From NCBI RefSeq assembly GCF_010726765.1, contig NZ_AP022601.1, forward strand, positions 2,914,001-2,978,000: a stretch of DNA of 64,000 bases. The letters run 5' to 3'. This DNA is from Mycobacterium gallinarum (GTDB lineage Bacteria; Actinomycetota; Actinomycetes; Mycobacteriales; Mycobacteriaceae). The position numbers were made by a program, and so were the translations under genes. This document shows positions 1 to 64,000 of this stretch, piece after piece. Below the pieces are notes generated by a model, which was given only the letters and a program-made list of their open reading frames with translations, did no database searches and was not told where the DNA came from. How positions within the stretch are numbered: position 1 is the stretch's first letter; each line of letters starts with the position of its first letter.

Positions 1-201
1 AGCCCAGTGCCGCTGTTCTAGGGTGAGTGGGCCGCTGTGGCTCACGTAGACGCCACGGTGGACATCCGTTAACTCGCGACGGCGCAGCATTCTGGCGATG
101 TCGGCGTCGGTTCCGTCTGCGTCCAGAACTTGGCGACGCGAAATGATCCCGTCCTGTAACCAGAGCAGACGCTCGACGTGTCCAAGATGCCAACGCGTCA
201 C
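1..201 (-). CDS. DUF559/AbiEi-like protein, N-terminal fragment (cut by window edge)
   Basis: The reverse strand has an open frame that runs off the left window edge. It starts at a GTG (199-201) and encodes 67 residues, beginning MTRWHLGHVERLLWLQDGII and continuing with a winged-helix-like segment that contains RRQVLDADGT and GVYVSHSGPLT. This resembles the N-terminus of the very common mycobacterial DUF559 proteins, which pair an AbiEi-type DNA-binding head with a restriction-endonuclease-like tail. The catalytic tail would lie outside the window. No clear Shine-Dalgarno precedes the GTG, so the start is uncertain. The family's function in mycobacteria is not established. Confidence 0.6.
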   Translation of the reverse strand, partial: MTRWHLGHVERLLWLQDGIISRRQVLDADGTDADIARMLRRRELTDVHRGVYVSHSGPLTLEQRHWA

Positions 202-269
202 GATAGGTAAGCGTGGCCGGGAACGAGCTGACGGCCAACCTGCCGCGACTCGCCGCTGTGCATAACTCC

Positions 270-316
270 CTAACGGGTTGATCGCCTGCACCTGGTGCGC
301 GGAATCAACCCGTTAG
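270..316. repeat. 13-bp perfect inverted repeat with nested palindrome
   Basis: CTAACGGGTTGAT at 270-282 is matched exactly in inverted orientation at 304-316. The 21-base spacer holds a second inverted repeat, GCACC-T-GGTGC (287-297). It lies between the divergent DUF559-like gene and the SDR gene, about 70 bases from each start. It could be an operator for either gene or a small mobile palindrome. It has no T-tract, so an intrinsic terminator is unlikely. Confidence 0.6.
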
Positions 317-386
317 TGGGCCCCTTTTAGCGGAACCCGCGGTAACGACTACCCTCGATCCGAGTCAACGGACACTGAGGAGTGGC

Positions 387-1217
387 ATGCAGGGCTTCGC
401 TGGAAAAGTCGCCGTGGTGACGGGCGCCGGATCGGGCATCGGGCAGGCCTTGGCGATCGAACTCGGACGCTCGGGCGCCAGCGTGGCGATCAGCGACGTC
501 GACACCGAGGGCCTCGCGGTCACCGAGGAGCGCCTGAAGGCCATCGGCGCCAAGGTGAAGGCCGACCGGCTCGACGTCACCGAGCGTGAGGCCTTCGAGC
601 TGTACGCAGACTCGGTGGTCGAGCATTTCGGCAAGGTCAACCAGATCTACAACAATGCGGGCATCGCCTACGTCGGCGATGTCGAGATCACGCCGTTCAA
701 GGACATCGAACGGGTGATGGACGTCGACTACTGGGGAGTGGTCAACGGGACCAAGGTCTTTCTGCCGCATCTGATCGCCTCCGGCGACGGACACGTCGTG
801 AACATTTCGAGCCTCTTCGGCATCTTCTCGGTTCCCGGACAGGCGGCGTACAACTCGGCGAAGTTCGCGGTCCGCGGGTTCACCGAGGCGTTGCGTCAGG
901 AGATGATCGCCGCAGGCCACCCGGTGAAGGTGACCACCGTGCATCCCGGCGGCATCAAGACCGCGATCATGCGCAACTCGACCGCGGCCGAGGGCGTCGA
1001 CAAAGACGGCCTGACAAAGACTTTCGACAAGAAGCTGACGATCACGACGCCCGAGAAGGCGGCACAGATCATCCTCGAGGCGGTACGGAAGAACCGCGCG
1101 CGGGTGCTCGTCGGTCCCGACGCGAAGATCCTCGACGTGATCGTGCGGATCACCGGATCGGGCTATCAGCGGCTGTTCTCGACGGTCGTATCGCGGCTCG
1201 TACCCAACGCGCACTGA
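387..1217 (+). CDS. Short-chain dehydrogenase/reductase (Rv1245c-like)
   Basis: This 276-residue classical SDR should use NAD(P)(H) to oxidise or reduce an unidentified alcohol or ketone. The Rossmann glycine motif TGAGSGIG is at residues 12-19, NNAG at 89-92, the catalytic serine at about 141-142, and the YxxxK pair at Y155 and K159. The ATG at 387 follows a GAGGAG Shine-Dalgarno with good spacing. It converges on the lpqZ-like gene; the same neighbours (Rv1245c beside lpqZ) occur in M. tuberculosis. The substrate cannot be told from the sequence. Confidence 0.85.
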   Translation: MQGFAGKVAVVTGAGSGIGQALAIELGRSGASVAISDVDTEGLAVTEERLKAIGAKVKADRLDVTEREAFELYADSVVEHFGKVNQIYNNAGIAYVGDVEITPFKDIERVMDVDYWGVVNGTKVFLPHLIASGDGHVVNISSLFGIFSVPGQAAYNSAKFAVRGFTEALRQEMIAAGHPVKVTTVHPGGIKTAIMRNSTAAEGVDKDGLTKTFDKKLTITTPEKAAQIILEAVRKNRARVLVGPDAKILDVIVRITGSGYQRLFSTVVSRLVPNAH

Positions 1218-1225
1218 CCGAAAGA

Positions 1226-2083
1226 TCAGTCGCCCAATGGGTGTTCGGCGAGAAACGCGCCTGCGACCAGACCCGGTTCGGTGCCGTCCTCGACCTGGGC
1301 GCGCATATCGGCCAGCGCGGCGGTGTCCAGGACCCCCGCAACCTCGTTGAGCGCCAGCACCTGCGACTCGTTGAGCTCGTTGCGCCGGTAGAGCGGCACC
1401 AGGTTCTCGGCGCGGATCAATGATGTGCGGTCAGAGAGCATGAGCAACTCGGCCGGGATGTTGGGCGCCGCCGTCGACGTCCACGCGGCATTGATCTTGC
1501 CCGCCTGGACCGCCTCGAACAGCGTTGCGGGGTCGGGATATTCGCGGGCCTTGGACAGCTTGCATGTGCCGATGACGTCGGGTCCTGGCGCGCGGAATTC
1601 GTCGGAACCATTCGAGACCTCGCCGACCTTCAGCTTGTCGCAGTTCCGCGTCGCCGCCGTCAGATCCCGCCCGCCCCATGCTTCTGCCGTGGCTTCGGTG
1701 ACGGCCAGCGCGGGTTTGTCCTCGGCCGACGTCGTGTAGTCCCCCGCAGCGATGCCTTCAGGCAACGACGACACCATCTCCCGGTACACCTGGGTCGCCG
1801 ACCGGGCCGTCGAATCGGGGAAGAACCTGTGCAGCACGCGGCCCGTGAAGCCGGGAACGACGCGCGCCTCCCCCGAGTCCAGTCTCGACAGTGGATCCGG
1901 TGACGTCTCGACGTGGGCGGGGCTGCCGTAGAACCGCAACGCCTCGGTGTAGATGTGCGCGATCAGCGCCGACTCGGGATCCGGCGCCGAACCGACCGTC
2001 AGCGACGGCGTCTGGTCGCTGACGCCGCAACCGGCGGCGCTCACCGCGACGAGCGCAGCGAGCGCGCAGGCGAGCCGGCGCAC
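1226..2083 (-). CDS. lpqZ: LpqZ-like substrate-binding lipoprotein (OpuAC/glycine-betaine type)
   Basis: This 285-residue protein has a lipoprotein signal peptide with the lipidated cysteine at C19 (preceded by SAAG). An OpuAC-like fold follows, of the kind that binds quaternary amines such as glycine betaine. It begins at a GTG 9 bases after the malic enzyme stop, so the two are probably co-transcribed. No permease or ATPase gene for it is nearby, so it is an orphan binding protein in this window. The ligand is inferred only from the fold family. Placement next to the SDR and mdh matches M. tuberculosis Rv1244. Confidence 0.8.
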   Translation of the reverse strand: MRRLACALAALVAVSAAGCGVSDQTPSLTVGSAPDPESALIAHIYTEALRFYGSPAHVETSPDPLSRLDSGEARVVPGFTGRVLHRFFPDSTARSATQVYREMVSSLPEGIAAGDYTTSAEDKPALAVTEATAEAWGGRDLTAATRNCDKLKVGEVSNGSDEFRAPGPDVIGTCKLSKAREYPDPATLFEAVQAGKINAAWTSTAAPNIPAELLMLSDRTSLIRAENLVPLYRRNELNESQVLALNEVAGVLDTAALADMRAQVEDGTEPGLVAGAFLAEHPLGD

Positions 2084-2092
2084 CGAGAGGAC

Positions 2093-3277
2093 CTAGGCCT
2101 GCGACGCCGCGGCAACCGCCTGGGCCACGGCGGGGGCGACCCGCGGATCCAAGACGCTGGGCACGATGTAGTCGGGTGCGAGATCGTCACCTACCACCGC
2201 GAAGATCGCCTCGGCTGCCGCCACCTTCATCTGCTCGGTGATACGCCGAGCGCCGGCGTCCAGCGCGCCGCGGAAGACCCCGGGGAACGCAAGCACGTTG
2301 TTGATCTGATTCGGGAAGTCGCTGCGTCCGGTGGCCACCACCGCCGCGTACTGCTTCGCGTCGTCGGGGTGGATCTCCGGGTCGGGATTGGACAGCGCGA
2401 ACACGATTGCATCCGGGGCCATCGTCGCGACGATCTCCGGAGGCACGACACCGGCCGACAAGCCGAGGAACACGTCGGCACCCTTCAGTGCCTCGGCCAT
2501 GCCACCCGAGAGGCCGTTTGGATTCGTCGCCTCGGCGATCTCGGCCTTGTACGAATTGAGATTGCCGCGGCCCTTGTGCAGGATGCCTTGCGAGTCGAGC
2601 AACGTGATATCGCGAATGCCCTTGCCCAGCAGGATCTTTGCGCATGCCACACCTGCGGCACCGGCACCGGAGACGACCACCCGCAATCCGGTGATGTCGC
2701 GGTCGAGCACCTGTGCAGCACCGATGAGCGCCGCCAGTACGACGATCGCGGTGCCGTGCTGGTCGTCGTGCATCACCGGGCAGTCCAGCGCCTCGATGAC
2801 ACGGCGTTCGATCTCGAAGCAGCGTGGTGCCGAGATGTCCTCGAGGTTGACCGCGCCGAACGACGGCCGCAACCGCACCAGGGTCTCGACGATCTCGTCG
2901 GGATCCTTGGTGTCGAGCACGATCGGGATGGAATCGAGGCCGGCGAACGCCTTGAACAGTGCGCTCTTGCCCTCCATCACCGGAAGTGCCGCCGCAGGCC
3001 CGATATCGCCGAGGCCCAGAACCGCGCTGCCGTCGCTGACCACGGCGACCATGCGATTGGCCCACGTGTAGCGCGCTGCCAGGGTGTGGTCGGTCGCAAT
3101 GGCACGGCTGACCTGCGCAACCCCGGGCGTGTAGGCAACCGACAGCGCACGCTGGGAGTCGAGCGGCGCGTTCAGCGCTACCGACAGCTTCCCGCCCACA
3201 TGGGCAGCGAAGATCTCGTCGTCGTGCAGGACGATCGGGTCTCTGTGGTCAGGCACGTTTTCCACCGCTTGGGACAC
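2093..3277 (-). CDS. Malic enzyme (malate dehydrogenase, oxaloacetate-decarboxylating), short bacterial form
   Basis: The 394-residue protein catalyses oxidative decarboxylation of malate to pyruvate and CO2. Visible motifs are YTPGVA (49-54), the metal-binding LED region (about 145-147), DDQHGTA (171-177) and a Rossmann GAGAAG (204-209). At 394 residues it is the compact bacterial type, shorter than the ~548-residue Mez of M. tuberculosis (Rv2332). It starts with GTG. It is 48 bases downstream of mdh on the same strand, which puts two malate-consuming enzymes in one transcription direction, and it precedes the lpqZ-like gene. Cofactor preference (NAD or NADP) was not resolved. Confidence 0.9.
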   Translation of the reverse strand: MSQAVENVPDHRDPIVLHDDEIFAAHVGGKLSVALNAPLDSQRALSVAYTPGVAQVSRAIATDHTLAARYTWANRMVAVVSDGSAVLGLGDIGPAAALPVMEGKSALFKAFAGLDSIPIVLDTKDPDEIVETLVRLRPSFGAVNLEDISAPRCFEIERRVIEALDCPVMHDDQHGTAIVVLAALIGAAQVLDRDITGLRVVVSGAGAAGVACAKILLGKGIRDITLLDSQGILHKGRGNLNSYKAEIAEATNPNGLSGGMAEALKGADVFLGLSAGVVPPEIVATMAPDAIVFALSNPDPEIHPDDAKQYAAVVATGRSDFPNQINNVLAFPGVFRGALDAGARRITEQMKVAAAEAIFAVVGDDLAPDYIVPSVLDPRVAPAVAQAVAAASQA

Positions 3278-3325
3278 GGCGCTCAGGTTACTGACGAACC
3301 GGTAGGTAACCTAATCGACTTTGTC

Positions 3326-4315
3326 TCAGATAAGCCCCAGGTCAGTGACGGCTTTGCGCTCGTCGGCCAGCTCAGCGGTCGACTTGTCGATGCGCGCCCT
3401 GGAGAACTCGTCGATCTCCAGCCCTTGAACGATGGACCAGTTGCCGTCCTTGGTCGTGACGGGGAAGGACGAGATCAGACCCTCGGGAACGCCGTAGCTG
3501 CCGTCGGACAAGACCGCCATCGACACCCAGTCGCCCTCGGCGCTGCCGAGCAGCCAGTCACGAGCGGCGTCGGTGGTCGCCGATGCGGCCGAGGCCGCCG
3601 ACGACGCGCCGCGGGCGTCGATGATCGCCGCGCCGCGTTTGGCGACGGTCGGGATGAAGTCGTTCTCGATCCAGTTCTGGTCATTGACGACGTCGGCGGC
3701 GTTCTTGCCACCCACCTCGGCGTGGAACAGGTCCGGGTATTGGGTGGCCGAGTGGTTACCCCAGATCGTCATCTTCTTGATGTCGGTGACCTTGGCGCCC
3801 GTCTTCTGGGCCAGCTGCGAGATCGCCCGGTTGTGGTCGAGGCGGGTCAGCGCGGAGAACCGCTCGTTCGGGATGTCGGGGGCGTTGCTCATCGCGATCA
3901 GCGCGTTGGTGTTCGCCGGGTTACCGGTGACGCCGATGCGGACGTCGTCGGCGGCCACCTCGTTGAGCGCCTTGCCCTGGGCGGTGAAGATCGCACCGTT
4001 GGCCTCGAGCAGATCTCCGCGCTCCATACCCGGGCCGCGGGGACGGGCGCCGACGAGCAGGGCCAGGTTCACACCGTTGAAGATCTTGTTGGCGTCGGCA
4101 CCGATCTCGACGCCGGCCAGCAGCGGGAACGCGCAGTCGTCGAGTTCCATCACGACGCCCTCGAGCGCCTTGAGCGCCGGTTCGATCTCCAGGAGTCTCA
4201 GCTCGATCGGACGGTCCGGGCCGAGCAATGAACCGCTGGCCAGACGAAACAGCAGGCTGTAGCCGATCTGGCCGGCGGCACCGGTGACCGCGACCTTGAG
4301 GGGAGATGTGCTCAC
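3326..4315 (-). CDS. mdh: Malate dehydrogenase
   Basis: This 329-residue NAD-dependent malate dehydrogenase interconverts malate and oxaloacetate in the TCA cycle. The nucleotide-binding motif TGAAGQIGY is at 11-19, followed by [10 protein letters not shown], the RLDHNRA substrate loop and the catalytic-histidine segment [12 protein letters not shown]. Length and motifs fit the group that includes actinobacterial Mdh and Rv1240. The GTG start is preceded by AAGGAG at proper spacing. The malic enzyme gene follows directly. The divergent corA starts 140 bases away, leaving room for two promoters. Confidence 0.95.
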
Positions 4316-4455
4316 GTCAGGTGCTCCTTGGACGGATGTGTAAAGCGGTTGCTTTCGGGGACGAAACTAGCAGGGTCCGTTTCAGGTATGCCGCGTAGCA
4401 TTCACCAAGTCTTATAAGGCCAGCGCTGCGCGTATCGACCCGGGGAGGTGACCCG

Positions 4456-5559
4456 ATGCCATCGTTTCGCCAACTGCCTCCGTCACTGCGACCGAACGTG
4501 CGGCCCAGGCCCGGCCAACCGGATGCCGCCTCGATTCATGTTCCCGTCGCGCGGGCCATGGTGGATTGCGCCGTCTACTGCGAGGGCACCCGGTTGCCCG
4601 GCAAGTACACCCACGCGGCGGCGCTGAGCAAGGTCCACGATCTCGAGGCCTCCGGCAAGGACGCCTTTGTCTGGGTCGGCCTGCACGGGCCCGACGAACG
4701 TCAGATGCAGGCCGTCGCCGATGTGTTCGGCCTGCACCCGCTGGCCGTCGAAGATGCGGTGCACGCTCACCAGCGACCGAAGCTGGAGCGCTACGACAAC
4801 ACCTTGTTCCTGGTCCTCAAGACCGTCAACTACGTCGAGCACGTCTCCGTAGCCCTGGCCCGCGAGATCGTGGAGACCGGCGAGATCATGATCTTCGTCG
4901 GCCAGGATTTCGTGGTCACCGTGCGCCATGGTGACCACAGCGGCCTGGCCGGGGTCCGCAAGAAGTTCGACTCATCACCCGACAGCCTCAAGCTGGGCCC
5001 GTATGCGGTCATGCATGCGATCGCCGATCACGTCGTGGACAGCTATCTCGACGTCACGGACCTGATCGAGACGGACATCGACGCGATGGAAGAAGACATC
5101 TTCTCGCCGAACGCCAAGACCAACATCGAGTGCATCTATCTGCTCAAGCGAGAGATCGTCGAGCTACGCCGGGCCGTCGCGCCGCTGACACTCGGATTGC
5201 AGCGAATCGGCACCGACCACAACGATCTGATCTCGATCGAGGTCCGCCGGTACATGAGCGATGTACTCGATCACAACATCCAGGCGTCCGACCGGATCAC
5301 CAGTTACGACGAGATGCTCAGCTCGCTGGTGCAGGCCGCGGCGGGCAAGGTCGCGATGCAACAGAACACCGACATGCGCAAGATCTCCGCGTACGTCGCC
5401 ATCGCCGCTGTGCCAACAGCAATCGCAGGCATCTACGGCATGAACTTCGAGTACATGCCAGAGCTCAAGCAGCCCTGGGGTTATCCGGCAGTGCTGTTGG
5501 TGATGGTCATCATCTGCTCCCTGCTGTTCCGGGCGTTCAGGCGCAACCACTGGCTCTAG
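4456..5559 (+). CDS. corA: CorA-family magnesium/cobalt transporter
   Basis: This 367-residue inner-membrane channel protein has a long cytosolic N-terminal funnel and two C-terminal membrane segments. The signature YGMN is at 327-330 at the end of the first membrane helix, and the protein ends with a basic tail ([10 protein letters not shown]). The acidic-rich cytosolic domain is typical of CorA Mg2+ sensing. The ATG is preceded by GGGGAGGTGA. Its stop codon shares CTAG with the stop of the convergent SUFU-domain gene. It matches Rv1239c in M. tuberculosis, also beside sugC. Confidence 0.92.
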   Translation: MPSFRQLPPSLRPNVRPRPGQPDAASIHVPVARAMVDCAVYCEGTRLPGKYTHAAALSKVHDLEASGKDAFVWVGLHGPDERQMQAVADVFGLHPLAVEDAVHAHQRPKLERYDNTLFLVLKTVNYVEHVSVALAREIVETGEIMIFVGQDFVVTVRHGDHSGLAGVRKKFDSSPDSLKLGPYAVMHAIADHVVDSYLDVTDLIETDIDAMEEDIFSPNAKTNIECIYLLKREIVELRRAVAPLTLGLQRIGTDHNDLISIEVRRYMSDVLDHNIQASDRITSYDEMLSSLVQAAAGKVAMQQNTDMRKISAYVAIAAVPTAIAGIYGMNFEYMPELKQPWGYPAVLLVMVIICSLLFRAFRRNHWL

Positions 5560-6149
5560 CTCGGTTGCGCGGCGCGCCGGGCGGGGTTCAGTACGTCGAC
5601 GCCGTCCTGCGTCCACGCCTCGCGCATGGCTTCGGCACCTTTGAGTCGGACCCACGCCGCTTCGGTCGCGGTGATCGGCGTGGCGCTCAGCACCGTCACC
5701 GGCGGCAGTGGGTCGGTCAGTGCGACGTCTTCGATGTCGCTGCGGCCCAACAGAAAAGCGGAGAAGGATGCATCCTCCCAGAGTGGCGTCTCCAGATCGA
5801 TAAGTGCATCCGCTTCCAGGATCAGGCCTTCGACGGCGGGCGCCGCGGCCAGGATCGCCAGGGAGCGCGCGAGACCCTTGGGCGTCGGACCGTACAACGC
5901 GACGACGGCTTCGGCGCGGGGACCGTGCAGTGCGTCGGTCACCAGCTCCGTGGGATCGAACATCGGGTGACGCGAACAACCAACCGACACATAGTGACTG
6001 ACTCCGTCGCCATCGGGACCGAAGCGCAGCACATCGATCCGTTCGGTGCCCAGGAACGTGACACTGGCCTCGACGGGCTCAGCGGTGATGCCAGTCCGGG
6101 CGAAATGCTCGCGCAGGTGTGCGCGAACCGCGGCCGGGACGTCGATCAC
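5556..6149 (-). CDS. SUFU (suppressor of fused)-domain protein, last gene of the sug operon
   Basis: This 197-residue cytosolic protein resembles bacterial suppressor-of-fused domain proteins: an N-terminal half with [11 protein letters not shown] and TELV, and a C-terminal segment [16 protein letters not shown] followed by a KGAEAM helix. Bacterial SUFU proteins often act as immunity or adaptor proteins, but no toxin is visible here. The GTG start overlaps the sugC stop (GTGA), so it is likely translated with the trehalose importer. I do not recall a fifth gene of this kind after sugC in M. tuberculosis. The role is unknown. Confidence 0.7.
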
Positions 6150-7333
6150 TCGGCCGGTGCGGGGGCCGCGTCGGGAAGCGTGAGGTTCTTTCCGGTGTCG
6201 GCGTCGAAGATCGTCAGCTTCGACGTGTCGAACGCCAGCTGTACCGTGTCGCCCTGCTTCGCCTGGGACTCGGTGGAAACCCGTGCCACGAACTCGTTTT
6301 CGGCGACCCCCGACTCACTGGCCAACTCGGCGAGCTGGGCGGCCCGCGCACCCTCGCCCTCACTCTTGAAGTGCAGATACTTGTCCGCGCCCAGCGATTC
6401 CACGAAGTCGACCGTCACGTCGAACGTCAGCGCCCTGATCCGCGCGTAGCCGTCCATCACCGCGGCGTCCTCGAGGTGCTCCGGCCGGATGCCGACGATG
6501 ACGTTGTTGGGGGTTTGGTGCCTGGCGATCAGGTCGTGGACTTCCTGGGTCAGCGTGACTTCGCCGAACGGCAGGCGCACGCCGACGTCGGTCATGGTGG
6601 CCGGGAAGAAGTTCATCGCAGGCGATCCGATGAAGCCCGCGACGAACAGGTTGGCCGGCCGGTTGTACAGCTCCTCTGGCGTGCCGATCTGCTGTGCCTC
6701 CCCGGCGAGCAGGACCACCACGCGGTCCCCCAGCGTCATCGCCTCGGTCTGGTCATGGGTGACGTAGACGGTGGTGGTGCCCAGCTTGTCCTGCAGGCGG
6801 GCGATCTCCGAACGCATCTGCACGCGCAGTTTGGCGTCGAGGTTCGACAACGGCTCGTCCATCAGGAACGCCTTGGGGTTGCGCACGATCGCGCGTCCCA
6901 TGGCCACCCGCTGACGCTGGCCGCCGGACAGCTGGGCGGGCTTACGGTCCAGAAGCTGGCTCAGGTCAAGGACTTTCGCGGCCTCCTCGACCTTCTGCGC
7001 GATCTCGGCCTTGTTCATCTTGGCCAGAGTCAGCGGGAACGCGATGTTCTGGCGCACGGTCATGTGCGGGTAGAGCGCATACGACTGGAACACCATCGCG
7101 ATGTCGCGGTCCTTGGGCGCCTTCTCGTTGACCCGTTCGCCGCCGATCCTCAACTCTCCGGAGGAGATCTCCTCGAGACCGGCGATCATGTTGAGCGTGG
7201 TCGACTTTCCGCAGCCGGAGGGTCCGACGAGGATGATGAACTCGCCGTCGGCGATGGTCATCGAGAGGTCCTTCACGGCCGTGGCGCCGCCTGCGTAACT
7301 CTTGGTCACCCGGTCCAACACGATTTCGGCCAT
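6146..7333 (-). CDS. sugC: SugC: trehalose ABC importer ATPase (MalK/UgpC type)
   Basis: This 395-residue ATPase powers the LpqY-SugABC importer, which recovers trehalose released during mycolic acid transfer (established for M. tuberculosis). Walker [10 protein letters not shown] is at 37-45, followed by the Q-loop, the signature LSGGQRQR, Walker B ([14 protein letters not shown]) and VTHDQTEAM with the H-loop. A C-terminal MalK-like regulatory OB domain covers about the last 150 residues. It starts 4 bases after the sugB stop and overlaps the SUFU gene downstream. Confidence 0.95.
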
Positions 7334-7337
7334 GGAG

Positions 7338-8174
7338 TTACCCCTTCACCGCGCCGGACGTGAGGCCGGCGACGATCCGTCGCTGGAAGATGAGAACAAA
7401 GATAATGATCGGGATCGTGATCACCATCGCGCCCGCCGCGATCGACCCGGTCGGTTCCTCGAACTGCGAACTGCCCGTGAAGTTGGCGATCGCGACCGGC
7501 GCGGTGATCGCACGCTGCGTCGCCGTCAGTGAAAGCGCCAGCAGCAGGTCGTTCCACGCGAAGATGAAGACCAGGATCGCCGCGGTGACGATGCCGGGCG
7601 CGGCCAGCGGGGCGATCACCTTACGGAACGCCTGCGCCGGCGTGGCGCCGTCCATCTTGGCCGCCTTCTCCAGATCCCAGGGGATCTCCTTGAAGAACGC
7701 CGAGAGGGTGTAGATCGCCAGCGGAAGCGCGAAGGTGATGTACGGAATGATCAGCCCCGGCCAGGTGTCGAACAATCCCAGCCTACGTTCGATGTTGAAC
7801 AGCGGTGTCACCAGCGAGATCTGGGGGAACATCGCGATCAGCAGCGCGACGCCGACCAGCAGACGCTTACCAGGAAACACCAGTCGTGCCACGGCGTACG
7901 CCGCCATTCCACCGATCAAGACCGCGATGAGGGTGGTGATCAGGCCGATGCCGATCGAGTTGATCAGCGCCGAGCTGAACGCATCGCCGGTGAAGATTCC
8001 CTTGTAGTTCTCGAACGTGACCTGCGTCGGAATCAGCTTGCCGTCCTTGACGGTTGACGTCGGCTTGAGCGAAAGGCTGAGGATCCACAGCACCGGCAAC
8101 AACGCATAGACGATGACGATGATGTTGACGACCGTCCAACCGGTCGCACGGCCCGCGCGAACCCTTTCGGCCAT
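7338..8174 (-). CDS. sugB: SugB: trehalose ABC importer permease
   Basis: This 278-residue inner-membrane permease has about six transmembrane helices and a MalG-like EAA loop ([15 protein letters not shown]) that contacts SugC. The open frame extends further upstream. I prefer the ATG at 8172-8174 because it follows AAGAAGAG, avoids overlap with sugA and gives a length close to Rv1237 (about 274). It lies 31 bases after sugA and 4 bases before sugC. Confidence 0.92.
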
Positions 8175-8205
8175 CAGCGCTGTCTCTTCTTCGCGCAAGC
8201 GCTCA

Positions 8206-10661
<2,456 letters not shown>

Positions 10662-10682
10662 CTAACGCCCACGGTCCCCGGA

Positions 10683-11207
10683 CTAGATCTTCAAGCGTGC
10701 CAGCAGATCCCGGCCGTGCTCGGCGCTCTGGGGGTCGCACAGGACGTCGTATCGTCCCGCGACGAGTTGCATCGTCGAACTGAAATCTCTTGTGCCACGC
10801 GCCATCGCGTACGGAATCGCGGAGGTGATGAGGCCGAAGAACACCCCGGCTACGAGGCCGGTGATCAGCGCGCCCCACGGACTCGGGCTGAAGAATCCCA
10901 GGATCAGGCCGATGAACAAACCCAGCCACGCGCCGGTGAGCACACCGCCGCCGAGCACTTTGGGCCAACTCAGCCTGCCCGTGACGCGTTCCACTTGCAT
11001 CAGGTCGACACCGACGATCGTCACCTGCTGGACCGGAAACTGCTGGTCTGACAGGTAGTCGACCGCGCTCTGGGCCTCGGCGTAGGTCGGGTACGACCCG
11101 ATCGGCCAGCCTTTCGGAGGTGTGGGCAGGGCCGCGGGACCGCGTCTGGTCGTCGGGGTGCCTGGCGCTGTGCCGGCCGGCTGTCCAGGCTGGAACGGGC
11201 TGGTCAT
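10683..11207 (-). CDS. General stress protein 17M-like (YflT-type) membrane protein, Rv1234-like
   Basis: This 174-residue protein has a proline-rich start and an N-terminal domain of the general-stress-protein type (GWPIGSYPTYAEAQSAVDYL). Two glycine-rich membrane hairpins follow (VLGGGVLTGAWLGLFIGLIL and GALITGLVAGVFFGLI), then a conserved tail ending LLARLKI. The ATG at 11205-11207 was chosen over a longer frame because AAAGGAG lies upstream and the length fits Rv1234 (about 175). It is the first gene upstream of lpqY on the same strand. The function is unknown; a stress or envelope role is inferred from the family name only. Confidence 0.8.
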   Translation of the reverse strand: MTSPFQPGQPAGTAPGTPTTRRGPAALPTPPKGWPIGSYPTYAEAQSAVDYLSDQQFPVQQVTIVGVDLMQVERVTGRLSWPKVLGGGVLTGAWLGLFIGLILGFFSPSPWGALITGLVAGVFFGLITSAIPYAMARGTRDFSSTMQLVAGRYDVLCDPQSAEHGRDLLARLKI

Positions 11208-11326
11208 CGCTGAATCATTCTCCTTTATCGCGTGCCTGCTGTTGCCGCGGATCCGGCTGGCGATCTCACCAAGACAACGTCTTCCGCGCCGCAAACGTGC
11301 CGCGTATTTGCGCTAGGTTGAACAGC

Positions 11327-12082
11327 ATGACAAATCCGGACGACGACGCTAGCCGAACGGCATCATCCGGCTCCGGCGACGGGGCATCCGAGCCGGCGTC
11401 GACCAGCTACGAGGCGCCGCCGATCGAGCAGAGCCAGGAACAGTCCGGAGAGCAGCACGACCAGCCGACCCAGGTATACGAGCAGAGGCCGCTCGAGCCA
11501 CCGACCCAGGTCTATGAGCAGAAGCCGTTCGAGCAGCCGGGGTACACGCCCCCGCCGGCCTACGACCCCACACCCCAGCCGGACTATCCGCAGAGCGGGT
11601 TCGGATCACCGCTCGAACAACCGGGTTATCCGCCGCCTCCGTCTTACGGCGAGTTCGGTGCTCCGGCTGCCTCCGGATATCCGCCGCCCCCGCCGTACAG
11701 CACGCCGCCTCCCGGCTTCGGACCACCGGCTCCCGGCTATGGGACACCGCCACCACCTCCCGGCTACGGCCCGCCACCGGGCTACGGCCCGCCTCCAGGC
11801 TTCGGTCCACCTCCGGGCTATCCCGCGGCTCCGAGCTATCCCGCGTACGGCGCGCCGTCGGAGAAGACGAACGCGATGGCCATCGGCTCGCTGGTGGCGT
11901 CGATCGTCGGATTCTGCTGCGGCATCGGATCGATCGTCGGCATCGTGCTCGGCATCGTCGCCATGAATCAGATCAAACAGAGCGGGGAAAAGGGCCACGG
12001 ACTTGCCATCGCAGGTATCGCGGTCGGCGCGCTCTCGCTGCTCATCAACGTGCTCTGGACCATCGGCGTCATGGCTGGTTGA
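11327..12082 (+). CDS. DUF4190 membrane protein with Pro/Gly/Tyr-rich N-terminus (Rv1233c-like)
   Basis: In this 251-residue protein the first ~180 residues are disordered and low-complexity, with repeats of the type PGYGPPPGYGPP and tandem TQVYEQ motifs. The last ~70 residues form a DUF4190 module of two membrane helices (SLVASIVGFCCGIGSIVGIV and a final helix). TAGGTT lies 7 bases before the ATG and there is no Shine-Dalgarno, so the transcript is probably leaderless. A smaller paralogue follows 21 bases downstream. The function is unknown. Confidence 0.85.
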   Translation: MTNPDDDASRTASSGSGDGASEPASTSYEAPPIEQSQEQSGEQHDQPTQVYEQRPLEPPTQVYEQKPFEQPGYTPPPAYDPTPQPDYPQSGFGSPLEQPGYPPPPSYGEFGAPAASGYPPPPPYSTPPPGFGPPAPGYGTPPPPPGYGPPPGYGPPPGFGPPPGYPAAPSYPAYGAPSEKTNAMAIGSLVASIVGFCCGIGSIVGIVLGIVAMNQIKQSGEKGHGLAIAGIAVGALSLLINVLWTIGVMAG

Positions 12083-12103
12083 TCGAAGGACGTCTGCGGA
12101 CAG

Positions 12104-12496
12104 ATGAACGCCAGCGACCCGGAGCGTCCGGACCAGGCGCCGGTCGACTATCCGTCCGCACCTGGGTTGCCTCCGCCGATCTACCCCCCACCCGGATATC
12201 CAGGCGCAACGGGGTACCACCCGACCTACGACCCTTATCGGGCGGTCAAGCCTCCTGGCACGAACGGCAAGGCGATCGCGTCCCTCGTCACGTCCATCAC
12301 CGGCTGCGTGTGCTGCGCTCCGTTGGCCATCGTCGGCGTCGTCCTGGGTGTGATCGCGATGCGAGAGACCAAACACACCGGACAGGCAGGGTGGCGAATG
12401 GCGCTGGCGGGCACGATCATCGGCGGGCTGTTCACCGTGGCCTTGGTGATCGTCTTGCTGCTCTATTTTGCACTCGGGGTCTACACCCTCCGCTAA
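12104..12496 (+). CDS. DUF4190 membrane protein, small paralogue
   Basis: This 130-residue protein has a short proline/tyrosine-rich head (PPIYPPPGYPGATGYHP) and the same two-helix DUF4190 module as its upstream neighbour, including a CCAPLAIVGVVLGVIAM segment equivalent to the neighbour's second half. The pair looks like a tandem duplication whose heads have diverged in length. It lies 21 bases after the first copy and is likely co-transcribed. The function is unknown. Confidence 0.85.
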   Translation: MNASDPERPDQAPVDYPSAPGLPPPIYPPPGYPGATGYHPTYDPYRAVKPPGTNGKAIASLVTSITGCVCCAPLAIVGVVLGVIAMRETKHTGQAGWRMALAGTIIGGLFTVALVIVLLLYFALGVYTLR

Positions 12497-12524
12497 CCTC
12501 AACCCGGCCGCCGTCTTGCCGGCG

Positions 12525-13487
12525 CTAGGCCGGCGGGCTGAACCGCTCGCCCTTGCGCTCCATCCCCGCCGCGCGGCCCTTGCCTGCGATCACCAACGCC
12601 ATCTTGCGGCTCGCTTCGTCGATCATCTCGTCGCCGAGCATCACCGCGCCGCGCGCACCGCCGGCCCGCGACGTGTGCCATTCGTAGGCCTCGAGGATCA
12701 ACTCGGCGTGTTCGTAGGCCTCTTGGCGAGGGCTGAAGATCTCGTTGCCCGCGGGGATCTGGTCGGGGTGCAGCACCCACTTGCCGTCGTATCCCAGCGC
12801 AGCGGACCGCCCCGCGACCCGGCGGAAGCCGTCGACATCGCGCACCTTCAGGTACGGGCCGTCGATCGCCAGGATGCCGCGCGTGCGGGCCGCGACAAGA
12901 ATTCGCATCAGCACGTGATGGTGGGCGTCACCGACGTCGTAGCCCTCGGGCTGTTCGCCGACCTCGAGCGTGCGCATGTTCAGGCTGGCGGCCATGTCCG
13001 CGGGACCGAGGACCAGCGCCTGCACCCGTGGGGCGGCCGCGATCGCATCGATATTCGTCAGCCCTTCGGCGTTCTCGATCTGAGCTTCAATACCGATGCG
13101 GCCCAACGGAAATCCGTGCGTCGCCTCGAGTTGACCAAGCAGCAGGTCGAGCGCGTGGATGTGTGAGACATCGGAAACTTTCGGCAACACCACAATGTCC
13201 AGCGACGCACCCGCGGCCGACACCACGTCGATCACGTCGGCATGCGTCCACGGCGTGGTCCAGTCGTTCACCCGAACGCCGCGCAGCTGCCCGCCCCAAC
13301 CGGGCTCGGCCAACGCGGCCGCCACCGCGGCGCGCGCCTCGGCTTTGGCGTCGGGCGCGACCGCATCTTCGAGATCGAGGAAGACCTCGTCGGCGGGCAG
13401 GGACTTTGCCTTCTCGATCATCTTCGCGCTGCTGCCTGGAACCGAAAGTATCGTTCGGCGGGGTCGATAGCGGTTTTCCACAACCAC
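12525..13487 (-). CDS. HpcH/HpaI aldolase/citrate lyase beta-subunit (CitE-like) family enzyme
   Basis: This protein of about 320 residues belongs to the CitE-like TIM-barrel lyases that cleave or form C-C bonds on acyl-CoA or oxoacid substrates with Mg2+. Typical signs are the N-terminal RTILSVPGSSAKMIEKA, the metal region DEVFLDLEDAVAP, RVNDWTTPWTHAD and IEAQIENAEGL. I chose the GTG at 13487 because AGAAGGG lies 9 bases upstream. A longer ATG start at 13508 would overlap the divergent MgtE start codon head-on. The substrate is unknown, and the stand-alone CitE-like families are functionally diverse. Confidence 0.82.
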   Translation of the reverse strand: MVVENRYRPRRTILSVPGSSAKMIEKAKSLPADEVFLDLEDAVAPDAKAEARAAVAAALAEPGWGGQLRGVRVNDWTTPWTHADVIDVVSAAGASLDIVVLPKVSDVSHIHALDLLLGQLEATHGFPLGRIGIEAQIENAEGLTNIDAIAAAPRVQALVLGPADMAASLNMRTLEVGEQPEGYDVGDAHHHVLMRILVAARTRGILAIDGPYLKVRDVDGFRRVAGRSAALGYDGKWVLHPDQIPAGNEIFSPRQEAYEHAELILEAYEWHTSRAGGARGAVMLGDEMIDEASRKMALVIAGKGRAAGMERKGERFSPPA

Positions 13488-13493
13488 ACTCTT

Positions 13494-13499
13494 TACCCT
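13494..13499 (+). promoter_or_regulatory. -10 hexamer TACCCT for leaderless MgtE-type gene
   Basis: TACCCT ends 7 bases before the ATG at 13507 and no Shine-Dalgarno precedes that ATG. This is the arrangement expected for a leaderless transcript. The hexamer lies inside the region that would be the 5' leader of the divergent CitE-like gene. Confidence 0.45.
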
Positions 13500-13506
13500 T
13501 CTAGGC

Positions 13507-14799
13507 ATGGCGGCGGTGAACAGGGTCTATGCGGCCCGGCTGGTGGGGATGGTGGTGCTGGGACCCGACGGGGAGTCCCTTGGCCGCGTCCGCGATGTGG
13601 TGATCAGCATCAGCATCGTGCGCCAACAGCCGAGGGTGCTCGGTCTGGTCGTCGAATTGCTAACGCGCCGGAGAATTTTCGTGCCGATTCTGCGGGTGAC
13701 GTCCATCGACCCCGGCGCTGTGACGCTGGCGACCGGCAGCGTCTCGCTGCGCAAGTTCACCCAGCGCCCCGGTGAGGTGCTCGTGCTCGGCCAGGTGGTC
13801 GAAACCCAGGTCAGAGTCGATGATCCCGACCAGGAGCAGTTGAAGGGAGTCGACGTGTACGTGGTCGATCTCGGCATCGAACCGACCCGCACGCGCGACT
13901 GGATGGTGACCAAGGTGGCGGTCCGGCCTGCGCGACGCCTCGGCCGCCGCGGCAATGTGCAGATCATCGACTGGCAGCATGTGCAGGGGCTGACCCCGTC
14001 GGGACTGGCGATGCCCGATCAGGGGGTCGCGCAGCTGCTGGAGCAGTTCGTCGGTCAGCGCGCCGTCGAGGTGGCCGAGGCGATCCGCGAATTGCCTGAC
14101 AAGCGCCGCCACGAGGTGGTCAACGCGCTCGACGACGAGCGATTGGCCGACGTGCTGCAGGAGCTGCCCGAGGACGAGCAGGTCAACGTGCTCAGGAAGC
14201 TGCCCCCCGAACGGGCCGCCGACGTGCTCGAGGCCATGGACCCCGACGACGCCGCCGACCTGCTGGGCACCATGACGCCAATGGACGCCGAACAGTTCCT
14301 GCGCCGAATGGACCCTGAGGACTCCGAGGACGTGCGCCGGCTGCTGGCGCACTCACCCGACACCGCAGGCGGCCTGATGACGTCGGAACCGGTGGTGCTC
14401 GCACCGGACACCACCGTCGCCGAGGCACTGGCCCGCGTCCGCGACCCCGACCTGACCCCGGCGCTCGCATCGCTGGTCTTCGTGACCCGTGCGCCAACGG
14501 CCACTCCTACCGGTCACTACCTGGGCTGTGTCCACCTACAGCGGCTCCTTCGAGAACCGCCCGCAGAGCTGGTCAGCGGGATCGTGGACACCGACCTTCC
14601 GAATTTGGCGCCGGAGGATTCGTTGTCGGCGGTGACCCGGTACTTCGCCGCGTACAACCTCGTATGCGGGCCCGTGGTCGACGAGGAGAACCACCTGCTC
14701 GGCGCGGTGTCGGTCGACGACGTGCTCGACCATCTCCTGCCGCACGACTGGCGTGAACGCGAAGAGCCCGAGCTGTTCACCGCCAACGAGGGCGCGTGA
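13507..14799 (+). CDS. PRC-barrel + MgtE N-terminal + CBS protein lacking a channel domain (Rv1232c-like)
   Basis: This 430-residue protein begins with a PRC-barrel (YAARLVGMVVLGPDGESLGR), followed at about 180-290 by an MgtE N-domain of helical repeats (LADVLQELPEDEQV, ADVLEAMDPDDAADLLGTM). Two CBS motifs (TAGGLMTSEPVVLAP and GAVSVDDVLDHLLP) end near residue 415. In MgtE channels these modules sense cytosolic Mg2+ and gate a C-terminal membrane channel; here the protein ends after the CBS pair and has no membrane helix. It overlaps the next gene, a DUF1003 membrane protein, by one base (TGATG). A soluble Mg2+ sensor is inferred. Confidence 0.85.
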   Translation: MAAVNRVYAARLVGMVVLGPDGESLGRVRDVVISISIVRQQPRVLGLVVELLTRRRIFVPILRVTSIDPGAVTLATGSVSLRKFTQRPGEVLVLGQVVETQVRVDDPDQEQLKGVDVYVVDLGIEPTRTRDWMVTKVAVRPARRLGRRGNVQIIDWQHVQGLTPSGLAMPDQGVAQLLEQFVGQRAVEVAEAIRELPDKRRHEVVNALDDERLADVLQELPEDEQVNVLRKLPPERAADVLEAMDPDDAADLLGTMTPMDAEQFLRRMDPEDSEDVRRLLAHSPDTAGGLMTSEPVVLAPDTTVAEALARVRDPDLTPALASLVFVTRAPTATPTGHYLGCVHLQRLLREPPAELVSGIVDTDLPNLAPEDSLSAVTRYFAAYNLVCGPVVDEENHLLGAVSVDDVLDHLLPHDWREREEPELFTANEGA

Positions 14800-15350
14800 T
14801 GAGCGACCTGACCGCGCGCCAGCGTTTGGACACCCCGCGGGTCTCCCGTCGACGGTTCACGCTCAACGTCGACGCCGAGGCCGTCGGCAAGTTCTCGGAG
14901 TCGATCGCTCGCTTTCTGGGCACGGGTCGCTACCTGGCCTGGCAGACCATCATGGTGATCGTTTGGATCATCCTGAATCTGTTTGCCGTGAAATTGCGGT
15001 GGGATCCGTATCCGTTCATCCTGCTCAATCTCGCGTTCTCCACCCAGGCGGCGTATGCGGCGCCGCTGATTCTGCTGGCTCAGAATCGGCAGGAAAACCG
15101 GGATCGGGTGTCGCTCGAGGAAGACCGTCGGCGGGCCGAACAGACCAAGGCGGACACCGAGTATCTGGCACGTGAGCTGGCCGCATTGCGGTTGGCGGTC
15201 GGCGAGGTCGCCACCCGCGACTACCTGCGGCGCGAGCTCGAGGAAATTCACGAGCTGCTGAGCCGGCTGGCCGCGCCTGCGGGGTCCGATAAGCGCGACG
15301 GCGGCGGCAAAGCAGAGCAGAATGAGCGGCGCTCGAAAAAGCAGAGCTGA
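14799..15350 (+). CDS. DUF1003 membrane protein (Rv1231c-like)
   Basis: This 183-residue protein has two adjacent membrane helices (about 45-65, IMVIVWIILNLFAVKL, and 72-95, including FILLNLAFSTQAAYAAPLIL), as in DUF1003. A charged helical tail with coiled-coil character (RDRVSLEEDRRRAEQTKAD) follows. The ATG at 14799 uses the A of the upstream TGA, so translation is probably coupled to the MgtE-type protein. DUF1003 has no assigned function. The coupling suggests the two proteins act together at the membrane. Confidence 0.85.
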   Translation: MSDLTARQRLDTPRVSRRRFTLNVDAEAVGKFSESIARFLGTGRYLAWQTIMVIVWIILNLFAVKLRWDPYPFILLNLAFSTQAAYAAPLILLAQNRQENRDRVSLEEDRRRAEQTKADTEYLARELAALRLAVGEVATRDYLRRELEEIHELLSRLAAPAGSDKRDGGGKAEQNERRSKKQS

Positions 15351-15437
15351 ATCACGTAACGCCATTGCTGTAACGCGCGAGATACCGACTAGGTATGGTG
15401 ACTTGGTTCACAACCACAACAGACCAAGGACGGTTGA

Positions 15438-16946
15438 GTGCGCATAGGGGCAGGGGCCGCCCTCGGGGCAGTGCGACGGGGGGCAAAGCGAGTCGCGCAC
15501 GGTGCTGGCGATGGTGTTTCTCGCATGCGAGCCGTCAACATCAGCGCTGCCGTCAAACCGTCCAATGTTCGCGGCGCCCTCACCCCTGCCCGTGCCCGCG
15601 TCGCCTCGGGATTCGCAGTCATCGCGCCGATCATTCTGGTCGGCGCCGTGGGGGCATCCGTACAACCGAGCTCACCGGTACGCGACTCCGCGGTCACCCC
15701 ACTGGCCTCTGTCGAGTCGTCCTCGGTCGACCGCGCCGGCCCGACGGTGGTCGCGGTGACCAAGACACCGACCGATTTCCATATCGCCGCCTCGGCGGCT
15801 TCGTCTCCTCAGCCCGCGGCTGTGGTGAATGCTCCTGGCACACTTCGCATTCCGGGGATGGCCCTGGCGGCATACCGCAACGCCGAGCGGATGATGGCCG
15901 TGGCGGATCCTGGCTGTGGCGTCAGCTGGAACCTGCTGGCGGGCATCGGGCGTATCGAGTCGATGCACGCCTATGGCGGCGCCACCGACGCCCGCGGTAC
16001 GGCCGTGCGGCCCATCTACGGGCCCGCACTGGACGGAACCCTGCCCGGCAACGAGATCATCGTGCAGAACCGCTCGGCCGAGCGCGTCACCTACGCGCGC
16101 GCCATGGGTCCGATGCAGTTCCTTCCCGGTACCTGGTCGCGCTACGCGTCCGACGGCGACGGGGACGGCAAGGCCGAGGTGCAGAACCTGTTCGACTCGA
16201 CCCTGGCCGCCGCGCGCTATCTGTGCAGCGGTGACATGAACCTGCGCGATCAGTCTCACGTGATGTCGGCGATCCTGCGCTACAACAACTCGGTGGCCTA
16301 CGCCCGCAACGTGTTGGGCTGGGCCGCTGCGTACGCCACCGGCGTCGTGCCGGTCGATCTGCCGCCCATCACCGGATCGGTCCCCGTCTTGGGCGACGAC
16401 GACGGCGGCCCTACGCACCTCAATGAATACGAAGGCCTCGGTCCGGGATTGCCGCTCAACGCGTTGGGTCTGCCTTCCAACGATCCGCTGGCACTGATGC
16501 CGGTGCTGGCGCGTAGCGACGTCGCCAGCCAGCTCCCCGGCTTCGTGCCCGGTCAGCGGCTGGGCCCGCTGCCCGGTCCCGCACCCGGCCCGTTGGCAAC
16601 CCCGGCAACATCGCAGCAACCGGCGCCGTGGGTGCCGCCGTGGATGCAGCCGCCTCCGAGGCCGACGCCGGAGTGTGCGGTGTTCTGCATCAAGGACCAG
16701 CCCGCACCGCTGCAGGCTGCGCTGGGCGGGCCGCCCGTCGCGCAGCAGATGGTGCCGCCGGGAATGGCACCGCCGCCCGGCCCGATGGCGCCTCCCCCGG
16801 GACCCGTCCCGGCCGGACCCGCCCCGGGTCCCGGACCCGCCCCGGGTCCGTTGGCACCGCCGCCCGGTCCTGCGCCGGGTCCGGTCGCGCCGCAGGGCGC
16901 ACCACCGGGACCGCCTCCCGGTCCTGTGCCCGCACCGGCCGGTTAG
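15438..16946 (+). CDS. Secreted lytic transglycosylase with proline-rich tail (Rv1230c-like)
   Basis: This 502-residue protein has an N-terminal basic region and one hydrophobic segment (about 55-75, FAVIAPIILVGAVGAS) as a signal anchor. The MltB-like lytic transglycosylase domain (about 140-300) includes SWNLLAGIGRIESMHAYGG with the catalytic-type glutamate, AMGPMQFLPGTWSRYA and AILRYNNSVAYARNVL. The last ~150 residues are PGP-rich and probably disordered or cell-wall spanning. It would cleave peptidoglycan glycan strands outside the membrane. The GTG start follows AAGGA. It is separated from the DUF1003 gene by 87 bases. Confidence 0.88.
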   Translation: MRIGAGAALGAVRRGAKRVAHGAGDGVSRMRAVNISAAVKPSNVRGALTPARARVASGFAVIAPIILVGAVGASVQPSSPVRDSAVTPLASVESSSVDRAGPTVVAVTKTPTDFHIAASAASSPQPAAVVNAPGTLRIPGMALAAYRNAERMMAVADPGCGVSWNLLAGIGRIESMHAYGGATDARGTAVRPIYGPALDGTLPGNEIIVQNRSAERVTYARAMGPMQFLPGTWSRYASDGDGDGKAEVQNLFDSTLAAARYLCSGDMNLRDQSHVMSAILRYNNSVAYARNVLGWAAAYATGVVPVDLPPITGSVPVLGDDDGGPTHLNEYEGLGPGLPLNALGLPSNDPLALMPVLARSDVASQLPGFVPGQRLGPLPGPAPGPLATPATSQQPAPWVPPWMQPPPRPTPECAVFCIKDQPAPLQAALGGPPVAQQMVPPGMAPPPGPMAPPPGPVPAGPAPGPGPAPGPLAPPPGPAPGPVAPQGAPPGPPPGPVPAPAG

Positions 16947-16979
16947 AACGCCCGTCGGGTCGGCCTAGACTCGACAGCG

Positions 16980-18122
16980 ATGTCCACTACTTCTCCTGAC
17001 CTGGAGTCCGCAGTCCGTTCGGGGCTGTCGAAGGTAATCGATCCGGAACTGCGGCGGCCGATCACCGAGCTCGGCATGGTCAAAAGCGTCACCATCGAGC
17101 CCGACGGCGGGGTGCACGTCGAGATTTACCTCACCACTTCGGCGTGCCCGAAGAAGAACGAGATCTCCCAACTGGTGAGCCAAGCCGTCGCCGATGTCCC
17201 GGGCACGGGTCACGCGAAGGTGACCCTCGACGTGATGAGCGACGAGCAGCGCACTGAGCTACGCAAGCAGCTACGCGGCGATGCCCGCGAGCCGATCATC
17301 CCCTTCGCCCAGCCCGGTTCGCTCACCCGGGTCTACGCCGTGGCGTCGGGCAAGGGCGGCGTCGGCAAGTCCAGCGTCACCGTCAACCTGGCGGCGGCGA
17401 TGGCCGCGCGCGGGCTGACGGTGGGCGTGCTGGACGCCGACATCTACGGGCATTCGGTGCCGCGGATGATGGGCACCACCGACCGGCCCACCCAGGTCGA
17501 GTCGATGATCCTGCCGCCTGTCGCGCACGACGTTCGCGTCATCTCGATCTCGATGTTCACCCAGGGCAACACGCCGGTGGTGTGGCGCGGACCGATGCTG
17601 CACCGCGCACTGCAACAGTTTCTCGCCGACGTCTACTGGGGCGATCTGGATGTCCTGCTGCTCGACCTGCCGCCGGGCACCGGAGACATCGCCATCTCGG
17701 TGGCCCAGCTGATCCCCGGAGCGGAGATCCTGGTAGTGACGACGCCTCAGCTGGCGGCGGCCGAGGTGGCCGAGCGGGCGGGCGCCATCGCGCTGCAGAC
17801 CCGGCAGCGCATCGTCGGCGTGGTCGAGAACATGTCCGGTCTGCTGCTCCCTGACGGTACGACGATGCAGATCTTCGGCGAGGGCGGCGGCAAGCAGGTC
17901 GCCGAGAGCCTGACCCGTTCGGTGGGCGCCGACGTGCCGCTGCTGGGACAGGTTCCGCTGGATCCCGCGCTGGTCGCTGCAGGCGACGCCGGGGTGCCGC
18001 TGGTGCTGTCGGCACCGGATTCGGTGGCGGGCAAGGAATTGCGCAACATCGCCGATGCGCTGTCGAGCCGCAAGCGGGGACTCGCGGGCATGTCTCTGGG
18101 CCTGGACCCGGCCGGCCGTTAG
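16980..18122 (+). CDS. mrp: Mrp/ApbC-type P-loop ATPase (Fe-S carrier family)
   Basis: This 380-residue protein has an N-terminal DUF59/MIP18 domain (about 5-85) and a C-terminal Mrp/NBP35 ATPase with the deviant Walker A GKGGVGKS at 124-131. Family members carry and transfer Fe-S clusters. In canonical Mrp the sequence after ENMS contains CxxC for the cluster; here it reads [18 protein letters not shown] with no cysteines, a feature I also recall in M. tuberculosis Rv1229c. TAGACT lies 8 bases before the ATG, suggesting a leaderless transcript. It converges on tatB with a 4-base overlap. Confidence 0.9.
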
Positions 18123-18541
18123 GTCGCGTCGCTGTCGTAAGGGGTTTTCGCCGGAACCTCGGGCGTCTCGGGTTGCGATGGCTCCTGCGGTGACACCGGC
18201 TTCGGCGCACCGTCACTCACGGGCTTCTCGGCATTGGTCGCGGGGGTGTCGAACTTGCCGGTGAAGATCGAGTCGTCGCCGTCGAGGAGATGTTTGGTGA
18301 GCGCCGCACGCGGCGTCATTCCGCGCAGCTTGTTCAGCTGACTCAACGGCTCACGAAGGTCGTCGAACTCCGGACCGAGATCGTCGCGCAGCTGGCTGGT
18401 GGCGCCGCTGATGTAGTCGCGGGCCTGCCGCAGCGTGCTCGACGTCCATCGGATGGCGCCGGGCAGCCGTTCCGGGCCCAGGATCACCAAACCGGCGATC
18501 ACCAGGACCAGCATCTCGCCCCAGCCGACGTTCGCGAACAT
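18119..18541 (-). CDS. tatB: TatB, twin-arginine translocase subunit
   Basis: This 140-residue protein has the short N-terminal membrane helix of TatA/B ([18 protein letters not shown]), an amphipathic helix and a charged proline-rich tail. TatB recognises twin-arginine signal peptides together with TatC. It follows htrA by 2 bases, in the order sigE-rseA-htrA-tatB known in M. tuberculosis (Rv1221-Rv1224), so Tat export capacity is probably tied to envelope stress. The FGPERLP-like motif (here LGPERLP) supports TatB over TatA, as do length and context. Confidence 0.9.
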
Positions 18542-18543
18542 CT

Positions 18544-20504
<1,961 letters not shown>

Positions 20505-20592
20505 CGCCCAGCTCCTCTCGGCGTACTCGCGTCGCGTCAACGTTACTGACTCGAATGTAGCGCGGCGCGCGGCGCCAAACACCTGCGAACAC

Positions 20593-22224
<1,632 letters not shown>

Positions 22225-22300
22225 GACCCCGTTCGCCGCGTCAGGCGGACGATGGCGCGATCTTTACGGACTCTTGACGGGATAGTCCCTTGACCGTCGG

Positions 22301-22336
22301 CTGAACGCGCGTTTAGCGTACTAAACATGCGTTCAG
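22301..22336. promoter_or_regulatory. TetR operator overlapping promoter and start codon
   Basis: CTGAACGCGCGTTTAG (22301-22316) and CTAAACATGCGTTCAG (22321-22336) form an inverted repeat matching at 14 of 16 positions around a 4-base spacer. The right arm contains the ATG of the TetR gene (22327), and the left arm contains the start of TAGCGT (22314-22319), a -10 placed for a leaderless transcript. Binding here would block RNA polymerase directly, so autorepression is the natural reading. Confidence 0.75.
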
Positions 22337-23013
22337 CCCCTGACGATCGGACGGCCATCGCTCGGATCCGCGATGCCGCGATCGACCAGTGGGGCAGACA
22401 CGGGTTCAATGTGGGGCTCCGGACCATCGCCGAGGCCGCGGGCGTGTCCGCCGCGCTGGTGATCCACCATTTCGGTTCCAAAGACGGCCTGCGCAAGGCG
22501 TGCGACGACCACATCGCCGAGATGGTGCGCGAGTCCAAGACCGAGTCCATGCGCACCACCGACCCGTCCGACTGGCTCGCACAGGTTGCCGAGATCGAGG
22601 AATACGCCCCGATGATGGCGTATCTGGTGCGCAGCATGCAGTCGGGCAGCGACCTCGCAAAGTCGTTCTGGCAGCGCATGATCGACAATGCCGAGCAGTA
22701 CATCGAGGAGGGCGTTCAGGCAGGCATTCTCAAGCCGAGCCGCGACCCGAAGGCCAGGGCGAGATACCTCAGCATGATCAACGGCGGCGGTTTCCTGCTC
22801 TATCTGCAAATGCATGAAGACCCCACCGACCTTCGGGCCGTGCTGCGCGATTACGGCGAAGACATGATGCTGCCGGCGCTGGAGATGTTCACCAACGGCC
22901 TGATGGCCGACTCGACCATGTACGACGCGTTCCTGGCACAACACGAAAAAGGCATCCCGTTCACAGCCGGAGAAGGAGATGGAAATGACGGCAGCGTCCC
23001 TACAGCGCACTAA
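22327..23013 (+). CDS. TetR-family repressor (Rv1219c-like)
   Basis: This 228-residue TetR regulator has its helix-turn-helix at about residues 18-62 ([20 protein letters not shown] then [12 protein letters not shown]) and a ligand-binding all-helical C-terminus. In M. tuberculosis Rv1219c represses the adjacent ABC exporter Rv1218c-Rv1217c. Here the same two genes follow, the first starting 29 bases inside this gene's end. The start codon sits within a near-perfect palindrome, which supports autoregulation of the whole operon. Confidence 0.9.
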
Positions 23014-23920
23014 TGCTGGCGCGCGATCGGAACTCGCGGTCGAGATTCGTGGATTGTCAAAGTCTTTCGGACGAACCAAAGCGCTCGACGGCCTCGACCT
23101 CACGGTTGCGCACGGCGACATCGCAGGATTCCTCGGCCCCAACGGAGCGGGCAAGTCCACCACGATCCGCGTGTTGCTCGGCCTGCTGCGCGCCGACGGC
23201 GGAACGGTACGGCTGCTCGGGGGCGACCCGTGGCACGATGCCGTCGACCTGCACCGCCGAATCGCCTACGTCCCAGGTGACGTGACACTGTGGCCGAACC
23301 TGACCGGCCTGCAGGCCATCGACTTCCTGGCCAGCCTGCGCGGCAACGGCGTCGACACCCGCAGACGCGACCAGCTGATCGAGCGCTTCGAGCTCGACCC
23401 GCACAAGAAGGCGCGCACCTACTCGAAGGGCAACCGGCAGAAGGTGGCGATTGTCGCGGCGTTCTCCACCAACGCCGAGCTCTACATTCTCGACGAGCCG
23501 ACTTCTGGACTGGACCCGTTGATGGAGAAGGCGTTTCAGCAGTGCGTCGAGGAAGTGACCGGACACGGTGCGGCGGTCCTGCTGTCCAGCCATATCCTCG
23601 CCGAGGTCGAGAAGCTGTGTGACACCGTGACGATCATTCGCTCCGGCCGCACGGTGAAGTCGGGCTCGCTCGACGAGCTCCGGCACCTGATGCGGACAAC
23701 GGTAACGGTGCGCACCCGCACCGATGGGCAAGCGCTGCAACGCAGTCCGTTCGTGCACGACTTCGCGATCAACGATGGCCACTACACGTTCTCCGTCGAC
23801 CGCAACGAACTCGACCGCGCCATGGGTGAACTCACCGACCTGGGCATCCTCGACCTGACCGTGGCACCGGCGTCGCTCGAAGACCTGTTCCTACGTGAGT
23901 ACCAGGGAGCCTCGCGATGA
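22985..23920 (+). CDS. ABC exporter ATP-binding protein (Rv1218c-like)
   Basis: This 311-residue ATPase has Walker [10 protein letters not shown] at 51-59, Walker [14 protein letters not shown], an H-loop ([13 protein letters not shown]) and a drug/antibiotic-type C-terminal extension. The signature is unusual, YSKGNRQK in place of LSGGQ, as in many DrrA-like exporters. The ATG at 22985 was preferred to the one at 22979 because AGAAGGAG is then 7 bases away. It overlaps the TetR gene by 29 bases and the permease gene by 4. The M. tuberculosis counterpart has been linked to efflux of several drug classes. Confidence 0.9.
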
Positions 23921-25524
23921 GCACCGCCCTCGCAACGCACACAGCTCAACGAAACGCCGGGTTGTGGACGGGCACGCTGAGCCTCCTCCGGCTGGCCCTG
24001 CGCCGCGACCGAATTCGCCTTTCGATCTGGCTGGCGGCCTTGACGCTGATGATGGTGTACGCCCCCAACGCGATCAAGCTGGCGTATCCGGACGAGGCGC
24101 AACGTCAGGCCCGCGTGAACCTGATGAAGACGCCGGCGGCGATCATCATGGGCGGGCCGATGTTCGGCGGCAACGAAACCGACCTCGGCGCCATGATGGC
24201 CAACGAGCTCATGCTCACCATGATCGTCGCGACGTCGATCCTGGCCATTCTCACCGTGATTCGGCACACCCGCGCCGAGGAAGAAAGCGGTGCAGCGGAA
24301 CTGGTGCTGTCCTCGGTTGTCGGACGCTATGCACGCACGACCGCCGCGTTGATCATGATCGGCGGTGTGAATGTCGCGCTGACGGTGACGATGACGCTGG
24401 CAATGGCCTCCACCGGTTTCGGGCTGGTCGACACCGCCGCGATGTGTCTCGGCGTCACAGGGGTGGCCATGGTGTTCGGCGCGGTGGCCGCCGTCACCGC
24501 CCAGCTGTGGCGGCAGTCGCGCACCGCCACCGGCGCCGCGATGGCCATGCTTGCGCTCGCCGTCTTCGTCCGCGGGATCGGCGACGTCATCGAGAACTCC
24601 GGCAGCGCGCTGAGCTGGTTCTCGCCGATCGCATGGGCGCAGCAGATGCGGGCATTCGTCGACGTGCGCTGGTGGCCGTTCGCCCTGCTCGTCGCCCTCA
24701 CCCTCGGGCTGATCGCGCTGGCCGCAGGCCTGGAGAGCAGACGGCAGTACGACGACAGCATCATCGCGTCCACCGGCGAGCGTCCGAACGCGCACGCCAT
24801 CAGATCCGTGCTAGGTCTGCATCTGGCGCTGCAACGCGGCCAGACCATTGGCTGGTCGGTCGGACTCTTCTTGGGCGGCTTGGCTCTTGGCTCGATGACA
24901 AAATCGCTGCTGGACGCCGCCGAGGAGAACGAACTCATTCAACGCGTGCTGGTGGCGCGGGGCACCGACAGCGTGTACACCACGATGACGCAGTTCCTCG
25001 CCGCCGCGGCCACCGCGTATGTCGTGTCGTCGGTGCTGCGGGTGCTCAGCGACGAAGAGAAGGGCCTCGGCGAAGCTGTGCTGGCCGGCGCGGTGTCACG
25101 CTGGCGCTGGCTGCTCACCGCCGTCGCCTCGGCACTCATCGGCTCCGCCGTGCTGATGTTCTTCGCCGGCCTGGGCAACGGTCTGGGTGCGGGTATCACG
25201 CTCGGGGAACCGGGCACAATTGTGCGGCTGACGGTGGCGGGCCTGGCCTACCTGCCGGCGATGGCCGTGATGGCGGGTATCGCGGCGGTCGGGGTCGCGA
25301 TCAGAAGGGGCTGGATCGGCTGGCTTGCAGTCACGTTCGTGGTCGTATCGCTGTACCTCGGTGCGCTCTTGCGCCTGCCGAGCTGGCTGCTCGACCTTTC
25401 CCCGGTCGGCCAGACCACCGCGCCGTCGGACTACCCGGTTCTGGCCCTGGTCGTGATGATCGTCGTGGCCGCCGCCCTGACTTTCGCCGCCGGCGCCATC
25501 TATCGCCGTCGCGATGCCCTGTGA
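23917..25524 (+). CDS. ABC exporter permease (Rv1217c-like)
   Basis: This 535-residue membrane protein has about 12 hydrophobic segments arranged as two similar halves, as in tetronasin-type (ABC-2 like) exporters. It has no ATP-binding motifs. Its ATG overlaps the ATPase stop by 4 bases, so the two subunits are translationally coupled. It forms the membrane part of the exporter regulated by the TetR gene. Length is close to Rv1217c (about 548). Confidence 0.9.
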
Positions 25525-25559
25525 GCAGAGGGAGGGAGAATCCACCGTCTGGTGACGGA

Positions 25560-26840
25560 TCAGGCGGCAGTCAGACCTGCGAGCTGATTGGCGACCAGCG
25601 CCTCGACGACGCTCGGCTTGAACACGACGACGTCATTGAGCAATGGCGGTGCGTGTGATTCGTGGTGCGCACCGGTCGGCGTGACGTACACCGCCTTGTG
25701 GCGCTGGCCGTCGGCGTCAAACGTATGGACTTGCCAACCAGGCGCTTCCTTGGCGTAGTTGCAAGCCTCACACTCACCGAGACCGTTGGCGCCAGCGGTG
25801 GGACCACCGCGCGCGTGCGGTGTGGCATGGTCGGTATGCCGAATCGGCGCATCGCAATAGGGCGTACGACAGGTGTCATCTCTAAACGCGATGAATTGCG
25901 CGAGACCTTTTGGAAACAGCCGTGATCGAGACTCCATCGCGACCAATGCTCCCGAGTCAGGGTGGCGATACAGCCGGCGCAGGGTGGCTTTGGACTGCTC
26001 GTCGGTGATCGCGTCGCCCGCCAGACGGCACGCGATGGCGGCCGGCACCGGACCGTAACCGGGGATGTGCGCGGGGGAGGTGCGGCCGCCAAGCAGGGTT
26101 TCATCGGTCATCACGAGGTTGACCGCGACGGGGACCGCGACGTCGGCGGGCTGACCGGTCACCCGCTCGACCAGGGTGTCGGCCATGACCTGGCCACGAC
26201 CGCGGCCGTCGAAAGTGGTGTCGGCCTCGCGCTTTAGCGCCGCGTAGACAGACACACCCTGCGCCATGGGGAGTAGAGCGGTCACGTACGTCATCGCGTC
26301 GGGGGCCGGGCGGACCGTGACGGTGCGCTCGGATTGGGCAAGAACTGCCTTGTCCACGACCGCCTGCGGGTCGAGCTGGTAGGCGATGGTCTTGGCTTCA
26401 GCCTCAATTCGCTTGTCGCCGAGGCCCTCCAGTGCAGACTGGTCGGCGCACATTCTGAGGTCCAGGGTTCGGCGGTCCTCGAGCGACAGGCACGCCGACT
26501 CGCGCACGATCAGAGTCGCGCGCCATTCGGAGAGCGCACCGGCTTCCAACGCCGAGAGGGTGTGGGGCATCTCGTGGACGAGCGCCCGGGCGAAGCCGAG
26601 GTGCCGGCCGCCCCGGTTGGGGGAATCGTGGCGGGCGAGCGCGATCTCGGCGGCGAGGCCGCGCCCACGTTTGGCGGCGGGCACGCCGTCGGCCGCCTCC
26701 CGAGCACGGCGGGCCGCGTCGAGTTCGGCGGTGACTCTGGCCTGTTCGGCGGCTGCGGCGGACTTGCCGCGTTCCAACTCCGCGATGCGTGCGACCAGTG
26801 ACGCCTCATAAGCGATCGGGTCGGCCACGGATTCGAACAT
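25560..26840 (-). CDS. 13E12-type protein: DUF222 + HNH endonuclease domain
   Basis: This 426-residue protein is of the mycobacterial 13E12 repeat family. DUF222 covers about 40-300, and a C-terminal HNH domain reads [20 protein letters not shown] then [15 protein letters not shown] (about 345-390). The C-x4-C, DH and C-x2-C pattern is intact, so it is probably an active nuclease fold. I start at the ATG at 26838-26840, because TAGAGT lies 7 bases upstream (leaderless); the longer frame runs into the IS end. These genes are multicopy and mobile in mycobacteria. The biological role is unknown. Confidence 0.85.
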
Positions 26841-26871
26841 ACTTGCGACTCTACGCTTGCCTACCGACCGC

Positions 26872-26931
26872 GTTGACTCATCAGAAATGCGCGCGAAACG
26901 GTGATTCGTTGCCTCATCAGAAATGCGCGCG
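26872..26931 (+). repeat. Left end of IS: two direct copies of the terminal repeat
   Basis: Two 24-base units, 26872-26895 and 26908-26931, are identical except for one base (GTTGACTCA versus GTTGCCTCA) and start exactly 36 bases apart. Each ends in ATGCGCGCG. The arrangement mirrors the right end. Confidence 0.85.
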
Positions 26932-26943
26932 TAGGCCCAGTGG

Positions 26944-28174
26944 ATGGGGTTGACGTTGGCACAGCGCAGAGCAATCACCGATGTGACCGCGATCCGCTAC
27001 CAGGTGGCGGGTAAGCGCGGTAAGAGTCGGATCCTCGACGAGTTGTGTGCCAATACCGGCTGGCACCGTAACCACCCCGCAGGGCGCTCAAGGCGGGCTG
27101 CAGCCGAAGGTCATCAGCGCGCGTCGTCCCCGGCCAGTGACCTACGGGCCTGATGTCATCGCGGCGCTGACGGTCTGCTGGACAGTGCTGGGAATGCCGG
27201 CCGGTAAACGGCTGGCGCCGATGCTCACCGAGCTGGTGGCCGTGTTGCGGCACTTCGGGGAGCTGGCGATCAGCGACGACACCGCGGCCCTGTTGGTAAC
27301 GATGTCGGCGGCCACCATCGATCGCCGACTTGCTGATGAGCGAGCCAAATACAAGATCAGAGGTCGGGTGGGCACCAAGCCGGGGTCGATACTCAAAAGC
27401 CAGATCCCGGTACGCACCTGGGCCGAATGGGACGACGCGGTGCCCGGCTTCGTCGAGATCGACACGGTCTTTCACGACGGCGGCAGCCGTGGTGGAGGCC
27501 ATGCCTTCACGCTGACGGTCACCGACATCGCTACCGGCTGGACCGAGAGCCACTCACTACCTGACAGGGCGGCCAAACACATACTGGCAGCCCTCAATCA
27601 CATCGCCGCCGCCATGCCGTTCCCGATCCTCGGGGTCGACTGTGACAACGGGTCGGAATTCATCAACGACGACCTGCTGGCATGGTGCCGAGATCGTCAG
27701 ATCACGTTCACCCGGTCACGGCCGGGCAATAAGAACGACGGCTGCCACGTCGAGCAGAAGAACTGGACGGTCGTACGCACCGTGGTGGGCTACTACCGCT
27801 ACGACACCGCCTCAGAACTGTTGCTCCTCAACGAGATCTGGCAATTGCAGTCCAAGCTGACCAACTACTTCTACCCGCAACAGAAATTGATCACCAAAGT
27901 CCGCACCGGGGCCAAGGTATCCAAGAAACACGACAAAGCCACCACCCCATTCCACCGCGCGACCGCCCACCCGACCATGACCGTCGACCGCATCGTGGGC
28001 CTGACCCGGACCTACTCGCTGATCAATCCAGCCGCCGCTCAACGCCAGATTCAGGCGTTGACCGCACAGCTCTTCACTCTGGCCACCAGCAAAGCCGGCG
28101 ACGGCGCCCCACCTCCAGTGACAAAGCGCGCACGTTTACGTGAGGCAACGAATGCCCCCACGCGCGCATCTTGA
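26944..28174 (+). pseudogene. Transposase, broken by two small frameshifts near 27075-27105
   Basis: Frame one starts at the ATG at 26944 and encodes a helix-turn-helix head ([38 protein letters not shown]). Frame three then carries RRALKAG for a few codons, and frame two continues from GLQPKVISARRPRP to the stop at 28172-28174. Read together they give one transposase with DDE residues in VEIDTVFHDGG, GVDCDNGSEF and the glutamate of DGCHVEQKNW. The pattern fits two single-base deletions (near 27078 and near 27100) in GC-rich runs. The stop lies inside the right terminal repeat. Sequencing error or programmed frameshifting are alternatives. Confidence 0.75.
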
Positions 28175-28185
28175 CGTGAGGCAAC
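28126..28185 (-). repeat. Right end of IS: two direct copies of the terminal repeat
   Basis: Two 24-base units, 28126-28149 and 28162-28185, start 36 bases apart, the same spacing as at the left end. Each ends in ACGTGAGGCAAC and begins GCGCGCA. In reverse complement they share GTTGCCTCA and the GCGCGC end with the left units, while the central 6-7 bases differ. Confidence 0.85.
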
Positions 28186-28315
28186 AGGCCGACAACCTGA
28201 ATCGACACAATTTCAGACCGCATGGCCGAGCCAGTCGGGATCGTCGTCTTCGGCCAGCTTGTGCCGCCTCGACCCCATGCGGTCAAGGTACGAACGCGCA
28301 CTGACAAGTCATGCC

Positions 28316-28321
28316 CATAAT
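28316..28321 (+). promoter_or_regulatory. -10 hexamer CATAAT for leaderless DUF4126 gene
   Basis: CATAAT ends 6 bases before the ATG at 28328, and no Shine-Dalgarno is present. This fits leaderless transcription starting at the A of the ATG. Confidence 0.4.
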
Positions 28322-28327
28322 GCGTAA

Positions 28328-28936
28328 ATGGAGCTGCTGACCGGATTCGGGTTGGCCACCGCCGCGGGCCTCAACGCCTACATCCCGCTACTGGCGCTCG
28401 GACTGCTGTCGCGGTTCACCGACCTCGTCACCCTGCCGCACGGGTGGGCTTGGCTCGAGGACGGCTGGGTCATGGCGATCGTCGCCGTACTGCTCGTCGT
28501 CGAGATCGTCGCCGACAAGGTGCCCGCGCTCGACAGCATCAACGACGCGATCCAAACCTTCGTCCGCCCGACGGCCGGCGGCATCGTGTTCGGGTCGGGC
28601 ACCGCGGCGCAAACCAACACCGTCGCCGACCCGGGCGCCTTCGCACAGTCCGGTCAGTGGATCCCCGTCGCTATCGGTGTCGTTGTCGCGCTGGTGGTGT
28701 CGTTGACGAAGTCCACGGTGCGACCGGCCGCCAACGTGGCCACGGCAGGCATGGCCGCACCGGTGCTGAGCACGGTCGAGGACGGCATCAGCGTCGGGCT
28801 GGTCTTCGTGGCGATCCTGGTACCGGTGCTGGTGCTGGTGGCCGTCGTCGTACTGGTGTGGGCGGGGTGGCGGCTACTGCGCCGACGACGGCGCGCTCGG
28901 CCTGGGCCCACGCCGCAGGTTGGGCCCACACCGTAG
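28328..28936 (+). CDS. DUF4126 membrane protein
   Basis: This 202-residue protein has about four to five hydrophobic segments, including LATAAGLNAYIPLLALGLLS-type DUF4126 features at the N-terminus (GFGLATAAGLNAYIPLLALG) and a long final helix before a basic proline-rich tail (RRRRRARPGPTPQ). It converges on glgC. The start is the ATG at 28328, supported by a -10 hexamer 6 bases upstream. The function is unknown; members are small integral membrane proteins found widely in actinobacteria. Confidence 0.82.
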   Translation: MELLTGFGLATAAGLNAYIPLLALGLLSRFTDLVTLPHGWAWLEDGWVMAIVAVLLVVEIVADKVPALDSINDAIQTFVRPTAGGIVFGSGTAAQTNTVADPGAFAQSGQWIPVAIGVVVALVVSLTKSTVRPAANVATAGMAAPVLSTVEDGISVGLVFVAILVPVLVLVAVVVLVWAGWRLLRRRRRARPGPTPQVGPTP

Positions 28937-28957
28937 GTAGGGGAGGGACAACGAAGC

Positions 28958-30172
28958 CTAGATCCAGACGCCCTTGCCGACGGCGACGACACCGCCGGCG
29001 CTGATCGCGAAGCGTTCGCGGTCTCTCTCCAAGTCAACGCCCACCATCTCGCCGGGCCCCACGACGACGTTCTTGTCCAAGATCGCGTGGCGCACCACGG
29101 CCCCGCGACCGATTCGGGTGCCCGGCATGATCACGCTGCCCTCCACGATCGCGCCGTCGTCGACCACGACATTGGACGACAGCACCGAATTGCGCACCGA
29201 CGCCGCCGAAATGATGCTGCCCGCGCCTACCACCGACTCCTGCGCTGAGCCGCCGTTGACGAACTTCGCCGGCGCCAGATTCGCCGATTCGCCGAGGATC
29301 GGCCAGCGCCGGTTGTACAGGTTGAACACCGGGTGCACCGAAACCAGGTCCATGTGGGCGTCGTAGAACGCATCGAGGGTTCCGACGTCACGCCAGTAGC
29401 CGTGATCGCGCTCGGTGGAACCGGGCACCTCGTTGTCATTGAAGTCGTACACCGCGGCCATGCCGTCGTTCACGAGTCGCGGGATGATGTCGCCGCCCAT
29501 GTCGTGATCGGAGTGGTCCTCGTCGGCGTCGGCCTTGATCGCGTCTACGAGCACTTTGGTGCTGAAGATGTAGTTGCCCATCGACGCGAACGTCTGCTCG
29601 GGATCGTCGGGCGTGCCCGGCGGATCAGAAGGCTTTTCGATGAACGCGCGGATGCGTCCCGACTCGTCGGCGTCGATGACACCGAACGCGCTCGCTTCCG
29701 AGCGCGGCACCCGGATACCCGCGACCGTGACGCCCGCGCCGCTCTCGATGTGGAAGTGCAGCATCTGCTCCGGATCCATCCGGTAGATGTGGTCGGCACC
29801 GAACACGACGACGTAGTCGGGGTCCTCGTCGTAGACGAGGTTCAATGACTGCAGGATGGCGTCCGCGGAACCGGTGTACCACCGCGGACCGAGGCGCTGC
29901 TGCGCGGGCACCGGGGTGATGTACTCACCGGCAAGCCCCGAAAGCCTCCAGTTCTGCGAGATGTGACGGTCCAGCGAATGCGATTTGTATTGCGTCAGAA
30001 CGCAGATCTTCAAATATCGCGCGTTGACGAGATTCGACAGCACGAAGTCGATCAGCCGGTACGCGCCGCCGAACGGGACCGCAGGCTTGGCCCGATCGGC
30101 GGTCAATGGGTACAGCCGCTTGCCTTCGCCGCCAGCCAGGACGATACCTAGCACGTGTGGCAGTTCCCGCAT
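28958..30172 (-). CDS. glgC: Glucose-1-phosphate adenylyltransferase
   Basis: This 404-residue enzyme makes ADP-glucose from ATP and glucose-1-phosphate for glycogen, maltose-1-phosphate and capsular glucan synthesis. The nucleotidyltransferase signature [20 protein letters not shown] is at about 9-28, with AKPAVPFGG after it, ADHIYRMD in the middle and a C-terminal left-handed beta-helix. It matches Rv1213. It is divergent from glgA, the enzyme that consumes ADP-glucose. TAGGTT lies 6 bases before its ATG, consistent with a leaderless transcript. Confidence 0.95.
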
Positions 30173-30178
30173 GATCCA

Positions 30179-30301
30179 AACCTATCCGCCCCCGCCGACC
30201 GGGGCTAGGCATTCGCAGCTGTCTGTCAAGGTTATTGACACCTAATCGCATTCGAAAACAAGGAAGCGGCCCTGAGATACGGCCTTCTTTTTCGGTACCG
30301 T
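30179..30301. promoter_or_regulatory. Divergent glgC/glgA control region
   Basis: For glgC, TAGGTT (reverse strand, 30184-30179) is 6 bases before the ATG. For glgA, TACCGT (30296-30301) is 7 bases before the ATG. Between them TGTCAA-N5-TTGACA (30224-30240) is a perfect inverted repeat that could bind a dimeric regulator. Further right, GGCC pairs flanked by GAA and TTC (about 30265-30287) precede a run of Ts (to about 30292), which looks like a weak terminator or attenuator on the + strand. Confidence 0.4.
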
Positions 30302-30308
30302 CGTCTCC

Positions 30309-31472
30309 ATGCGGGTGGCGATGATGACTCGGGAGTATCCACCCGAGGTCTATGGCGGGGCAGGCGTTCACGTCACCGAGCTCGTCGCCCAGCTGCGGCA
30401 CCTGTGCGAGGTCGACGTGCACTGCATGGGCGCGCCCCGCGAGGGCGCGATCGTCGCGCAACCCGATCCCGCGTTGCTGGGCGCCAACCCCGCCCTGTCG
30501 ACGTTGTCGGCAGACCTCAACATGGCCAACGCCGCGGGTCAGGCCAACGTGGTGCACTCACACACCTGGTACACCGGGATGGCGGGCCACCTGGCCGCGC
30601 TGCTGTACGGCGTTCCACATGTGCTGACCGCACACTCGCTGGAGCCGATGCGGCCGTGGAAGGCAGAACAGCTCGGCGGCGGATACCGAGTGTCGTCGTG
30701 GGTGGAGAAGACTGCGGTGGAAGCCGCCGACGCGGTGATCGCCGTCAGCTCGGGCATGCGCGAGGACGTGCTGCGCACCTATCCGGCGCTGGACCCGAAC
30801 CGGGTGCACGTGGTGCGCAACGGGATCGACACCGAGGTGTGGTACCCGGCCCCACCGGACGCGGGCGAGTCGGTGCTCGCCGAACTCGGCGTGGACATGA
30901 CGAGGCCGATCGTCGCGTTCGTCGGGCGGATCACCCGCCAAAAGGGCGTCCCGCATTTGATCGCGGCGGCACACAGATTCGCCCCCGATACCCAGCTGGT
31001 GCTCTGCGCCGGCGCACCCGACACCCCTGAAATCGCGGCGGAGGTCACCGAGGCCGTGCAGAATCTGGCGCGCAGCCGCACCGGAGTCTTCTGGGTACGC
31101 GAAATGCTGCCGATTTCGAAAATTCGCGAAATTCTTTCCGCCGCAACAGTTTTCGTATGCCCGTCGGTGTACGAGCCGCTCGGTATCGTCAACTTGGAAG
31201 CAATGGCCTGCGCCACGGCGGTGGTCGCTTCCGATGTCGGCGGCATCCCCGAGGTGGTGGCCGACGGACACACCGGCGCCCTGGTCCACTACGACGCGAA
31301 CGACCCGACGGGCTTCGAGTCGCGGCTGGCCGACGCCGTCAACGCGGTGGTGGCCGACCGGCAACGCGCCACGCAATTCGGTCAGGCGGGCAGGCAGCGC
31401 TGCATTGACGAGTTCTCGTGGGCGCACATCGCCGAGCAGACCCTCGAGATCTATCGGAAGGTGACGTCCTAG
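30309..31472 (+). CDS. glgA: Glycogen synthase / alpha-maltose-1-phosphate synthase (GlgA/GlgM)
   Basis: This 387-residue GT-B glycosyltransferase begins MRVAMMTREYPPEVYGGAGV, the ADP-glucose-binding loop. It has EPLGIVNLEAMAC (the E-x7-E donor site) near residue 295. In mycobacteria the Rv1212c enzyme (GlgM) joins ADP-glucose to glucose-1-phosphate to give maltose-1-phosphate for the GlgE pathway. The divergent glgC supplies ADP-glucose. The start is supported by TACCGT 7 bases upstream with no Shine-Dalgarno. Confidence 0.93.
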   Translation: MRVAMMTREYPPEVYGGAGVHVTELVAQLRHLCEVDVHCMGAPREGAIVAQPDPALLGANPALSTLSADLNMANAAGQANVVHSHTWYTGMAGHLAALLYGVPHVLTAHSLEPMRPWKAEQLGGGYRVSSWVEKTAVEAADAVIAVSSGMREDVLRTYPALDPNRVHVVRNGIDTEVWYPAPPDAGESVLAELGVDMTRPIVAFVGRITRQKGVPHLIAAAHRFAPDTQLVLCAGAPDTPEIAAEVTEAVQNLARSRTGVFWVREMLPISKIREILSAATVFVCPSVYEPLGIVNLEAMACATAVVASDVGGIPEVVADGHTGALVHYDANDPTGFESRLADAVNAVVADRQRATQFGQAGRQRCIDEFSWAHIAEQTLEIYRKVTS

Positions 31473-31499
31473 GCGCGAATGCTCGCGCTCCCGCGCCGA

Positions 31500-31667
31500 C
31501 TAGCTGGTGACGCCCTTGAGCTCGTCGCCGAGCGCTGCCGCCTCATCTGGGGTCAATTCGACGACCAAACGTCCGCCGCCCTCCAGCGGTACCCGCATCA
31601 CGATGCCTCGCCCCTCCTTGGTTGCTTCCAGTGGACCGTCTCCGGTCCGGGGCTTCATCGCCGCCAT
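31500..31667 (-). CDS. DUF3117 small conserved protein (Rv1211-like)
   Basis: This 55-residue protein begins MAAMKPRTGDGPLEATKEGR and ends ELTPDEAAALGDELKGVTS. It is almost invariant across actinobacteria and matches DUF3117 and Rv1211. The ATG at 31665-31667 follows GGAGGGA at good spacing, which decides it over a slightly longer frame. It converges on glgA. M. tuberculosis Rv1211 has been described as calmodulin-like, but no EF-hand is visible here, so I would not repeat that claim. Confidence 0.88.
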   Translation of the reverse strand: MAAMKPRTGDGPLEATKEGRGIVMRVPLEGGGRLVVELTPDEAAALGDELKGVTS

Positions 31668-31792
31668 CGAGTGCTCCCTCCACATGAGCCAGCCCGCACG
31701 GTGGGCCTAACGAATCCCCTCTATTGTTCCCTATCCACGCCTTCGCGTGTGCAAAGACCCGGCGATGGCCACCTCGACACCCCATCGACAGG

Positions 31793-32374
31793 TCACTGAA
31801 ATGTCGCTGGCACCCAGCAGTCTGCCGTGTGATCGTCGACCATTCCGGTCGCCTGCATCAGGGCGTACGCCGTCGTCGGCCCGACGAACCGGAAGCCCCG
31901 CCGCTTCAGTTCCTTGGCCATCGCGGTCGACTCCGGGGTGACCGCCGGGACGTCGGCCATGGCCACCGGACGTGGCCCCCGCGGCGGCGCGAAAGACCAC
32001 AGCAGCTCGCCGAAGTCCACATCCAGATCAGCGACCGCGCGGGCGTTGGCGATGGTCGCCTCGATCTTCGCGCGGTTGCGCACGATGCCGGCGTCCTCCA
32101 TCAACCTGGCGATGTCGCGGTCGCGGTAGCGTGCGACCCGCTCGACGTCGAACTGGTGAAACGCGCGACGGAAGTTCTCCCGCTTGCGCAGGATGATCAG
32201 CCACGAAAGGCCGCTCTGAAACGCCTCCAACGTGACGCGCTCGAACAGTGCAGTCGAGTCGCGCAGCGGCCGGCCCCACTCGTTGTCGTGGTAATCCCGG
32301 TAAAGGACGAAATCGTCTGGCGACAAGCGCGATTCGTCGATCCACGCACAGCGGATACGATCGTCCGCGATCAC
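31793..32374 (-). CDS. tagA: DNA-3-methyladenine glycosylase I
   Basis: This 193-residue base-excision repair enzyme removes 3-methyladenine from alkylated DNA. Family features are RCAWID with C9, YRDYHDNEWGRPL with H29, the EAFQSGLSW helix and a C-terminal DHTADCW. The residues C9, H29, H182 and C186 fit the zinc site known in E. coli Tag. Its start overlaps the stop of the DivIVA-like gene by 4 bases. It matches Rv1210. Confidence 0.93.
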   Translation of the reverse strand: MIADDRIRCAWIDESRLSPDDFVLYRDYHDNEWGRPLRDSTALFERVTLEAFQSGLSWLIILRKRENFRRAFHQFDVERVARYRDRDIARLMEDAGIVRNRAKIEATIANARAVADLDVDFGELLWSFAPPRGPRPVAMADVPAVTPESTAMAKELKRRGFRFVGPTTAYALMQATGMVDDHTADCWVPATFQ

Positions 32375-32745
32375 GGTTCGCCCTCTGCCTCCGACGACTG
32401 CAGCGCGTGCGCTCCGCCCTCGATGGGGCGCGGGTCCCCTTCGTCGTCTTCGATCCCGTGTGCCGCACGGACCGCGGCCAACTGCCCGCGCACCAGGTCG
32501 AGCTCCTGGCCCAATCGGTCGAGCACCCAGTCCACCTCACTGGTTTTGTAACCGCGCAGCGTCTGGCTGAACTTGACCGCCTCGACGTCGGCGCCGGTGA
32601 CGCCGGAGGCCGGCAATACCGTGGCAGTCGTATCACGCGGCAACGGCGGCAACGACTCGCCACGTCCGAAGAGCACGCTGCCCAGTGCGAACAGCACGAT
32701 GGCGATCAGAACCAGCACGACCAGATACAGCAGAACCAGCGTCAC
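32371..32745 (-). CDS. DivIVA-domain membrane protein (Rv1209-like)
   Basis: This 124-residue protein has an N-terminal membrane helix (residues 3-25, LVLLYLVVLVLIAIVLFALG), a short linker and a DivIVA-type segment (KFSQTLRGYKTSEVDWVLDR then LGQELDLVRGQLAAV) that should form a coiled coil. DivIVA domains recognise curved membranes at poles and septa (Wag31 in mycobacteria). A role in tip growth or septation is inferred. It overlaps tagA and lies about 70 bases after gpgS. Confidence 0.83.
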   Translation of the reverse strand: MTLVLLYLVVLVLIAIVLFALGSVLFGRGESLPPLPRDTTATVLPASGVTGADVEAVKFSQTLRGYKTSEVDWVLDRLGQELDLVRGQLAAVRAAHGIEDDEGDPRPIEGGAHALQSSEAEGEP

Positions 32746-32814
32746 GTCCTCGATACTGCCCGATGCCTCCGACAGGCACCGACGGGCACCGCACCCACGT
32801 GTGCCGGCGCGCTC

Positions 32815-33777
32815 CTACAAGCCTGGCCGCAGGCTCTTCATCGGCGGCCGGTCGACGAGCGACACCTCTGAGGTGCGCGGTGTGAAACCGTCGCCGTCGG
32901 CAAAGAACTGTGTCAGGCCGACGCCGGAATCCGGCACTCCGCACCGCGACAACAGGGTTGCGATGACCTGTCGGCTCATCGCGGCAAGCTCGGTCAGCGG
33001 CCGGTTGCGGTGCTCCCGGACGCCGAGGTTCACCTGCGCTATCGCATCGAGGCCAAGGCGGTCGTAGGTGTCGACCAGCAGGCCGATCTCCACGCCGTAG
33101 CCGGGTGCGAACGGCACCGAGGTCAGCAGCTCACGGGTGCCCGCGTATTCGCCGCCCAGGGGCTGCAGCAAGCAGGTCAGTTCGGGGCGCAGCGCGGCGA
33201 GCAGCGGCCTGGCCACCAGCTCGGTGACACGGCCGCCGCCGTTGGCGTCCTCGCTGCCGCTGACCTTGAGTGGCCGCCGGTAAAACCCCTTGACCAGGTG
33301 CACTCCCTCAGCCGTGAGCAGCGGACCCAGGAGCTTGGGCACGAACATGGGGTCGGGGTCGATCAGGTCGGAGTCGACGAACACGACGATGTCGCCGGTC
33401 GTGACGGCCAGCGAGCGCCACAGCACCTCACCCTTGCCGGGCTGCGGTGCGACCTCGGGCAAGGCCACCTCGCGACTGATCACCCTCGCGCCCGCGGCCA
33501 GCGCGCGGATCTCGGTGTCGTCGGTCGAACCGGAATCGAGCACGATGAGCTCGTCGACCAGGCCGCCGAGCAGGGGTGTGATGGTCTCGACGACGCTTGC
33601 GACCGTCTCTTCCTCGTTGAGGGCGGGCAGCACCACCGAGATGGTGCGTCCGGCCTTGGCGGCCTCGAGTTCGGCGATCGTCCACATGGGCCGGCTCCAG
33701 CTGTTGTCGGCCAGCCAAGGGTGTGCCGCGATATCGGTGGCGGCCAGCTCCGTTGGCTGTTCAATTAGCACAGTCAT
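32815..33777 (-). CDS. gpgS: Glucosyl-3-phosphoglycerate synthase
   Basis: This 320-residue GT-A family enzyme makes glucosyl-3-phosphoglycerate, the first step of methylglucose lipopolysaccharide synthesis (established for Rv1208). Typical elements are TISVVLPALNEEETVASVV for UDP-glucose binding, VFVDSDL containing the DxD metal motif (about 134-138), and RRPLKVSG with GGRVTELVARPLLA. The start overlaps the folP2 stop by 4 bases (ATGA). The GlgC/GlgA genes nearby provide related glucan chemistry. Confidence 0.95.
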   Translation of the reverse strand: MTVLIEQPTELAATDIAAHPWLADNSWSRPMWTIAELEAAKAGRTISVVLPALNEEETVASVVETITPLLGGLVDELIVLDSGSTDDTEIRALAAGARVISREVALPEVAPQPGKGEVLWRSLAVTTGDIVVFVDSDLIDPDPMFVPKLLGPLLTAEGVHLVKGFYRRPLKVSGSEDANGGGRVTELVARPLLAALRPELTCLLQPLGGEYAGTRELLTSVPFAPGYGVEIGLLVDTYDRLGLDAIAQVNLGVREHRNRPLTELAAMSRQVIATLLSRCGVPDSGVGLTQFFADGDGFTPRTSEVSLVDRPPMKSLRPGL

Positions 33778-34649
33778 GCCAGTCCCCTCACTGTGCGCGT
33801 CGGTGGACGCGTTCCGTGGATCGACGCGACCATTTCCAGTACGCGTCGAGTGGAACCCACCTCATGCACGCGGAACATGGCGGCGCCATCGGCGGCGGCC
33901 AGTGCGGTCGCAGCCAATGTGCCTTCCAGGCGTTCAGTCAGGTCCACACCCAGAGTTTCCCCGACGAAATCTTTGTTGCTCAGCGCCATCAGGACCGGCC
34001 ATCCAGTATTTACAAGGTCTTTTACGTGGCGCAACAAACTAAGACCGTGATAAGTGTTCTTGCCGAAATCGTGGGTCGGATCGATCAAAATGGCGTCCCG
34101 CGCGACCCCGGAGGCGACCGCACGCTCGGCCGCGGCGGTCACCTCTGCGATGACATCGTCCACGACGCCGCGTTGGGAGACACCGTAGTTGACACGGAAC
34201 GGGCGAGTGCGGGGCACCGCACCGCCGGTGTGCGAGCAGACCAAGCCGGCGCCGAACTCCGCGGCGACCTCGGGCAGCGCAGCGTCATGACCGCCCCAGG
34301 TGTCGTTGATCAGGTCCGCACCGGCTGCGCAGGCCTGCTTGGCCACCACCGCACGCCAGGTGTCGACGCTGATCAGCTGGTCGGGATAGGTGTCGCGGAG
34401 CCATTCGATGAAGGGGACGACGCGGGCGATCTCCTCGTCGACGTCGACCGAACTGCCCGGCCCCGCCTTGACGCCGCCCACGTCGACGATGTCGGCGCCG
34501 TCGGAGATCACGCGGTGGGCGGCCGTCTTGGCGGCCTCGTCCGTGAAATTGGCGCCGCGATCGTAGAACGAATCCGGCGTGCGGTTGACGATCGCCATGA
34601 TCAGCGCGCGGTCCCCGGCCACCGGGCGACCCAGAAACGTCGACTGCAC
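33774..34649 (-). CDS. folP2: FolP2, dihydropteroate synthase paralogue
   Basis: This 291-residue TIM-barrel protein is of the dihydropteroate synthase family, with ALIMAIVNRTPDSFYDRG (family N-terminal signature), DVGGVKAGPG, SVDTWRA and LINDTWGG. FolP2 (Rv1207) of mycobacteria is reported not to replace FolP1 in folate synthesis, so its reaction is uncertain. The GTG start at 34649 is preceded by GGAGG at short spacing; the length is shorter than Rv1207 (about 318) because a repetitive N-terminus is absent. It is coupled to gpgS. Confidence 0.9.
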   Translation of the reverse strand: MQSTFLGRPVAGDRALIMAIVNRTPDSFYDRGANFTDEAAKTAAHRVISDGADIVDVGGVKAGPGSSVDVDEEIARVVPFIEWLRDTYPDQLISVDTWRAVVAKQACAAGADLINDTWGGHDAALPEVAAEFGAGLVCSHTGGAVPRTRPFRVNYGVSQRGVVDDVIAEVTAAAERAVASGVARDAILIDPTHDFGKNTYHGLSLLRHVKDLVNTGWPVLMALSNKDFVGETLGVDLTERLEGTLAATALAAADGAAMFRVHEVGSTRRVLEMVASIHGTRPPTRTVRGLA

Positions 34650-34749
34650 GCCCTCCAGGCTACGGGCCTGCGCGGAAGCGATGAGGTTTCGCCCGCGGCA
34701 GAGTCAACCCAACGACACTGAGCACCAAAATCTATAAAGAGGAGCCGCG

Positions 34750-35286
34750 ATGCGACGGGTCGTCCTGTTTCACATGTGGTCGCTCGACGGCGTTGCAGAG
34801 GAGCCCGGCGACTGGGTTTTCGACGTCGATCAGGCGGTATTCGACAACATCGCCGAGGTGATCGGCAGCCAGGACGCCGTGCTCCTTGGCCGCGGCACCT
34901 ATGACTACTGGTCGGGCCACTGGCCCAACGAGGGTGAAGAGCCGTTCCGCAGCTTCATCAATGCCACCACGAAGCACGTGTTCACCTCGCGACCGCTCGA
35001 CGCGCAGTGGTCCAATTCCGTCGTCGTCGACGCCCCGGCCGAGACGTATGTCCGCGAGCTCAAGGAACAGGACGGCGGGGACATCGGCATCCATGCGAGC
35101 GTCGGGTTGGCCAAGTCGCTGCACGACGCCGGACTGATCGACGACTACCGGCTGCTGATCGCACCTACGTTCGCCGGGCGCGGGTGTCGGATGTTCGACG
35201 GCCAGCAGGAACTGCGCCGCTTGAAACTGGTCGATTCGCAGGCGACCGAGACCGGGGCGTTGCTACTGCACTATCGAAGCCGCTAG
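34750..35286 (+). CDS. RibD C-terminal/dihydrofolate reductase-like family protein
   Basis: This 178-residue protein has the DHFR-like fold of the RibD C-terminal family: HMWSLDGVAEEPGDW at the N-terminus, DAVLLGRGTYDYWSGHWP, then VFTSRPLD and DIGIHASVGLAKSLHDAGLID. It likely binds NADPH; the substrate is unknown. AGAGGAG precedes the ATG, and TATAAA lies close upstream. It is inserted, on the opposite strand, between folP2 and fadD6, which I recall as neighbours in M. tuberculosis, so it is probably an acquired gene. Its stop overlaps that of fadD6. Confidence 0.82.
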   Translation: MRRVVLFHMWSLDGVAEEPGDWVFDVDQAVFDNIAEVIGSQDAVLLGRGTYDYWSGHWPNEGEEPFRSFINATTKHVFTSRPLDAQWSNSVVVDAPAETYVRELKEQDGGDIGIHASVGLAKSLHDAGLIDDYRLLIAPTFAGRGCRMFDGQQELRRLKLVDSQATETGALLLHYRSR

Positions 35287-37094
35287 TTCTTGGGCTTCTT
35301 GCCCGCGGCGACCTCTTCCGGGTACTCGTCGTAGAACTCGACGTAGCCCTCCTCGCGACCGGACAGCACGTAGATCGGGTCCTCGATCTTCTCGGCGTCC
35401 TCGTCCCCTTCACCCGACGATCCCCCGTAGCCCTCCTTGCGCAGGTCCACCTTCTGGCTCTTGAACGTCGACGTATGTGCGAGTTCTTTGACCACCCGGA
35501 CGAACAGTGGCAGGGCGTAGCCGGGCAGCTTGTCGTAGACGGCCTTGGCCAACGCTTTACCGTCGAACTCCTGACCGTCCTTGAGCTGGATCGCCGCCAT
35601 CCCCGCTCGACCGCCCGCCCCCTCGACCTCGACACCGAACACCGTGGCCTCCTCGACCTGCGAATCGGTCGACACGGCGGCCTCGACCTCCGTCGTCGCC
35701 ACGTTTTCACCCTTCCAGCGGAAGGTGTCGCCGAGCCGGTCGGTGAACGCGGCGTGCCCGAAGCCCTGCGAGCGCATCAGGTCGCCGGTGTTGAACCAGC
35801 AATCGCCTTCCTTGAAGGCGTCCCGGACCAGCTTCTTCTCGGAGGCCTTCTTGTCGGTGTATCCGTCGAACGGCTGGAAGTTGCTCACCTTCGACAGCAG
35901 CAGGCCCGGCTCGCCGGTCTTGACCTTGCGCACGCGACCGTTGTCGTCACGCACCGGATCCCCGGTTTCGGCGTCATACTCCACGAAAGCCACCGGCGTC
36001 GGGCAGATCCCGGTCGACTTGTCGATGTTGAGGACGTTGACGAATGCGGTGTTGCCCTCGCTGGCGCCGTAGAACTCGCACACGCGCGGTATGCCGAACC
36101 TCTCGGTGAAGTCGTCCCAGATGGCCGGCCGCAGCCCGTTGCCGATGATCACCCTCACCTTGTGCTTGCGGTCGGTGTCCTTTTCCGGCTGGTTCAGCAG
36201 ATAGGCGCAGATCTCGCCGATGTAGATGAACGCTGTCGCCTTGTACCGGATCACGTCGTCCCAGAACTTCGACGCGGAGAACGACTTGCCGAGCGCCAGC
36301 GTCGCACCGGCGTTGATCGTCGAACCGAGGGCAACCGTCAGCGCGTTGTTGTGGTACAGCGGCAGGCAGCAATACAGCGCATCGTCGCTGTGCAGCCGCA
36401 GGCCGAGACCGCCGAAGCCGGCGAGCGCGCGCAGCCACCGATAGTGGGTCATCACGCTGGCCTTGGGCATGCCGGTGGTGCCCGAGGTGAAGATGTAGAA
36501 GGCCTTGTCCTTGGCCAACACCGCGGCCGTCGTCGCCGGGTCTTGGGCGGGCGCGGTGGACGCGAGGCGATCCAGTTCCTCGAGCGTCATCAGTCCGGAG
36601 GAGTCGGCGCCGCTCTCGGTGATCGGCTCGATCAGATCCGTTTCGGCGACGATCGCCTTGGCGTCGAGCAGTCCGATGCTGTGGGACAGCACATCGCCGC
36701 GCTGGTGGAAGTTCAGCATGCCCGCGATGGCGCCGCATTTGACGATGGCGAGCATCAGCAACACCGTCTGCGGCGAGTTGCGCAGCATGACGCCGACGAC
36801 GTCGCCGTGCCCGACACCTCGCGCGGCCAGCACCGCGGCGTAGCGGTTAGCTGTCTCGTTGGCCTGGCGGTAGGTCAGCTCCTGATCCTCGAACCGAAGG
36901 AACGGCTTGTCGCCGTAGCGCGCCGCCCGGTCCTGGAAGACCTTGCCGATCGACGTCTTCGCGGTGGGGCGCGCCATGAAACCGGTCATCGCGCCGCGCA
37001 ACATCACGGGTGCGTCCATCAGCAGATGCGGTACCCGGGCGGCGATGTCGAGCAGACCGACGCTGCTTCGGACGCCGGATTTCTGGTCGGCCAT
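35283..37094 (-). CDS. fadD6: FadD6, very-long-chain acyl-CoA synthetase
   Basis: This 603-residue adenylate-forming enzyme activates fatty acids to acyl-CoA. The AMP-binding motif FYIFTSGTTGMPKASVM is at about 190-206, with YGASEGN in the adenine pocket and WFNTGDLMRSQGF and RLGDTFRWKGENVATTEVE in the C-terminal half. It resembles eukaryotic-type FATP/very-long-chain synthetases and Rv1206 (about 597). GGAGGGG precedes the ATG with 9-base spacing. It lies 62 bases after the LOG gene on the same strand. Confidence 0.93.
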   Translation of the reverse strand: MADQKSGVRSSVGLLDIAARVPHLLMDAPVMLRGAMTGFMARPTAKTSIGKVFQDRAARYGDKPFLRFEDQELTYRQANETANRYAAVLAARGVGHGDVVGVMLRNSPQTVLLMLAIVKCGAIAGMLNFHQRGDVLSHSIGLLDAKAIVAETDLIEPITESGADSSGLMTLEELDRLASTAPAQDPATTAAVLAKDKAFYIFTSGTTGMPKASVMTHYRWLRALAGFGGLGLRLHSDDALYCCLPLYHNNALTVALGSTINAGATLALGKSFSASKFWDDVIRYKATAFIYIGEICAYLLNQPEKDTDRKHKVRVIIGNGLRPAIWDDFTERFGIPRVCEFYGASEGNTAFVNVLNIDKSTGICPTPVAFVEYDAETGDPVRDDNGRVRKVKTGEPGLLLSKVSNFQPFDGYTDKKASEKKLVRDAFKEGDCWFNTGDLMRSQGFGHAAFTDRLGDTFRWKGENVATTEVEAAVSTDSQVEEATVFGVEVEGAGGRAGMAAIQLKDGQEFDGKALAKAVYDKLPGYALPLFVRVVKELAHTSTFKSQKVDLRKEGYGGSSGEGDEDAEKIEDPIYVLSGREEGYVEFYDEYPEEVAAGKKPKN

Positions 37095-37156
37095 GCGGTG
37101 AGTCCCCTCCGGTGTTCACTGATTGAACACCACCCTATCGGCGTGGGTCTCGACGA

Positions 37157-37717
37157 TCACCCACGTGGTTGGCAGGCGGCAAGAGCGGCCTCGACGTCGT
37201 CGACGACCACCAGCCGGTCCAGCGCCCGGTGGGTGACGTAGCCCGTGTCGATCAGCCCGTGCAGCCAAGTGAGCAAACCGGTGTAGTGCCCGAACGGGTC
37301 GAGCATCACCACCGGCTTGTCGTGCATACCCAGGTAGCCGGCGGTCCAAGCCTCGAAGAACTCCTCCAATGTGCCGATGCCACCCGGCAGAGCTATGAAC
37401 GCATCGGCACGGTCCTCCATCGTCTGCTTGCGCTCGCGCATGGTGTCGGTGACGACGAGTTCGTCAGCGTCGACGTCGGCCACCTCGCGATGCACGAGCG
37501 CCTTGGGGATCACTCCGACGGTATGGCCGCCACGGGACCTGGCGGCGGCCGCCAACGCGCCCATCGCCGACACGTTCCCGCCGCCGGATACCAGCGTCCA
37601 ACCACGCTGCGCAATCGCGGACCCGACCTGCTCGGCCAGGGTCAGCAGCTCAGGATGCGTCGGCCCTGACGCGCAGTAGACGCAGACCCCCCATTCTCGG
37701 TCGAGTTCGCCGGACAC
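37157..37717 (-). CDS. LOG-family protein (cytokinin riboside 5'-monophosphate phosphoribohydrolase type)
   Basis: This 186-residue protein has the LOG signature PGGIGTLEEFFEAWT (the PGGxGTxxE motif) and the Rossmann segment VSGGGNVSAMGALAAA. In M. tuberculosis Rv1205 is a cytokinin-producing phosphoribohydrolase whose accumulation leads to toxic aldehydes. The GTG start has TAGGTT 7 bases upstream and no Shine-Dalgarno. It is divergent from the P-loop ATPase gene by 29 bases and precedes fadD6. Confidence 0.92.
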   Translation of the reverse strand: MSGELDREWGVCVYCASGPTHPELLTLAEQVGSAIAQRGWTLVSGGGNVSAMGALAAAARSRGGHTVGVIPKALVHREVADVDADELVVTDTMRERKQTMEDRADAFIALPGGIGTLEEFFEAWTAGYLGMHDKPVVMLDPFGHYTGLLTWLHGLIDTGYVTHRALDRLVVVDDVEAALAACQPRG

Positions 37718-37724
37718 ACGCTAA

Positions 37725-37740
37725 AACCTAGCCATAGACT
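37725..37740. promoter_or_regulatory. Back-to-back -10 hexamers for LOG and ATPase genes
   Basis: On the reverse strand TAGGTT (37730-37725) is 7 bases before the LOG GTG. On the forward strand TAGACT (37735-37740) is 6 bases before the ATPase GTG. The two hexamers are separated by 4 bases, so each promoter's upstream region lies inside the other's transcript. Confidence 0.5.
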
Positions 37741-37746
37741 GCCGCC

Positions 37747-39843
37747 GTGCCAGTGGAGTGGGTAACCGTGCCGCTTGAACCGGCACTGCAGACACTCGAA
37801 GCCGGCTGGGGAACTCGCGCCGGAACAGTGATCATCGGCCCCGCCGGAGTCGGCAAGAGCACGCTGGCACGCGCCGCGGTTGCGCGTCTGGGGACCGAAT
37901 TCGACCGGGTGGATTGGGTGATTGCGACCGCGCCCACCGCCACCATTCCGTTCGCCGCATTCAGCCACCTCATCGAGGTACCGGACACCGGCAAGACCGC
38001 GGAGGTGTTGCGGAACGCTCGTGAGTCACTCGGCGACGGCCGCCTGTTGGTGGTGGACGACGCCCACCTGCTGGACAAGCTGTCGGCGGCTCTGGTCCAT
38101 CAGCTGGCCGTGAGTGGCGCAGTCAAGCTCATCGTGACGGTTGCGCCCAACGGACCTGTGGCCGAGGAGGTCTCGGCGCTCTGGGACGATGACCTGCTCG
38201 ACCGAATCGAGCTGCAACCCGCCGGCCACGACGACAGCAGAGTAGCGACGCTGGTCGAGCAATTCGTCGCGGCGCTACCCCCCACCGCTCACCGGGTCTT
38301 GGAATACCTGGCCGTCGACGATCCGCTCCCGCTGGCTCAAATCTCCGGGTTGGTGAGCCGCGAAGCCGTCGCCGAGGCGGAGGCCGCAGGCGCGATCGTT
38401 GTTGACGACGACCAGGTGCGACCCGCCCATCCGCTGTTCGTCGACGCCGTGCGCGACGCACTGGGTGGACCGGACCTGCGCCGACTGCGCACAGAACTCG
38501 TCGAGCGCCTGGGCGCCGCACCCCCTCGAGACGTGGTCGACCTGCTGCGACTGGCCGTGCTCGCCCTGGACGCCGACCGGCCGCAGCCAACCGCCGAATT
38601 GGTCAAAGCCGCCCAGGAAGCGCTCCGCCTCGGCGACCTCGAGCTATCCGAGCGTCTCGGACGGGCCGCGCTGCAACGTGCGGCGTCCCTGCCCGCCCGG
38701 CTGACGCTCGCCTACGCCCTGGCCTGGCAGGGTCGCGGCCGCGACGCTGATTCCGTTCTGGCGCAAGTGGATCCGTCGACCCTGTCCGAAGCCGAGTTGA
38801 TGGCGTGGGCGTTGCCGTTGGCCGCCAACCAATTCTGGATGCTGTCAGAGCCGGAAAAGGCCACGGCGTTCCTGAAGTCGACGCGAAACAAGGTGTCCTC
38901 GCCCGCCGCCCGAACCACCCTGGATGCGTTGTCGGCGACGTTCGCGATGAACGCAGGCGGTCCGGCCCGGGCACTGCAGATTGCGGACGAGGTCCTGAAG
39001 TCCCCGGCGGCCGACGACACCGCGATCGGGTGGGCATCGGCGGCCGCGGCGTTGAGCTCGGCCCGCATGGGACGGTTCTCCGACGTCGACACATTCGCCG
39101 AACGGGCCATCGCCGCCGGGCATCCGGGACTGCTGCGGTTCACCAGTGGCTTCGGCCAGACGACGGCGCTGCTGATGGCGGGCGACCTGGACAGCGCACA
39201 AGATCTGGCTCAGCAGCTCACCGACTTCGCGCAGCTGCAACAGCCCGGCCGCGCCATCGGCGAGGTGCTGGTGGCCGACGTGCTGATCGCAAAGGGCGAA
39301 CTCGAGTCGGCGGTTCGGCTGCTGCGCCGGGCTGCGGCGGCCCTGGCGCCGACAGGTTATTCGTGGGGCCCGCTGGCGTGGATGCTGTTGGCGCAGGCAC
39401 TCGGCCAGCAGGGCTCGACGGTCGAGGCGGGAAAGGCGTTGTCACGCGCGGAATCTCGGCACCGCTTGAAGTCGATGCTGTTCGCGCCGGAACTCGCGCT
39501 GGCACGCGCGTGGACGATGTCGGCGCGGGGCGACAAGCACGGCGCCGTGACGGCGGCACGCGACGCGGCGCGCAGCGCCGAGCGTGGCGGACAGACGGCG
39601 GTCGTACTGCGGGCCCAGTTCGATGCGGCCCGGCTCGGCGACCTTCGCGCAGCCGACGCTATCGCACGGGCGAGCGTTGAATGCGACTGCGCGCTTGGAC
39701 AATTGGCGCTCAGCTACGCACGCGCACTTGTCGGCCGCGACGCGGCGGGCCTGCGCGAGGCGGCACAGCGATTGACGGCCATCGGGATGCACCGCGCGGC
39801 CGCCGACGCCGCCGCACAGGCAGCCGACGCCCAAACCGACTAG
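37747..39843 (+). CDS. Large P-loop ATPase with helical-repeat C-terminus (Rv1204c-like)
   Basis: This 698-residue protein has Walker A GPAGVGKST at about 31-39 and Walker B RLLVVDDAHLL at about 101-111, as in AAA/STAND-type ATPases. The following ~450 residues are alanine-rich helical pairs (for example LSERLGRAALQRAASLPARL) like TPR repeats. LuxR-type MalT relatives end in a DNA-binding domain, but none is visible here. Partner-sensing or scaffold function is inferred. It is longer than I recall for Rv1204c (about 562). Start: GTG with TAGACT 6 bases upstream. Confidence 0.8.
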   Translation: MPVEWVTVPLEPALQTLEAGWGTRAGTVIIGPAGVGKSTLARAAVARLGTEFDRVDWVIATAPTATIPFAAFSHLIEVPDTGKTAEVLRNARESLGDGRLLVVDDAHLLDKLSAALVHQLAVSGAVKLIVTVAPNGPVAEEVSALWDDDLLDRIELQPAGHDDSRVATLVEQFVAALPPTAHRVLEYLAVDDPLPLAQISGLVSREAVAEAEAAGAIVVDDDQVRPAHPLFVDAVRDALGGPDLRRLRTELVERLGAAPPRDVVDLLRLAVLALDADRPQPTAELVKAAQEALRLGDLELSERLGRAALQRAASLPARLTLAYALAWQGRGRDADSVLAQVDPSTLSEAELMAWALPLAANQFWMLSEPEKATAFLKSTRNKVSSPAARTTLDALSATFAMNAGGPARALQIADEVLKSPAADDTAIGWASAAAALSSARMGRFSDVDTFAERAIAAGHPGLLRFTSGFGQTTALLMAGDLDSAQDLAQQLTDFAQLQQPGRAIGEVLVADVLIAKGELESAVRLLRRAAAALAPTGYSWGPLAWMLLAQALGQQGSTVEAGKALSRAESRHRLKSMLFAPELALARAWTMSARGDKHGAVTAARDAARSAERGGQTAVVLRAQFDAARLGDLRAADAIARASVECDCALGQLALSYARALVGRDAAGLREAAQRLTAIGMHRAAADAAAQAADAQTD

Positions 39844-40577
39844 AGCCTGCGGCCCAGATCCTCTTCGGCGGCGTGACGCGGCTGCTCGGGTGGTGCGACA
39901 GGCGCCGGGCCCGCACCGGACGCGCTCTCCCGAGGTCCGGAAGCCAGGTTGCTGTCGTCAGCACGTTGCAACGGCTCGCGGTGCTCTTGCTCCGGTGCGG
40001 GCGGTTCGTACGGGCGATCTTCCCGAGCGGCGCGCTCCTCGAGGCGTTCCACCCGCTCTTCGAGCGGGTCACGGCCCGGCTGCCCGGGATGCTGACCCGG
40101 CACACCCGGTGGTGGAGCACTCCCGGCAAGCGCCGCACCGACCGGCGCACCGCCGACCGGAGACTGACCAGACTCGCCGCCTCCGCCGCCCTGGGCGGCC
40201 TTCATCGCCTGTTCGATCAGCGATCCGAACATGCCGGACCCACCCTGGGCCGCCTGCGAGGGCGCCCCGGCCAGCTGGCCCGCTTGCTCGCCGAGCTTGC
40301 CCAGCATGCCGACAACCTGACCGACGGACTGCGATCCGGACTCGTCGGACGCCGCGTACGCCACCTGTGCTTCGCCCACCTTTCCGGAGTACGTGTGCTC
40401 CTTCGCCTGCAGCGCCGCGACATTGGCTGTCAACTGGGCGGCCAGCGTGGGAAGCACGGCGGAGATCGTCGCACTCATCGCGTCCGGACCCGGCGGAAGC
40501 ATTGGTATCTCGGGTAATTCGACGGAAGCCGCGTTCCAGCTGATGCCCTCCGGTTTCTTCAGTGGGCCAAGCGACAC
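39840..40577 (-). CDS. ESX-substrate-like small partner with YxxxD motif
   Basis: This 245-residue protein has an N-terminal helical region (about 30-72), then YAASD at 74-78, which fits the YxxxD/E general type VII secretion signal at the end of a helical hairpin. A long Gly/Pro/Glu-rich disordered tail with many PPAPEQEHREP-type stretches follows. It resembles EspC/DUF2580-like proteins. The GTG start follows GGGGAGG and lies 12 bases after the WxG partner gene. No esx, ecc or mycosin genes are nearby. Secretion by an ESX system is inferred. Confidence 0.55.
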   Translation of the reverse strand: MSLGPLKKPEGISWNAASVELPEIPMLPPGPDAMSATISAVLPTLAAQLTANVAALQAKEHTYSGKVGEAQVAYAASDESGSQSVGQVVGMLGKLGEQAGQLAGAPSQAAQGGSGMFGSLIEQAMKAAQGGGGGESGQSPVGGAPVGAALAGSAPPPGVPGQHPGQPGRDPLEERVERLEERAAREDRPYEPPAPEQEHREPLQRADDSNLASGPRESASGAGPAPVAPPEQPRHAAEEDLGRRL

Positions 40578-40589
40578 AGTCCTCCCCTA

Positions 40590-41711
40590 TCACCAGTCAT
40601 CGTCAACGTCGTCCTCGTCCAGATCGTGATCGAGCGGTGCGGGGACCGCGAGGCCCGGCGACGTGCCGCCGCTTTCGCCGCGCATACCGCCCATCATCGG
40701 GCCCATGCCGCCCATCCCGGCGCCCGCGGCCATCGGCGCCACACCGCCGACCGCACCGGCGCCTGCCAGCGCGCCCTCTGGCGGGGCGGTGGACACCGGC
40801 TTGGCATTGCCAACGAGGTTCGCCATCAACGGCGTCTGCGACGGCACACCGCCCGAGCCGGGCAGCGATGCCGCGCGCACCATGCCGGAGCCGCCGCCCG
40901 CACCGCCGCCGCCCGCCAGCGGGTGATTGGAGAAAGCCGAGAACGGCAGCCCCGCCGCGCCCATCGAATCCGATTTACCACCCTGCCCGAACATCGACGT
41001 CAGCTGCTGCAGCGGTTGGGACAGCTGCTGCAACGGCTGCATCATCTGCTGGGGTAACTGCATCAGCATCTGCGGGAGCTGACCCGCCATCGACCCCAGC
41101 TGGCTGAGCATCTGCATCGCCTGGTCAGAGCCGCCACCGGCCTGTTTGGCGGCCTCCTCGGTGGAGTCCTGCGCCTCCTTCGCGCCGGGCACCGTCGGTG
41201 CGCCGGGCAGTGGGAGGCTGGGCGGCACGCCAAGGGTGTTGGCGAGCTCGGTCGTATTGGTGGTCACGTTGGCCATGTTCTGCGAAAGACCCATCATGAC
41301 CCGGCTGCGGGCCAGCTCGGCAGCGTTGGGGAGAGGCATCGCGGCGATCGCTTCAGCTTCGGCCTGCGTCTCCTGCGCGATGGTGTTGGCCAGGAGTTTC
41401 GTCTTGACGACCGAAGCCTCCATGGCGCGCAGCTTGACCGCGATCGCGGTGGCGTGCGCGGCGTTGGCTTCGTGACCGCCGATGATCGTGGTCGCCTCGC
41501 CCGCGGCGGCCATCGATCCCGAGCCTTCCCACACATCGGTGAGCTTCATCAGCTGCCCCTGCTGCTGAGGGACCACTGTGCCGCTGATCTTCGCGGCAAG
41601 CGCCTCGAACTTGGCGGCCGTCGCCGCCAGCATCTCCTCGTCGACGTTCGGCCAGCCCGGGCCGGTCACTGTCTGACCCCCGTACGGGCTCGTATCGGGC
41701 TCGATCGCCAT
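40590..41711 (-). CDS. ESX-substrate-like protein with WxG motif (PPE/EspB-like)
   Basis: This 373-residue protein has a helical N-terminal ~150 residues containing WEG at 61-63, placed as the WxG turn of EspB/PPE-type substrates. A Gln/Leu/Met-rich repeat (LPQMLMQLPQQMMQPLQQL) follows, then a Gly/Ala/Pro/Met-rich region, and the C-terminus is strikingly acidic (DLDEDDVDDDW). With the YxxxD partner encoded 12 bases downstream it looks like a two-gene substrate pair. I use the ATG at 41711; TAAATT lies 8 bases upstream and no Shine-Dalgarno is evident. Confidence 0.55.
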   Translation of the reverse strand: MAIEPDTSPYGGQTVTGPGWPNVDEEMLAATAAKFEALAAKISGTVVPQQQGQLMKLTDVWEGSGSMAAAGEATTIIGGHEANAAHATAIAVKLRAMEASVVKTKLLANTIAQETQAEAEAIAAMPLPNAAELARSRVMMGLSQNMANVTTNTTELANTLGVPPSLPLPGAPTVPGAKEAQDSTEEAAKQAGGGSDQAMQMLSQLGSMAGQLPQMLMQLPQQMMQPLQQLSQPLQQLTSMFGQGGKSDSMGAAGLPFSAFSNHPLAGGGGAGGGSGMVRAASLPGSGGVPSQTPLMANLVGNAKPVSTAPPEGALAGAGAVGGVAPMAAGAGMGGMGPMMGGMRGESGGTSPGLAVPAPLDHDLDEDDVDDDW

Positions 41712-41787
41712 AGGGACCAAATTTACCGCGCCCGCGGTAGCTGCCGGTCCACAAATTCTGTCCGTCGAGATCGGCGATCAGCGCGGA

Positions 41788-43455
41788 CTAATCCGAGTGC
41801 AACCGTCCGAGCGATAGCCGCAAGGTGCGCTGGACACCGATCTCCGCCAGGAACCGCTCGTCGTGGCTGACCACCACGAATGCCCCCTGATAGGCGTTCA
41901 ACGCCGATTCCAGCTGCCCGACGCTGACCAGGTCGAGATTGTTGGTCGGCTCGTCGAGCAATAGCAGCTGCGGCGCCGGTTCGGCGTAGAGCACGCATGC
42001 CAGCGTCGCGCGCAACAGTTCGCCGCCCGAGAGCGCCGAGACCGGCAGGTGGATGCGGTTGCCGCGAAACAGGAACCGGGCCAGCAGGTGCATCCGCCGG
42101 GTTTCGGAAAGGCTGGGCGCGTACGCGGCGAGGCTTTGCGCGACGGTGGCGTCGGGGCTGAGCAGGTCGAGTCGCTGAGACAGATACGCCACGCGGCCGT
42201 CGGCACGGGCGACGGTTCCGGAGTCGGGCGCCGCTTCCCCTGAATCTGATGTCGCCGCCGGGGCGGCTCCGGCGATGATGCGCAGCAGCGTCGACTTGCC
42301 CGCGCCGTTGGGCCCGGTGAGCGCGATGCGTTCAGGGCCGCGGATGGTCAGATCGGCATCGGTGACCAGCGCCCGGCCGCCGCGGTGCGCGGTCAGGCCT
42401 TCGGCCCGCACGACCATGCGCCCAGCGGGAACGTTCGTCTCGGGAAGCTCCAGCACCAGCACGTCGTCATCGCGCAGTGCGCGTTCCGCCTCGTCGAGAC
42501 GGTTCTTGGCGTCGGCGACACGCGCCGCGTTCACCCCGTCGATCCGGCCTGCGGACTCCTGCGCTCTGCGCTTCATCGCGCCCGCGACGATCTTCGGCAG
42601 CCCGGCATCCTTGATGTTGCGCGCGGCCGTGGACGACCGCTTCGCCGCGCGCTCGCGCGACTGCTGCATTTCGCGCTTCTCGCGCCTGAGGTGTTGTTCG
42701 GCGTTGCGGATGTTGCCCTCGGCGACCCGCTGCGCCTCGCTGACCGCTTCTTCGTACATCGTGAAATTGCCGCCGTAGAAAAGCATTTCGCCGTGTTCGA
42801 TGTCGCCGCCGGGGCGGCTCCCGCGGTGCAGCTCGGCGATGCGGTCCATGCGGTCGAGCAGCACGCGGTCGTGGCTGACCAGCAGCAGACAGCCGGTGAA
42901 GTCGTCGAGCGCGTCGTACAACTTGTGCCGGGCGTCGACGTCGAGGTTGTTGGTCGGCTCGTCGAGCAGCAGGACGTCGGGTTGTGCGAGCAGTTGCGCG
43001 GCCAGCCCGAGGGAGACGACCTCGCCGCCGGACAGCGAGCCCAGCCGCCGGTCGAGCTCGAGGTGGCCAAGGCCGAGCCGGTCGAGCTGGACGCGGCCGC
43101 GTTCCTCGACATCCCAGTCGTCGCCGATCGCGGCGAACACGTCGTCGCCGGCGTCACCGTCGGCCAACGCGTTGAGTGCGTCGATGACGTGCGCTATGCC
43201 CAGCACTTCGGCGACGGTCTTGTCCGTAGTGAATGGCAGCGTCTGCGGCAGATAGGCGACGGAGCCGTCGACGCTGATCGAACCGCCGGTGGGTTTGCGA
43301 TCGCCGACGATCAGCTGCAGCAGCGTGCTCTTACCCGCGCCGTTGGGGGCGACCAGGCCGGTGCGGCCCTCGCCGAGGGTGAACGTCAGATCCGTGAACA
43401 GCGGGGTGCCGTCTGCGAACGCGAATGACAAAGCAGAACAAGTGATGGAAGACAT
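41788..43455 (-). CDS. ABC-F family ATPase (ribosome-associated type)
   Basis: This 555-residue protein contains two ATP-binding cassettes and no membrane domain. Walker A motifs read [11 protein letters not shown] (about 37-47) and [11 protein letters not shown] (second half), signatures [11 protein letters not shown] and [11 protein letters not shown], and a charged ~90-residue linker joins them, as in ABC-F proteins. ABC-F members act at the ribosomal E site, some protecting against antibiotics; which applies here is unknown. Two copies of a dispersed repeat add 10-11 residues at HRG/EM and at GAAP/DSG. A 14-bp palindrome sits one base before the ATG. Confidence 0.85.
42251..42270 (-). repeat. 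Dispersed palindromic repeat, copy B (inside ABC-F gene)
   Basis: GTCGCCGCCGGGGCGGCTCC on the + strand, identical to copies A and C. Here the ABC-F frame reads the repeat as GAAPAAT, inside the second nucleotide-binding domain just after the Walker A helix ([10 protein letters not shown]). The protein shows GAAP before and EAAP after the inserted stretch, as if a short target had been duplicated. Confidence 0.8.
42802..42821 (-). repeat. Dispersed palindromic repeat, copy C (inside ABC-F gene)
   Basis: The same 20 bases as copies A and B, in the same orientation. Three further bases (ATC on the coding strand) are shared with copy B. The ABC-F frame reads it as GSRPGGDI, a different frame from copy B, between AELHRG and [10 protein letters not shown] of the first nucleotide-binding domain. 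Confidence 0.8.
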
Positions 43456-43456
43456 G

Positions 43457-43470
43457 CGAGAGATCTCTCG
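43457..43470. promoter_or_regulatory. 14-bp perfect palindrome abutting the ABC-F start codon
   Basis: CGAGAGATCTCTCG reads identically on both strands and ends one base before the ATG (43455-43453). It contains the only purine-rich stretch that could act as a Shine-Dalgarno (GAGAGA). It could be an operator or an mRNA hairpin that hides the ribosome binding site. Confidence 0.6.
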
Positions 43471-43540
43471 TAACTGAAACGACTGAAATCGGATTGCCGG
43501 AGTCGTTGTCTCACCGCACGCTTCCAGCGTACGGACGCGG

Positions 43541-44608
43541 TCAACCGATTAAATATCTCCGCAGCGTGTCGGTGGCCGCGGTGATGGCTGCGGTGTCGAC
43601 GCGCTCGTCGACCCGGTGGGCAAGGTTCGGATCACCGGGCCCGTAGTTGACGGCGGGGATGCCGAGCGCCGCGAACCGTGCGACGTCGGTCCAGCCGTAC
43701 TTCGCCCGCACCTGTCCCCCGGCGGCATCCACCAGCGCCGCGGCGGCGGGTGCGCTGAGGCCCGGCAGGGCACCGCTGGCCGAGTCGGTCAGCTCGATCT
43801 CGACATCGAGCCCGTCGAACACCTCGTGCACATGCGCGGTGGCGTCGGCGACGCTGCGGTCCGGGGCGAACCGGAAGTTGACCGTCACCGAGGAGGCATC
43901 GGGAATCACGTTGCCCGCGATCCCGCCGTCGATGCGCACCGCCGACAACCCCTCGCGATACGTGCAGCCGTCGATGTCGACGTTGCGCGCCTGATACGCC
44001 GAAAGCCGGTCCAGCACGGCGCCGAGCTTGTGGATTGCGTTGTCGCCCAACCAGGATCGCGCCGAGTGCGCACGGGTGCCCGCGGCTCTGATGACGACGC
44101 GCAGCGTGCCCTGGCAGCCGGCCTCGATGTACCCGCCGGAAGGCTCGCCGAGGATGGCCACGTCGGCCTGCAACCACTCGGGCAGCTCGCGTTCGATGCG
44201 GCCGAGACCGTTGGCCGCCGCCTCGATCTCCTCGCAGTCGTACATCACGAGCGTGATGTCGTGCTGGGGCTCGGTGACCGTCGCGGCCAGGTGCAGGAAG
44301 ACGGCGTCCCCGGATTTCATGTCCGACGTGCCACAGCCGTGCAGTTCGCCGTCGGCCATCCGGCTGGGCAAGTTGTCGGCGGCGGGAACGGTGTCGATGT
44401 GTCCGGCGAGCAGCACGCGCGACGGCCGGCCCAGGTTGGTGCGGGCGAGCACCGCGTCGGCGTTGCGCACGATCTCGAATCCGGTCGTCTGCTCGCGCAG
44501 GGCGGCCTCGATCTCGTCGGCGATGCGTCGCTCGCTGCGCGATTCGCTGGGGATGTCCACCAGCGCCGCGGTCAAGGCGATCGGGTCGCCGTGCAGATCA
44601 AGAGCCAC
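43541..44608 (-). CDS. dapE: Succinyl-diaminopimelate desuccinylase
   Basis: This 355-residue M20-family zinc hydrolase makes LL-diaminopimelate for lysine and peptidoglycan. Metal and catalytic motifs are [31 protein letters not shown] and LGEPSGG. It matches Rv1202 (about 354). The GTG start is 24 bases from the divergent dapD start, the preceding enzyme of the same pathway branch. TAACGT lies 7 bases upstream. The ABC-F gene begins 85 bases downstream on the same strand. Confidence 0.94.
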
Positions 44609-44615
44609 CTGCCTG

Positions 44616-44625
44616 ACGTTAGTCT
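44616..44625. promoter_or_regulatory. Overlapping divergent -10 elements of dapE and dapD
   Basis: For dapE, TAACGT on the reverse strand (44621-44616) is 7 bases before the GTG. For dapD, TAGTCT on the forward strand (44620-44625) is 7 bases before the GTG. They share positions 44620-44621, so RNA polymerase should be unable to open both at once. Confidence 0.55.
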
Positions 44626-44632
44626 GAGCGGC

Positions 44633-45589
44633 GTGACTTCTGCTGCAGGTATAGGCCTGGCGACACTCGCGGCCGACGGAACCGTCCTGGACACGTGGTT
44701 TCCGGCACCGGAACTGGGCCCAGAATCGGGCACGGACGGCCCCGCGGGCACGACCCGGCTGTCGGTCGCCGAGATTCCGGAAGAGCTGGGCGTACTGACC
44801 GGCCCCGACGAGGACCGTGGCGTCGAGATCGTGGCCGTCCGCACCACCATCTCGTCACTGGAGGACAAGGCCACCGACGCCTACGACGTGTATCTGCGGT
44901 TGCACCTGTTGTCCCACCGGCTGGTGCCGCCGCACGGACTGAACGCCGACGGCTTCTTCGGTCTGCTGACCAATGTGGTGTGGACCAATCACGGACCGTG
45001 CGCGGTCGAAGGCTTCGAGATCGTGCGGGCGCGACTGCGCCGACGCAGCCCGGTGACCGTCTACGGCGTCGACAAGTTCCCCCGAATGGTGGACTACGTG
45101 CTGCCGTCGGGAGTGCGCGTGGCCGACGCCGACCGTGTGCGCCTTGGCGCGCACCTGGCCTCCGGCACCACGGTGATGCACGAGGGCTTCGTCAACTTCA
45201 ATGCGGGGACCCTGGGCAATTCGATGGTGGAGGGCCGCATCTCGGCGGGCGTGGTCGTCGGGGACGGCTCCGACGTCGGCGGCGGCGCGTCGATCATGGG
45301 GACGCTGTCGGGTGGCGGGACCGAGGTGATCTCGGTGGGCCGGCGCTGCCTGCTCGGTGCCAATGCCGGGCTGGGTATCTCGCTGGGCGACGACTGCGTG
45401 GTCGAGGCCGGTCTCTACGTCACCGCGGGCACCAAGGTGCAGACCGCCGACGGCCAGACGGTCAAGGCGCGCGAACTCTCGGGTGCCAACAATCTGCTGT
45501 TCCGGCGCAATTCGGTGACCGGAGCCGTAGAGGTGGTCAAACGGGACGGCACCGGCATCACGCTGAACGAGGCCCTGCACGCCAACTGA
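44633..45589 (+). CDS. dapD: Tetrahydrodipicolinate N-succinyltransferase
   Basis: This 318-residue enzyme transfers succinyl from succinyl-CoA to tetrahydrodipicolinate in the diaminopimelate/lysine pathway. It has an N-terminal alpha/beta domain and a C-terminal left-handed beta-helix with hexapeptide repeats ([20 protein letters not shown], then [11 protein letters not shown]). [14 protein letters not shown] is also characteristic. It is the actinobacterial type, like Rv1201c (about 317). The GTG at 44633 is chosen because similarity begins at [13 protein letters not shown] and TAGTCT is 7 bases upstream; a much longer upstream frame is spurious. Confidence 0.94.
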
Positions 45590-45604
45590 GCGCGTCAAAT
45601 CTCC

Positions 45605-46183
45605 TCAGCCCGTCGCGTTCGGTTTCAGCGGCGGGCAGCGGCCCTGGTCATCGGTTGCCAGTTCGAAATGCCAGATCTCATTGGCATAGATCTGGCACAG
45701 GCCGAACGGCCTGCCGTTGGCGATCAACCATCTGTCGGCTTCCACCGGGGTGATGTCGACGGCCCTGCCCTCGACATGTTTGGACGTGTCCGGCGACGCG
45801 ACGAACTGCCGTGCCACGTCGACGCTCCCGTAGGTGCGCACCCCGTCATCGAACAAGCGCTGCTGGAATCCCCTTGTGCGCCAACCCGAATTGATACGGA
45901 TGTCGACGTTCTCGGTCGCGGCTTGGCGCGTGGCTTCCTGAATCGCGGACAGCAGTGCGGGGTCCAGCAGTCCGACGATGGGGTTGGCCACGTCGAAGGG
46001 GCTCAACGTGACTCCGTCGGGCAGCCAGCCGCCGAAGGTGTCGATCGCTCCCGTTCCGATGTCGAGCGATCCGCCGGTGTCGCCGGGCGGCGGCGGTGGC
46101 GGCGGTTGCGCGTGCGCCGTCGCACACGAAGCCAGCAGCAGCGCGCCCACTACCGCGGACACGCGGAACACCCGCACGGTCAA
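45605..46183 (-). CDS. VanY-like D-alanyl-D-alanine carboxypeptidase, exported
   Basis: This 192-residue protein has a signal peptide (possible lipobox LASC with C20), a proline run (PPPPPPPG) and a peptidase M15B domain. Zinc ligands are H136 in SKHVEGRAVD, D143 in the same motif and H172 in IWHFE. It should trim peptidoglycan stem peptides outside the membrane. The frame opens with TTG overlapping the VOC stop (TTGA); a GTG two codons later (46177) is an alternative. It is the last of the fadD36-VOC-VanY run. Confidence 0.87.
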   Translation of the reverse strand: MTVRVFRVSAVVGALLLASCATAHAQPPPPPPPGDTGGSLDIGTGAIDTFGGWLPDGVTLSPFDVANPIVGLLDPALLSAIQEATRQAATENVDIRINSGWRTRGFQQRLFDDGVRTYGSVDVARQFVASPDTSKHVEGRAVDITPVEADRWLIANGRPFGLCQIYANEIWHFELATDDQGRCPPLKPNATG

Positions 46184-46536
46184 TCGTCTGTGGCAGCGAG
46201 AATGCAGAATTCGTTGCCCTCCGGGTCCGCCAGCACTACCCAGCTCTCGTCGCCCCGCTGCCCGACGTCGACCCGCCGCGCACCAAGGGCCAGCACCCGA
46301 TCCACTTCAGCCTGCTGATCGTCGGGACGGAAGTCGAGGTGAATGCGATTCTTGACCACCTTCTCGTCGGGAACCGCGATGAAAATCCAGTTCACTCCGG
46401 CACCGGGAGGTGCGTGCAGCACGACGTCGCCGTCCTCATCGACGTCATGCGGCCAGTCCAGCACCTGTGACCACCAGCGACCCAGAGCTGTGGCGTCGCG
46501 GGCGTCGATACAGATCTCGTCGAATTTCAAGCCCAT
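46180..46536 (-). CDS. VOC-superfamily (glyoxalase-like) protein
   Basis: This 118-residue single VOC domain begins MGLKFDEICIDARDATALGR and includes LDWPHDVDEDGDVVLHAPP, then VVKNRIHLDFRPDD and ending EGNEFCIL. It resembles the small stand-alone glyoxalase/bleomycin-resistance-like proteins common in actinobacteria (the Glyoxalase_6 type). The reaction is unknown. Its ATG shares a base with the fadD36 stop, and its stop overlaps the VanY start, so all three are likely co-translated. Confidence 0.85.
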   Translation of the reverse strand: MGLKFDEICIDARDATALGRWWSQVLDWPHDVDEDGDVVLHAPPGAGVNWIFIAVPDEKVVKNRIHLDFRPDDQQAEVDRVLALGARRVDVGQRGDESWVVLADPEGNEFCILAATDD

Positions 46537-47951
46537 TACTCGGCTCCCCCTCGTTGCGCCAGCTCCTTCTTCAACACCTTGCCCATCGCGTTGCGCGGGA
46601 GGCTTTCGACGACCCGCACCTCCCGCGGTCGCTTGTGCACCGAAAGCTCCTGGGCGACAAAGTCGATGAGCGTCTGCGGATCCGCATCGCCGACGACGAA
46701 CGCGACGATTCGCTGGCCGAGATCGTCGTCCGGGACACCCACCACGGCGGCTTCCGTCACGCCGGCGTGCCCGAGCAACGCGGTCTCGATCTCCCCGGCA
46801 CCCACCCGAAAACCGCCGGTCTTGATCAGGTCGACCGACTCGCGGCCGACGATGCGGTGCATACCGTCGGCATCGACGACCGCAACGTCGCCCGTGTGAT
46901 ACCAGCCGTCGGTGTCCAGCACCTCGGCGGTCGCGTCGGGACGATTGAGGTAACCGTCGAACAATGTGGCACCCCGAAGATGAAGCCGTCCAATGGTTTC
47001 ACCGTCATGCGCCACCGCAGCACCGGACTCGTCGAGTAGCCGCGTTTCGATTCCCGTCAGCGCCAGGCCGACCCACCCAGGCCGGCGCTCACCGTCGGCG
47101 CGCGTGCTGATCGTGATCAGCGACTCGGTGGACCCGTAGCGTTCGATGGGTCGGTGTCCCGTCAGTTCGGCGAGCCGCTCGAAAACGGGAACCGGCAGCG
47201 GTGCGCTGCCGGAGACCAGCAGGCGAGCGGACGCGAGCGCCGACGCCGACGCGGAGTCGTCAGCAATCCGCGACCACACGGTGGGAATGGCGAAGTACAG
47301 TGACCCCCCTGCGGCGGCGTAGCGGTCGGGTTTCGGTTTTCCGGTGTGCACGAACCGATTTCCGATGCGCAGCGAACCGAGCAGACCGAGCACCAACCCG
47401 TGCACGTGGTACAGCGGCAGTCCATGCACCAAAGTGTCCTCGGGCGTCCACTGCCAGGCCTGCGCCAGCGCGTCGATGTCCGCGGCCACGGCGCGCCGGC
47501 TCACGATCGCCCCCTTGGGCGGACCCGTGGTGCCCGACGTGTAGATGATCAGTGCCGTCGCATCGGGGTGCGGTTCCGCGTAGCGGTGCCACGAGCGTGC
47601 GTGCATCCGTACGGGTATGTGCTGCAGCCCGCCGGTGTCCGCCGGCTTCTCCCCCAGCCACGCCTGGGCACCGGAGTCGGTGAGGATGTGTGCACGTTCG
47701 GCAATTCCGACGTCGGCGGGCACCGGGACCACGGGCACCCCGGCGATCAGGCAGCCCGTCACCGCCAGCACGGTCGTGGCGGTCGGGGTCGCGAGCACGG
47801 CGACACGGTGTGCACCTGCCACGCGCTCGGCGACCGAGGTCGCGGCGCCGACCAGGTCGCTACGGCTCAGCACCGCTCCATCGATGCGCACGGCGTCGCC
47901 GATGTCGGCGCCTGCCGCCACTGTCGCGGGGTTCAAGGAGGACAGCAGCAC
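46536..47951 (-). CDS. fadD36: FadD36, acyl-CoA synthetase (malonyl-CoA ligase-like)
   Basis: This 471-residue adenylate-forming enzyme has LIIYTSGTTGPPKGAIVS as AMP-binding motif (about 140-157), the loop YGSTESL, and WYHTGDVAVVDADGMHRIVG with the catalytic lysine near RNAMGKVLKKEL. It is short for the family and matches Rv1193, sometimes called a malonyl-CoA-type ligase. The GTG at 47949-47951 is chosen: TATCCT is 7 bases upstream, and the longer frame overlaps the divergent NUDIX gene. Confidence 0.92.
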   Translation of the reverse strand: MLLSSLNPATVAAGADIGDAVRIDGAVLSRSDLVGAATSVAERVAGAHRVAVLATPTATTVLAVTGCLIAGVPVVPVPADVGIAERAHILTDSGAQAWLGEKPADTGGLQHIPVRMHARSWHRYAEPHPDATALIIYTSGTTGPPKGAIVSRRAVAADIDALAQAWQWTPEDTLVHGLPLYHVHGLVLGLLGSLRIGNRFVHTGKPKPDRYAAAGGSLYFAIPTVWSRIADDSASASALASARLLVSGSAPLPVPVFERLAELTGHRPIERYGSTESLITISTRADGERRPGWVGLALTGIETRLLDESGAAVAHDGETIGRLHLRGATLFDGYLNRPDATAEVLDTDGWYHTGDVAVVDADGMHRIVGRESVDLIKTGGFRVGAGEIETALLGHAGVTEAAVVGVPDDDLGQRIVAFVVGDADPQTLIDFVAQELSVHKRPREVRVVESLPRNAMGKVLKKELAQRGGAE

Positions 47952-47958
47952 GTTCGTG

Positions 47959-47966
47959 AGGATACT
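47959..47966. promoter_or_regulatory. Overlapping divergent -10 elements of fadD36 and NUDIX gene
   Basis: For fadD36, TATCCT on the reverse strand (47964-47959) is 7 bases before its GTG. For the NUDIX gene, GATACT on the forward strand (47961-47966) is 6 bases before its GTG. The hexamers share 4 bases, an even tighter overlap than at dapE/dapD. Confidence 0.5.
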
Positions 47967-47972
47967 GGGCGC

Positions 47973-48521
47973 GTGGATTTCATCGAGACAGTTGCTTCGC
48001 GGCAGATCTACCGGAACAACTGGTTCTCGCTGCGCGAAGACGATATTCGTCGGCCCGACGGCAGCGACGGCATTTACGCGGTCGTCGACAAACCGACGTA
48101 CGCGCTGGTGATCGCGCAGCAGGGCGATCGGCTCCACCTGGTGGAGCAGTATCGCTACCCGTTGGGCATGCGGCGCTGGGAGTTCCCCCAGGGCACCGTG
48201 CAGGACGACACCGATCCCGAGCCGTTCGAGCTTGCCGCGCGGGAATTGCGTGAGGAGACGGGGCTGCGCGCCGAGGCGATGACGATCATCGGGCAGCTCG
48301 ACGTCGCGCCGGGGATGAGCAGCCAGCGCGGCCTGGTGTTTCATGCGACGGGTATCACCGAAGGCGAACACGCCCGTGAACACGAGGAACAGGACATGCG
48401 CAGCGCATGGTTTGCCCGCACCGAGGTGGAGCGGATGATGCGCGACGGCGACATCACCGACGCCCAGTCCATCGCGGCGTATGCGCTGTTGCTGTTGTCG
48501 CAAACGCCGCCGTTCCGATGA
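47973..48521 (+). CDS. NUDIX hydrolase (ADP-ribose pyrophosphatase-like)
   Basis: This 182-residue NUDIX protein has the helix motif RELREETGL (residues R-E-x2-E-E of the NUDIX box), preceded by FPQGTVQDD and PFELAA. The first glutamate of the box is displaced by one position relative to the strict G-x5-E-x7 pattern. KPTYALVIAQQ and LVEQYRYPLGMRRWEFP place it with ADP-ribose/nucleoside-sugar pyrophosphatases. The GTG start is 21 bases from the divergent fadD36 start. Confidence 0.88.
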   Translation: MDFIETVASRQIYRNNWFSLREDDIRRPDGSDGIYAVVDKPTYALVIAQQGDRLHLVEQYRYPLGMRRWEFPQGTVQDDTDPEPFELAARELREETGLRAEAMTIIGQLDVAPGMSSQRGLVFHATGITEGEHAREHEEQDMRSAWFARTEVERMMRDGDITDAQSIAAYALLLLSQTPPFR

Positions 48522-48550
48522 GTTCTGAGCCGTGCCGTGGTCTACCCCGT

Positions 48551-48946
48551 ATGAGCGACGAGGCGACCATCCGCAAACTGATCACCGATTGGGCCGCGGC
48601 GGTCCATACGGGCGATCTTGATTCTGTGCTGGCAGACCACGATTCGGACATCGTGATGTTCGATGTCCCACCGCCGTACCGGGGTGTGCGCGGCATGGAC
48701 GAATACCGGGGTTCCTGGCCGCCGTTCTTCGAGTTTCAGCGTCAGGGCGCGTCATTCGACATCGAAGAACTCGACGTGACGGCGGGCGAGGATGTCGCGT
48801 TCGCGTGGGCGCTGCTGCGGTGCGGCAAGCCCGAGGAATTCGAGTCCAACCCCGACAACAGGCTGAGGCTGACGATAGGGCTGCGCAAGCGCGACGGCCG
48901 CTGGGTCGTCACCCACGAGCACCACTCGTTCTGCTTGACCGACTAG
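48551..48946 (+). CDS. SnoaL-like/ketosteroid-isomerase-like (NTF2 fold) protein
   Basis: This 131-residue NTF2-fold protein begins MSDEATIRKLITDWAAAVHT, with DLDSVLADHDSDIVMFDVPP and the C-terminal KRDGRWVVTHEHHSF typical of the calcium/calmodulin-dependent-kinase-association-like subgroup. The function may be ligand binding or isomerisation; no catalytic set is clear. It starts 29 bases after the NUDIX stop; an ATG overlapping that stop (48518) is an alternative start. Confidence 0.82.
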   Translation: MSDEATIRKLITDWAAAVHTGDLDSVLADHDSDIVMFDVPPPYRGVRGMDEYRGSWPPFFEFQRQGASFDIEELDVTAGEDVAFAWALLRCGKPEEFESNPDNRLRLTIGLRKRDGRWVVTHEHHSFCLTD

Positions 48947-48996
48947 CGCGGCGCGCCGTCGACGTCCGTCGGGCGTGCACGGATACCGTCACGATC

Positions 48997-49494
48997 GTGT
49001 CCAGGCGAACTCTCACCGCCGTGTTCGTCGCCGTCGTCCTGGGCAGCCTGGTGACCGCCCCGCACGCGCATGCCACGGGCCAGATCTGGAACGGCACGTT
49101 CTCGCTGCTGCGGTACGCGGCCTCGAAGACCGGCACGAGCATGGCCGCCCGGCAGCACGAGCCCGACTTCAGCGATGTGTACCTGTTTTCCACCGACTGT
49201 TCGACGGGCACCTGCGTGTCGACCGTCGTCGGCGGCCCCAAGCCCGCGAATCCGACGCTGCCGTTACCGCCCCGCTACACGTGGGACGGCATCCGATGGG
49301 TGCACGTCTACGACTGGCAGTGGGACTGTTATCTGGGCGAAGGCGTGCCGAAGCAGTGGAACCCGGCGCATTCGGTCGCGTACTACACCCCGCAAGCCGA
49401 CGGGACGCTACGCGGAGTCTGGCGCACCGATATCGACGGTGGACCGTGTGACGGCAGCGTCATCATGAACGTCGCGGCGTATCCCGCTCAGTGA
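48997..49494 (+). CDS. Exported conserved protein of unknown function
   Basis: This 165-residue protein has a clear signal peptide (TLTAVFVAVVLGSLVTAPHA, cleavage near AHA-T). The mature part has four cysteines in CSTGTC, WDCYLGEG and GPCDGS, suggesting two disulphides. It resembles the small secreted proteins of unknown function that are frequent in mycobacteria. The GTG at 48997 places the signal peptide at the N-terminus. Its end overlaps the convergent putA stop by 7 bases. I do not recognise a family with known function. Confidence 0.75.
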   Translation: MSRRTLTAVFVAVVLGSLVTAPHAHATGQIWNGTFSLLRYAASKTGTSMAARQHEPDFSDVYLFSTDCSTGTCVSTVVGGPKPANPTLPLPPRYTWDGIRWVHVYDWQWDCYLGEGVPKQWNPAHSVAYYTPQADGTLRGVWRTDIDGGPCDGSVIMNVAAYPAQ

Positions 49495-50450
49495 CGGCGT
49501 TCGGCCAGGGCACGCAGAAAGAAGGTCAGGTTGGCGGGCCGCTCGGCCAGTCGCCGCACGAAGTAGCCGTACCACTGCGTGCCGAACGGCACATAGACCC
49601 GGACGTGATTGCCCTCGGCGGCCAGCCTGCACTGCTCGGCGTCGCGGATTCCGTACAGCATCTGATATTCGAAATCGTCGACGCCCCTGTTGAACTCGCG
49701 CGTTAGGGCGGGAACCGCCTCGATGATCGCAGGATCGTGTGAGGCGACCATCGGATAGCCGTTGCCCGCCATCAGCACTCGCAGGCATGTGAGATAAGAC
49801 GCGGTGACGTCGTCACCATCGCGGTACGCCACCGATGCGGGCTCGTCGTACGCGCCCTTGCACAGCCGAATGCGCGCGCCAGAGGCGGCGAACTCCCTGC
49901 AGTCGGTCTCGGTGCGCCGCAGGTACGCCTGCAAAACCGTGCCCAGCCAACCGAACTCGGCGCGCAGGTCGCGGACGATGGACAGCGTCGAGTCCGTGGT
50001 CGAGTGGTCCTCGGCGTCGACGGTGACCCAAGCGCCGGCACGCTGCGCCCGCTCGCAGATGGTGTGGGCGTTCTCTAGCGCGATCTTCTCGCCGTCGCGG
50101 GGCAACGCCTGCCCCAGCGCCGACAGCTTCAGTGACACCTCGAGCGGGCGCACCGCCGCCGCGGGCTCGTCGCGACGGTCCAGCGCATCGAGCAATGCCA
50201 GGTAGGCGTCGACGGTGGCGTTCGCCGCGTCGACGTCGGTGACGTCCTCGCCGAGATAGTCGATCGACACCAGGCGCTCCGAATTCCGCAACTGCGCAAC
50301 GGAGTCCAGCGCATGCGCCACCGTCTCACCGGGTACGAAGCGGTGCACCACCTGCCGGGTGACGGGCAGGCGCTCCGCTGTGCGGCGCAATCCGTCCGAC
50401 CGGCTGACAGCCATGATCGCCGGGCGCGCGACCCGCTCGAAGACACCCAC
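49488..50450 (-). CDS. putA: Proline dehydrogenase (PruB/PutA-type, monofunctional)
   Basis: This 320-residue FAD-dependent TIM-barrel enzyme oxidises proline to pyrroline-5-carboxylate. Characteristic stretches are VSLKLSALGQALPRDGE, TVDAEDHSTTDSTL, RIRLCKGAYDEPASVAYRDG and FEYQMLYGIRDAEQ near the C-terminus. It matches Rv1188. It begins 1 base after the rocA stop, so the second enzyme of the pathway is encoded first in the operon. The product is taken directly by RocA. Confidence 0.94.
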   Translation of the reverse strand: MGVFERVARPAIMAVSRSDGLRRTAERLPVTRQVVHRFVPGETVAHALDSVAQLRNSERLVSIDYLGEDVTDVDAANATVDAYLALLDALDRRDEPAAAVRPLEVSLKLSALGQALPRDGEKIALENAHTICERAQRAGAWVTVDAEDHSTTDSTLSIVRDLRAEFGWLGTVLQAYLRRTETDCREFAASGARIRLCKGAYDEPASVAYRDGDDVTASYLTCLRVLMAGNGYPMVASHDPAIIEAVPALTREFNRGVDDFEYQMLYGIRDAEQCRLAAEGNHVRVYVPFGTQWYGYFVRRLAERPANLTFFLRALAERRH

Positions 50451-50451
50451 G

Positions 50452-52080
50452 TCACGCCTCCATGTGGGGATAGGTGTGGTTCGTCGGGGGGACGAACGTC
50501 TCCTTGATCGACCGGGCCGACGTCCAGCGCAACAGATTCAGCGGCGAGCCGGCCTTGTCATTGGTTCCCGATGCCCGTGAGCCACCGAACGGCTGCTGCC
50601 CAACGACCGCACCGGTCGGCTTGTCGTTGACGTAGAAGTTGCCCGCGGCATGACGCAACCGTCGCTGCGCCGTCAGCACCGCCGCACGGTCATCGGCGAT
50701 CACCGCTCCGGTCAGCGCGTAGCGCGCGCCGTCGTCGACGACGTCGATGACACGTTCGTAGTCGCCGTCCGGATACACGTGTACCGAGAGGATCGGACCG
50801 AAGTACTCGGTGGAAAACGATTCGTCGCTCGGATCATCGGACAGCAGCACCGTCGGTTTGACGAAATAGCCTTCGCTGTCGTCGTATTCGCCACCGACGG
50901 CGACGGTGACGTTCGCGGCGCTCTTGGCACGCTCGATCGCGGTGACGTTCTTCGCGAATGCCCGCTCGTCGATGAGGGCGCCGCCGAAATTGGTCAGGTC
51001 GGTGACGTCGCCGTACGTCAATGCTTCAGTGGCGGAGAGGAAGTCGTCACCCATCTGTTGCCACACCGATCGGGGGATGAACGCCCGTGACGCCGCCGAG
51101 CACTTCTGACCCTGGTAGTCGAACGCTCCACGGATCAACGCAGTGCGCAACACGTCGGGCCGAGCCGAGGAATGCGCCAGCACGAAATCCTTGCCGCCGG
51201 TCTCCCCGACCAACCGCGGATAGGTGTGGTAGCGGTCGATATGGGTGCCGACCTCACGCCACAGATGCTGGAACGTCGCCGTCGACCCCGTGAAGTGGAT
51301 GCCGGCCAGTCGCGGATCGGCAAGTGCCACATCGGAAACCGCGAGGCCGTCACCCGCCACCAGGTTGATGACGCCCGGCGGCAGGCCGGCCGCCTCGAGC
51401 AACTGCATGGTCAGGTATGCGGCGAAGGTCTGCGTGGGCGACGGCTTCCACACCACGGTGTTGCCCATCAGCGCGGGCGCGCTGGGCAGATTGCCCGCGA
51501 TCGCGGTGAAGTTGAACGGGGTGATGGCGTAGACGAATCCCTCGAGCGGCCGGTAGTCGGTCCGGTTCCAGACGCCCCGCGCGCTGATCGGCTGTTCGGC
51601 GTAGATCTCGCGGGCGAACCCGACGTTGAATCGCCAGAAGTCGATCAGTTCACACGCGGCGTCGATCTCGGCCTGGTACGCGGTCTTGGACTGGCCCAGC
51701 ATGGTCGCTGCGCACAACTTCTCGCGCCACGGTCCGGCGAGCAGTTCGGCGGCGCGCAGGAAGACCGCGGCGCGCTCGTCGAACGGCGTGGCCTCCCAGC
51801 CGGGCTTGGCGGCGATCGCGGCGTCGATGGCGGCGGTCGCATCGGCGTGCTCGGCGTTGGTGAAGGTACCCAGCCGTGCGCTGTGACGGTGGGGCTGCAC
51901 CACATCGGCGCGCTCCCCGCCACCCATGCGGTGGGCGCCGCCGATCACATGGGGCAGGTCGATCGGATCGGCGGCAAGGGCCGAAAGGGCTTCGGTGAGC
52001 CGGGAGCGCTCCCCTGAACCCGGGGCGTAGTCGAGAACCGGTTCATTGGCCGGGGCGGGCACGTCGCTGATGGCGTCCAT
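50452..52080 (-). CDS. rocA: 1-pyrroline-5-carboxylate dehydrogenase (PruA)
   Basis: This 542-residue aldehyde dehydrogenase oxidises glutamate semialdehyde to glutamate with NAD. The catalytic cysteine is in DYQGQKCSAASRAF and the glutamate in LVGETGGKDF. FVYAITPFNFTAIAGN and VVWKPSPTQTFAAYL shape the cofactor site. I start at the ATG at 52078-52080 (MDAISDVPAPANEP), which matches the length of Rv1187 (about 543); the frame is open 17 codons further. The divergent PucR regulator starts 94 bases away. Confidence 0.95.
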   Translation of the reverse strand: MDAISDVPAPANEPVLDYAPGSGERSRLTEALSALAADPIDLPHVIGGAHRMGGGERADVVQPHRHSARLGTFTNAEHADATAAIDAAIAAKPGWEATPFDERAAVFLRAAELLAGPWREKLCAATMLGQSKTAYQAEIDAACELIDFWRFNVGFAREIYAEQPISARGVWNRTDYRPLEGFVYAITPFNFTAIAGNLPSAPALMGNTVVWKPSPTQTFAAYLTMQLLEAAGLPPGVINLVAGDGLAVSDVALADPRLAGIHFTGSTATFQHLWREVGTHIDRYHTYPRLVGETGGKDFVLAHSSARPDVLRTALIRGAFDYQGQKCSAASRAFIPRSVWQQMGDDFLSATEALTYGDVTDLTNFGGALIDERAFAKNVTAIERAKSAANVTVAVGGEYDDSEGYFVKPTVLLSDDPSDESFSTEYFGPILSVHVYPDGDYERVIDVVDDGARYALTGAVIADDRAAVLTAQRRLRHAAGNFYVNDKPTGAVVGQQPFGGSRASGTNDKAGSPLNLLRWTSARSIKETFVPPTNHTYPHMEA

Positions 52081-52120
52081 CCAGTAAGGATCCCCGCTCG
52101 GACCGTTTTCAACCGATGGC

Positions 52121-52165
52121 TGATCAGACAAAGCGGTGTTGGATCTATAGTGTGATCACACAAAG
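52121..52165. promoter_or_regulatory. Repeated TGATCA-type sites and -10 in the rocA/pucR intergenic region
   Basis: TGATCAGACAAAG (52121-52133) and TGATCACACAAAG (52153-52165) match at 12 of 13 bases and start 32 bases apart, about three helical turns. The second lies in a perfect 12-bp palindrome GTGTGATCACAC (52150-52161). It overlaps the end of TATAGT (52146-52151), a likely -10 for the regulator. These are good candidates for PucR/PruC binding sites. Confidence 0.6.
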
Positions 52166-52174
52166 GAGGTCGCG

Positions 52175-53761
52175 ATGACGGCACTGTCTTCCGGCCTCGG
52201 GCTCGGCAAGCTGCTGCTGGCCTTGGACCGCACGATGGTGACGCTCGTCGAAGCCCCCCGCGGCCTCGACATGCCGGTCGGTTCGGTGGCGCTCGTCGAC
52301 GCCGACGACGTCCGGTTGGGTTTGGCGGTCGGTGCCGGTTCCGCCGATCTCTTCTTCCTGCTCGGCGTCGCCGACGCCGAGGCCGTGCGGTGGCTCGAGC
52401 AGCAGTTCGCGGGTTCGGGAACGGTGCCGACGGCCATCTTCGTCAAGGAACCCACCGACGCCGCGGTAAGGAGGGCCGTCGCACTCGGTACCGCGGTCGT
52501 GGCCGTCGACCCGCGAGCCCGGTGGGAGTCGCTCTACCGTCTCGTCACCCACGCCTTCGACCATCACGGCGACCGGGACGACCGCGACTCGGGCACCGAC
52601 CTGTTCGGCCTCGCGCAATCGATCGCCGACGGCACCCGCGGCATGGTCAGCATCGAGGACGAACAATCACACGTGCTCGCGTACTCGGCGTCCAGTGACG
52701 ACGCGGACGAGTTGCGCCGCCTGACGATCCTGGGCCGCGCTGGTCCGCCCGAGCACCTGGAGTGGATCGCGCAGTGGGGCATATTCGACGCGCTGCGGGC
52801 GGGCGGCGATGTCGTGCGCGTCGCCGAGCGCCCCGAGTTGGGTCTGCGCCCGCGGTTGGCGGTCGGCATTCACCTGCCCAGTACCGATACGCGTCGCCCG
52901 CCGACCTTCGCAGGCACGATCTGGCTCCAGCAGGGCTCCGCGCCGCTGGCCGACGACGCCGAGGAGATTCTGCGCGGCGGTGCGGTGCTGGCGGCGCGGA
53001 TCATGACGCGACTGGCAGCGACGCCGTCGACCCACGCGGTGCAGGTGCAAGAACTACTCGGGCTGGCCGGCGACGATGTCGACATCGCTGCGATAGCGCG
53101 GGAACTGGGAATCACCGTCGACGGCCGGGCGGCGCTCGTCGGCTTCCAGGGCGGCCCGTCTGCACCAACCGGAGTCATCGCGTTGAGCGCCGGCGCTTTT
53201 CGTGCCGATGCCCAGACGGTCTCGGCCGGTGGCCGGGTCTACGTGCTGCTACCCAAGATCGGTGCACCGTCGTCGGTGATGTCGTGGGTGCGTGGAGTCG
53301 TGACCGCGATGCATCGCGAACTCGGCCTCACGCTTCGTGCCGTCGTCGCGGCCCCGCTAGGCGGACTGGCAGGCGCGGCGTCCGCCCGCGTCGAGATCGA
53401 CCGCGTCTTCGACAGCGCCGATCGCCATCCCGGCGCGATCGGACAAATCACCTCGCTGGACGAGGCGCACACCACCGTGCTCCTCGACGAGATCGTGTCG
53501 CACGTCGCCGGACGGTCGCGGCTCGTCGACCCGCGGGTGCGACTCCTGCGTGACGAGGATCCGATGCTGGCCGAGACACTGCGGGCCTACCTCGACGGCT
53601 TCGGCGACGTGGCCGCCGTCGCCAAGCACCTACACGTGCACCCCAACACAGTGCGGTACCGGGTTCGGCGCATCGAGACGTTGCTGTCCACCACGCTGGA
53701 CGACCCCGACGTGCGGTTGCTGTTCTCGCTCGGACTGCGCGCCACCGCCGACACGAACTGA
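52175..53761 (+). CDS. pruC: PucR/CdaR-family transcriptional regulator of proline utilisation (PruC-like)
   Basis: This 528-residue regulator has an N-terminal PucR-type sensor region, a GGDEF-like middle (VLLPKIGAPSSVMSWVRGVV) and a C-terminal PucR helix-turn-helix (VAAVAKHLHVHPNTVRYRVR, at about 480-500). It matches Rv1186c, whose homologue activates the proline catabolic genes in mycobacteria. AAAGGAGG precedes the ATG at ideal spacing. It is divergent from rocA-putA. The ligand is presumably proline or pyrroline-5-carboxylate, by inference. Confidence 0.9.
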   Translation: MTALSSGLGLGKLLLALDRTMVTLVEAPRGLDMPVGSVALVDADDVRLGLAVGAGSADLFFLLGVADAEAVRWLEQQFAGSGTVPTAIFVKEPTDAAVRRAVALGTAVVAVDPRARWESLYRLVTHAFDHHGDRDDRDSGTDLFGLAQSIADGTRGMVSIEDEQSHVLAYSASSDDADELRRLTILGRAGPPEHLEWIAQWGIFDALRAGGDVVRVAERPELGLRPRLAVGIHLPSTDTRRPPTFAGTIWLQQGSAPLADDAEEILRGGAVLAARIMTRLAATPSTHAVQVQELLGLAGDDVDIAAIARELGITVDGRAALVGFQGGPSAPTGVIALSAGAFRADAQTVSAGGRVYVLLPKIGAPSSVMSWVRGVVTAMHRELGLTLRAVVAAPLGGLAGAASARVEIDRVFDSADRHPGAIGQITSLDEAHTTVLLDEIVSHVAGRSRLVDPRVRLLRDEDPMLAETLRAYLDGFGDVAAVAKHLHVHPNTVRYRVRRIETLLSTTLDDPDVRLLFSLGLRATADTN

Positions 53762-54766
53762 TCAAAGGCTGCGCAGCTTGAAGATTCGTTCGGCGTAAGC
53801 CAGGTCGTCACGCCACAGCCTCGCGGCCGCATGCCGCATGAACGGCTTGATCAACGGCGCTGCGCGCGTCGCGTAGGCGAAGCCCGATCGGTCCGAATGG
53901 GCGATCACGGCCTCGATCACCGCGGTGCGCGGAGATCCGTCGGGGCCCGAACCCACCGGTGTGGCATGGGTTTCCACGACGCTGCCCGTTCCCTCCCCGT
54001 CGACAATGCGCATCACGATCGTCCGCGGCTCTGAGCTGGTGAATTCGGCGACGACCGGCACCCCCAGTCTGCCGATGCGAAAGGTGACTGCGACGAGGAA
54101 GCGGTCCATGTCCTCGGGAAGGTCATCGTCGGCGGGCGGAGCCGACAGCACTTCCAGACGGCTGAACGAGTACGGGTGAAACCACGACCCGTGCCACGGA
54201 TCCATCCGGTTGGCGATGATGTCGCTCGGCTCGCACGTTCCGACGAGCCGTGTCACAGCGTGCATCTGTTCGCCGTCAGGGCGTACCGGCAACACGGGCA
54301 TTTCGGTCGGTGTTTCTCCTCCGATGCTGTCGAGCCGCACCCACGCCAACACTCCATCGTCGTGGCAAGGATATGGCCGCCAACCGAACTCCCGTCCGCC
54401 CTCCAGTCGCAGCCCATGCCATGGACATATCAGGGCACCACAGTCGACCGTCCCGGTCGCGAGGTCTGCTCCAAGATGGGGGCACGCGCCGGGTCCCACC
54501 TTCAGAGCACCGTCCGCGCCACGCCAGGCAACCAGTTCCTGTCCCGCCACCGACGTGCCGTATGGCCGGTTCTTGATCGCGTCACTGGCGCCGAGGACGT
54601 ACCAGTTGCCGCTCGGCCGCTGTTGCGAACGCCGCAGTGCCGCGTCGATCACCGCCGGCACGGCGTCACGGTAGGTCGGTCGCTGTGCGGGCCACGACAG
54701 CGCGGGCAGCAGGTCGAACGGGACCGTCTTGGACAGCCGCGACCGAAGTTTCGCGATCCTGCTCAT
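53762..54766 (-). CDS. Rieske 2Fe-2S protein (DUF5914-type), last gene of carotenoid operon
   Basis: This 334-residue protein has a complete Rieske site C95-x-H97 (CPH) and C114-x2-H117 (CPWH). A C-terminal domain of ~200 residues contains RMDPWHGSWFHPYSFSRLEV, where histidines could bind mononuclear iron as in ring-hydroxylating oxygenases. It lies at the end of the crt operon, its ATG overlapping the FAD-enzyme stop by 4 bases. A carotenoid end-group oxidation or desaturation partner is inferred. Similar proteins occur in Streptomyces carotenoid clusters as I recall; the reaction is unknown to me. Confidence 0.72.
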   Translation of the reverse strand: MSRIAKLRSRLSKTVPFDLLPALSWPAQRPTYRDAVPAVIDAALRRSQQRPSGNWYVLGASDAIKNRPYGTSVAGQELVAWRGADGALKVGPGACPHLGADLATGTVDCGALICPWHGLRLEGGREFGWRPYPCHDDGVLAWVRLDSIGGETPTEMPVLPVRPDGEQMHAVTRLVGTCEPSDIIANRMDPWHGSWFHPYSFSRLEVLSAPPADDDLPEDMDRFLVAVTFRIGRLGVPVVAEFTSSEPRTIVMRIVDGEGTGSVVETHATPVGSGPDGSPRTAVIEAVIAHSDRSGFAYATRAAPLIKPFMRHAAARLWRDDLAYAERIFKLRSL

Positions 54767-56289
54767 TCTGGCTTGGGCCTTACCCGTTCGGCGACTCGAC
54801 TCAACAGCGCCATCCGCCCGTGGTTCGGGACCGTCTGCAGTGAGTGACCTCGAATGCCGAAGCGATCGAGAAGTTGGTTCGCCGCCGACCATCCCGTCGT
54901 CGCGGCGCGTTCCATCAGCGCGACAGGCAGATCGATGCGGATACCGTCACCGGCAAGCACCAGTCCGTCATCGGGAGTCGTCACGACCGGCCGGTCGGCG
55001 AAGTCGCCTGGCGCGAAGCGCGGACAGTCGTTGTGCCAGAGCACCTTTTCGGCGACGACCCGAGCACCGCGGGTCTCCGGATACAGCTCGTGGAGGCGAC
55101 CCAGCAGCCGGTCACGCAGAGTATCGTCAGGCGCCTTCACCGCGTATGAGTGCAGTTCCACCACCGATCCGCCATGCTCGCGTGACCAGTCCGCCGCCTC
55201 GCGTTCGTAGCGCTCGAGCACGCTGACGTTGTCCAGCGGTGGCCTGCCGCCTGTTCCGATGAACGGCGCTCGGTCGGAATTCACCTTCTTGTCCAGCCAC
55301 AACCGATGCACGATGAACGGCGGCGCTTGACCGAGTTTTGCCACGCTCTTGCGCCAGTCATCGTCGCCGATACCGGCAGAGTTCTCGACGATGCGTTGCA
55401 GGCCGGCGACATCGGTAGCCAGAACGACACCGTCGGCGTGTAGTTCCGCTCCGCCGTCGAGACCGACCGTCCAACTCTGCCCGTGTCGCACCTCGCTCAC
55501 CGACGTCTCGCGGTGTACGCGAACACCAAGCGACTCGAGGTAGGCGCCCAGCGGGTTCCACAGCGCCACATCGAAATTGGCATCGGCCACGTCGAAGATC
55601 AGCCCCTCGCGGGAGCCGAGAAAGTAGATGTGGAACATCGCTGCCAGTTCGGCTGCCGACAGGTCAGTCGGCTCCGCGAAGAAGCTTCTGGAGAAAACCT
55701 CGAACGCCAGATGCCGCGCCGCTGTGGGAAAGTTGATGTCGCGCAGGAAGGAGTCAGCATCCACGTGGTCGAGGCGGTCATAGATGTCCGGTACCGACAC
55801 CGCCGCCAGCGGGGCGGCCGCTCGCGCGTCGAGCCGGACGAGGTCTCGTAGCCGGAACGTGGGACTGCGCAGAGCGAACAGCATCGCGTTGAGCGGTGGC
55901 GTCAGCGGCAAACCCCGAAAAGTGTCGGTGCGGCCTTCGGCGTCGACAAGCGGGTAGTCATCCACCGGCTTGAGCATCGCGAGCGCAGGATCGATGCGCC
56001 GCAGCAGGTTTCGCAGGTTGTAATACTGCCGGAAGAACGCGTGGAAGCCGCGATTCATCGCGACCTCAGAGTCATCGGAAAGTCGCTCGGTCCATCCGCC
56101 GACCCGGCCGCCCAGGTAGCCCTGGCGCTCGATGAGGTCCACCGCGACGCCCCGCTCGGCCAATCCCGTGGCCGCAGCAAGGCCCGCGATGCCTGCGCCG
56201 ACCACGACGACGCGAGGGCGCTCTGCCAGTTCAGATGCGTTCGCCACGCCAGATGGCGCGGGATGGGTCTGAGCGCGCGAATCGGTCAT
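54763..56289 (-). CDS. crtU: FAD-dependent carotenoid desaturase-like enzyme (CrtU-like)
   Basis: This 508-residue protein is of the phytoene-desaturase/amine-oxidase superfamily. The dinucleotide motif VVVVGAGIAGLAAATGLAER is at about 26-45, GGRVGGW follows, and a C-terminal FAD motif GLVLAGDGIRIDLPVALMER is present. NRGFHAFFRQYYNLRNLLRR is characteristic of CrtU/carotene desaturases that make aromatic end groups. Its ATG overlaps the methyltransferase stop (ATGA) and its stop overlaps the Rieske start. Aromatisation of a beta ring would require a lycopene cyclase, which is not seen in this window. Confidence 0.7.
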   Translation of the reverse strand: MTDSRAQTHPAPSGVANASELAERPRVVVVGAGIAGLAAATGLAERGVAVDLIERQGYLGGRVGGWTERLSDDSEVAMNRGFHAFFRQYYNLRNLLRRIDPALAMLKPVDDYPLVDAEGRTDTFRGLPLTPPLNAMLFALRSPTFRLRDLVRLDARAAAPLAAVSVPDIYDRLDHVDADSFLRDINFPTAARHLAFEVFSRSFFAEPTDLSAAELAAMFHIYFLGSREGLIFDVADANFDVALWNPLGAYLESLGVRVHRETSVSEVRHGQSWTVGLDGGAELHADGVVLATDVAGLQRIVENSAGIGDDDWRKSVAKLGQAPPFIVHRLWLDKKVNSDRAPFIGTGGRPPLDNVSVLERYEREAADWSREHGGSVVELHSYAVKAPDDTLRDRLLGRLHELYPETRGARVVAEKVLWHNDCPRFAPGDFADRPVVTTPDDGLVLAGDGIRIDLPVALMERAATTGWSAANQLLDRFGIRGHSLQTVPNHGRMALLSRVAERVRPKPE

Positions 56290-56999
56290 CGTCGTGGGGC
56301 CTGCCCCAGGAAAGTGTGCACGATGTTGCGCTGCCAACCGGGCATCGTCTCGCTGCGGACGGACTCGAAGCCGTTCGCCTGCATCCTGTGCCGGAAGGCT
56401 TCCACGCCGTCGAAGGTGTTCACACTGCGCCGGAGGTAGGTGTAGAGCGAGGCATCACCACTGCGCAAGCGACCGCTGGGAATGATGATCGCGGTACACA
56501 CCGCGTTCCACACCGCCGTGGCGAACTTGGAATCGCGGACCGAGTATTCGTGCACTGCAAGCGTTCCGCCCGGTCGCAGGAGTTCACGAAACCTGCGTAG
56601 CTGCCCGTCTCTGTCGGTGACGTTGCGGATCAGGTAAGCCGCCAGGATGCCGTCGAACGGTCCGCCGACGCCGGCGTCGGCAAGGTCCTCGATCCGAGAC
56701 TGCACGAAGCTGACCGACGACGGCCACGCTTTCGCCCGCGCCTGTGTCAGCATCCCCTCCGAGGCGTCGACCGCGACGATCTCGGCTTCGGGCGCGACGG
56801 CCAGCAGCGCCGCGGTCGACGCCCCGGTGCCGCATCCGGCGTCGAGCAGGCGTAACCCACGGCCATCGTCGGCGATCCGCATACGCTGCGCCGAGAGTCG
56901 CAGGTGATCGTGGTAGCCAGGATTGGCGCCGACGAGCTTGTCGTAGGCAGGCGCCCCGGCGTCAAACGCACCGGGAATCTCGTTGGAGGACAGACTCAC
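56286..56999 (-). CDS. Class I methyltransferase of the carotenoid operon (CrtT-like)
   Basis: This 237-residue protein has AdoMet motif I LLDAGCGTG at 51-59, an acidic strand end IVAVDASEGM and the ubiE-like segment DGILAAYLIRNVTDRDGQL. The GTG at 56999 is preceded by AAGGAG, which decides it against a longer frame. It lies 37 bases after crtB and overlaps the CrtU-like gene by 4 bases. The order methyltransferase-CrtU recalls crtT-crtU of Streptomyces griseus; the methyl acceptor is unknown (carotenoid or quinone). Confidence 0.75.
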   Translation of the reverse strand: MSLSSNEIPGAFDAGAPAYDKLVGANPGYHDHLRLSAQRMRIADDGRGLRLLDAGCGTGASTAALLAVAPEAEIVAVDASEGMLTQARAKAWPSSVSFVQSRIEDLADAGVGGPFDGILAAYLIRNVTDRDGQLRRFRELLRPGGTLAVHEYSVRDSKFATAVWNAVCTAIIIPSGRLRSGDASLYTYLRRSVNTFDGVEAFRHRMQANGFESVRSETMPGWQRNIVHTFLGQAPRR

Positions 57000-57036
57000 A
57001 GCGTCTCCTTGGTGACCAGCGCCCAACGGTCCATCG

Positions 57037-57984
57037 TCACGTCCCTGAATGGCGCACTCGGGCGACCCACGCTTCGATGAACCCGCGACCAGCGACCTGG
57101 AGTCGGCGGCCCGTGCCGACGGTGGCGCGTTGATCGAATACCGCGAATTCGAGTTCTTCGATGCGGTCGAGGATTTCAGAGTACAACGTGAGCGCAGCCG
57201 AAATGCACGGTCTCGATCGAGGATGAAGCAGGGCAATGCCCTGCTCGGCGAACCGGTAGATGCGTCTGGTCTCCGCGTGCTGTTCCTCCAGAGCGCGCCG
57301 CACTCGCGGGTCGGTCTGGCGATGGTCGTGACACCAGTTCAGAACGTCGCGGTCCACGTCGTGGACGGCCAGTTCGTCGGCGGGTAGATAGATCCGTCCG
57401 CGCTGCAGGTCTTCATCGACATCGCGCAGGAAGTTGGTGAGCTGGAACGCCTTTCCGAGTGCTGCGGCGTACGGTGCAGCCTCGGTGGATTCGCAGACGG
57501 TACCCAGGACGGGCAGCATTTGAAGTCCGATCACTTCGGCGGAGCCGTACATGTATCGGTCGAGTGCAGCGCGATCGGGGTAGTCGGTGGTCGTCAGATC
57601 CATTCGCATCGAGGACAGGAAGTCGTCGAAGTGTTCCCACGGGATGCCATATCTGCGCGCGGTGTCGACCACCGCCGCCAACGACGGATCACCATCATCG
57701 GTGGCGCCGGTCGTCATGCGGTTGAACAACCGTGTCGCCAACCGCTGCAATTCATCCGAACGCTCCGCGCTGGACAGCGACGGGTCGAAGTCGTCCAGGA
57801 TGTCATCGGCTCGCCGAGCGAATCCGTAGAGCGCGTGCACGGCGGGACGCTGCTGCGGGGTGAGCAACCTCGTGGCAAGGAAGAACGTGCGACCGTGCTG
57901 CGAGTTCAAGGTGCGGCAGCGTCGGTAGGCGTCCCGCAACACGGGGTCGTGGACACCGGCGGCATGGAGTTCTGAGCTGATCAT
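57037..57984 (-). CDS. crtB: Phytoene synthase
   Basis: This 315-residue trans-isoprenyl diphosphate synthase condenses two geranylgeranyl diphosphates to phytoene. It has GRTFFLATRLLTPQQRPAVH, the first aspartate motif in RRADDILDD, YMYGSAEVIGLQMLPVLG and the second motif LRDVDEDLQRGRIYLP. The ATG overlaps the crtI stop (ATGA at 57981-57984). It ends 37 bases before the methyltransferase gene. Confidence 0.95.
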   Translation of the reverse strand: MISSELHAAGVHDPVLRDAYRRCRTLNSQHGRTFFLATRLLTPQQRPAVHALYGFARRADDILDDFDPSLSSAERSDELQRLATRLFNRMTTGATDDGDPSLAAVVDTARRYGIPWEHFDDFLSSMRMDLTTTDYPDRAALDRYMYGSAEVIGLQMLPVLGTVCESTEAAPYAAALGKAFQLTNFLRDVDEDLQRGRIYLPADELAVHDVDRDVLNWCHDHRQTDPRVRRALEEQHAETRRIYRFAEQGIALLHPRSRPCISAALTLYSEILDRIEELEFAVFDQRATVGTGRRLQVAGRGFIEAWVARVRHSGT

Positions 57985-59495
57985 GATTGCACCACCCGTA
58001 GTTGGCGTCGCCGGGTCACGGCGCCGGTGATTCTGTCGGCGGCCAGGCGGCCCGACATCAACGCTGTGGGAACACCTACCCCCGGCACTGTCGAGGATCC
58101 GGCGAGGACGGCGTTGTCGATACCGCGCACGGTGTTCGCCGGCCGGAACGGACCGGTCTGCCCGAAGGTGTGGGCCAGCGCGAACGGCGTGCCCGCCAGC
58201 ATGCCCTGGCGCGCCCAGTCCGCAGGGTCGACGACGTGCAGCAGTTCGGCGCCGCGGCCGAGCGACGGCATCCGGTTCTGGACGGCCCGCAAGATGCTGT
58301 CGGTGTATGCCGGACCCGTTGCGGCCCAATCGACATTGCCCACAGCGGTGTTCGGCGCGGGAGCCAGGATGTAGAGCAGATCGCGACCGGCGGGCGCCAG
58401 CCCCGCGTCACCCGCCGTGGGCCTGGTGACAAGCAGCGACGGGTCGCCCATCACCCGTCCGTCGTCGATGATGTCCCGGAATGTCTGCTGCCAGGCCTGG
58501 CCGAACAGAATGGTGTGGTGGCCGACGTCGGGATCGACCGCCTGGCAACCGACGTGCGCGACGACGGCCGATGGTGCGGGCCGAAGCCGAAGCAGCCTGC
58601 GCGGTTCACGGCCGAGGAGGCGATAGGTCTCCGGTAGCTCCGTGGTCAGCACGACCGCGTCTGCCGGGACACGCTCACCGGTGCTGGTGTGCACGGCCGT
58701 CACCTCTGACCCACTGCGCTCCAGTGCGGAAACTGCGGCGCTGTAACGGAATTGGACTCCTGCACCGGCGGCGGCCGCGGCCAGCGCATCAGGCAGGGCG
58801 CGCATGCCGCCGCGCGGGAAGAAGACTCCGGAGATGGTGTCCATGTAGGCGATCACGGCGTATACGGCCAGTGCCCGCTGCGGCGGGACCCCGGCGTACA
58901 GCGCTTGAAAGGTGAACACCCGCCGCAGCCGTTCGTCGCTGATGAACTTGCGCACCATGCGATCCCACCGACGAAAGCCGCCGATGGCCGTCAACCGCGC
59001 CAGCGCAGGCGTGAGCAGTGACAGCGGTGAGTCGAAGTTCGATGCGATGAAACCGTCGAACTCGACGTCATAGAGCCGGGTCAGCCAGTCACGTAGCTGC
59101 AGGTAGCCGTCGGCCTGCCCGCGGCCCGCGAACCGCTCGATCTCGGCGGCCATCGCCTCTCGGTCGCTGTGCACGTTCAAGGAGCTGCCGTCGGCGAACG
59201 ACGCGTGGTAAGCCGGATCGACCCGCATGAGGTCGAGGCGATCGGACAGCGATTCGCCGACGGCAGCGAATGCGTCGTCGATGAGGTCAGGCATCGTCAG
59301 CACGGTCGGGCCCGTATCGAGGCGGTATCCGTCGATGTCGAGGCGCCCCACCCGTCCCCCGGGATGTGGCGCCCGTTCGATCACCGTGACCTCCCGGCCA
59401 CGCCCTGCGAGATGCAGAGCCGCCGACAGCCCCGCAAGGCCCGCACCGACCACGACCACCCGCTGGGCGTTGCCTCCAATGGTTTTCACGATCAC
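57981..59495 (-). CDS. crtI: Phytoene desaturase
   Basis: This 504-residue CrtI-type FAD enzyme introduces double bonds into phytoene to give lycopene or a related intermediate. FAD-binding VVVVGAGLAGLSAALHLAGR is near residue 12, and the C-terminal signature includes TVPGVGVPTALMSGRLAADR. FPRGGMRALPDALA and LDTGPTVLTMPDLIDD are typical. I use the GTG at 59495, which overlaps the crtE stop as GTGA, in keeping with the 4-base overlaps elsewhere in the operon; a second GTG two codons later is possible. Confidence 0.93.
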   Translation of the reverse strand: MIVKTIGGNAQRVVVVGAGLAGLSAALHLAGRGREVTVIERAPHPGGRVGRLDIDGYRLDTGPTVLTMPDLIDDAFAAVGESLSDRLDLMRVDPAYHASFADGSSLNVHSDREAMAAEIERFAGRGQADGYLQLRDWLTRLYDVEFDGFIASNFDSPLSLLTPALARLTAIGGFRRWDRMVRKFISDERLRRVFTFQALYAGVPPQRALAVYAVIAYMDTISGVFFPRGGMRALPDALAAAAAGAGVQFRYSAAVSALERSGSEVTAVHTSTGERVPADAVVLTTELPETYRLLGREPRRLLRLRPAPSAVVAHVGCQAVDPDVGHHTILFGQAWQQTFRDIIDDGRVMGDPSLLVTRPTAGDAGLAPAGRDLLYILAPAPNTAVGNVDWAATGPAYTDSILRAVQNRMPSLGRGAELLHVVDPADWARQGMLAGTPFALAHTFGQTGPFRPANTVRGIDNAVLAGSSTVPGVGVPTALMSGRLAADRITGAVTRRRQLRVVQS

Positions 59496-60625
59496 GCCGT
59501 CCGTGCAGTGCATGCCGTGGCCATGTCCGCCAAGGCCACTCGGACCTCTGGGCGCACGTCGGCACCGTCGACGAGCGTCAGGGCATGCGTGAGCCGCGAG
59601 TCGATCAGTTTCTCGATCCAATCGACGGCGCCGGTGGCGACGATCAGTTCACGCCAGCGGTTGATGTCGTCGACGTCGAGGGCGTCCGCGCGCATCAGGC
59701 CGCGCAGTTGCCTGCGCAGCACCCTGTCCGCCAGGTGGTAGGCGGCCGCTACGACGGTTGTCGCCTTGCCCTCCAAAAGGTCGCTGCCGCTGGGCTTTCC
59801 CGTGATCGAAGGCGATCCGAAGATGCCGAGTAGATCGTCACGCATCTGGAAGGCCTCACCGATGGCGTCACCGTAGCCGCCGAGCATCGCCATCACCGAC
59901 TCGTCGCAGCCCGCCATGGCCGCGCCCATTTCAAGTGGTCGCCGCACGGTGTAGTTGCCGGACTTGCGGCGCGACACCGACAGCACGCGGTCCAGGGTCG
60001 GGAACCTGCTCGAGTCGTTGATCAGGTCGGCGAATTGTCCTATCGCGAGTTCGGTGCGCATCGCGTCATAGCGAGGCCAGACCCGCTCGAGGGCGGCGGT
60101 CGGGACGCGACTCTCCCGCATCATCTGGGCCGCCCAGACCAGGCACAGATCCCCAAGCAGCACCGCGGCGGATTCTCCGAAACGATCCGGCGATCCGCGC
60201 AACGCCCGCCGCCGATACCACTGCGCGAATGCGATGTGGCCGGCGTCTCGGCCCCGACGCAGGGTGGAGCTATCCATGACATCGTCCTGCAAGAGGGCGA
60301 ACGCGTGCAGCAGCTCGAGGCCGGCGGCTGCTCGCAGCGCCGCAGGATCGTGGTCGGCGCCGCACAACCAGCCCAGGTACATGAACGTCGACCGCACGCA
60401 CTTGCCTCCGTCGAGGAAATCGCGCAACACGTCGGCCGCGATGTCGACCCCGGCAGCCTGAAGCTCGGGTGCGCACCGGGTGTCGACGAACTCGGCGACG
60501 ATCCCCTGCACAGCACGGCGCAACGCACTGCGCCAGTGCTCGCCGCCCAGGTCGGCAGCCGGCCGCGACCCGTTGGCCGCCCGTGACACCACCTCGTCAA
60601 GCATGCGTGAGCCGATCGCTGACAC
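59492..60625 (-). CDS. crtE: Geranylgeranyl diphosphate synthase
   Basis: This 377-residue trans-prenyltransferase makes the C20 precursor of phytoene. The first aspartate-rich motif DDVMD is at 114-118 and the second region reads MRDDLLGIFGSPSITGKPSG, the common actinobacterial variant. GGKCVRSTFMYLG binds diphosphate. The GTG start follows AAGGAG at 7-base spacing. It is the first gene of the six-gene crt operon and is divergent from the carotenoid oxygenase gene. Confidence 0.93.
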   Translation of the reverse strand: MSAIGSRMLDEVVSRAANGSRPAADLGGEHWRSALRRAVQGIVAEFVDTRCAPELQAAGVDIAADVLRDFLDGGKCVRSTFMYLGWLCGADHDPAALRAAAGLELLHAFALLQDDVMDSSTLRRGRDAGHIAFAQWYRRRALRGSPDRFGESAAVLLGDLCLVWAAQMMRESRVPTAALERVWPRYDAMRTELAIGQFADLINDSSRFPTLDRVLSVSRRKSGNYTVRRPLEMGAAMAGCDESVMAMLGGYGDAIGEAFQMRDDLLGIFGSPSITGKPSGSDLLEGKATTVVAAAYHLADRVLRRQLRGLMRADALDVDDINRWRELIVATGAVDWIEKLIDSRLTHALTLVDGADVRPEVRVALADMATACTARTA

Positions 60626-60831
60626 GCACCACTCCTTCCGCGCCGTGTGCGGTCCAACTTACCCAGGGCTGGCGACCCCAACCTATGAACATAGATACCC
60701 GCTTCGCGCTAAATTGCATCGCTCTTGCATCGATTAGTCACGCAAACGTCATCACTGTCAACCGTTCGACGGACACAGCAATCAGCCCCAAGGTGGTCGC
60801 GCACCGCTCGCCAACGGAGCACGATCGGTAC
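60626..60831. promoter_or_regulatory. Divergent control region between crtE and carotenoid oxygenase
   Basis: These 206 bases are more AT-rich than the flanks in the middle (about 60680-60780). CTATG-AA-CATAG (60683-60694) is a 5-bp inverted repeat overlapping a TATGTT that could be a -10 toward crtE. No clear light-responsive or CarH-type operator array was seen, and no strong promoter pair toward the oxygenase was found. Confidence 0.35.
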
Positions 60832-62343
60832 ATGACGACCGCAGCCCGGACCCGCAGCACGGACAATCCCTATCTCAACGGCAACTACGCGCCGGTCAGG
60901 GAGGAAATCACCGCCCTCGACCTAGAGGTCACCGGAACCATCCCGGAGTATCTCGACGGTCGCTATCTCCGCATCGGACCCAACCCTCTCGGCGATCCGG
61001 ATCCCGCCCGCTACCACTGGTTCCTCGGCGACGGCATGGCGCACGGACTACGTCTGCGCGACGGCCAGGCGCAGTGGTACCGCAACCGGTGGGTGCGCTC
61101 TGCGGCCGTGGCGCGCCGGCTGGGCGAGACCTGGCGCGGAGGTCCGACCGCGGGCGGCTTCGACTTCGCGGCGAACACCAACATCCTCGAACAAGGCGGC
61201 AGGACCCTGGCCATCGTCGAGGCCGGCGGACGTCCGTACGAGCTGACCGACGAGCTGGAGACCGTCGGCCCCTCCGACTTCTGCGGCACGCTGTTCGGCG
61301 GATACTCCGCCCACCCCAAGCGGGACCCGGTGACCGGTGAGCTGCACGCCGTTTCATACAGCCCGGTGCGCGGGAACATCGTGAGGTACACCGTGACGGG
61401 TGTCGACGGGAAGGTGCGTCGTACGGTCGACATCCGTTTGAAGGCGCAGACGATGATGCACGACTTCTCGCTCACCGAAAAATATGTCGTGCTCTATGAC
61501 TTGCCGGTCGCGCTGGAGCTGCGCGGCCAAGCACAGACTCCGACGGCGAAGGCTGCCACGGGTCTGCTGACCCATGTCGTGGAGCGTCACGCGCTGCCGG
61601 ATTTCGTCCTGCGACGGGCCATGCGCAAATCCGGCCAGGGGGGCGGGGCGCCCTCGGGCGGCATGCCCTATCGCTGGGCCCCGGAACGGCAGGCCCGCGT
61701 CGGGGTGATGCCTCGCGAGGGCACCGCTGCCGACATCCGTTGGTTCGAAGTGCAGCCCTGCTACGTCTTCCATCCACTGAACGCCTACGACGTGTCTTCG
61801 CCGGAAGGCGACAGCATTGTGCTCGACATCGTTCGGCATTCGTCGGTCTTCACGACCGGCAACAGCTTGGTACCCGGCACGCAGACTCTGGACCGGTGGA
61901 CCGTCGATCTGGCCGCAGGCAGAGTTCGTGAAGAACGCCTCGACGACACCGTCCAGGAGTTCCCGCGGGTCGACGAGCGGCGCGTCGGTCGCCCGAACAG
62001 GTTCGGCTACGCGGTCGGCTATGTCGGAGGCTCCGCAGGAATCACCGAAGCGGACTCGATCCTGAAGCACGACCTGGAGACCAAACGCACCCAGAAGGCG
62101 ACCTTCGGCGCGGGTCGTGAACCCGGCGAGTTCGTCTTCGTGCCATCCAGCGCGGACGCTGCCGAGGACGACGGGGTCGTCATGGGGTTCGTCTACGACC
62201 CGGCCACCGACCGCAGTGAGCTTGTGCTCCTCGACGCGCAGACGCTGGAAACGGTCGCTACGGTGCACCTTCCGGCCCGCGTACCGCACGGATTTCACGG
62301 CAACTGGGCACCGACCCAGGGATCGGGCCCGCAGCGAAGCTAG
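60832..62343 (+). CDS. Carotenoid cleavage oxygenase (RPE65/CCD family)
   Basis: This 503-residue beta-propeller iron enzyme has its four iron histidines in GYSAHPKRD, TMMHDFSLTEKY, YVFHPLNAYD and the final HGFHGNW. The N-terminal NPYLNGNYAPVREEITA and RIGPNPLGDP are family hallmarks. It would cleave a carotenoid or related polyene to aldehydes. The ATG at 60832 was chosen because family similarity begins there. It is divergent from crtE and 14 bases before the histidine kinase gene, which suggests co-regulation with pigment synthesis. Confidence 0.92.
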   Translation: MTTAARTRSTDNPYLNGNYAPVREEITALDLEVTGTIPEYLDGRYLRIGPNPLGDPDPARYHWFLGDGMAHGLRLRDGQAQWYRNRWVRSAAVARRLGETWRGGPTAGGFDFAANTNILEQGGRTLAIVEAGGRPYELTDELETVGPSDFCGTLFGGYSAHPKRDPVTGELHAVSYSPVRGNIVRYTVTGVDGKVRRTVDIRLKAQTMMHDFSLTEKYVVLYDLPVALELRGQAQTPTAKAATGLLTHVVERHALPDFVLRRAMRKSGQGGGAPSGGMPYRWAPERQARVGVMPREGTAADIRWFEVQPCYVFHPLNAYDVSSPEGDSIVLDIVRHSSVFTTGNSLVPGTQTLDRWTVDLAAGRVREERLDDTVQEFPRVDERRVGRPNRFGYAVGYVGGSAGITEADSILKHDLETKRTQKATFGAGREPGEFVFVPSSADAAEDDGVVMGFVYDPATDRSELVLLDAQTLETVATVHLPARVPHGFHGNWAPTQGSGPQRS

Positions 62344-62357
62344 GGGAAAATCGCGGT

Positions 62358-63527
62358 ATGAGTGTGGACGCCCCGCGAGGCGCCGAATGGCATTGGCTGT
62401 GGATGGTCTATGTCGTCGGCGTCTGCGCGGCGGCCATGTTCGCGGTGGTCGTGCTCGATCATCGCTTTCCGGGTGACATACCCGTCGCGATCGCCGCGAT
62501 CGCAGGCATGGTGCTCTGCGTGGTGACATTGGGCCGCAAGATCTTTGCGCTTCCTGAAAACAGCTGGGCTGCAGCATGTTTCGTCGGAGTTGTGGTCGCG
62601 CTGTGGACGCTGGCGCTGTGGGCCTCTCCGGTCGCGGTGGCAGCGGTGCCGACGATCTATCCAATCGTGTTCGCGACACTGACGCTGCGCGTCGCCTTGG
62701 TGATCACCACGGCGATCAACCTGATCCCACTGATCCTGGTCATCGTCAGGGAAGGAATTCCTTCGCCGAATCTCGGTATCGCCATTGCGTTCACCCTCAT
62801 CGGGGTGATCATCGCGCCGGTGATCGGGACTGTGATCATCACGTCGATGCGGCAACGCAGACAGCTGGCCACCCTGGTCTCCGAACTGGCGGCCACTCGC
62901 GCCGAGAGCGCCCGTTTGTCTCGGGCGGCGGGCACTGCGGCGGAACGGGAACGACTGGCCCGCGAGATCCACGACACGCTAGCTCAGGGGTTCACCAGCA
63001 TCGTCATGCTCGCCCAGGCCGTCGAACCGGAGCTGGAAACCGATACCGCCGCGGCGAAGAGGCACGTCGAATTGATCGGCGCCACTGCACGGGAGAACCT
63101 CGCCGAAGCGCGGGCGATGGTGGCCGAACTGACGCCGAGTCCGCTGGAGGAAACGCTGCCCGCCGCCATCCAACGACAGTGCGATCGACTCGCCGCCGAG
63201 ACCGACGCCGCGGTCACCGCCCGCATCGCCGACGATCTGCCCACCCAGAGCATGGCCGCCGATGTGGTGCTGCTGCGTGCCACGCAGGAGGCGTTCGCGA
63301 ACATTCGCAAACACGCGCAGGCCAGCGCGGTCACCGTCGACCTGGCACCGTCGACCTCAGGAGTCCGGCTTACGGTGACAGACAACGGTATTGGAATGGA
63401 CAGCAGGCACCCAGAGGGCTTCGGGCTGCGCGGAATGCGAACCCGGGTGGCGCAGGTCGGAGGTGCGATGACCCTGTCCACCGGTCCCGGCGGCGGGACG
63501 ACGTTGACGGTCGAGGTGCCGACATGA
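62358..63527 (+). CDS. NarL-type sensor histidine kinase
   Basis: This 389-residue kinase has about five N-terminal membrane helices (residues 15-160) with almost no extracellular domain, then a HisKA_3 dimerisation helix with the phospho-acceptor H205 in REIHDTLAQGF. The ATPase domain has the N-box ATQEAFANIRKHAQA, the DNGIGMD G1-box and GFGLRGMRTRVAQVGG. The signal is probably sensed in or near the membrane. It overlaps its response regulator by 4 bases and follows the carotenoid oxygenase by 14 bases. Confidence 0.92.
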   Translation: MSVDAPRGAEWHWLWMVYVVGVCAAAMFAVVVLDHRFPGDIPVAIAAIAGMVLCVVTLGRKIFALPENSWAAACFVGVVVALWTLALWASPVAVAAVPTIYPIVFATLTLRVALVITTAINLIPLILVIVREGIPSPNLGIAIAFTLIGVIIAPVIGTVIITSMRQRRQLATLVSELAATRAESARLSRAAGTAAERERLAREIHDTLAQGFTSIVMLAQAVEPELETDTAAAKRHVELIGATARENLAEARAMVAELTPSPLEETLPAAIQRQCDRLAAETDAAVTARIADDLPTQSMAADVVLLRATQEAFANIRKHAQASAVTVDLAPSTSGVRLTVTDNGIGMDSRHPEGFGLRGMRTRVAQVGGAMTLSTGPGGGTTLTVEVPT

Positions 63528-64000
63528 CGGCCGCCATCACGAAGGTGCTGCTCGTCGACGACCATCCGGTGGTCCGGGAGGGTTTGCGGGGCATGATCGA
63601 CGCCGAGGCCGACCTCGTCGTCGTGGGCGAGGCGGGGTCGGGCGCGGAGGCGGTCGTGATGGCCGAATCCCTGCAACCTGACGTCATTCTCATGGATCTG
63701 CGGATGCCGGACGTCGACGGCGTCACAGCCACCGAGCGAATCCTCGCGGCGCTGCCGGGGACACGCATCGTCGTCGTCACCACGTACGAGTCCGACACCG
63801 ACATCCTGCGCGCGGTCGAAGCGGGTGCGGCGGGCTATCTGCTGAAGGATGCGACGCGATCCGAACTCGCCGAGGCCGTTCGCGACGCGGCGCGAGGTAA
63901 GACGGTGCTGGCGCCGACGGTTGCCGACCGGCTGGTCCGCTTTGTGCGCCAACCTGTTTCGGCAGCGTTGTCGACCCGCGAGGTCGAGGTTCTCGGGCTG
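63524..64000 (+). CDS. NarL/LuxR-type response regulator, truncated by window end
   Basis: The first 159 residues are visible. The receiver domain has acidic D12 and D13, phospho-acceptor D58 (VILMDLRMPD), the conserved threonine in VVTTYESD and the lysine in GYLLKDA. The LuxR helix-turn-helix starts at LSTREVEVLGL and is cut by the edge. Its ATG overlaps the kinase stop (ATGA). It should be phosphorylated by the adjacent kinase and bind DNA. Confidence 0.93.
   Translation, partial: MTAAITKVLLVDDHPVVREGLRGMIDAEADLVVVGEAGSGAEAVVMAESLQPDVILMDLRMPDVDGVTATERILAALPGTRIVVVTTYESDTDILRAVEAGAAGYLLKDATRSELAEAVRDAARGKTVLAPTVADRLVRFVRQPVSAALSTREVEVLGL

What the first reader, a model, noticed from the sequence alone, without database searches (positions are those of the whole stretch)
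53762..60625. Tightly coupled carotenoid operon with a methyltransferase-FAD-Rieske tailoring trio and no lycopene cyclase
crtE-crtI-crtB are followed by a methyltransferase, a CrtU-like FAD enzyme and a Rieske protein. Four of the five junctions are 4-base overlaps. CrtU-type aromatisation needs a beta ring, yet neither CrtY/CrtL nor CrtYc/CrtYd is visible. Either the cyclase is elsewhere or the trio acts on an acyclic or otherwise modified carotenoid. The Rieske protein has intact 2Fe-2S ligands and possible mononuclear iron ligands, so an oxygenation step not described for mycobacterial pigments is possible.
Basis: partly seen in the sequence, partly recalled or inferred. Interest (0 to 1): 0.7.

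Follow-up and report, generated by a model that had tools for sequence, protein, structure and literature searches.

The report
Mycobacterial aromatic-carotenoid operon with swapped cyclase
A mycobacterial pigment operon keeps only a 12-codon remnant of its own ring-forming enzyme genes, an unrelated and unlinked ring-forming enzyme likely replaces them (an exchange that relatives have probably made about ten times), and the operon's Rieske protein, likely the gene that published work calls a "methylesterase", is predicted to be an oxygen-using enzyme that would act on the ringed pigment.

Summary
In detail: crtE-crtI-crtB-methyltransferase-CrtU-Rieske, four of five junctions overlapping by 4 bases, no cyclase in the operon. 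Comparison resolves the puzzle. (1) A lycopene cyclase exists: an unlinked CrtL-type gene 1.3 Mb away. (2) The odd fifth junction (crtB/crtT) holds a 12-codon relic, MDRWALVTKETL*, built from pieces of crtYc and crtYd, which stand intact there in the 95%-identical sister (L067). The sister has no crtL match and an empty site. (3) This is general: all 89 CrtV-bearing actinomycete genomes tested have a lycopene cyclase, only 3 have both types, and in mycobacteria crtYcYd was likely lost about ten times, tracking crtL. So the trio likely acts on cyclic, not acyclic, carotenoids. (4) The Rieske protein (Rieske + DUF5914) sits at the position of Streptomyces "CrtV", in print a methylesterase. Sequence, a 94-pLDDT model and conserved iron ligands mark it as a complete Rieske non-heme iron oxygenase; it occurs in 52 of 54 CrtU-bearing genomes of a 296-genome sample. 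Its substrate and product are unknown, and the pigment reported for M. smegmatis is non-oxygenated isorenieratene. Known gene set, new variant; the recurrent cyclase exchange and the reassigned CrtV are the interesting parts.

The parts
59492..60625 (-). crtE, polyprenyl (GGPP) synthase
   Evidence: PF00348 149.5 bits
57981..59495 (-). crtI, phytoene desaturase family (start 59495 gives a GTGA overlap with crtE; 59489 is possible too)
   Evidence: TIGR02734 513 bits over cut-off 238; junction
57037..57984 (-). crtB, phytoene synthase
   Evidence: PF00494 226.7 bits; ATGA overlap with crtI
56996..57034 (-). Relic of crtYc-crtYd: 12-codon ORF MDRWALVTKETL*, made of the crtYc start and two pieces of the crtYd end; its stop overlaps the crtT start (GTGA)
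   Evidence: Comparison with L067, which has intact crtYc 7116-7460 and crtYd from 7460 at this place
56286..56999 (-). crtT-like, UbiE/COQ5-type SAM methyltransferase
   Evidence: PF01209 85 bits; same position as, and 50-54% identity to, the methyltransferase gene of two Streptomyces crt loci
54763..56289 (-). crtU, FAD desaturase/methyl-migrating enzyme family
   Evidence: PF01593 131 bits; 55% identity to the crtU-position gene of two Streptomyces crt loci
53762..54766 (-). crtV, Rieske non-heme iron oxygenase (Rieske + DUF5914), 334 aa
   Evidence: Pfam; conserved ligands; AF2 pLDDT 94.4; Foldseek and VIA-align matches to Rieske oxygenases
60832..62343 (+). Divergent carotenoid-oxygenase (RPE65 family) gene beside the operon; not shown to belong to it
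   Evidence: PF03055 382 bits; found beside the operon in L067 only, among the 80 named loci, some of which are cut short

Best explanation
The operon is crtE-I-B-T-U-V in which a 12-codon relic stands where relatives carry the cyclase genes crtYc-crtYd, and an unlinked, unrelated CrtL-type cyclase likely supplies the ring that CrtU would aromatise and that the Rieske protein CrtV is predicted to oxidise. Shown: the gene set, the relic, the lone CrtL gene, the sister genome with the opposite state, the near-exclusion of the two cyclases across genomes, and the Rieske-oxygenase ligand set and predicted fold of CrtV. Inferred: crtYcYd was deleted from an operon that had it; CrtL cyclises lycopene for CrtU; CrtV, fed electrons by a reductase encoded elsewhere, uses O2 to hydroxylate (or desaturate) the ring or a ring methyl; CrtT, present in most but not all relatives, methylates an accessory product. 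The likely main pigment is an aromatic carotenoid of isorenieratene or chlorobactene type, with CrtV acting before or after aromatisation.
Against: No enzyme activity or pigment was measured. M. smegmatis with crtIBYcYdUV is said to make isorenieratene, without oxygen, which speaks against a main oxygenated product. CrtU without CrtV: G124 and G209 of the class sample, G005 and G041 of the genus (84% and 89% complete). CrtV without this CrtU: G304 (only a 42% paralogue), G057 (CrtV itself broken), and the named loci L080 and L083, which keep crtT and crtV. Gain of crtL in this lineage against loss in the sister cannot be decided. Four of 14 genomes with crtYcYd-less loci have no CrtL match, all assemblies of 3.7 Mb or less. 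A few genomes hold both cyclase types. The third iron ligand column is Asn in one remote Rieske protein aligned earlier (L223).
Confidence: 0.72

Rival explanations
1. The trio acts on an acyclic or otherwise modified carotenoid, and no cyclase is needed.
For: No cyclase in the operon or window.
Against: A CrtL-type cyclase is in the genome; all 89 CrtV-bearing genomes tested have a cyclase; the operon carries a cyclase relic.
Confidence: 0.04
2. CrtV is not a tailoring hydroxylase but a helper of aromatisation: it would oxidise the beta ring so that CrtU can complete desaturation and methyl migration, leaving no oxygen in the end product.
For: CrtV is present in 52 of 54 CrtU-bearing genomes of the class sample, and the pigment reported for a crtUV strain is non-oxygenated isorenieratene.
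Against: G124 and G209 have CrtU without CrtV; L080 and L083 keep CrtV without this CrtU in the operon. CrtU/CruE of green sulfur bacteria and cyanobacteria are taken to act without such a partner (recalled).
Confidence: 0.28
3. The swap changes the product: crtYcYd makes two rings (isorenieratene), the mycobacterial CrtL only one, giving chlorobactene-type pigments.
For: CrtLm monocyclases are known from non-photosynthetic bacteria (a reference title in PMC2889829; recalled for Rhodococcus). CruF stands next to a second CrtU paralogue in six CrtL-bearing genomes (G014, G019, G035, G042, G052, G054).
Against: G000 has neither CruF nor that paralogue; CruF also occurs without CrtL (G001, G011, G028, of 45 genomes searched); ring number cannot be read from sequence here.
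Confidence: 0.3
4. CrtV is a methylesterase, as the published crtV label says, or only a Rieske electron carrier.
For: Label in PMC4694148 and PMC8539372 (passages).
Against: No esterase domain in Pfam; Rieske plus oxygenase catalytic fold and ligands.
Confidence: 0.03

Closest known systems
Streptomyces crtEIBV-crtUTY isorenieratene cluster (SCO0185-0191; S. anulatus plasmid L148, S. atratus plasmid L149)
   Same: Same gene set E, I, B, V, U, T; DUF5914 gene at the crtV position directly after crtB
   Different: Streptomyces has two convergent operons and a lycopene cyclase gene in the cluster; here one operon, no cyclase, CrtL unlinked
M. smegmatis crtIBYcYdUV locus (MSMEG_2347-2343)
   Same: Mycobacterial one-direction operon with crtU and crtV at the end
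   Different: M. smegmatis keeps crtYcYd, has no crtT in the listed locus and has crtE elsewhere
Rieske non-heme iron oxygenases of the VanA / dicamba monooxygenase type
   Same: Fold over residues 51-334, 2Fe-2S and mononuclear iron ligands
   Different: 22-27% identity to the VanA-type rows, 17-18% in the two best structural matches; C-terminal domain is its own Pfam family (DUF5914); sits in a carotenoid operon
Cyanobacterial CruH (synechoxanthin)
   Same: An oxidase of the ring methyl of an aromatic carotenoid (PMC8342508 passage); said to hold a Rieske domain (recalled)
   Different: Homology with CrtV not tested; no sequence was at hand

Membership tests
Rieske non-heme iron oxygenase (catalytic subunit) | Rieske 2Fe-2S ligands CxH...CxxH | tested here: met
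   C95, H97, C114 invariant and H117 at least 90% in 124 chosen sequences
Rieske non-heme iron oxygenase (catalytic subunit) | Mononuclear iron ligands (N)xxDxxHxxxxH plus C-terminal Asp | tested here: met
   N186, D189, H192, H197, D321 invariant; DxxHxxxxH in 57 of 57 fetched DUF5914 loci, the best matches, one of them the window itself
Rieske non-heme iron oxygenase (catalytic subunit) | Catalytic-domain fold | tested here: met
Rieske non-heme iron oxygenase (catalytic subunit) | O2-dependent oxidation of a substrate | not testable with these tools
   none
Rieske non-heme iron oxygenase (catalytic subunit) | Partner reductase or ferredoxin | not tested
   no search was made; none is in the operon
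CrtV 'methylesterase' | Esterase domain | tested here: not met
   Pfam at E 0.001 shows only Rieske and DUF5914, for the window protein and for the crtV-position protein of S. anulatus
CrtU (beta-carotene desaturase/methyltransferase) | FAD amine-oxidase fold family and crtU position in known clusters | tested here: met
   PF01593; 55% identity to the crtU-position gene in L148
CrtU (beta-carotene desaturase/methyltransferase) | Aromatisation of a beta ring | not testable with these tools
   none
CrtL/CrtY lycopene cyclase | Score over the curated family cut-off | tested here: met
   L009:9853-11040, TIGR01790 (subfamily model) 236.1 over 209.5; below the equivalog cut-off of NF045687 (217.6 of 500)
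CrtL/CrtY lycopene cyclase | One ring or two formed | not testable with these tools
   none
CrtYc/CrtYd heterodimeric cyclase | TIGR03462 domain pair in the genome | tested here: not met
   0 matches in G000; relic only
CruH | Sequence homology with cyanobacterial CruH | not tested
   no CruH sequence at hand; original paper not held

The most novel reading that the evidence does not exclude
Actinobacterial aromatic carotenoids are made with an oxygenase: CrtV, long filed as a methylesterase, is a dedicated Rieske oxygenase that works hand in hand with CrtU on the ring, either as an obligatory step of aromatisation or to yield a still undescribed oxidised (and CrtT-methylated) aromatic carotenoid; the cyclase feeding it is freely exchanged, so mycobacteria have swapped crtYcYd for crtL about ten times.
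Probability: 0.4. Interest if true: 0.75.

Novelty: new variant of a known kind. Interest (0 to 1): 0.55.

Why it matters
A 2010 comparative study (PMC2889829, passages read) states that the reason for several unrelated lycopene cyclase families is unclear, and suggests that functional equivalence makes them prone to horizontal transfer and to repeated fixation of one type at the expense of another. Here one genus likely shows that exchange about ten times, with scars, intermediates (both cyclases; a broken crtYc) and a sister pair in opposite states, so the idea can be tested with matched enzymes. It also gives CrtV, whose role is open, a chemical identity and clear knock-out predictions.

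Tried and rejected
Acyclic-substrate reading: rejected (cyclase in all 89 CrtV genomes tested). Methylesterase label: rejected. Exact SigF consensus GTTT-N14-18-GGGTA, modelled on the M. smegmatis crt promoter in PMC4694148: 0 matches in the window. Idea that CrtL goes with a CruF monocyclic pathway: only partial overlap, absent in G000. Gain against loss of crtL in this lineage: undecided. CrtL identities track operon identities over 22 genomes (Mantel r 0.49, 0 of 2000 permutations as high) and M. vaccae has a similar divergent neighbour, which favours old coexistence and differential loss; but the CrtL tree does not place the window's CrtL with support, and the left flank of the empty site is only 81% identical against 93% on the right, which would suit recombination. 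First AF2 run with 16 sequences was poor (pLDDT 55) and was not used. Longest-ORF listing of L208-L211 gave wrong frames and was used for one glycosyltransferase only. The automatic suffix match of the relic failed (0 bases, an off-by-one); the pieces were then compared by eye and their L067 positions found. CruH homology with CrtV: not tested; the original paper is not held. No paper was found by searches 'crtV'+'Rieske', 'DUF5914' and 'carotenoid'+'Rieske'+'crtU'; 'Mycobacterium'+'crtL'+'lycopene cyclase' listed two, of which PMC2889829 was seen in passages that do not describe a mycobacterial CrtL, and PMC10016063 was not opened.
Full report
WHAT IS THERE. On the minus strand of the window (G000:C1:2914001-2978000; genome of 6.3 Mb in 2 contigs, 100% complete by the tool, a Mycobacterium by its nearest CrtV homologues) stand crtE, crtI, crtB, a UbiE/COQ5-type methyltransferase, a CrtU-like FAD enzyme and a Rieske protein. 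Reading the junctions: I/B, T/U and U/V overlap by ATGA; E/I by GTGA if crtI starts at 59495. The fifth, crtB/crtT, has a 41-base spacer. The Rieske protein is 334 aa from 54766, as in most close homologues, and has two Pfam domains, Rieske and DUF5914.

THE MISSING CYCLASE. In the whole genome, PF05834 gives one strong match, 199 bits, at C1:4256864-4257898 (the other nine are at most 37.7 bits), a 395-aa CrtL-type protein over the NCBIfam subfamily cut-off for lycopene cyclases. TIGR03462 (CrtYc/CrtYd domain) gives none. So a cyclase exists, unlinked.

THE RELIC. The closest operon found, L067 (a Mycobacteriaceae MAG contig, 94.9% DNA identity to the window on one side of the junction and 94.5% on the other), has intact crtYc (115 aa) and crtYd (109 aa) between crtB and crtT, both TIGR03462 proteins. 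In the window the same place holds CG-ATG GAC CGT TGG GCG CTG GTC ACC AAG GAG ACG CTG TGA. The first 14 bases equal L067 after the crtB stop. By eye, TGGGCGCTGGTCACC equals the crtYd piece TGGGCGATGGTCACC (L067:7715) at 14 of 15 bases, and AAGGAGACGCTGTGA the crtYd end (L067:7775) at 14 of 15 (positions); the first two pieces share TGG. The relic's stop overlaps the crtT start by GTGA. The simplest reading is deletion of about 635 bases in two steps.

THE SISTER IS IN THE OPPOSITE STATE. The genome of L067 (G399, 6.5 Mb) has no CrtL match. At the crtL locus its DNA matches L009 up to 9607 and again from 11105, with 16 bases between: the 1,497 bases holding crtL are absent. Whether crtL was gained here or lost there is undecided. 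CrtL identities among 22 mycobacterial genomes track those of the operon (Mantel r 0.49, none of 2000 permutations as high), a similar divergent neighbour stands beside crtL in M. vaccae, and a few genomes carry both cyclases, so I lean to old coexistence and differential loss; the 81% left flank would suit recombination instead.

IT IS GENERAL. Of 60 genomes of the genus, 34 have crtYcYd, 15 CrtL, 2 both (G042, G043; in G043 one of the two cyclase domains is below cut-off). All 42 with CrtV (in G057 the gene is broken) have one: 29 crtYcYd only, 11 CrtL only, 2 both. Of 13 genomes with neither, none has CrtV. Of 47 further CrtV genomes in a sample of 296 of the class, 12 have TIGR03462, 36 PF05834 (E 1e-15), one both (G304), none neither. 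One CrtV genome seen (G077) was not tested. Named loci are the 80 best of 580 found; 74 of them show both crtB and crtV: crtYcYd intact in 58, partial in 5, absent in 11; crtT in 66; crtU in 72. The partial ones keep an end of crtYd or a broken crtYc. For 50 of the 80 the genomes were searched for CrtL: 10 of 14 without intact crtYcYd have it, the other four being assemblies of 2.0 to 3.7 Mb. Of 36 counted as having crtYcYd, two have a CrtL of mycobacterial type (L079, and L086 of M. vinylchloridicum, whose crtYc is broken), and two non-mycobacteria (L138, L143) have remoter ones. A tree was built of CrtI+CrtB+CrtV (quick, LG+G4) from 80 of 91 operons, 11 dropped for missing or weak crtI, crtB or crtV. 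On it the crtYcYd state, with L086 and the partial ones as absent, changes 11 times, at least 10 forced by starred branches; these are counts of changes, taken as losses because of the scars. For 59 of the 80 rows CrtL is known (two of them, L087 and L113, through the other locus of their genome): crtYcYd+/CrtL- 33, both 2, neither 2, crtYcYd-/CrtL+ 22. In 10 independent pairs CrtL goes with the loss in 8.3 on average, never against, and does not differ in 1.7 (p 0.004-0.016); without seven rows from small MAGs, 8 of 9 pairs, none against (p 0.008). Some genomes give two rows (M. pyrenivorans, M. vinylchloridicum, UC10).

WHAT IT LIKELY DOES. CrtV tracks CrtU: 54 CrtU-bearing (over 50% identity) and 53 CrtV-bearing of 296 genomes, 52 with both. 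In the genus sample 41 of 43 CrtU genomes have CrtV (misses G005, G041, incomplete) and 41 of 42 CrtV genomes have CrtU (miss G057). Every CrtV genome tested has a cyclase. So CrtV likely oxidises a cyclic or aromatic end group. CruH, which oxidises a ring methyl of an aromatic carotenoid in cyanobacteria, is a functional precedent (PMC8342508 passage). Against a main oxygenated product: M. smegmatis is said to make isorenieratene. Hence the rival that CrtV helps aromatisation. CrtT is optional (66 of 74 loci), so probably accessory.

NOVELTY. The gene set is known; the CrtL-for-CrtYcYd exchange with scars and the assignment of CrtV to Rieske oxygenases were not found in the searches listed, which cover open-licence papers only.

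Noticed in passing
60832-62343 (+): A carotenoid-cleavage-oxygenase family gene (RPE65 family; best NCBIfam model '8'-apo-carotenoid 13,14-cleaving dioxygenase', 518 bits, below its cut-off of 675) stands divergently beside the operon; among the 80 named loci, some cut short, it was found there only in L067.
   Followed up: partly
L212-L216, L218, L219 (G035, G014, G054, G011, G052, G019, G042): A second CrtU paralogue (40-43% identity) lies directly beside CruF (PF04240) in seven mycobacterial genomes; in M. lacusdiani (L211, CruF not searched) the paralogue has a family-2 glycosyltransferase near by (12422-13561). It looks like a second carotenoid cluster; the window's genome has neither.
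   Followed up: partly
L080:10001-10975 and L083:3893-4885: M. lacusdiani and a near-identical MAG keep crtI-B-T-V but have no crtU in the operon; the M. lacusdiani genome has only the 40% CrtU paralogue.
   Followed up: partly
L086:7323-7789: Mycolicibacterium vinylchloridicum has a broken crtYc with crtYd still present, plus CrtL and a second crt operon without crtYcYd or crtT: an apparent intermediate of the exchange.
   Followed up: partly
L084, L094: Two records titled Bifidobacterium breve MAG carry mycobacterial-type crt genes; they are probably misassigned or contaminated bins.
   Followed up: no
L090:7637-7744, L117:7539-7616, L081:7688-7783: Several crtYcYd scars keep a piece of the crtYd end just before crtT, as if something there, perhaps translational coupling to crtT, were being preserved.
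   Followed up: no
52175-53761 (+): A PucR-type regulator gene (PF13556) ends at 53761, abutting the end of crtV at 53762, convergent with the operon.
   Followed up: no
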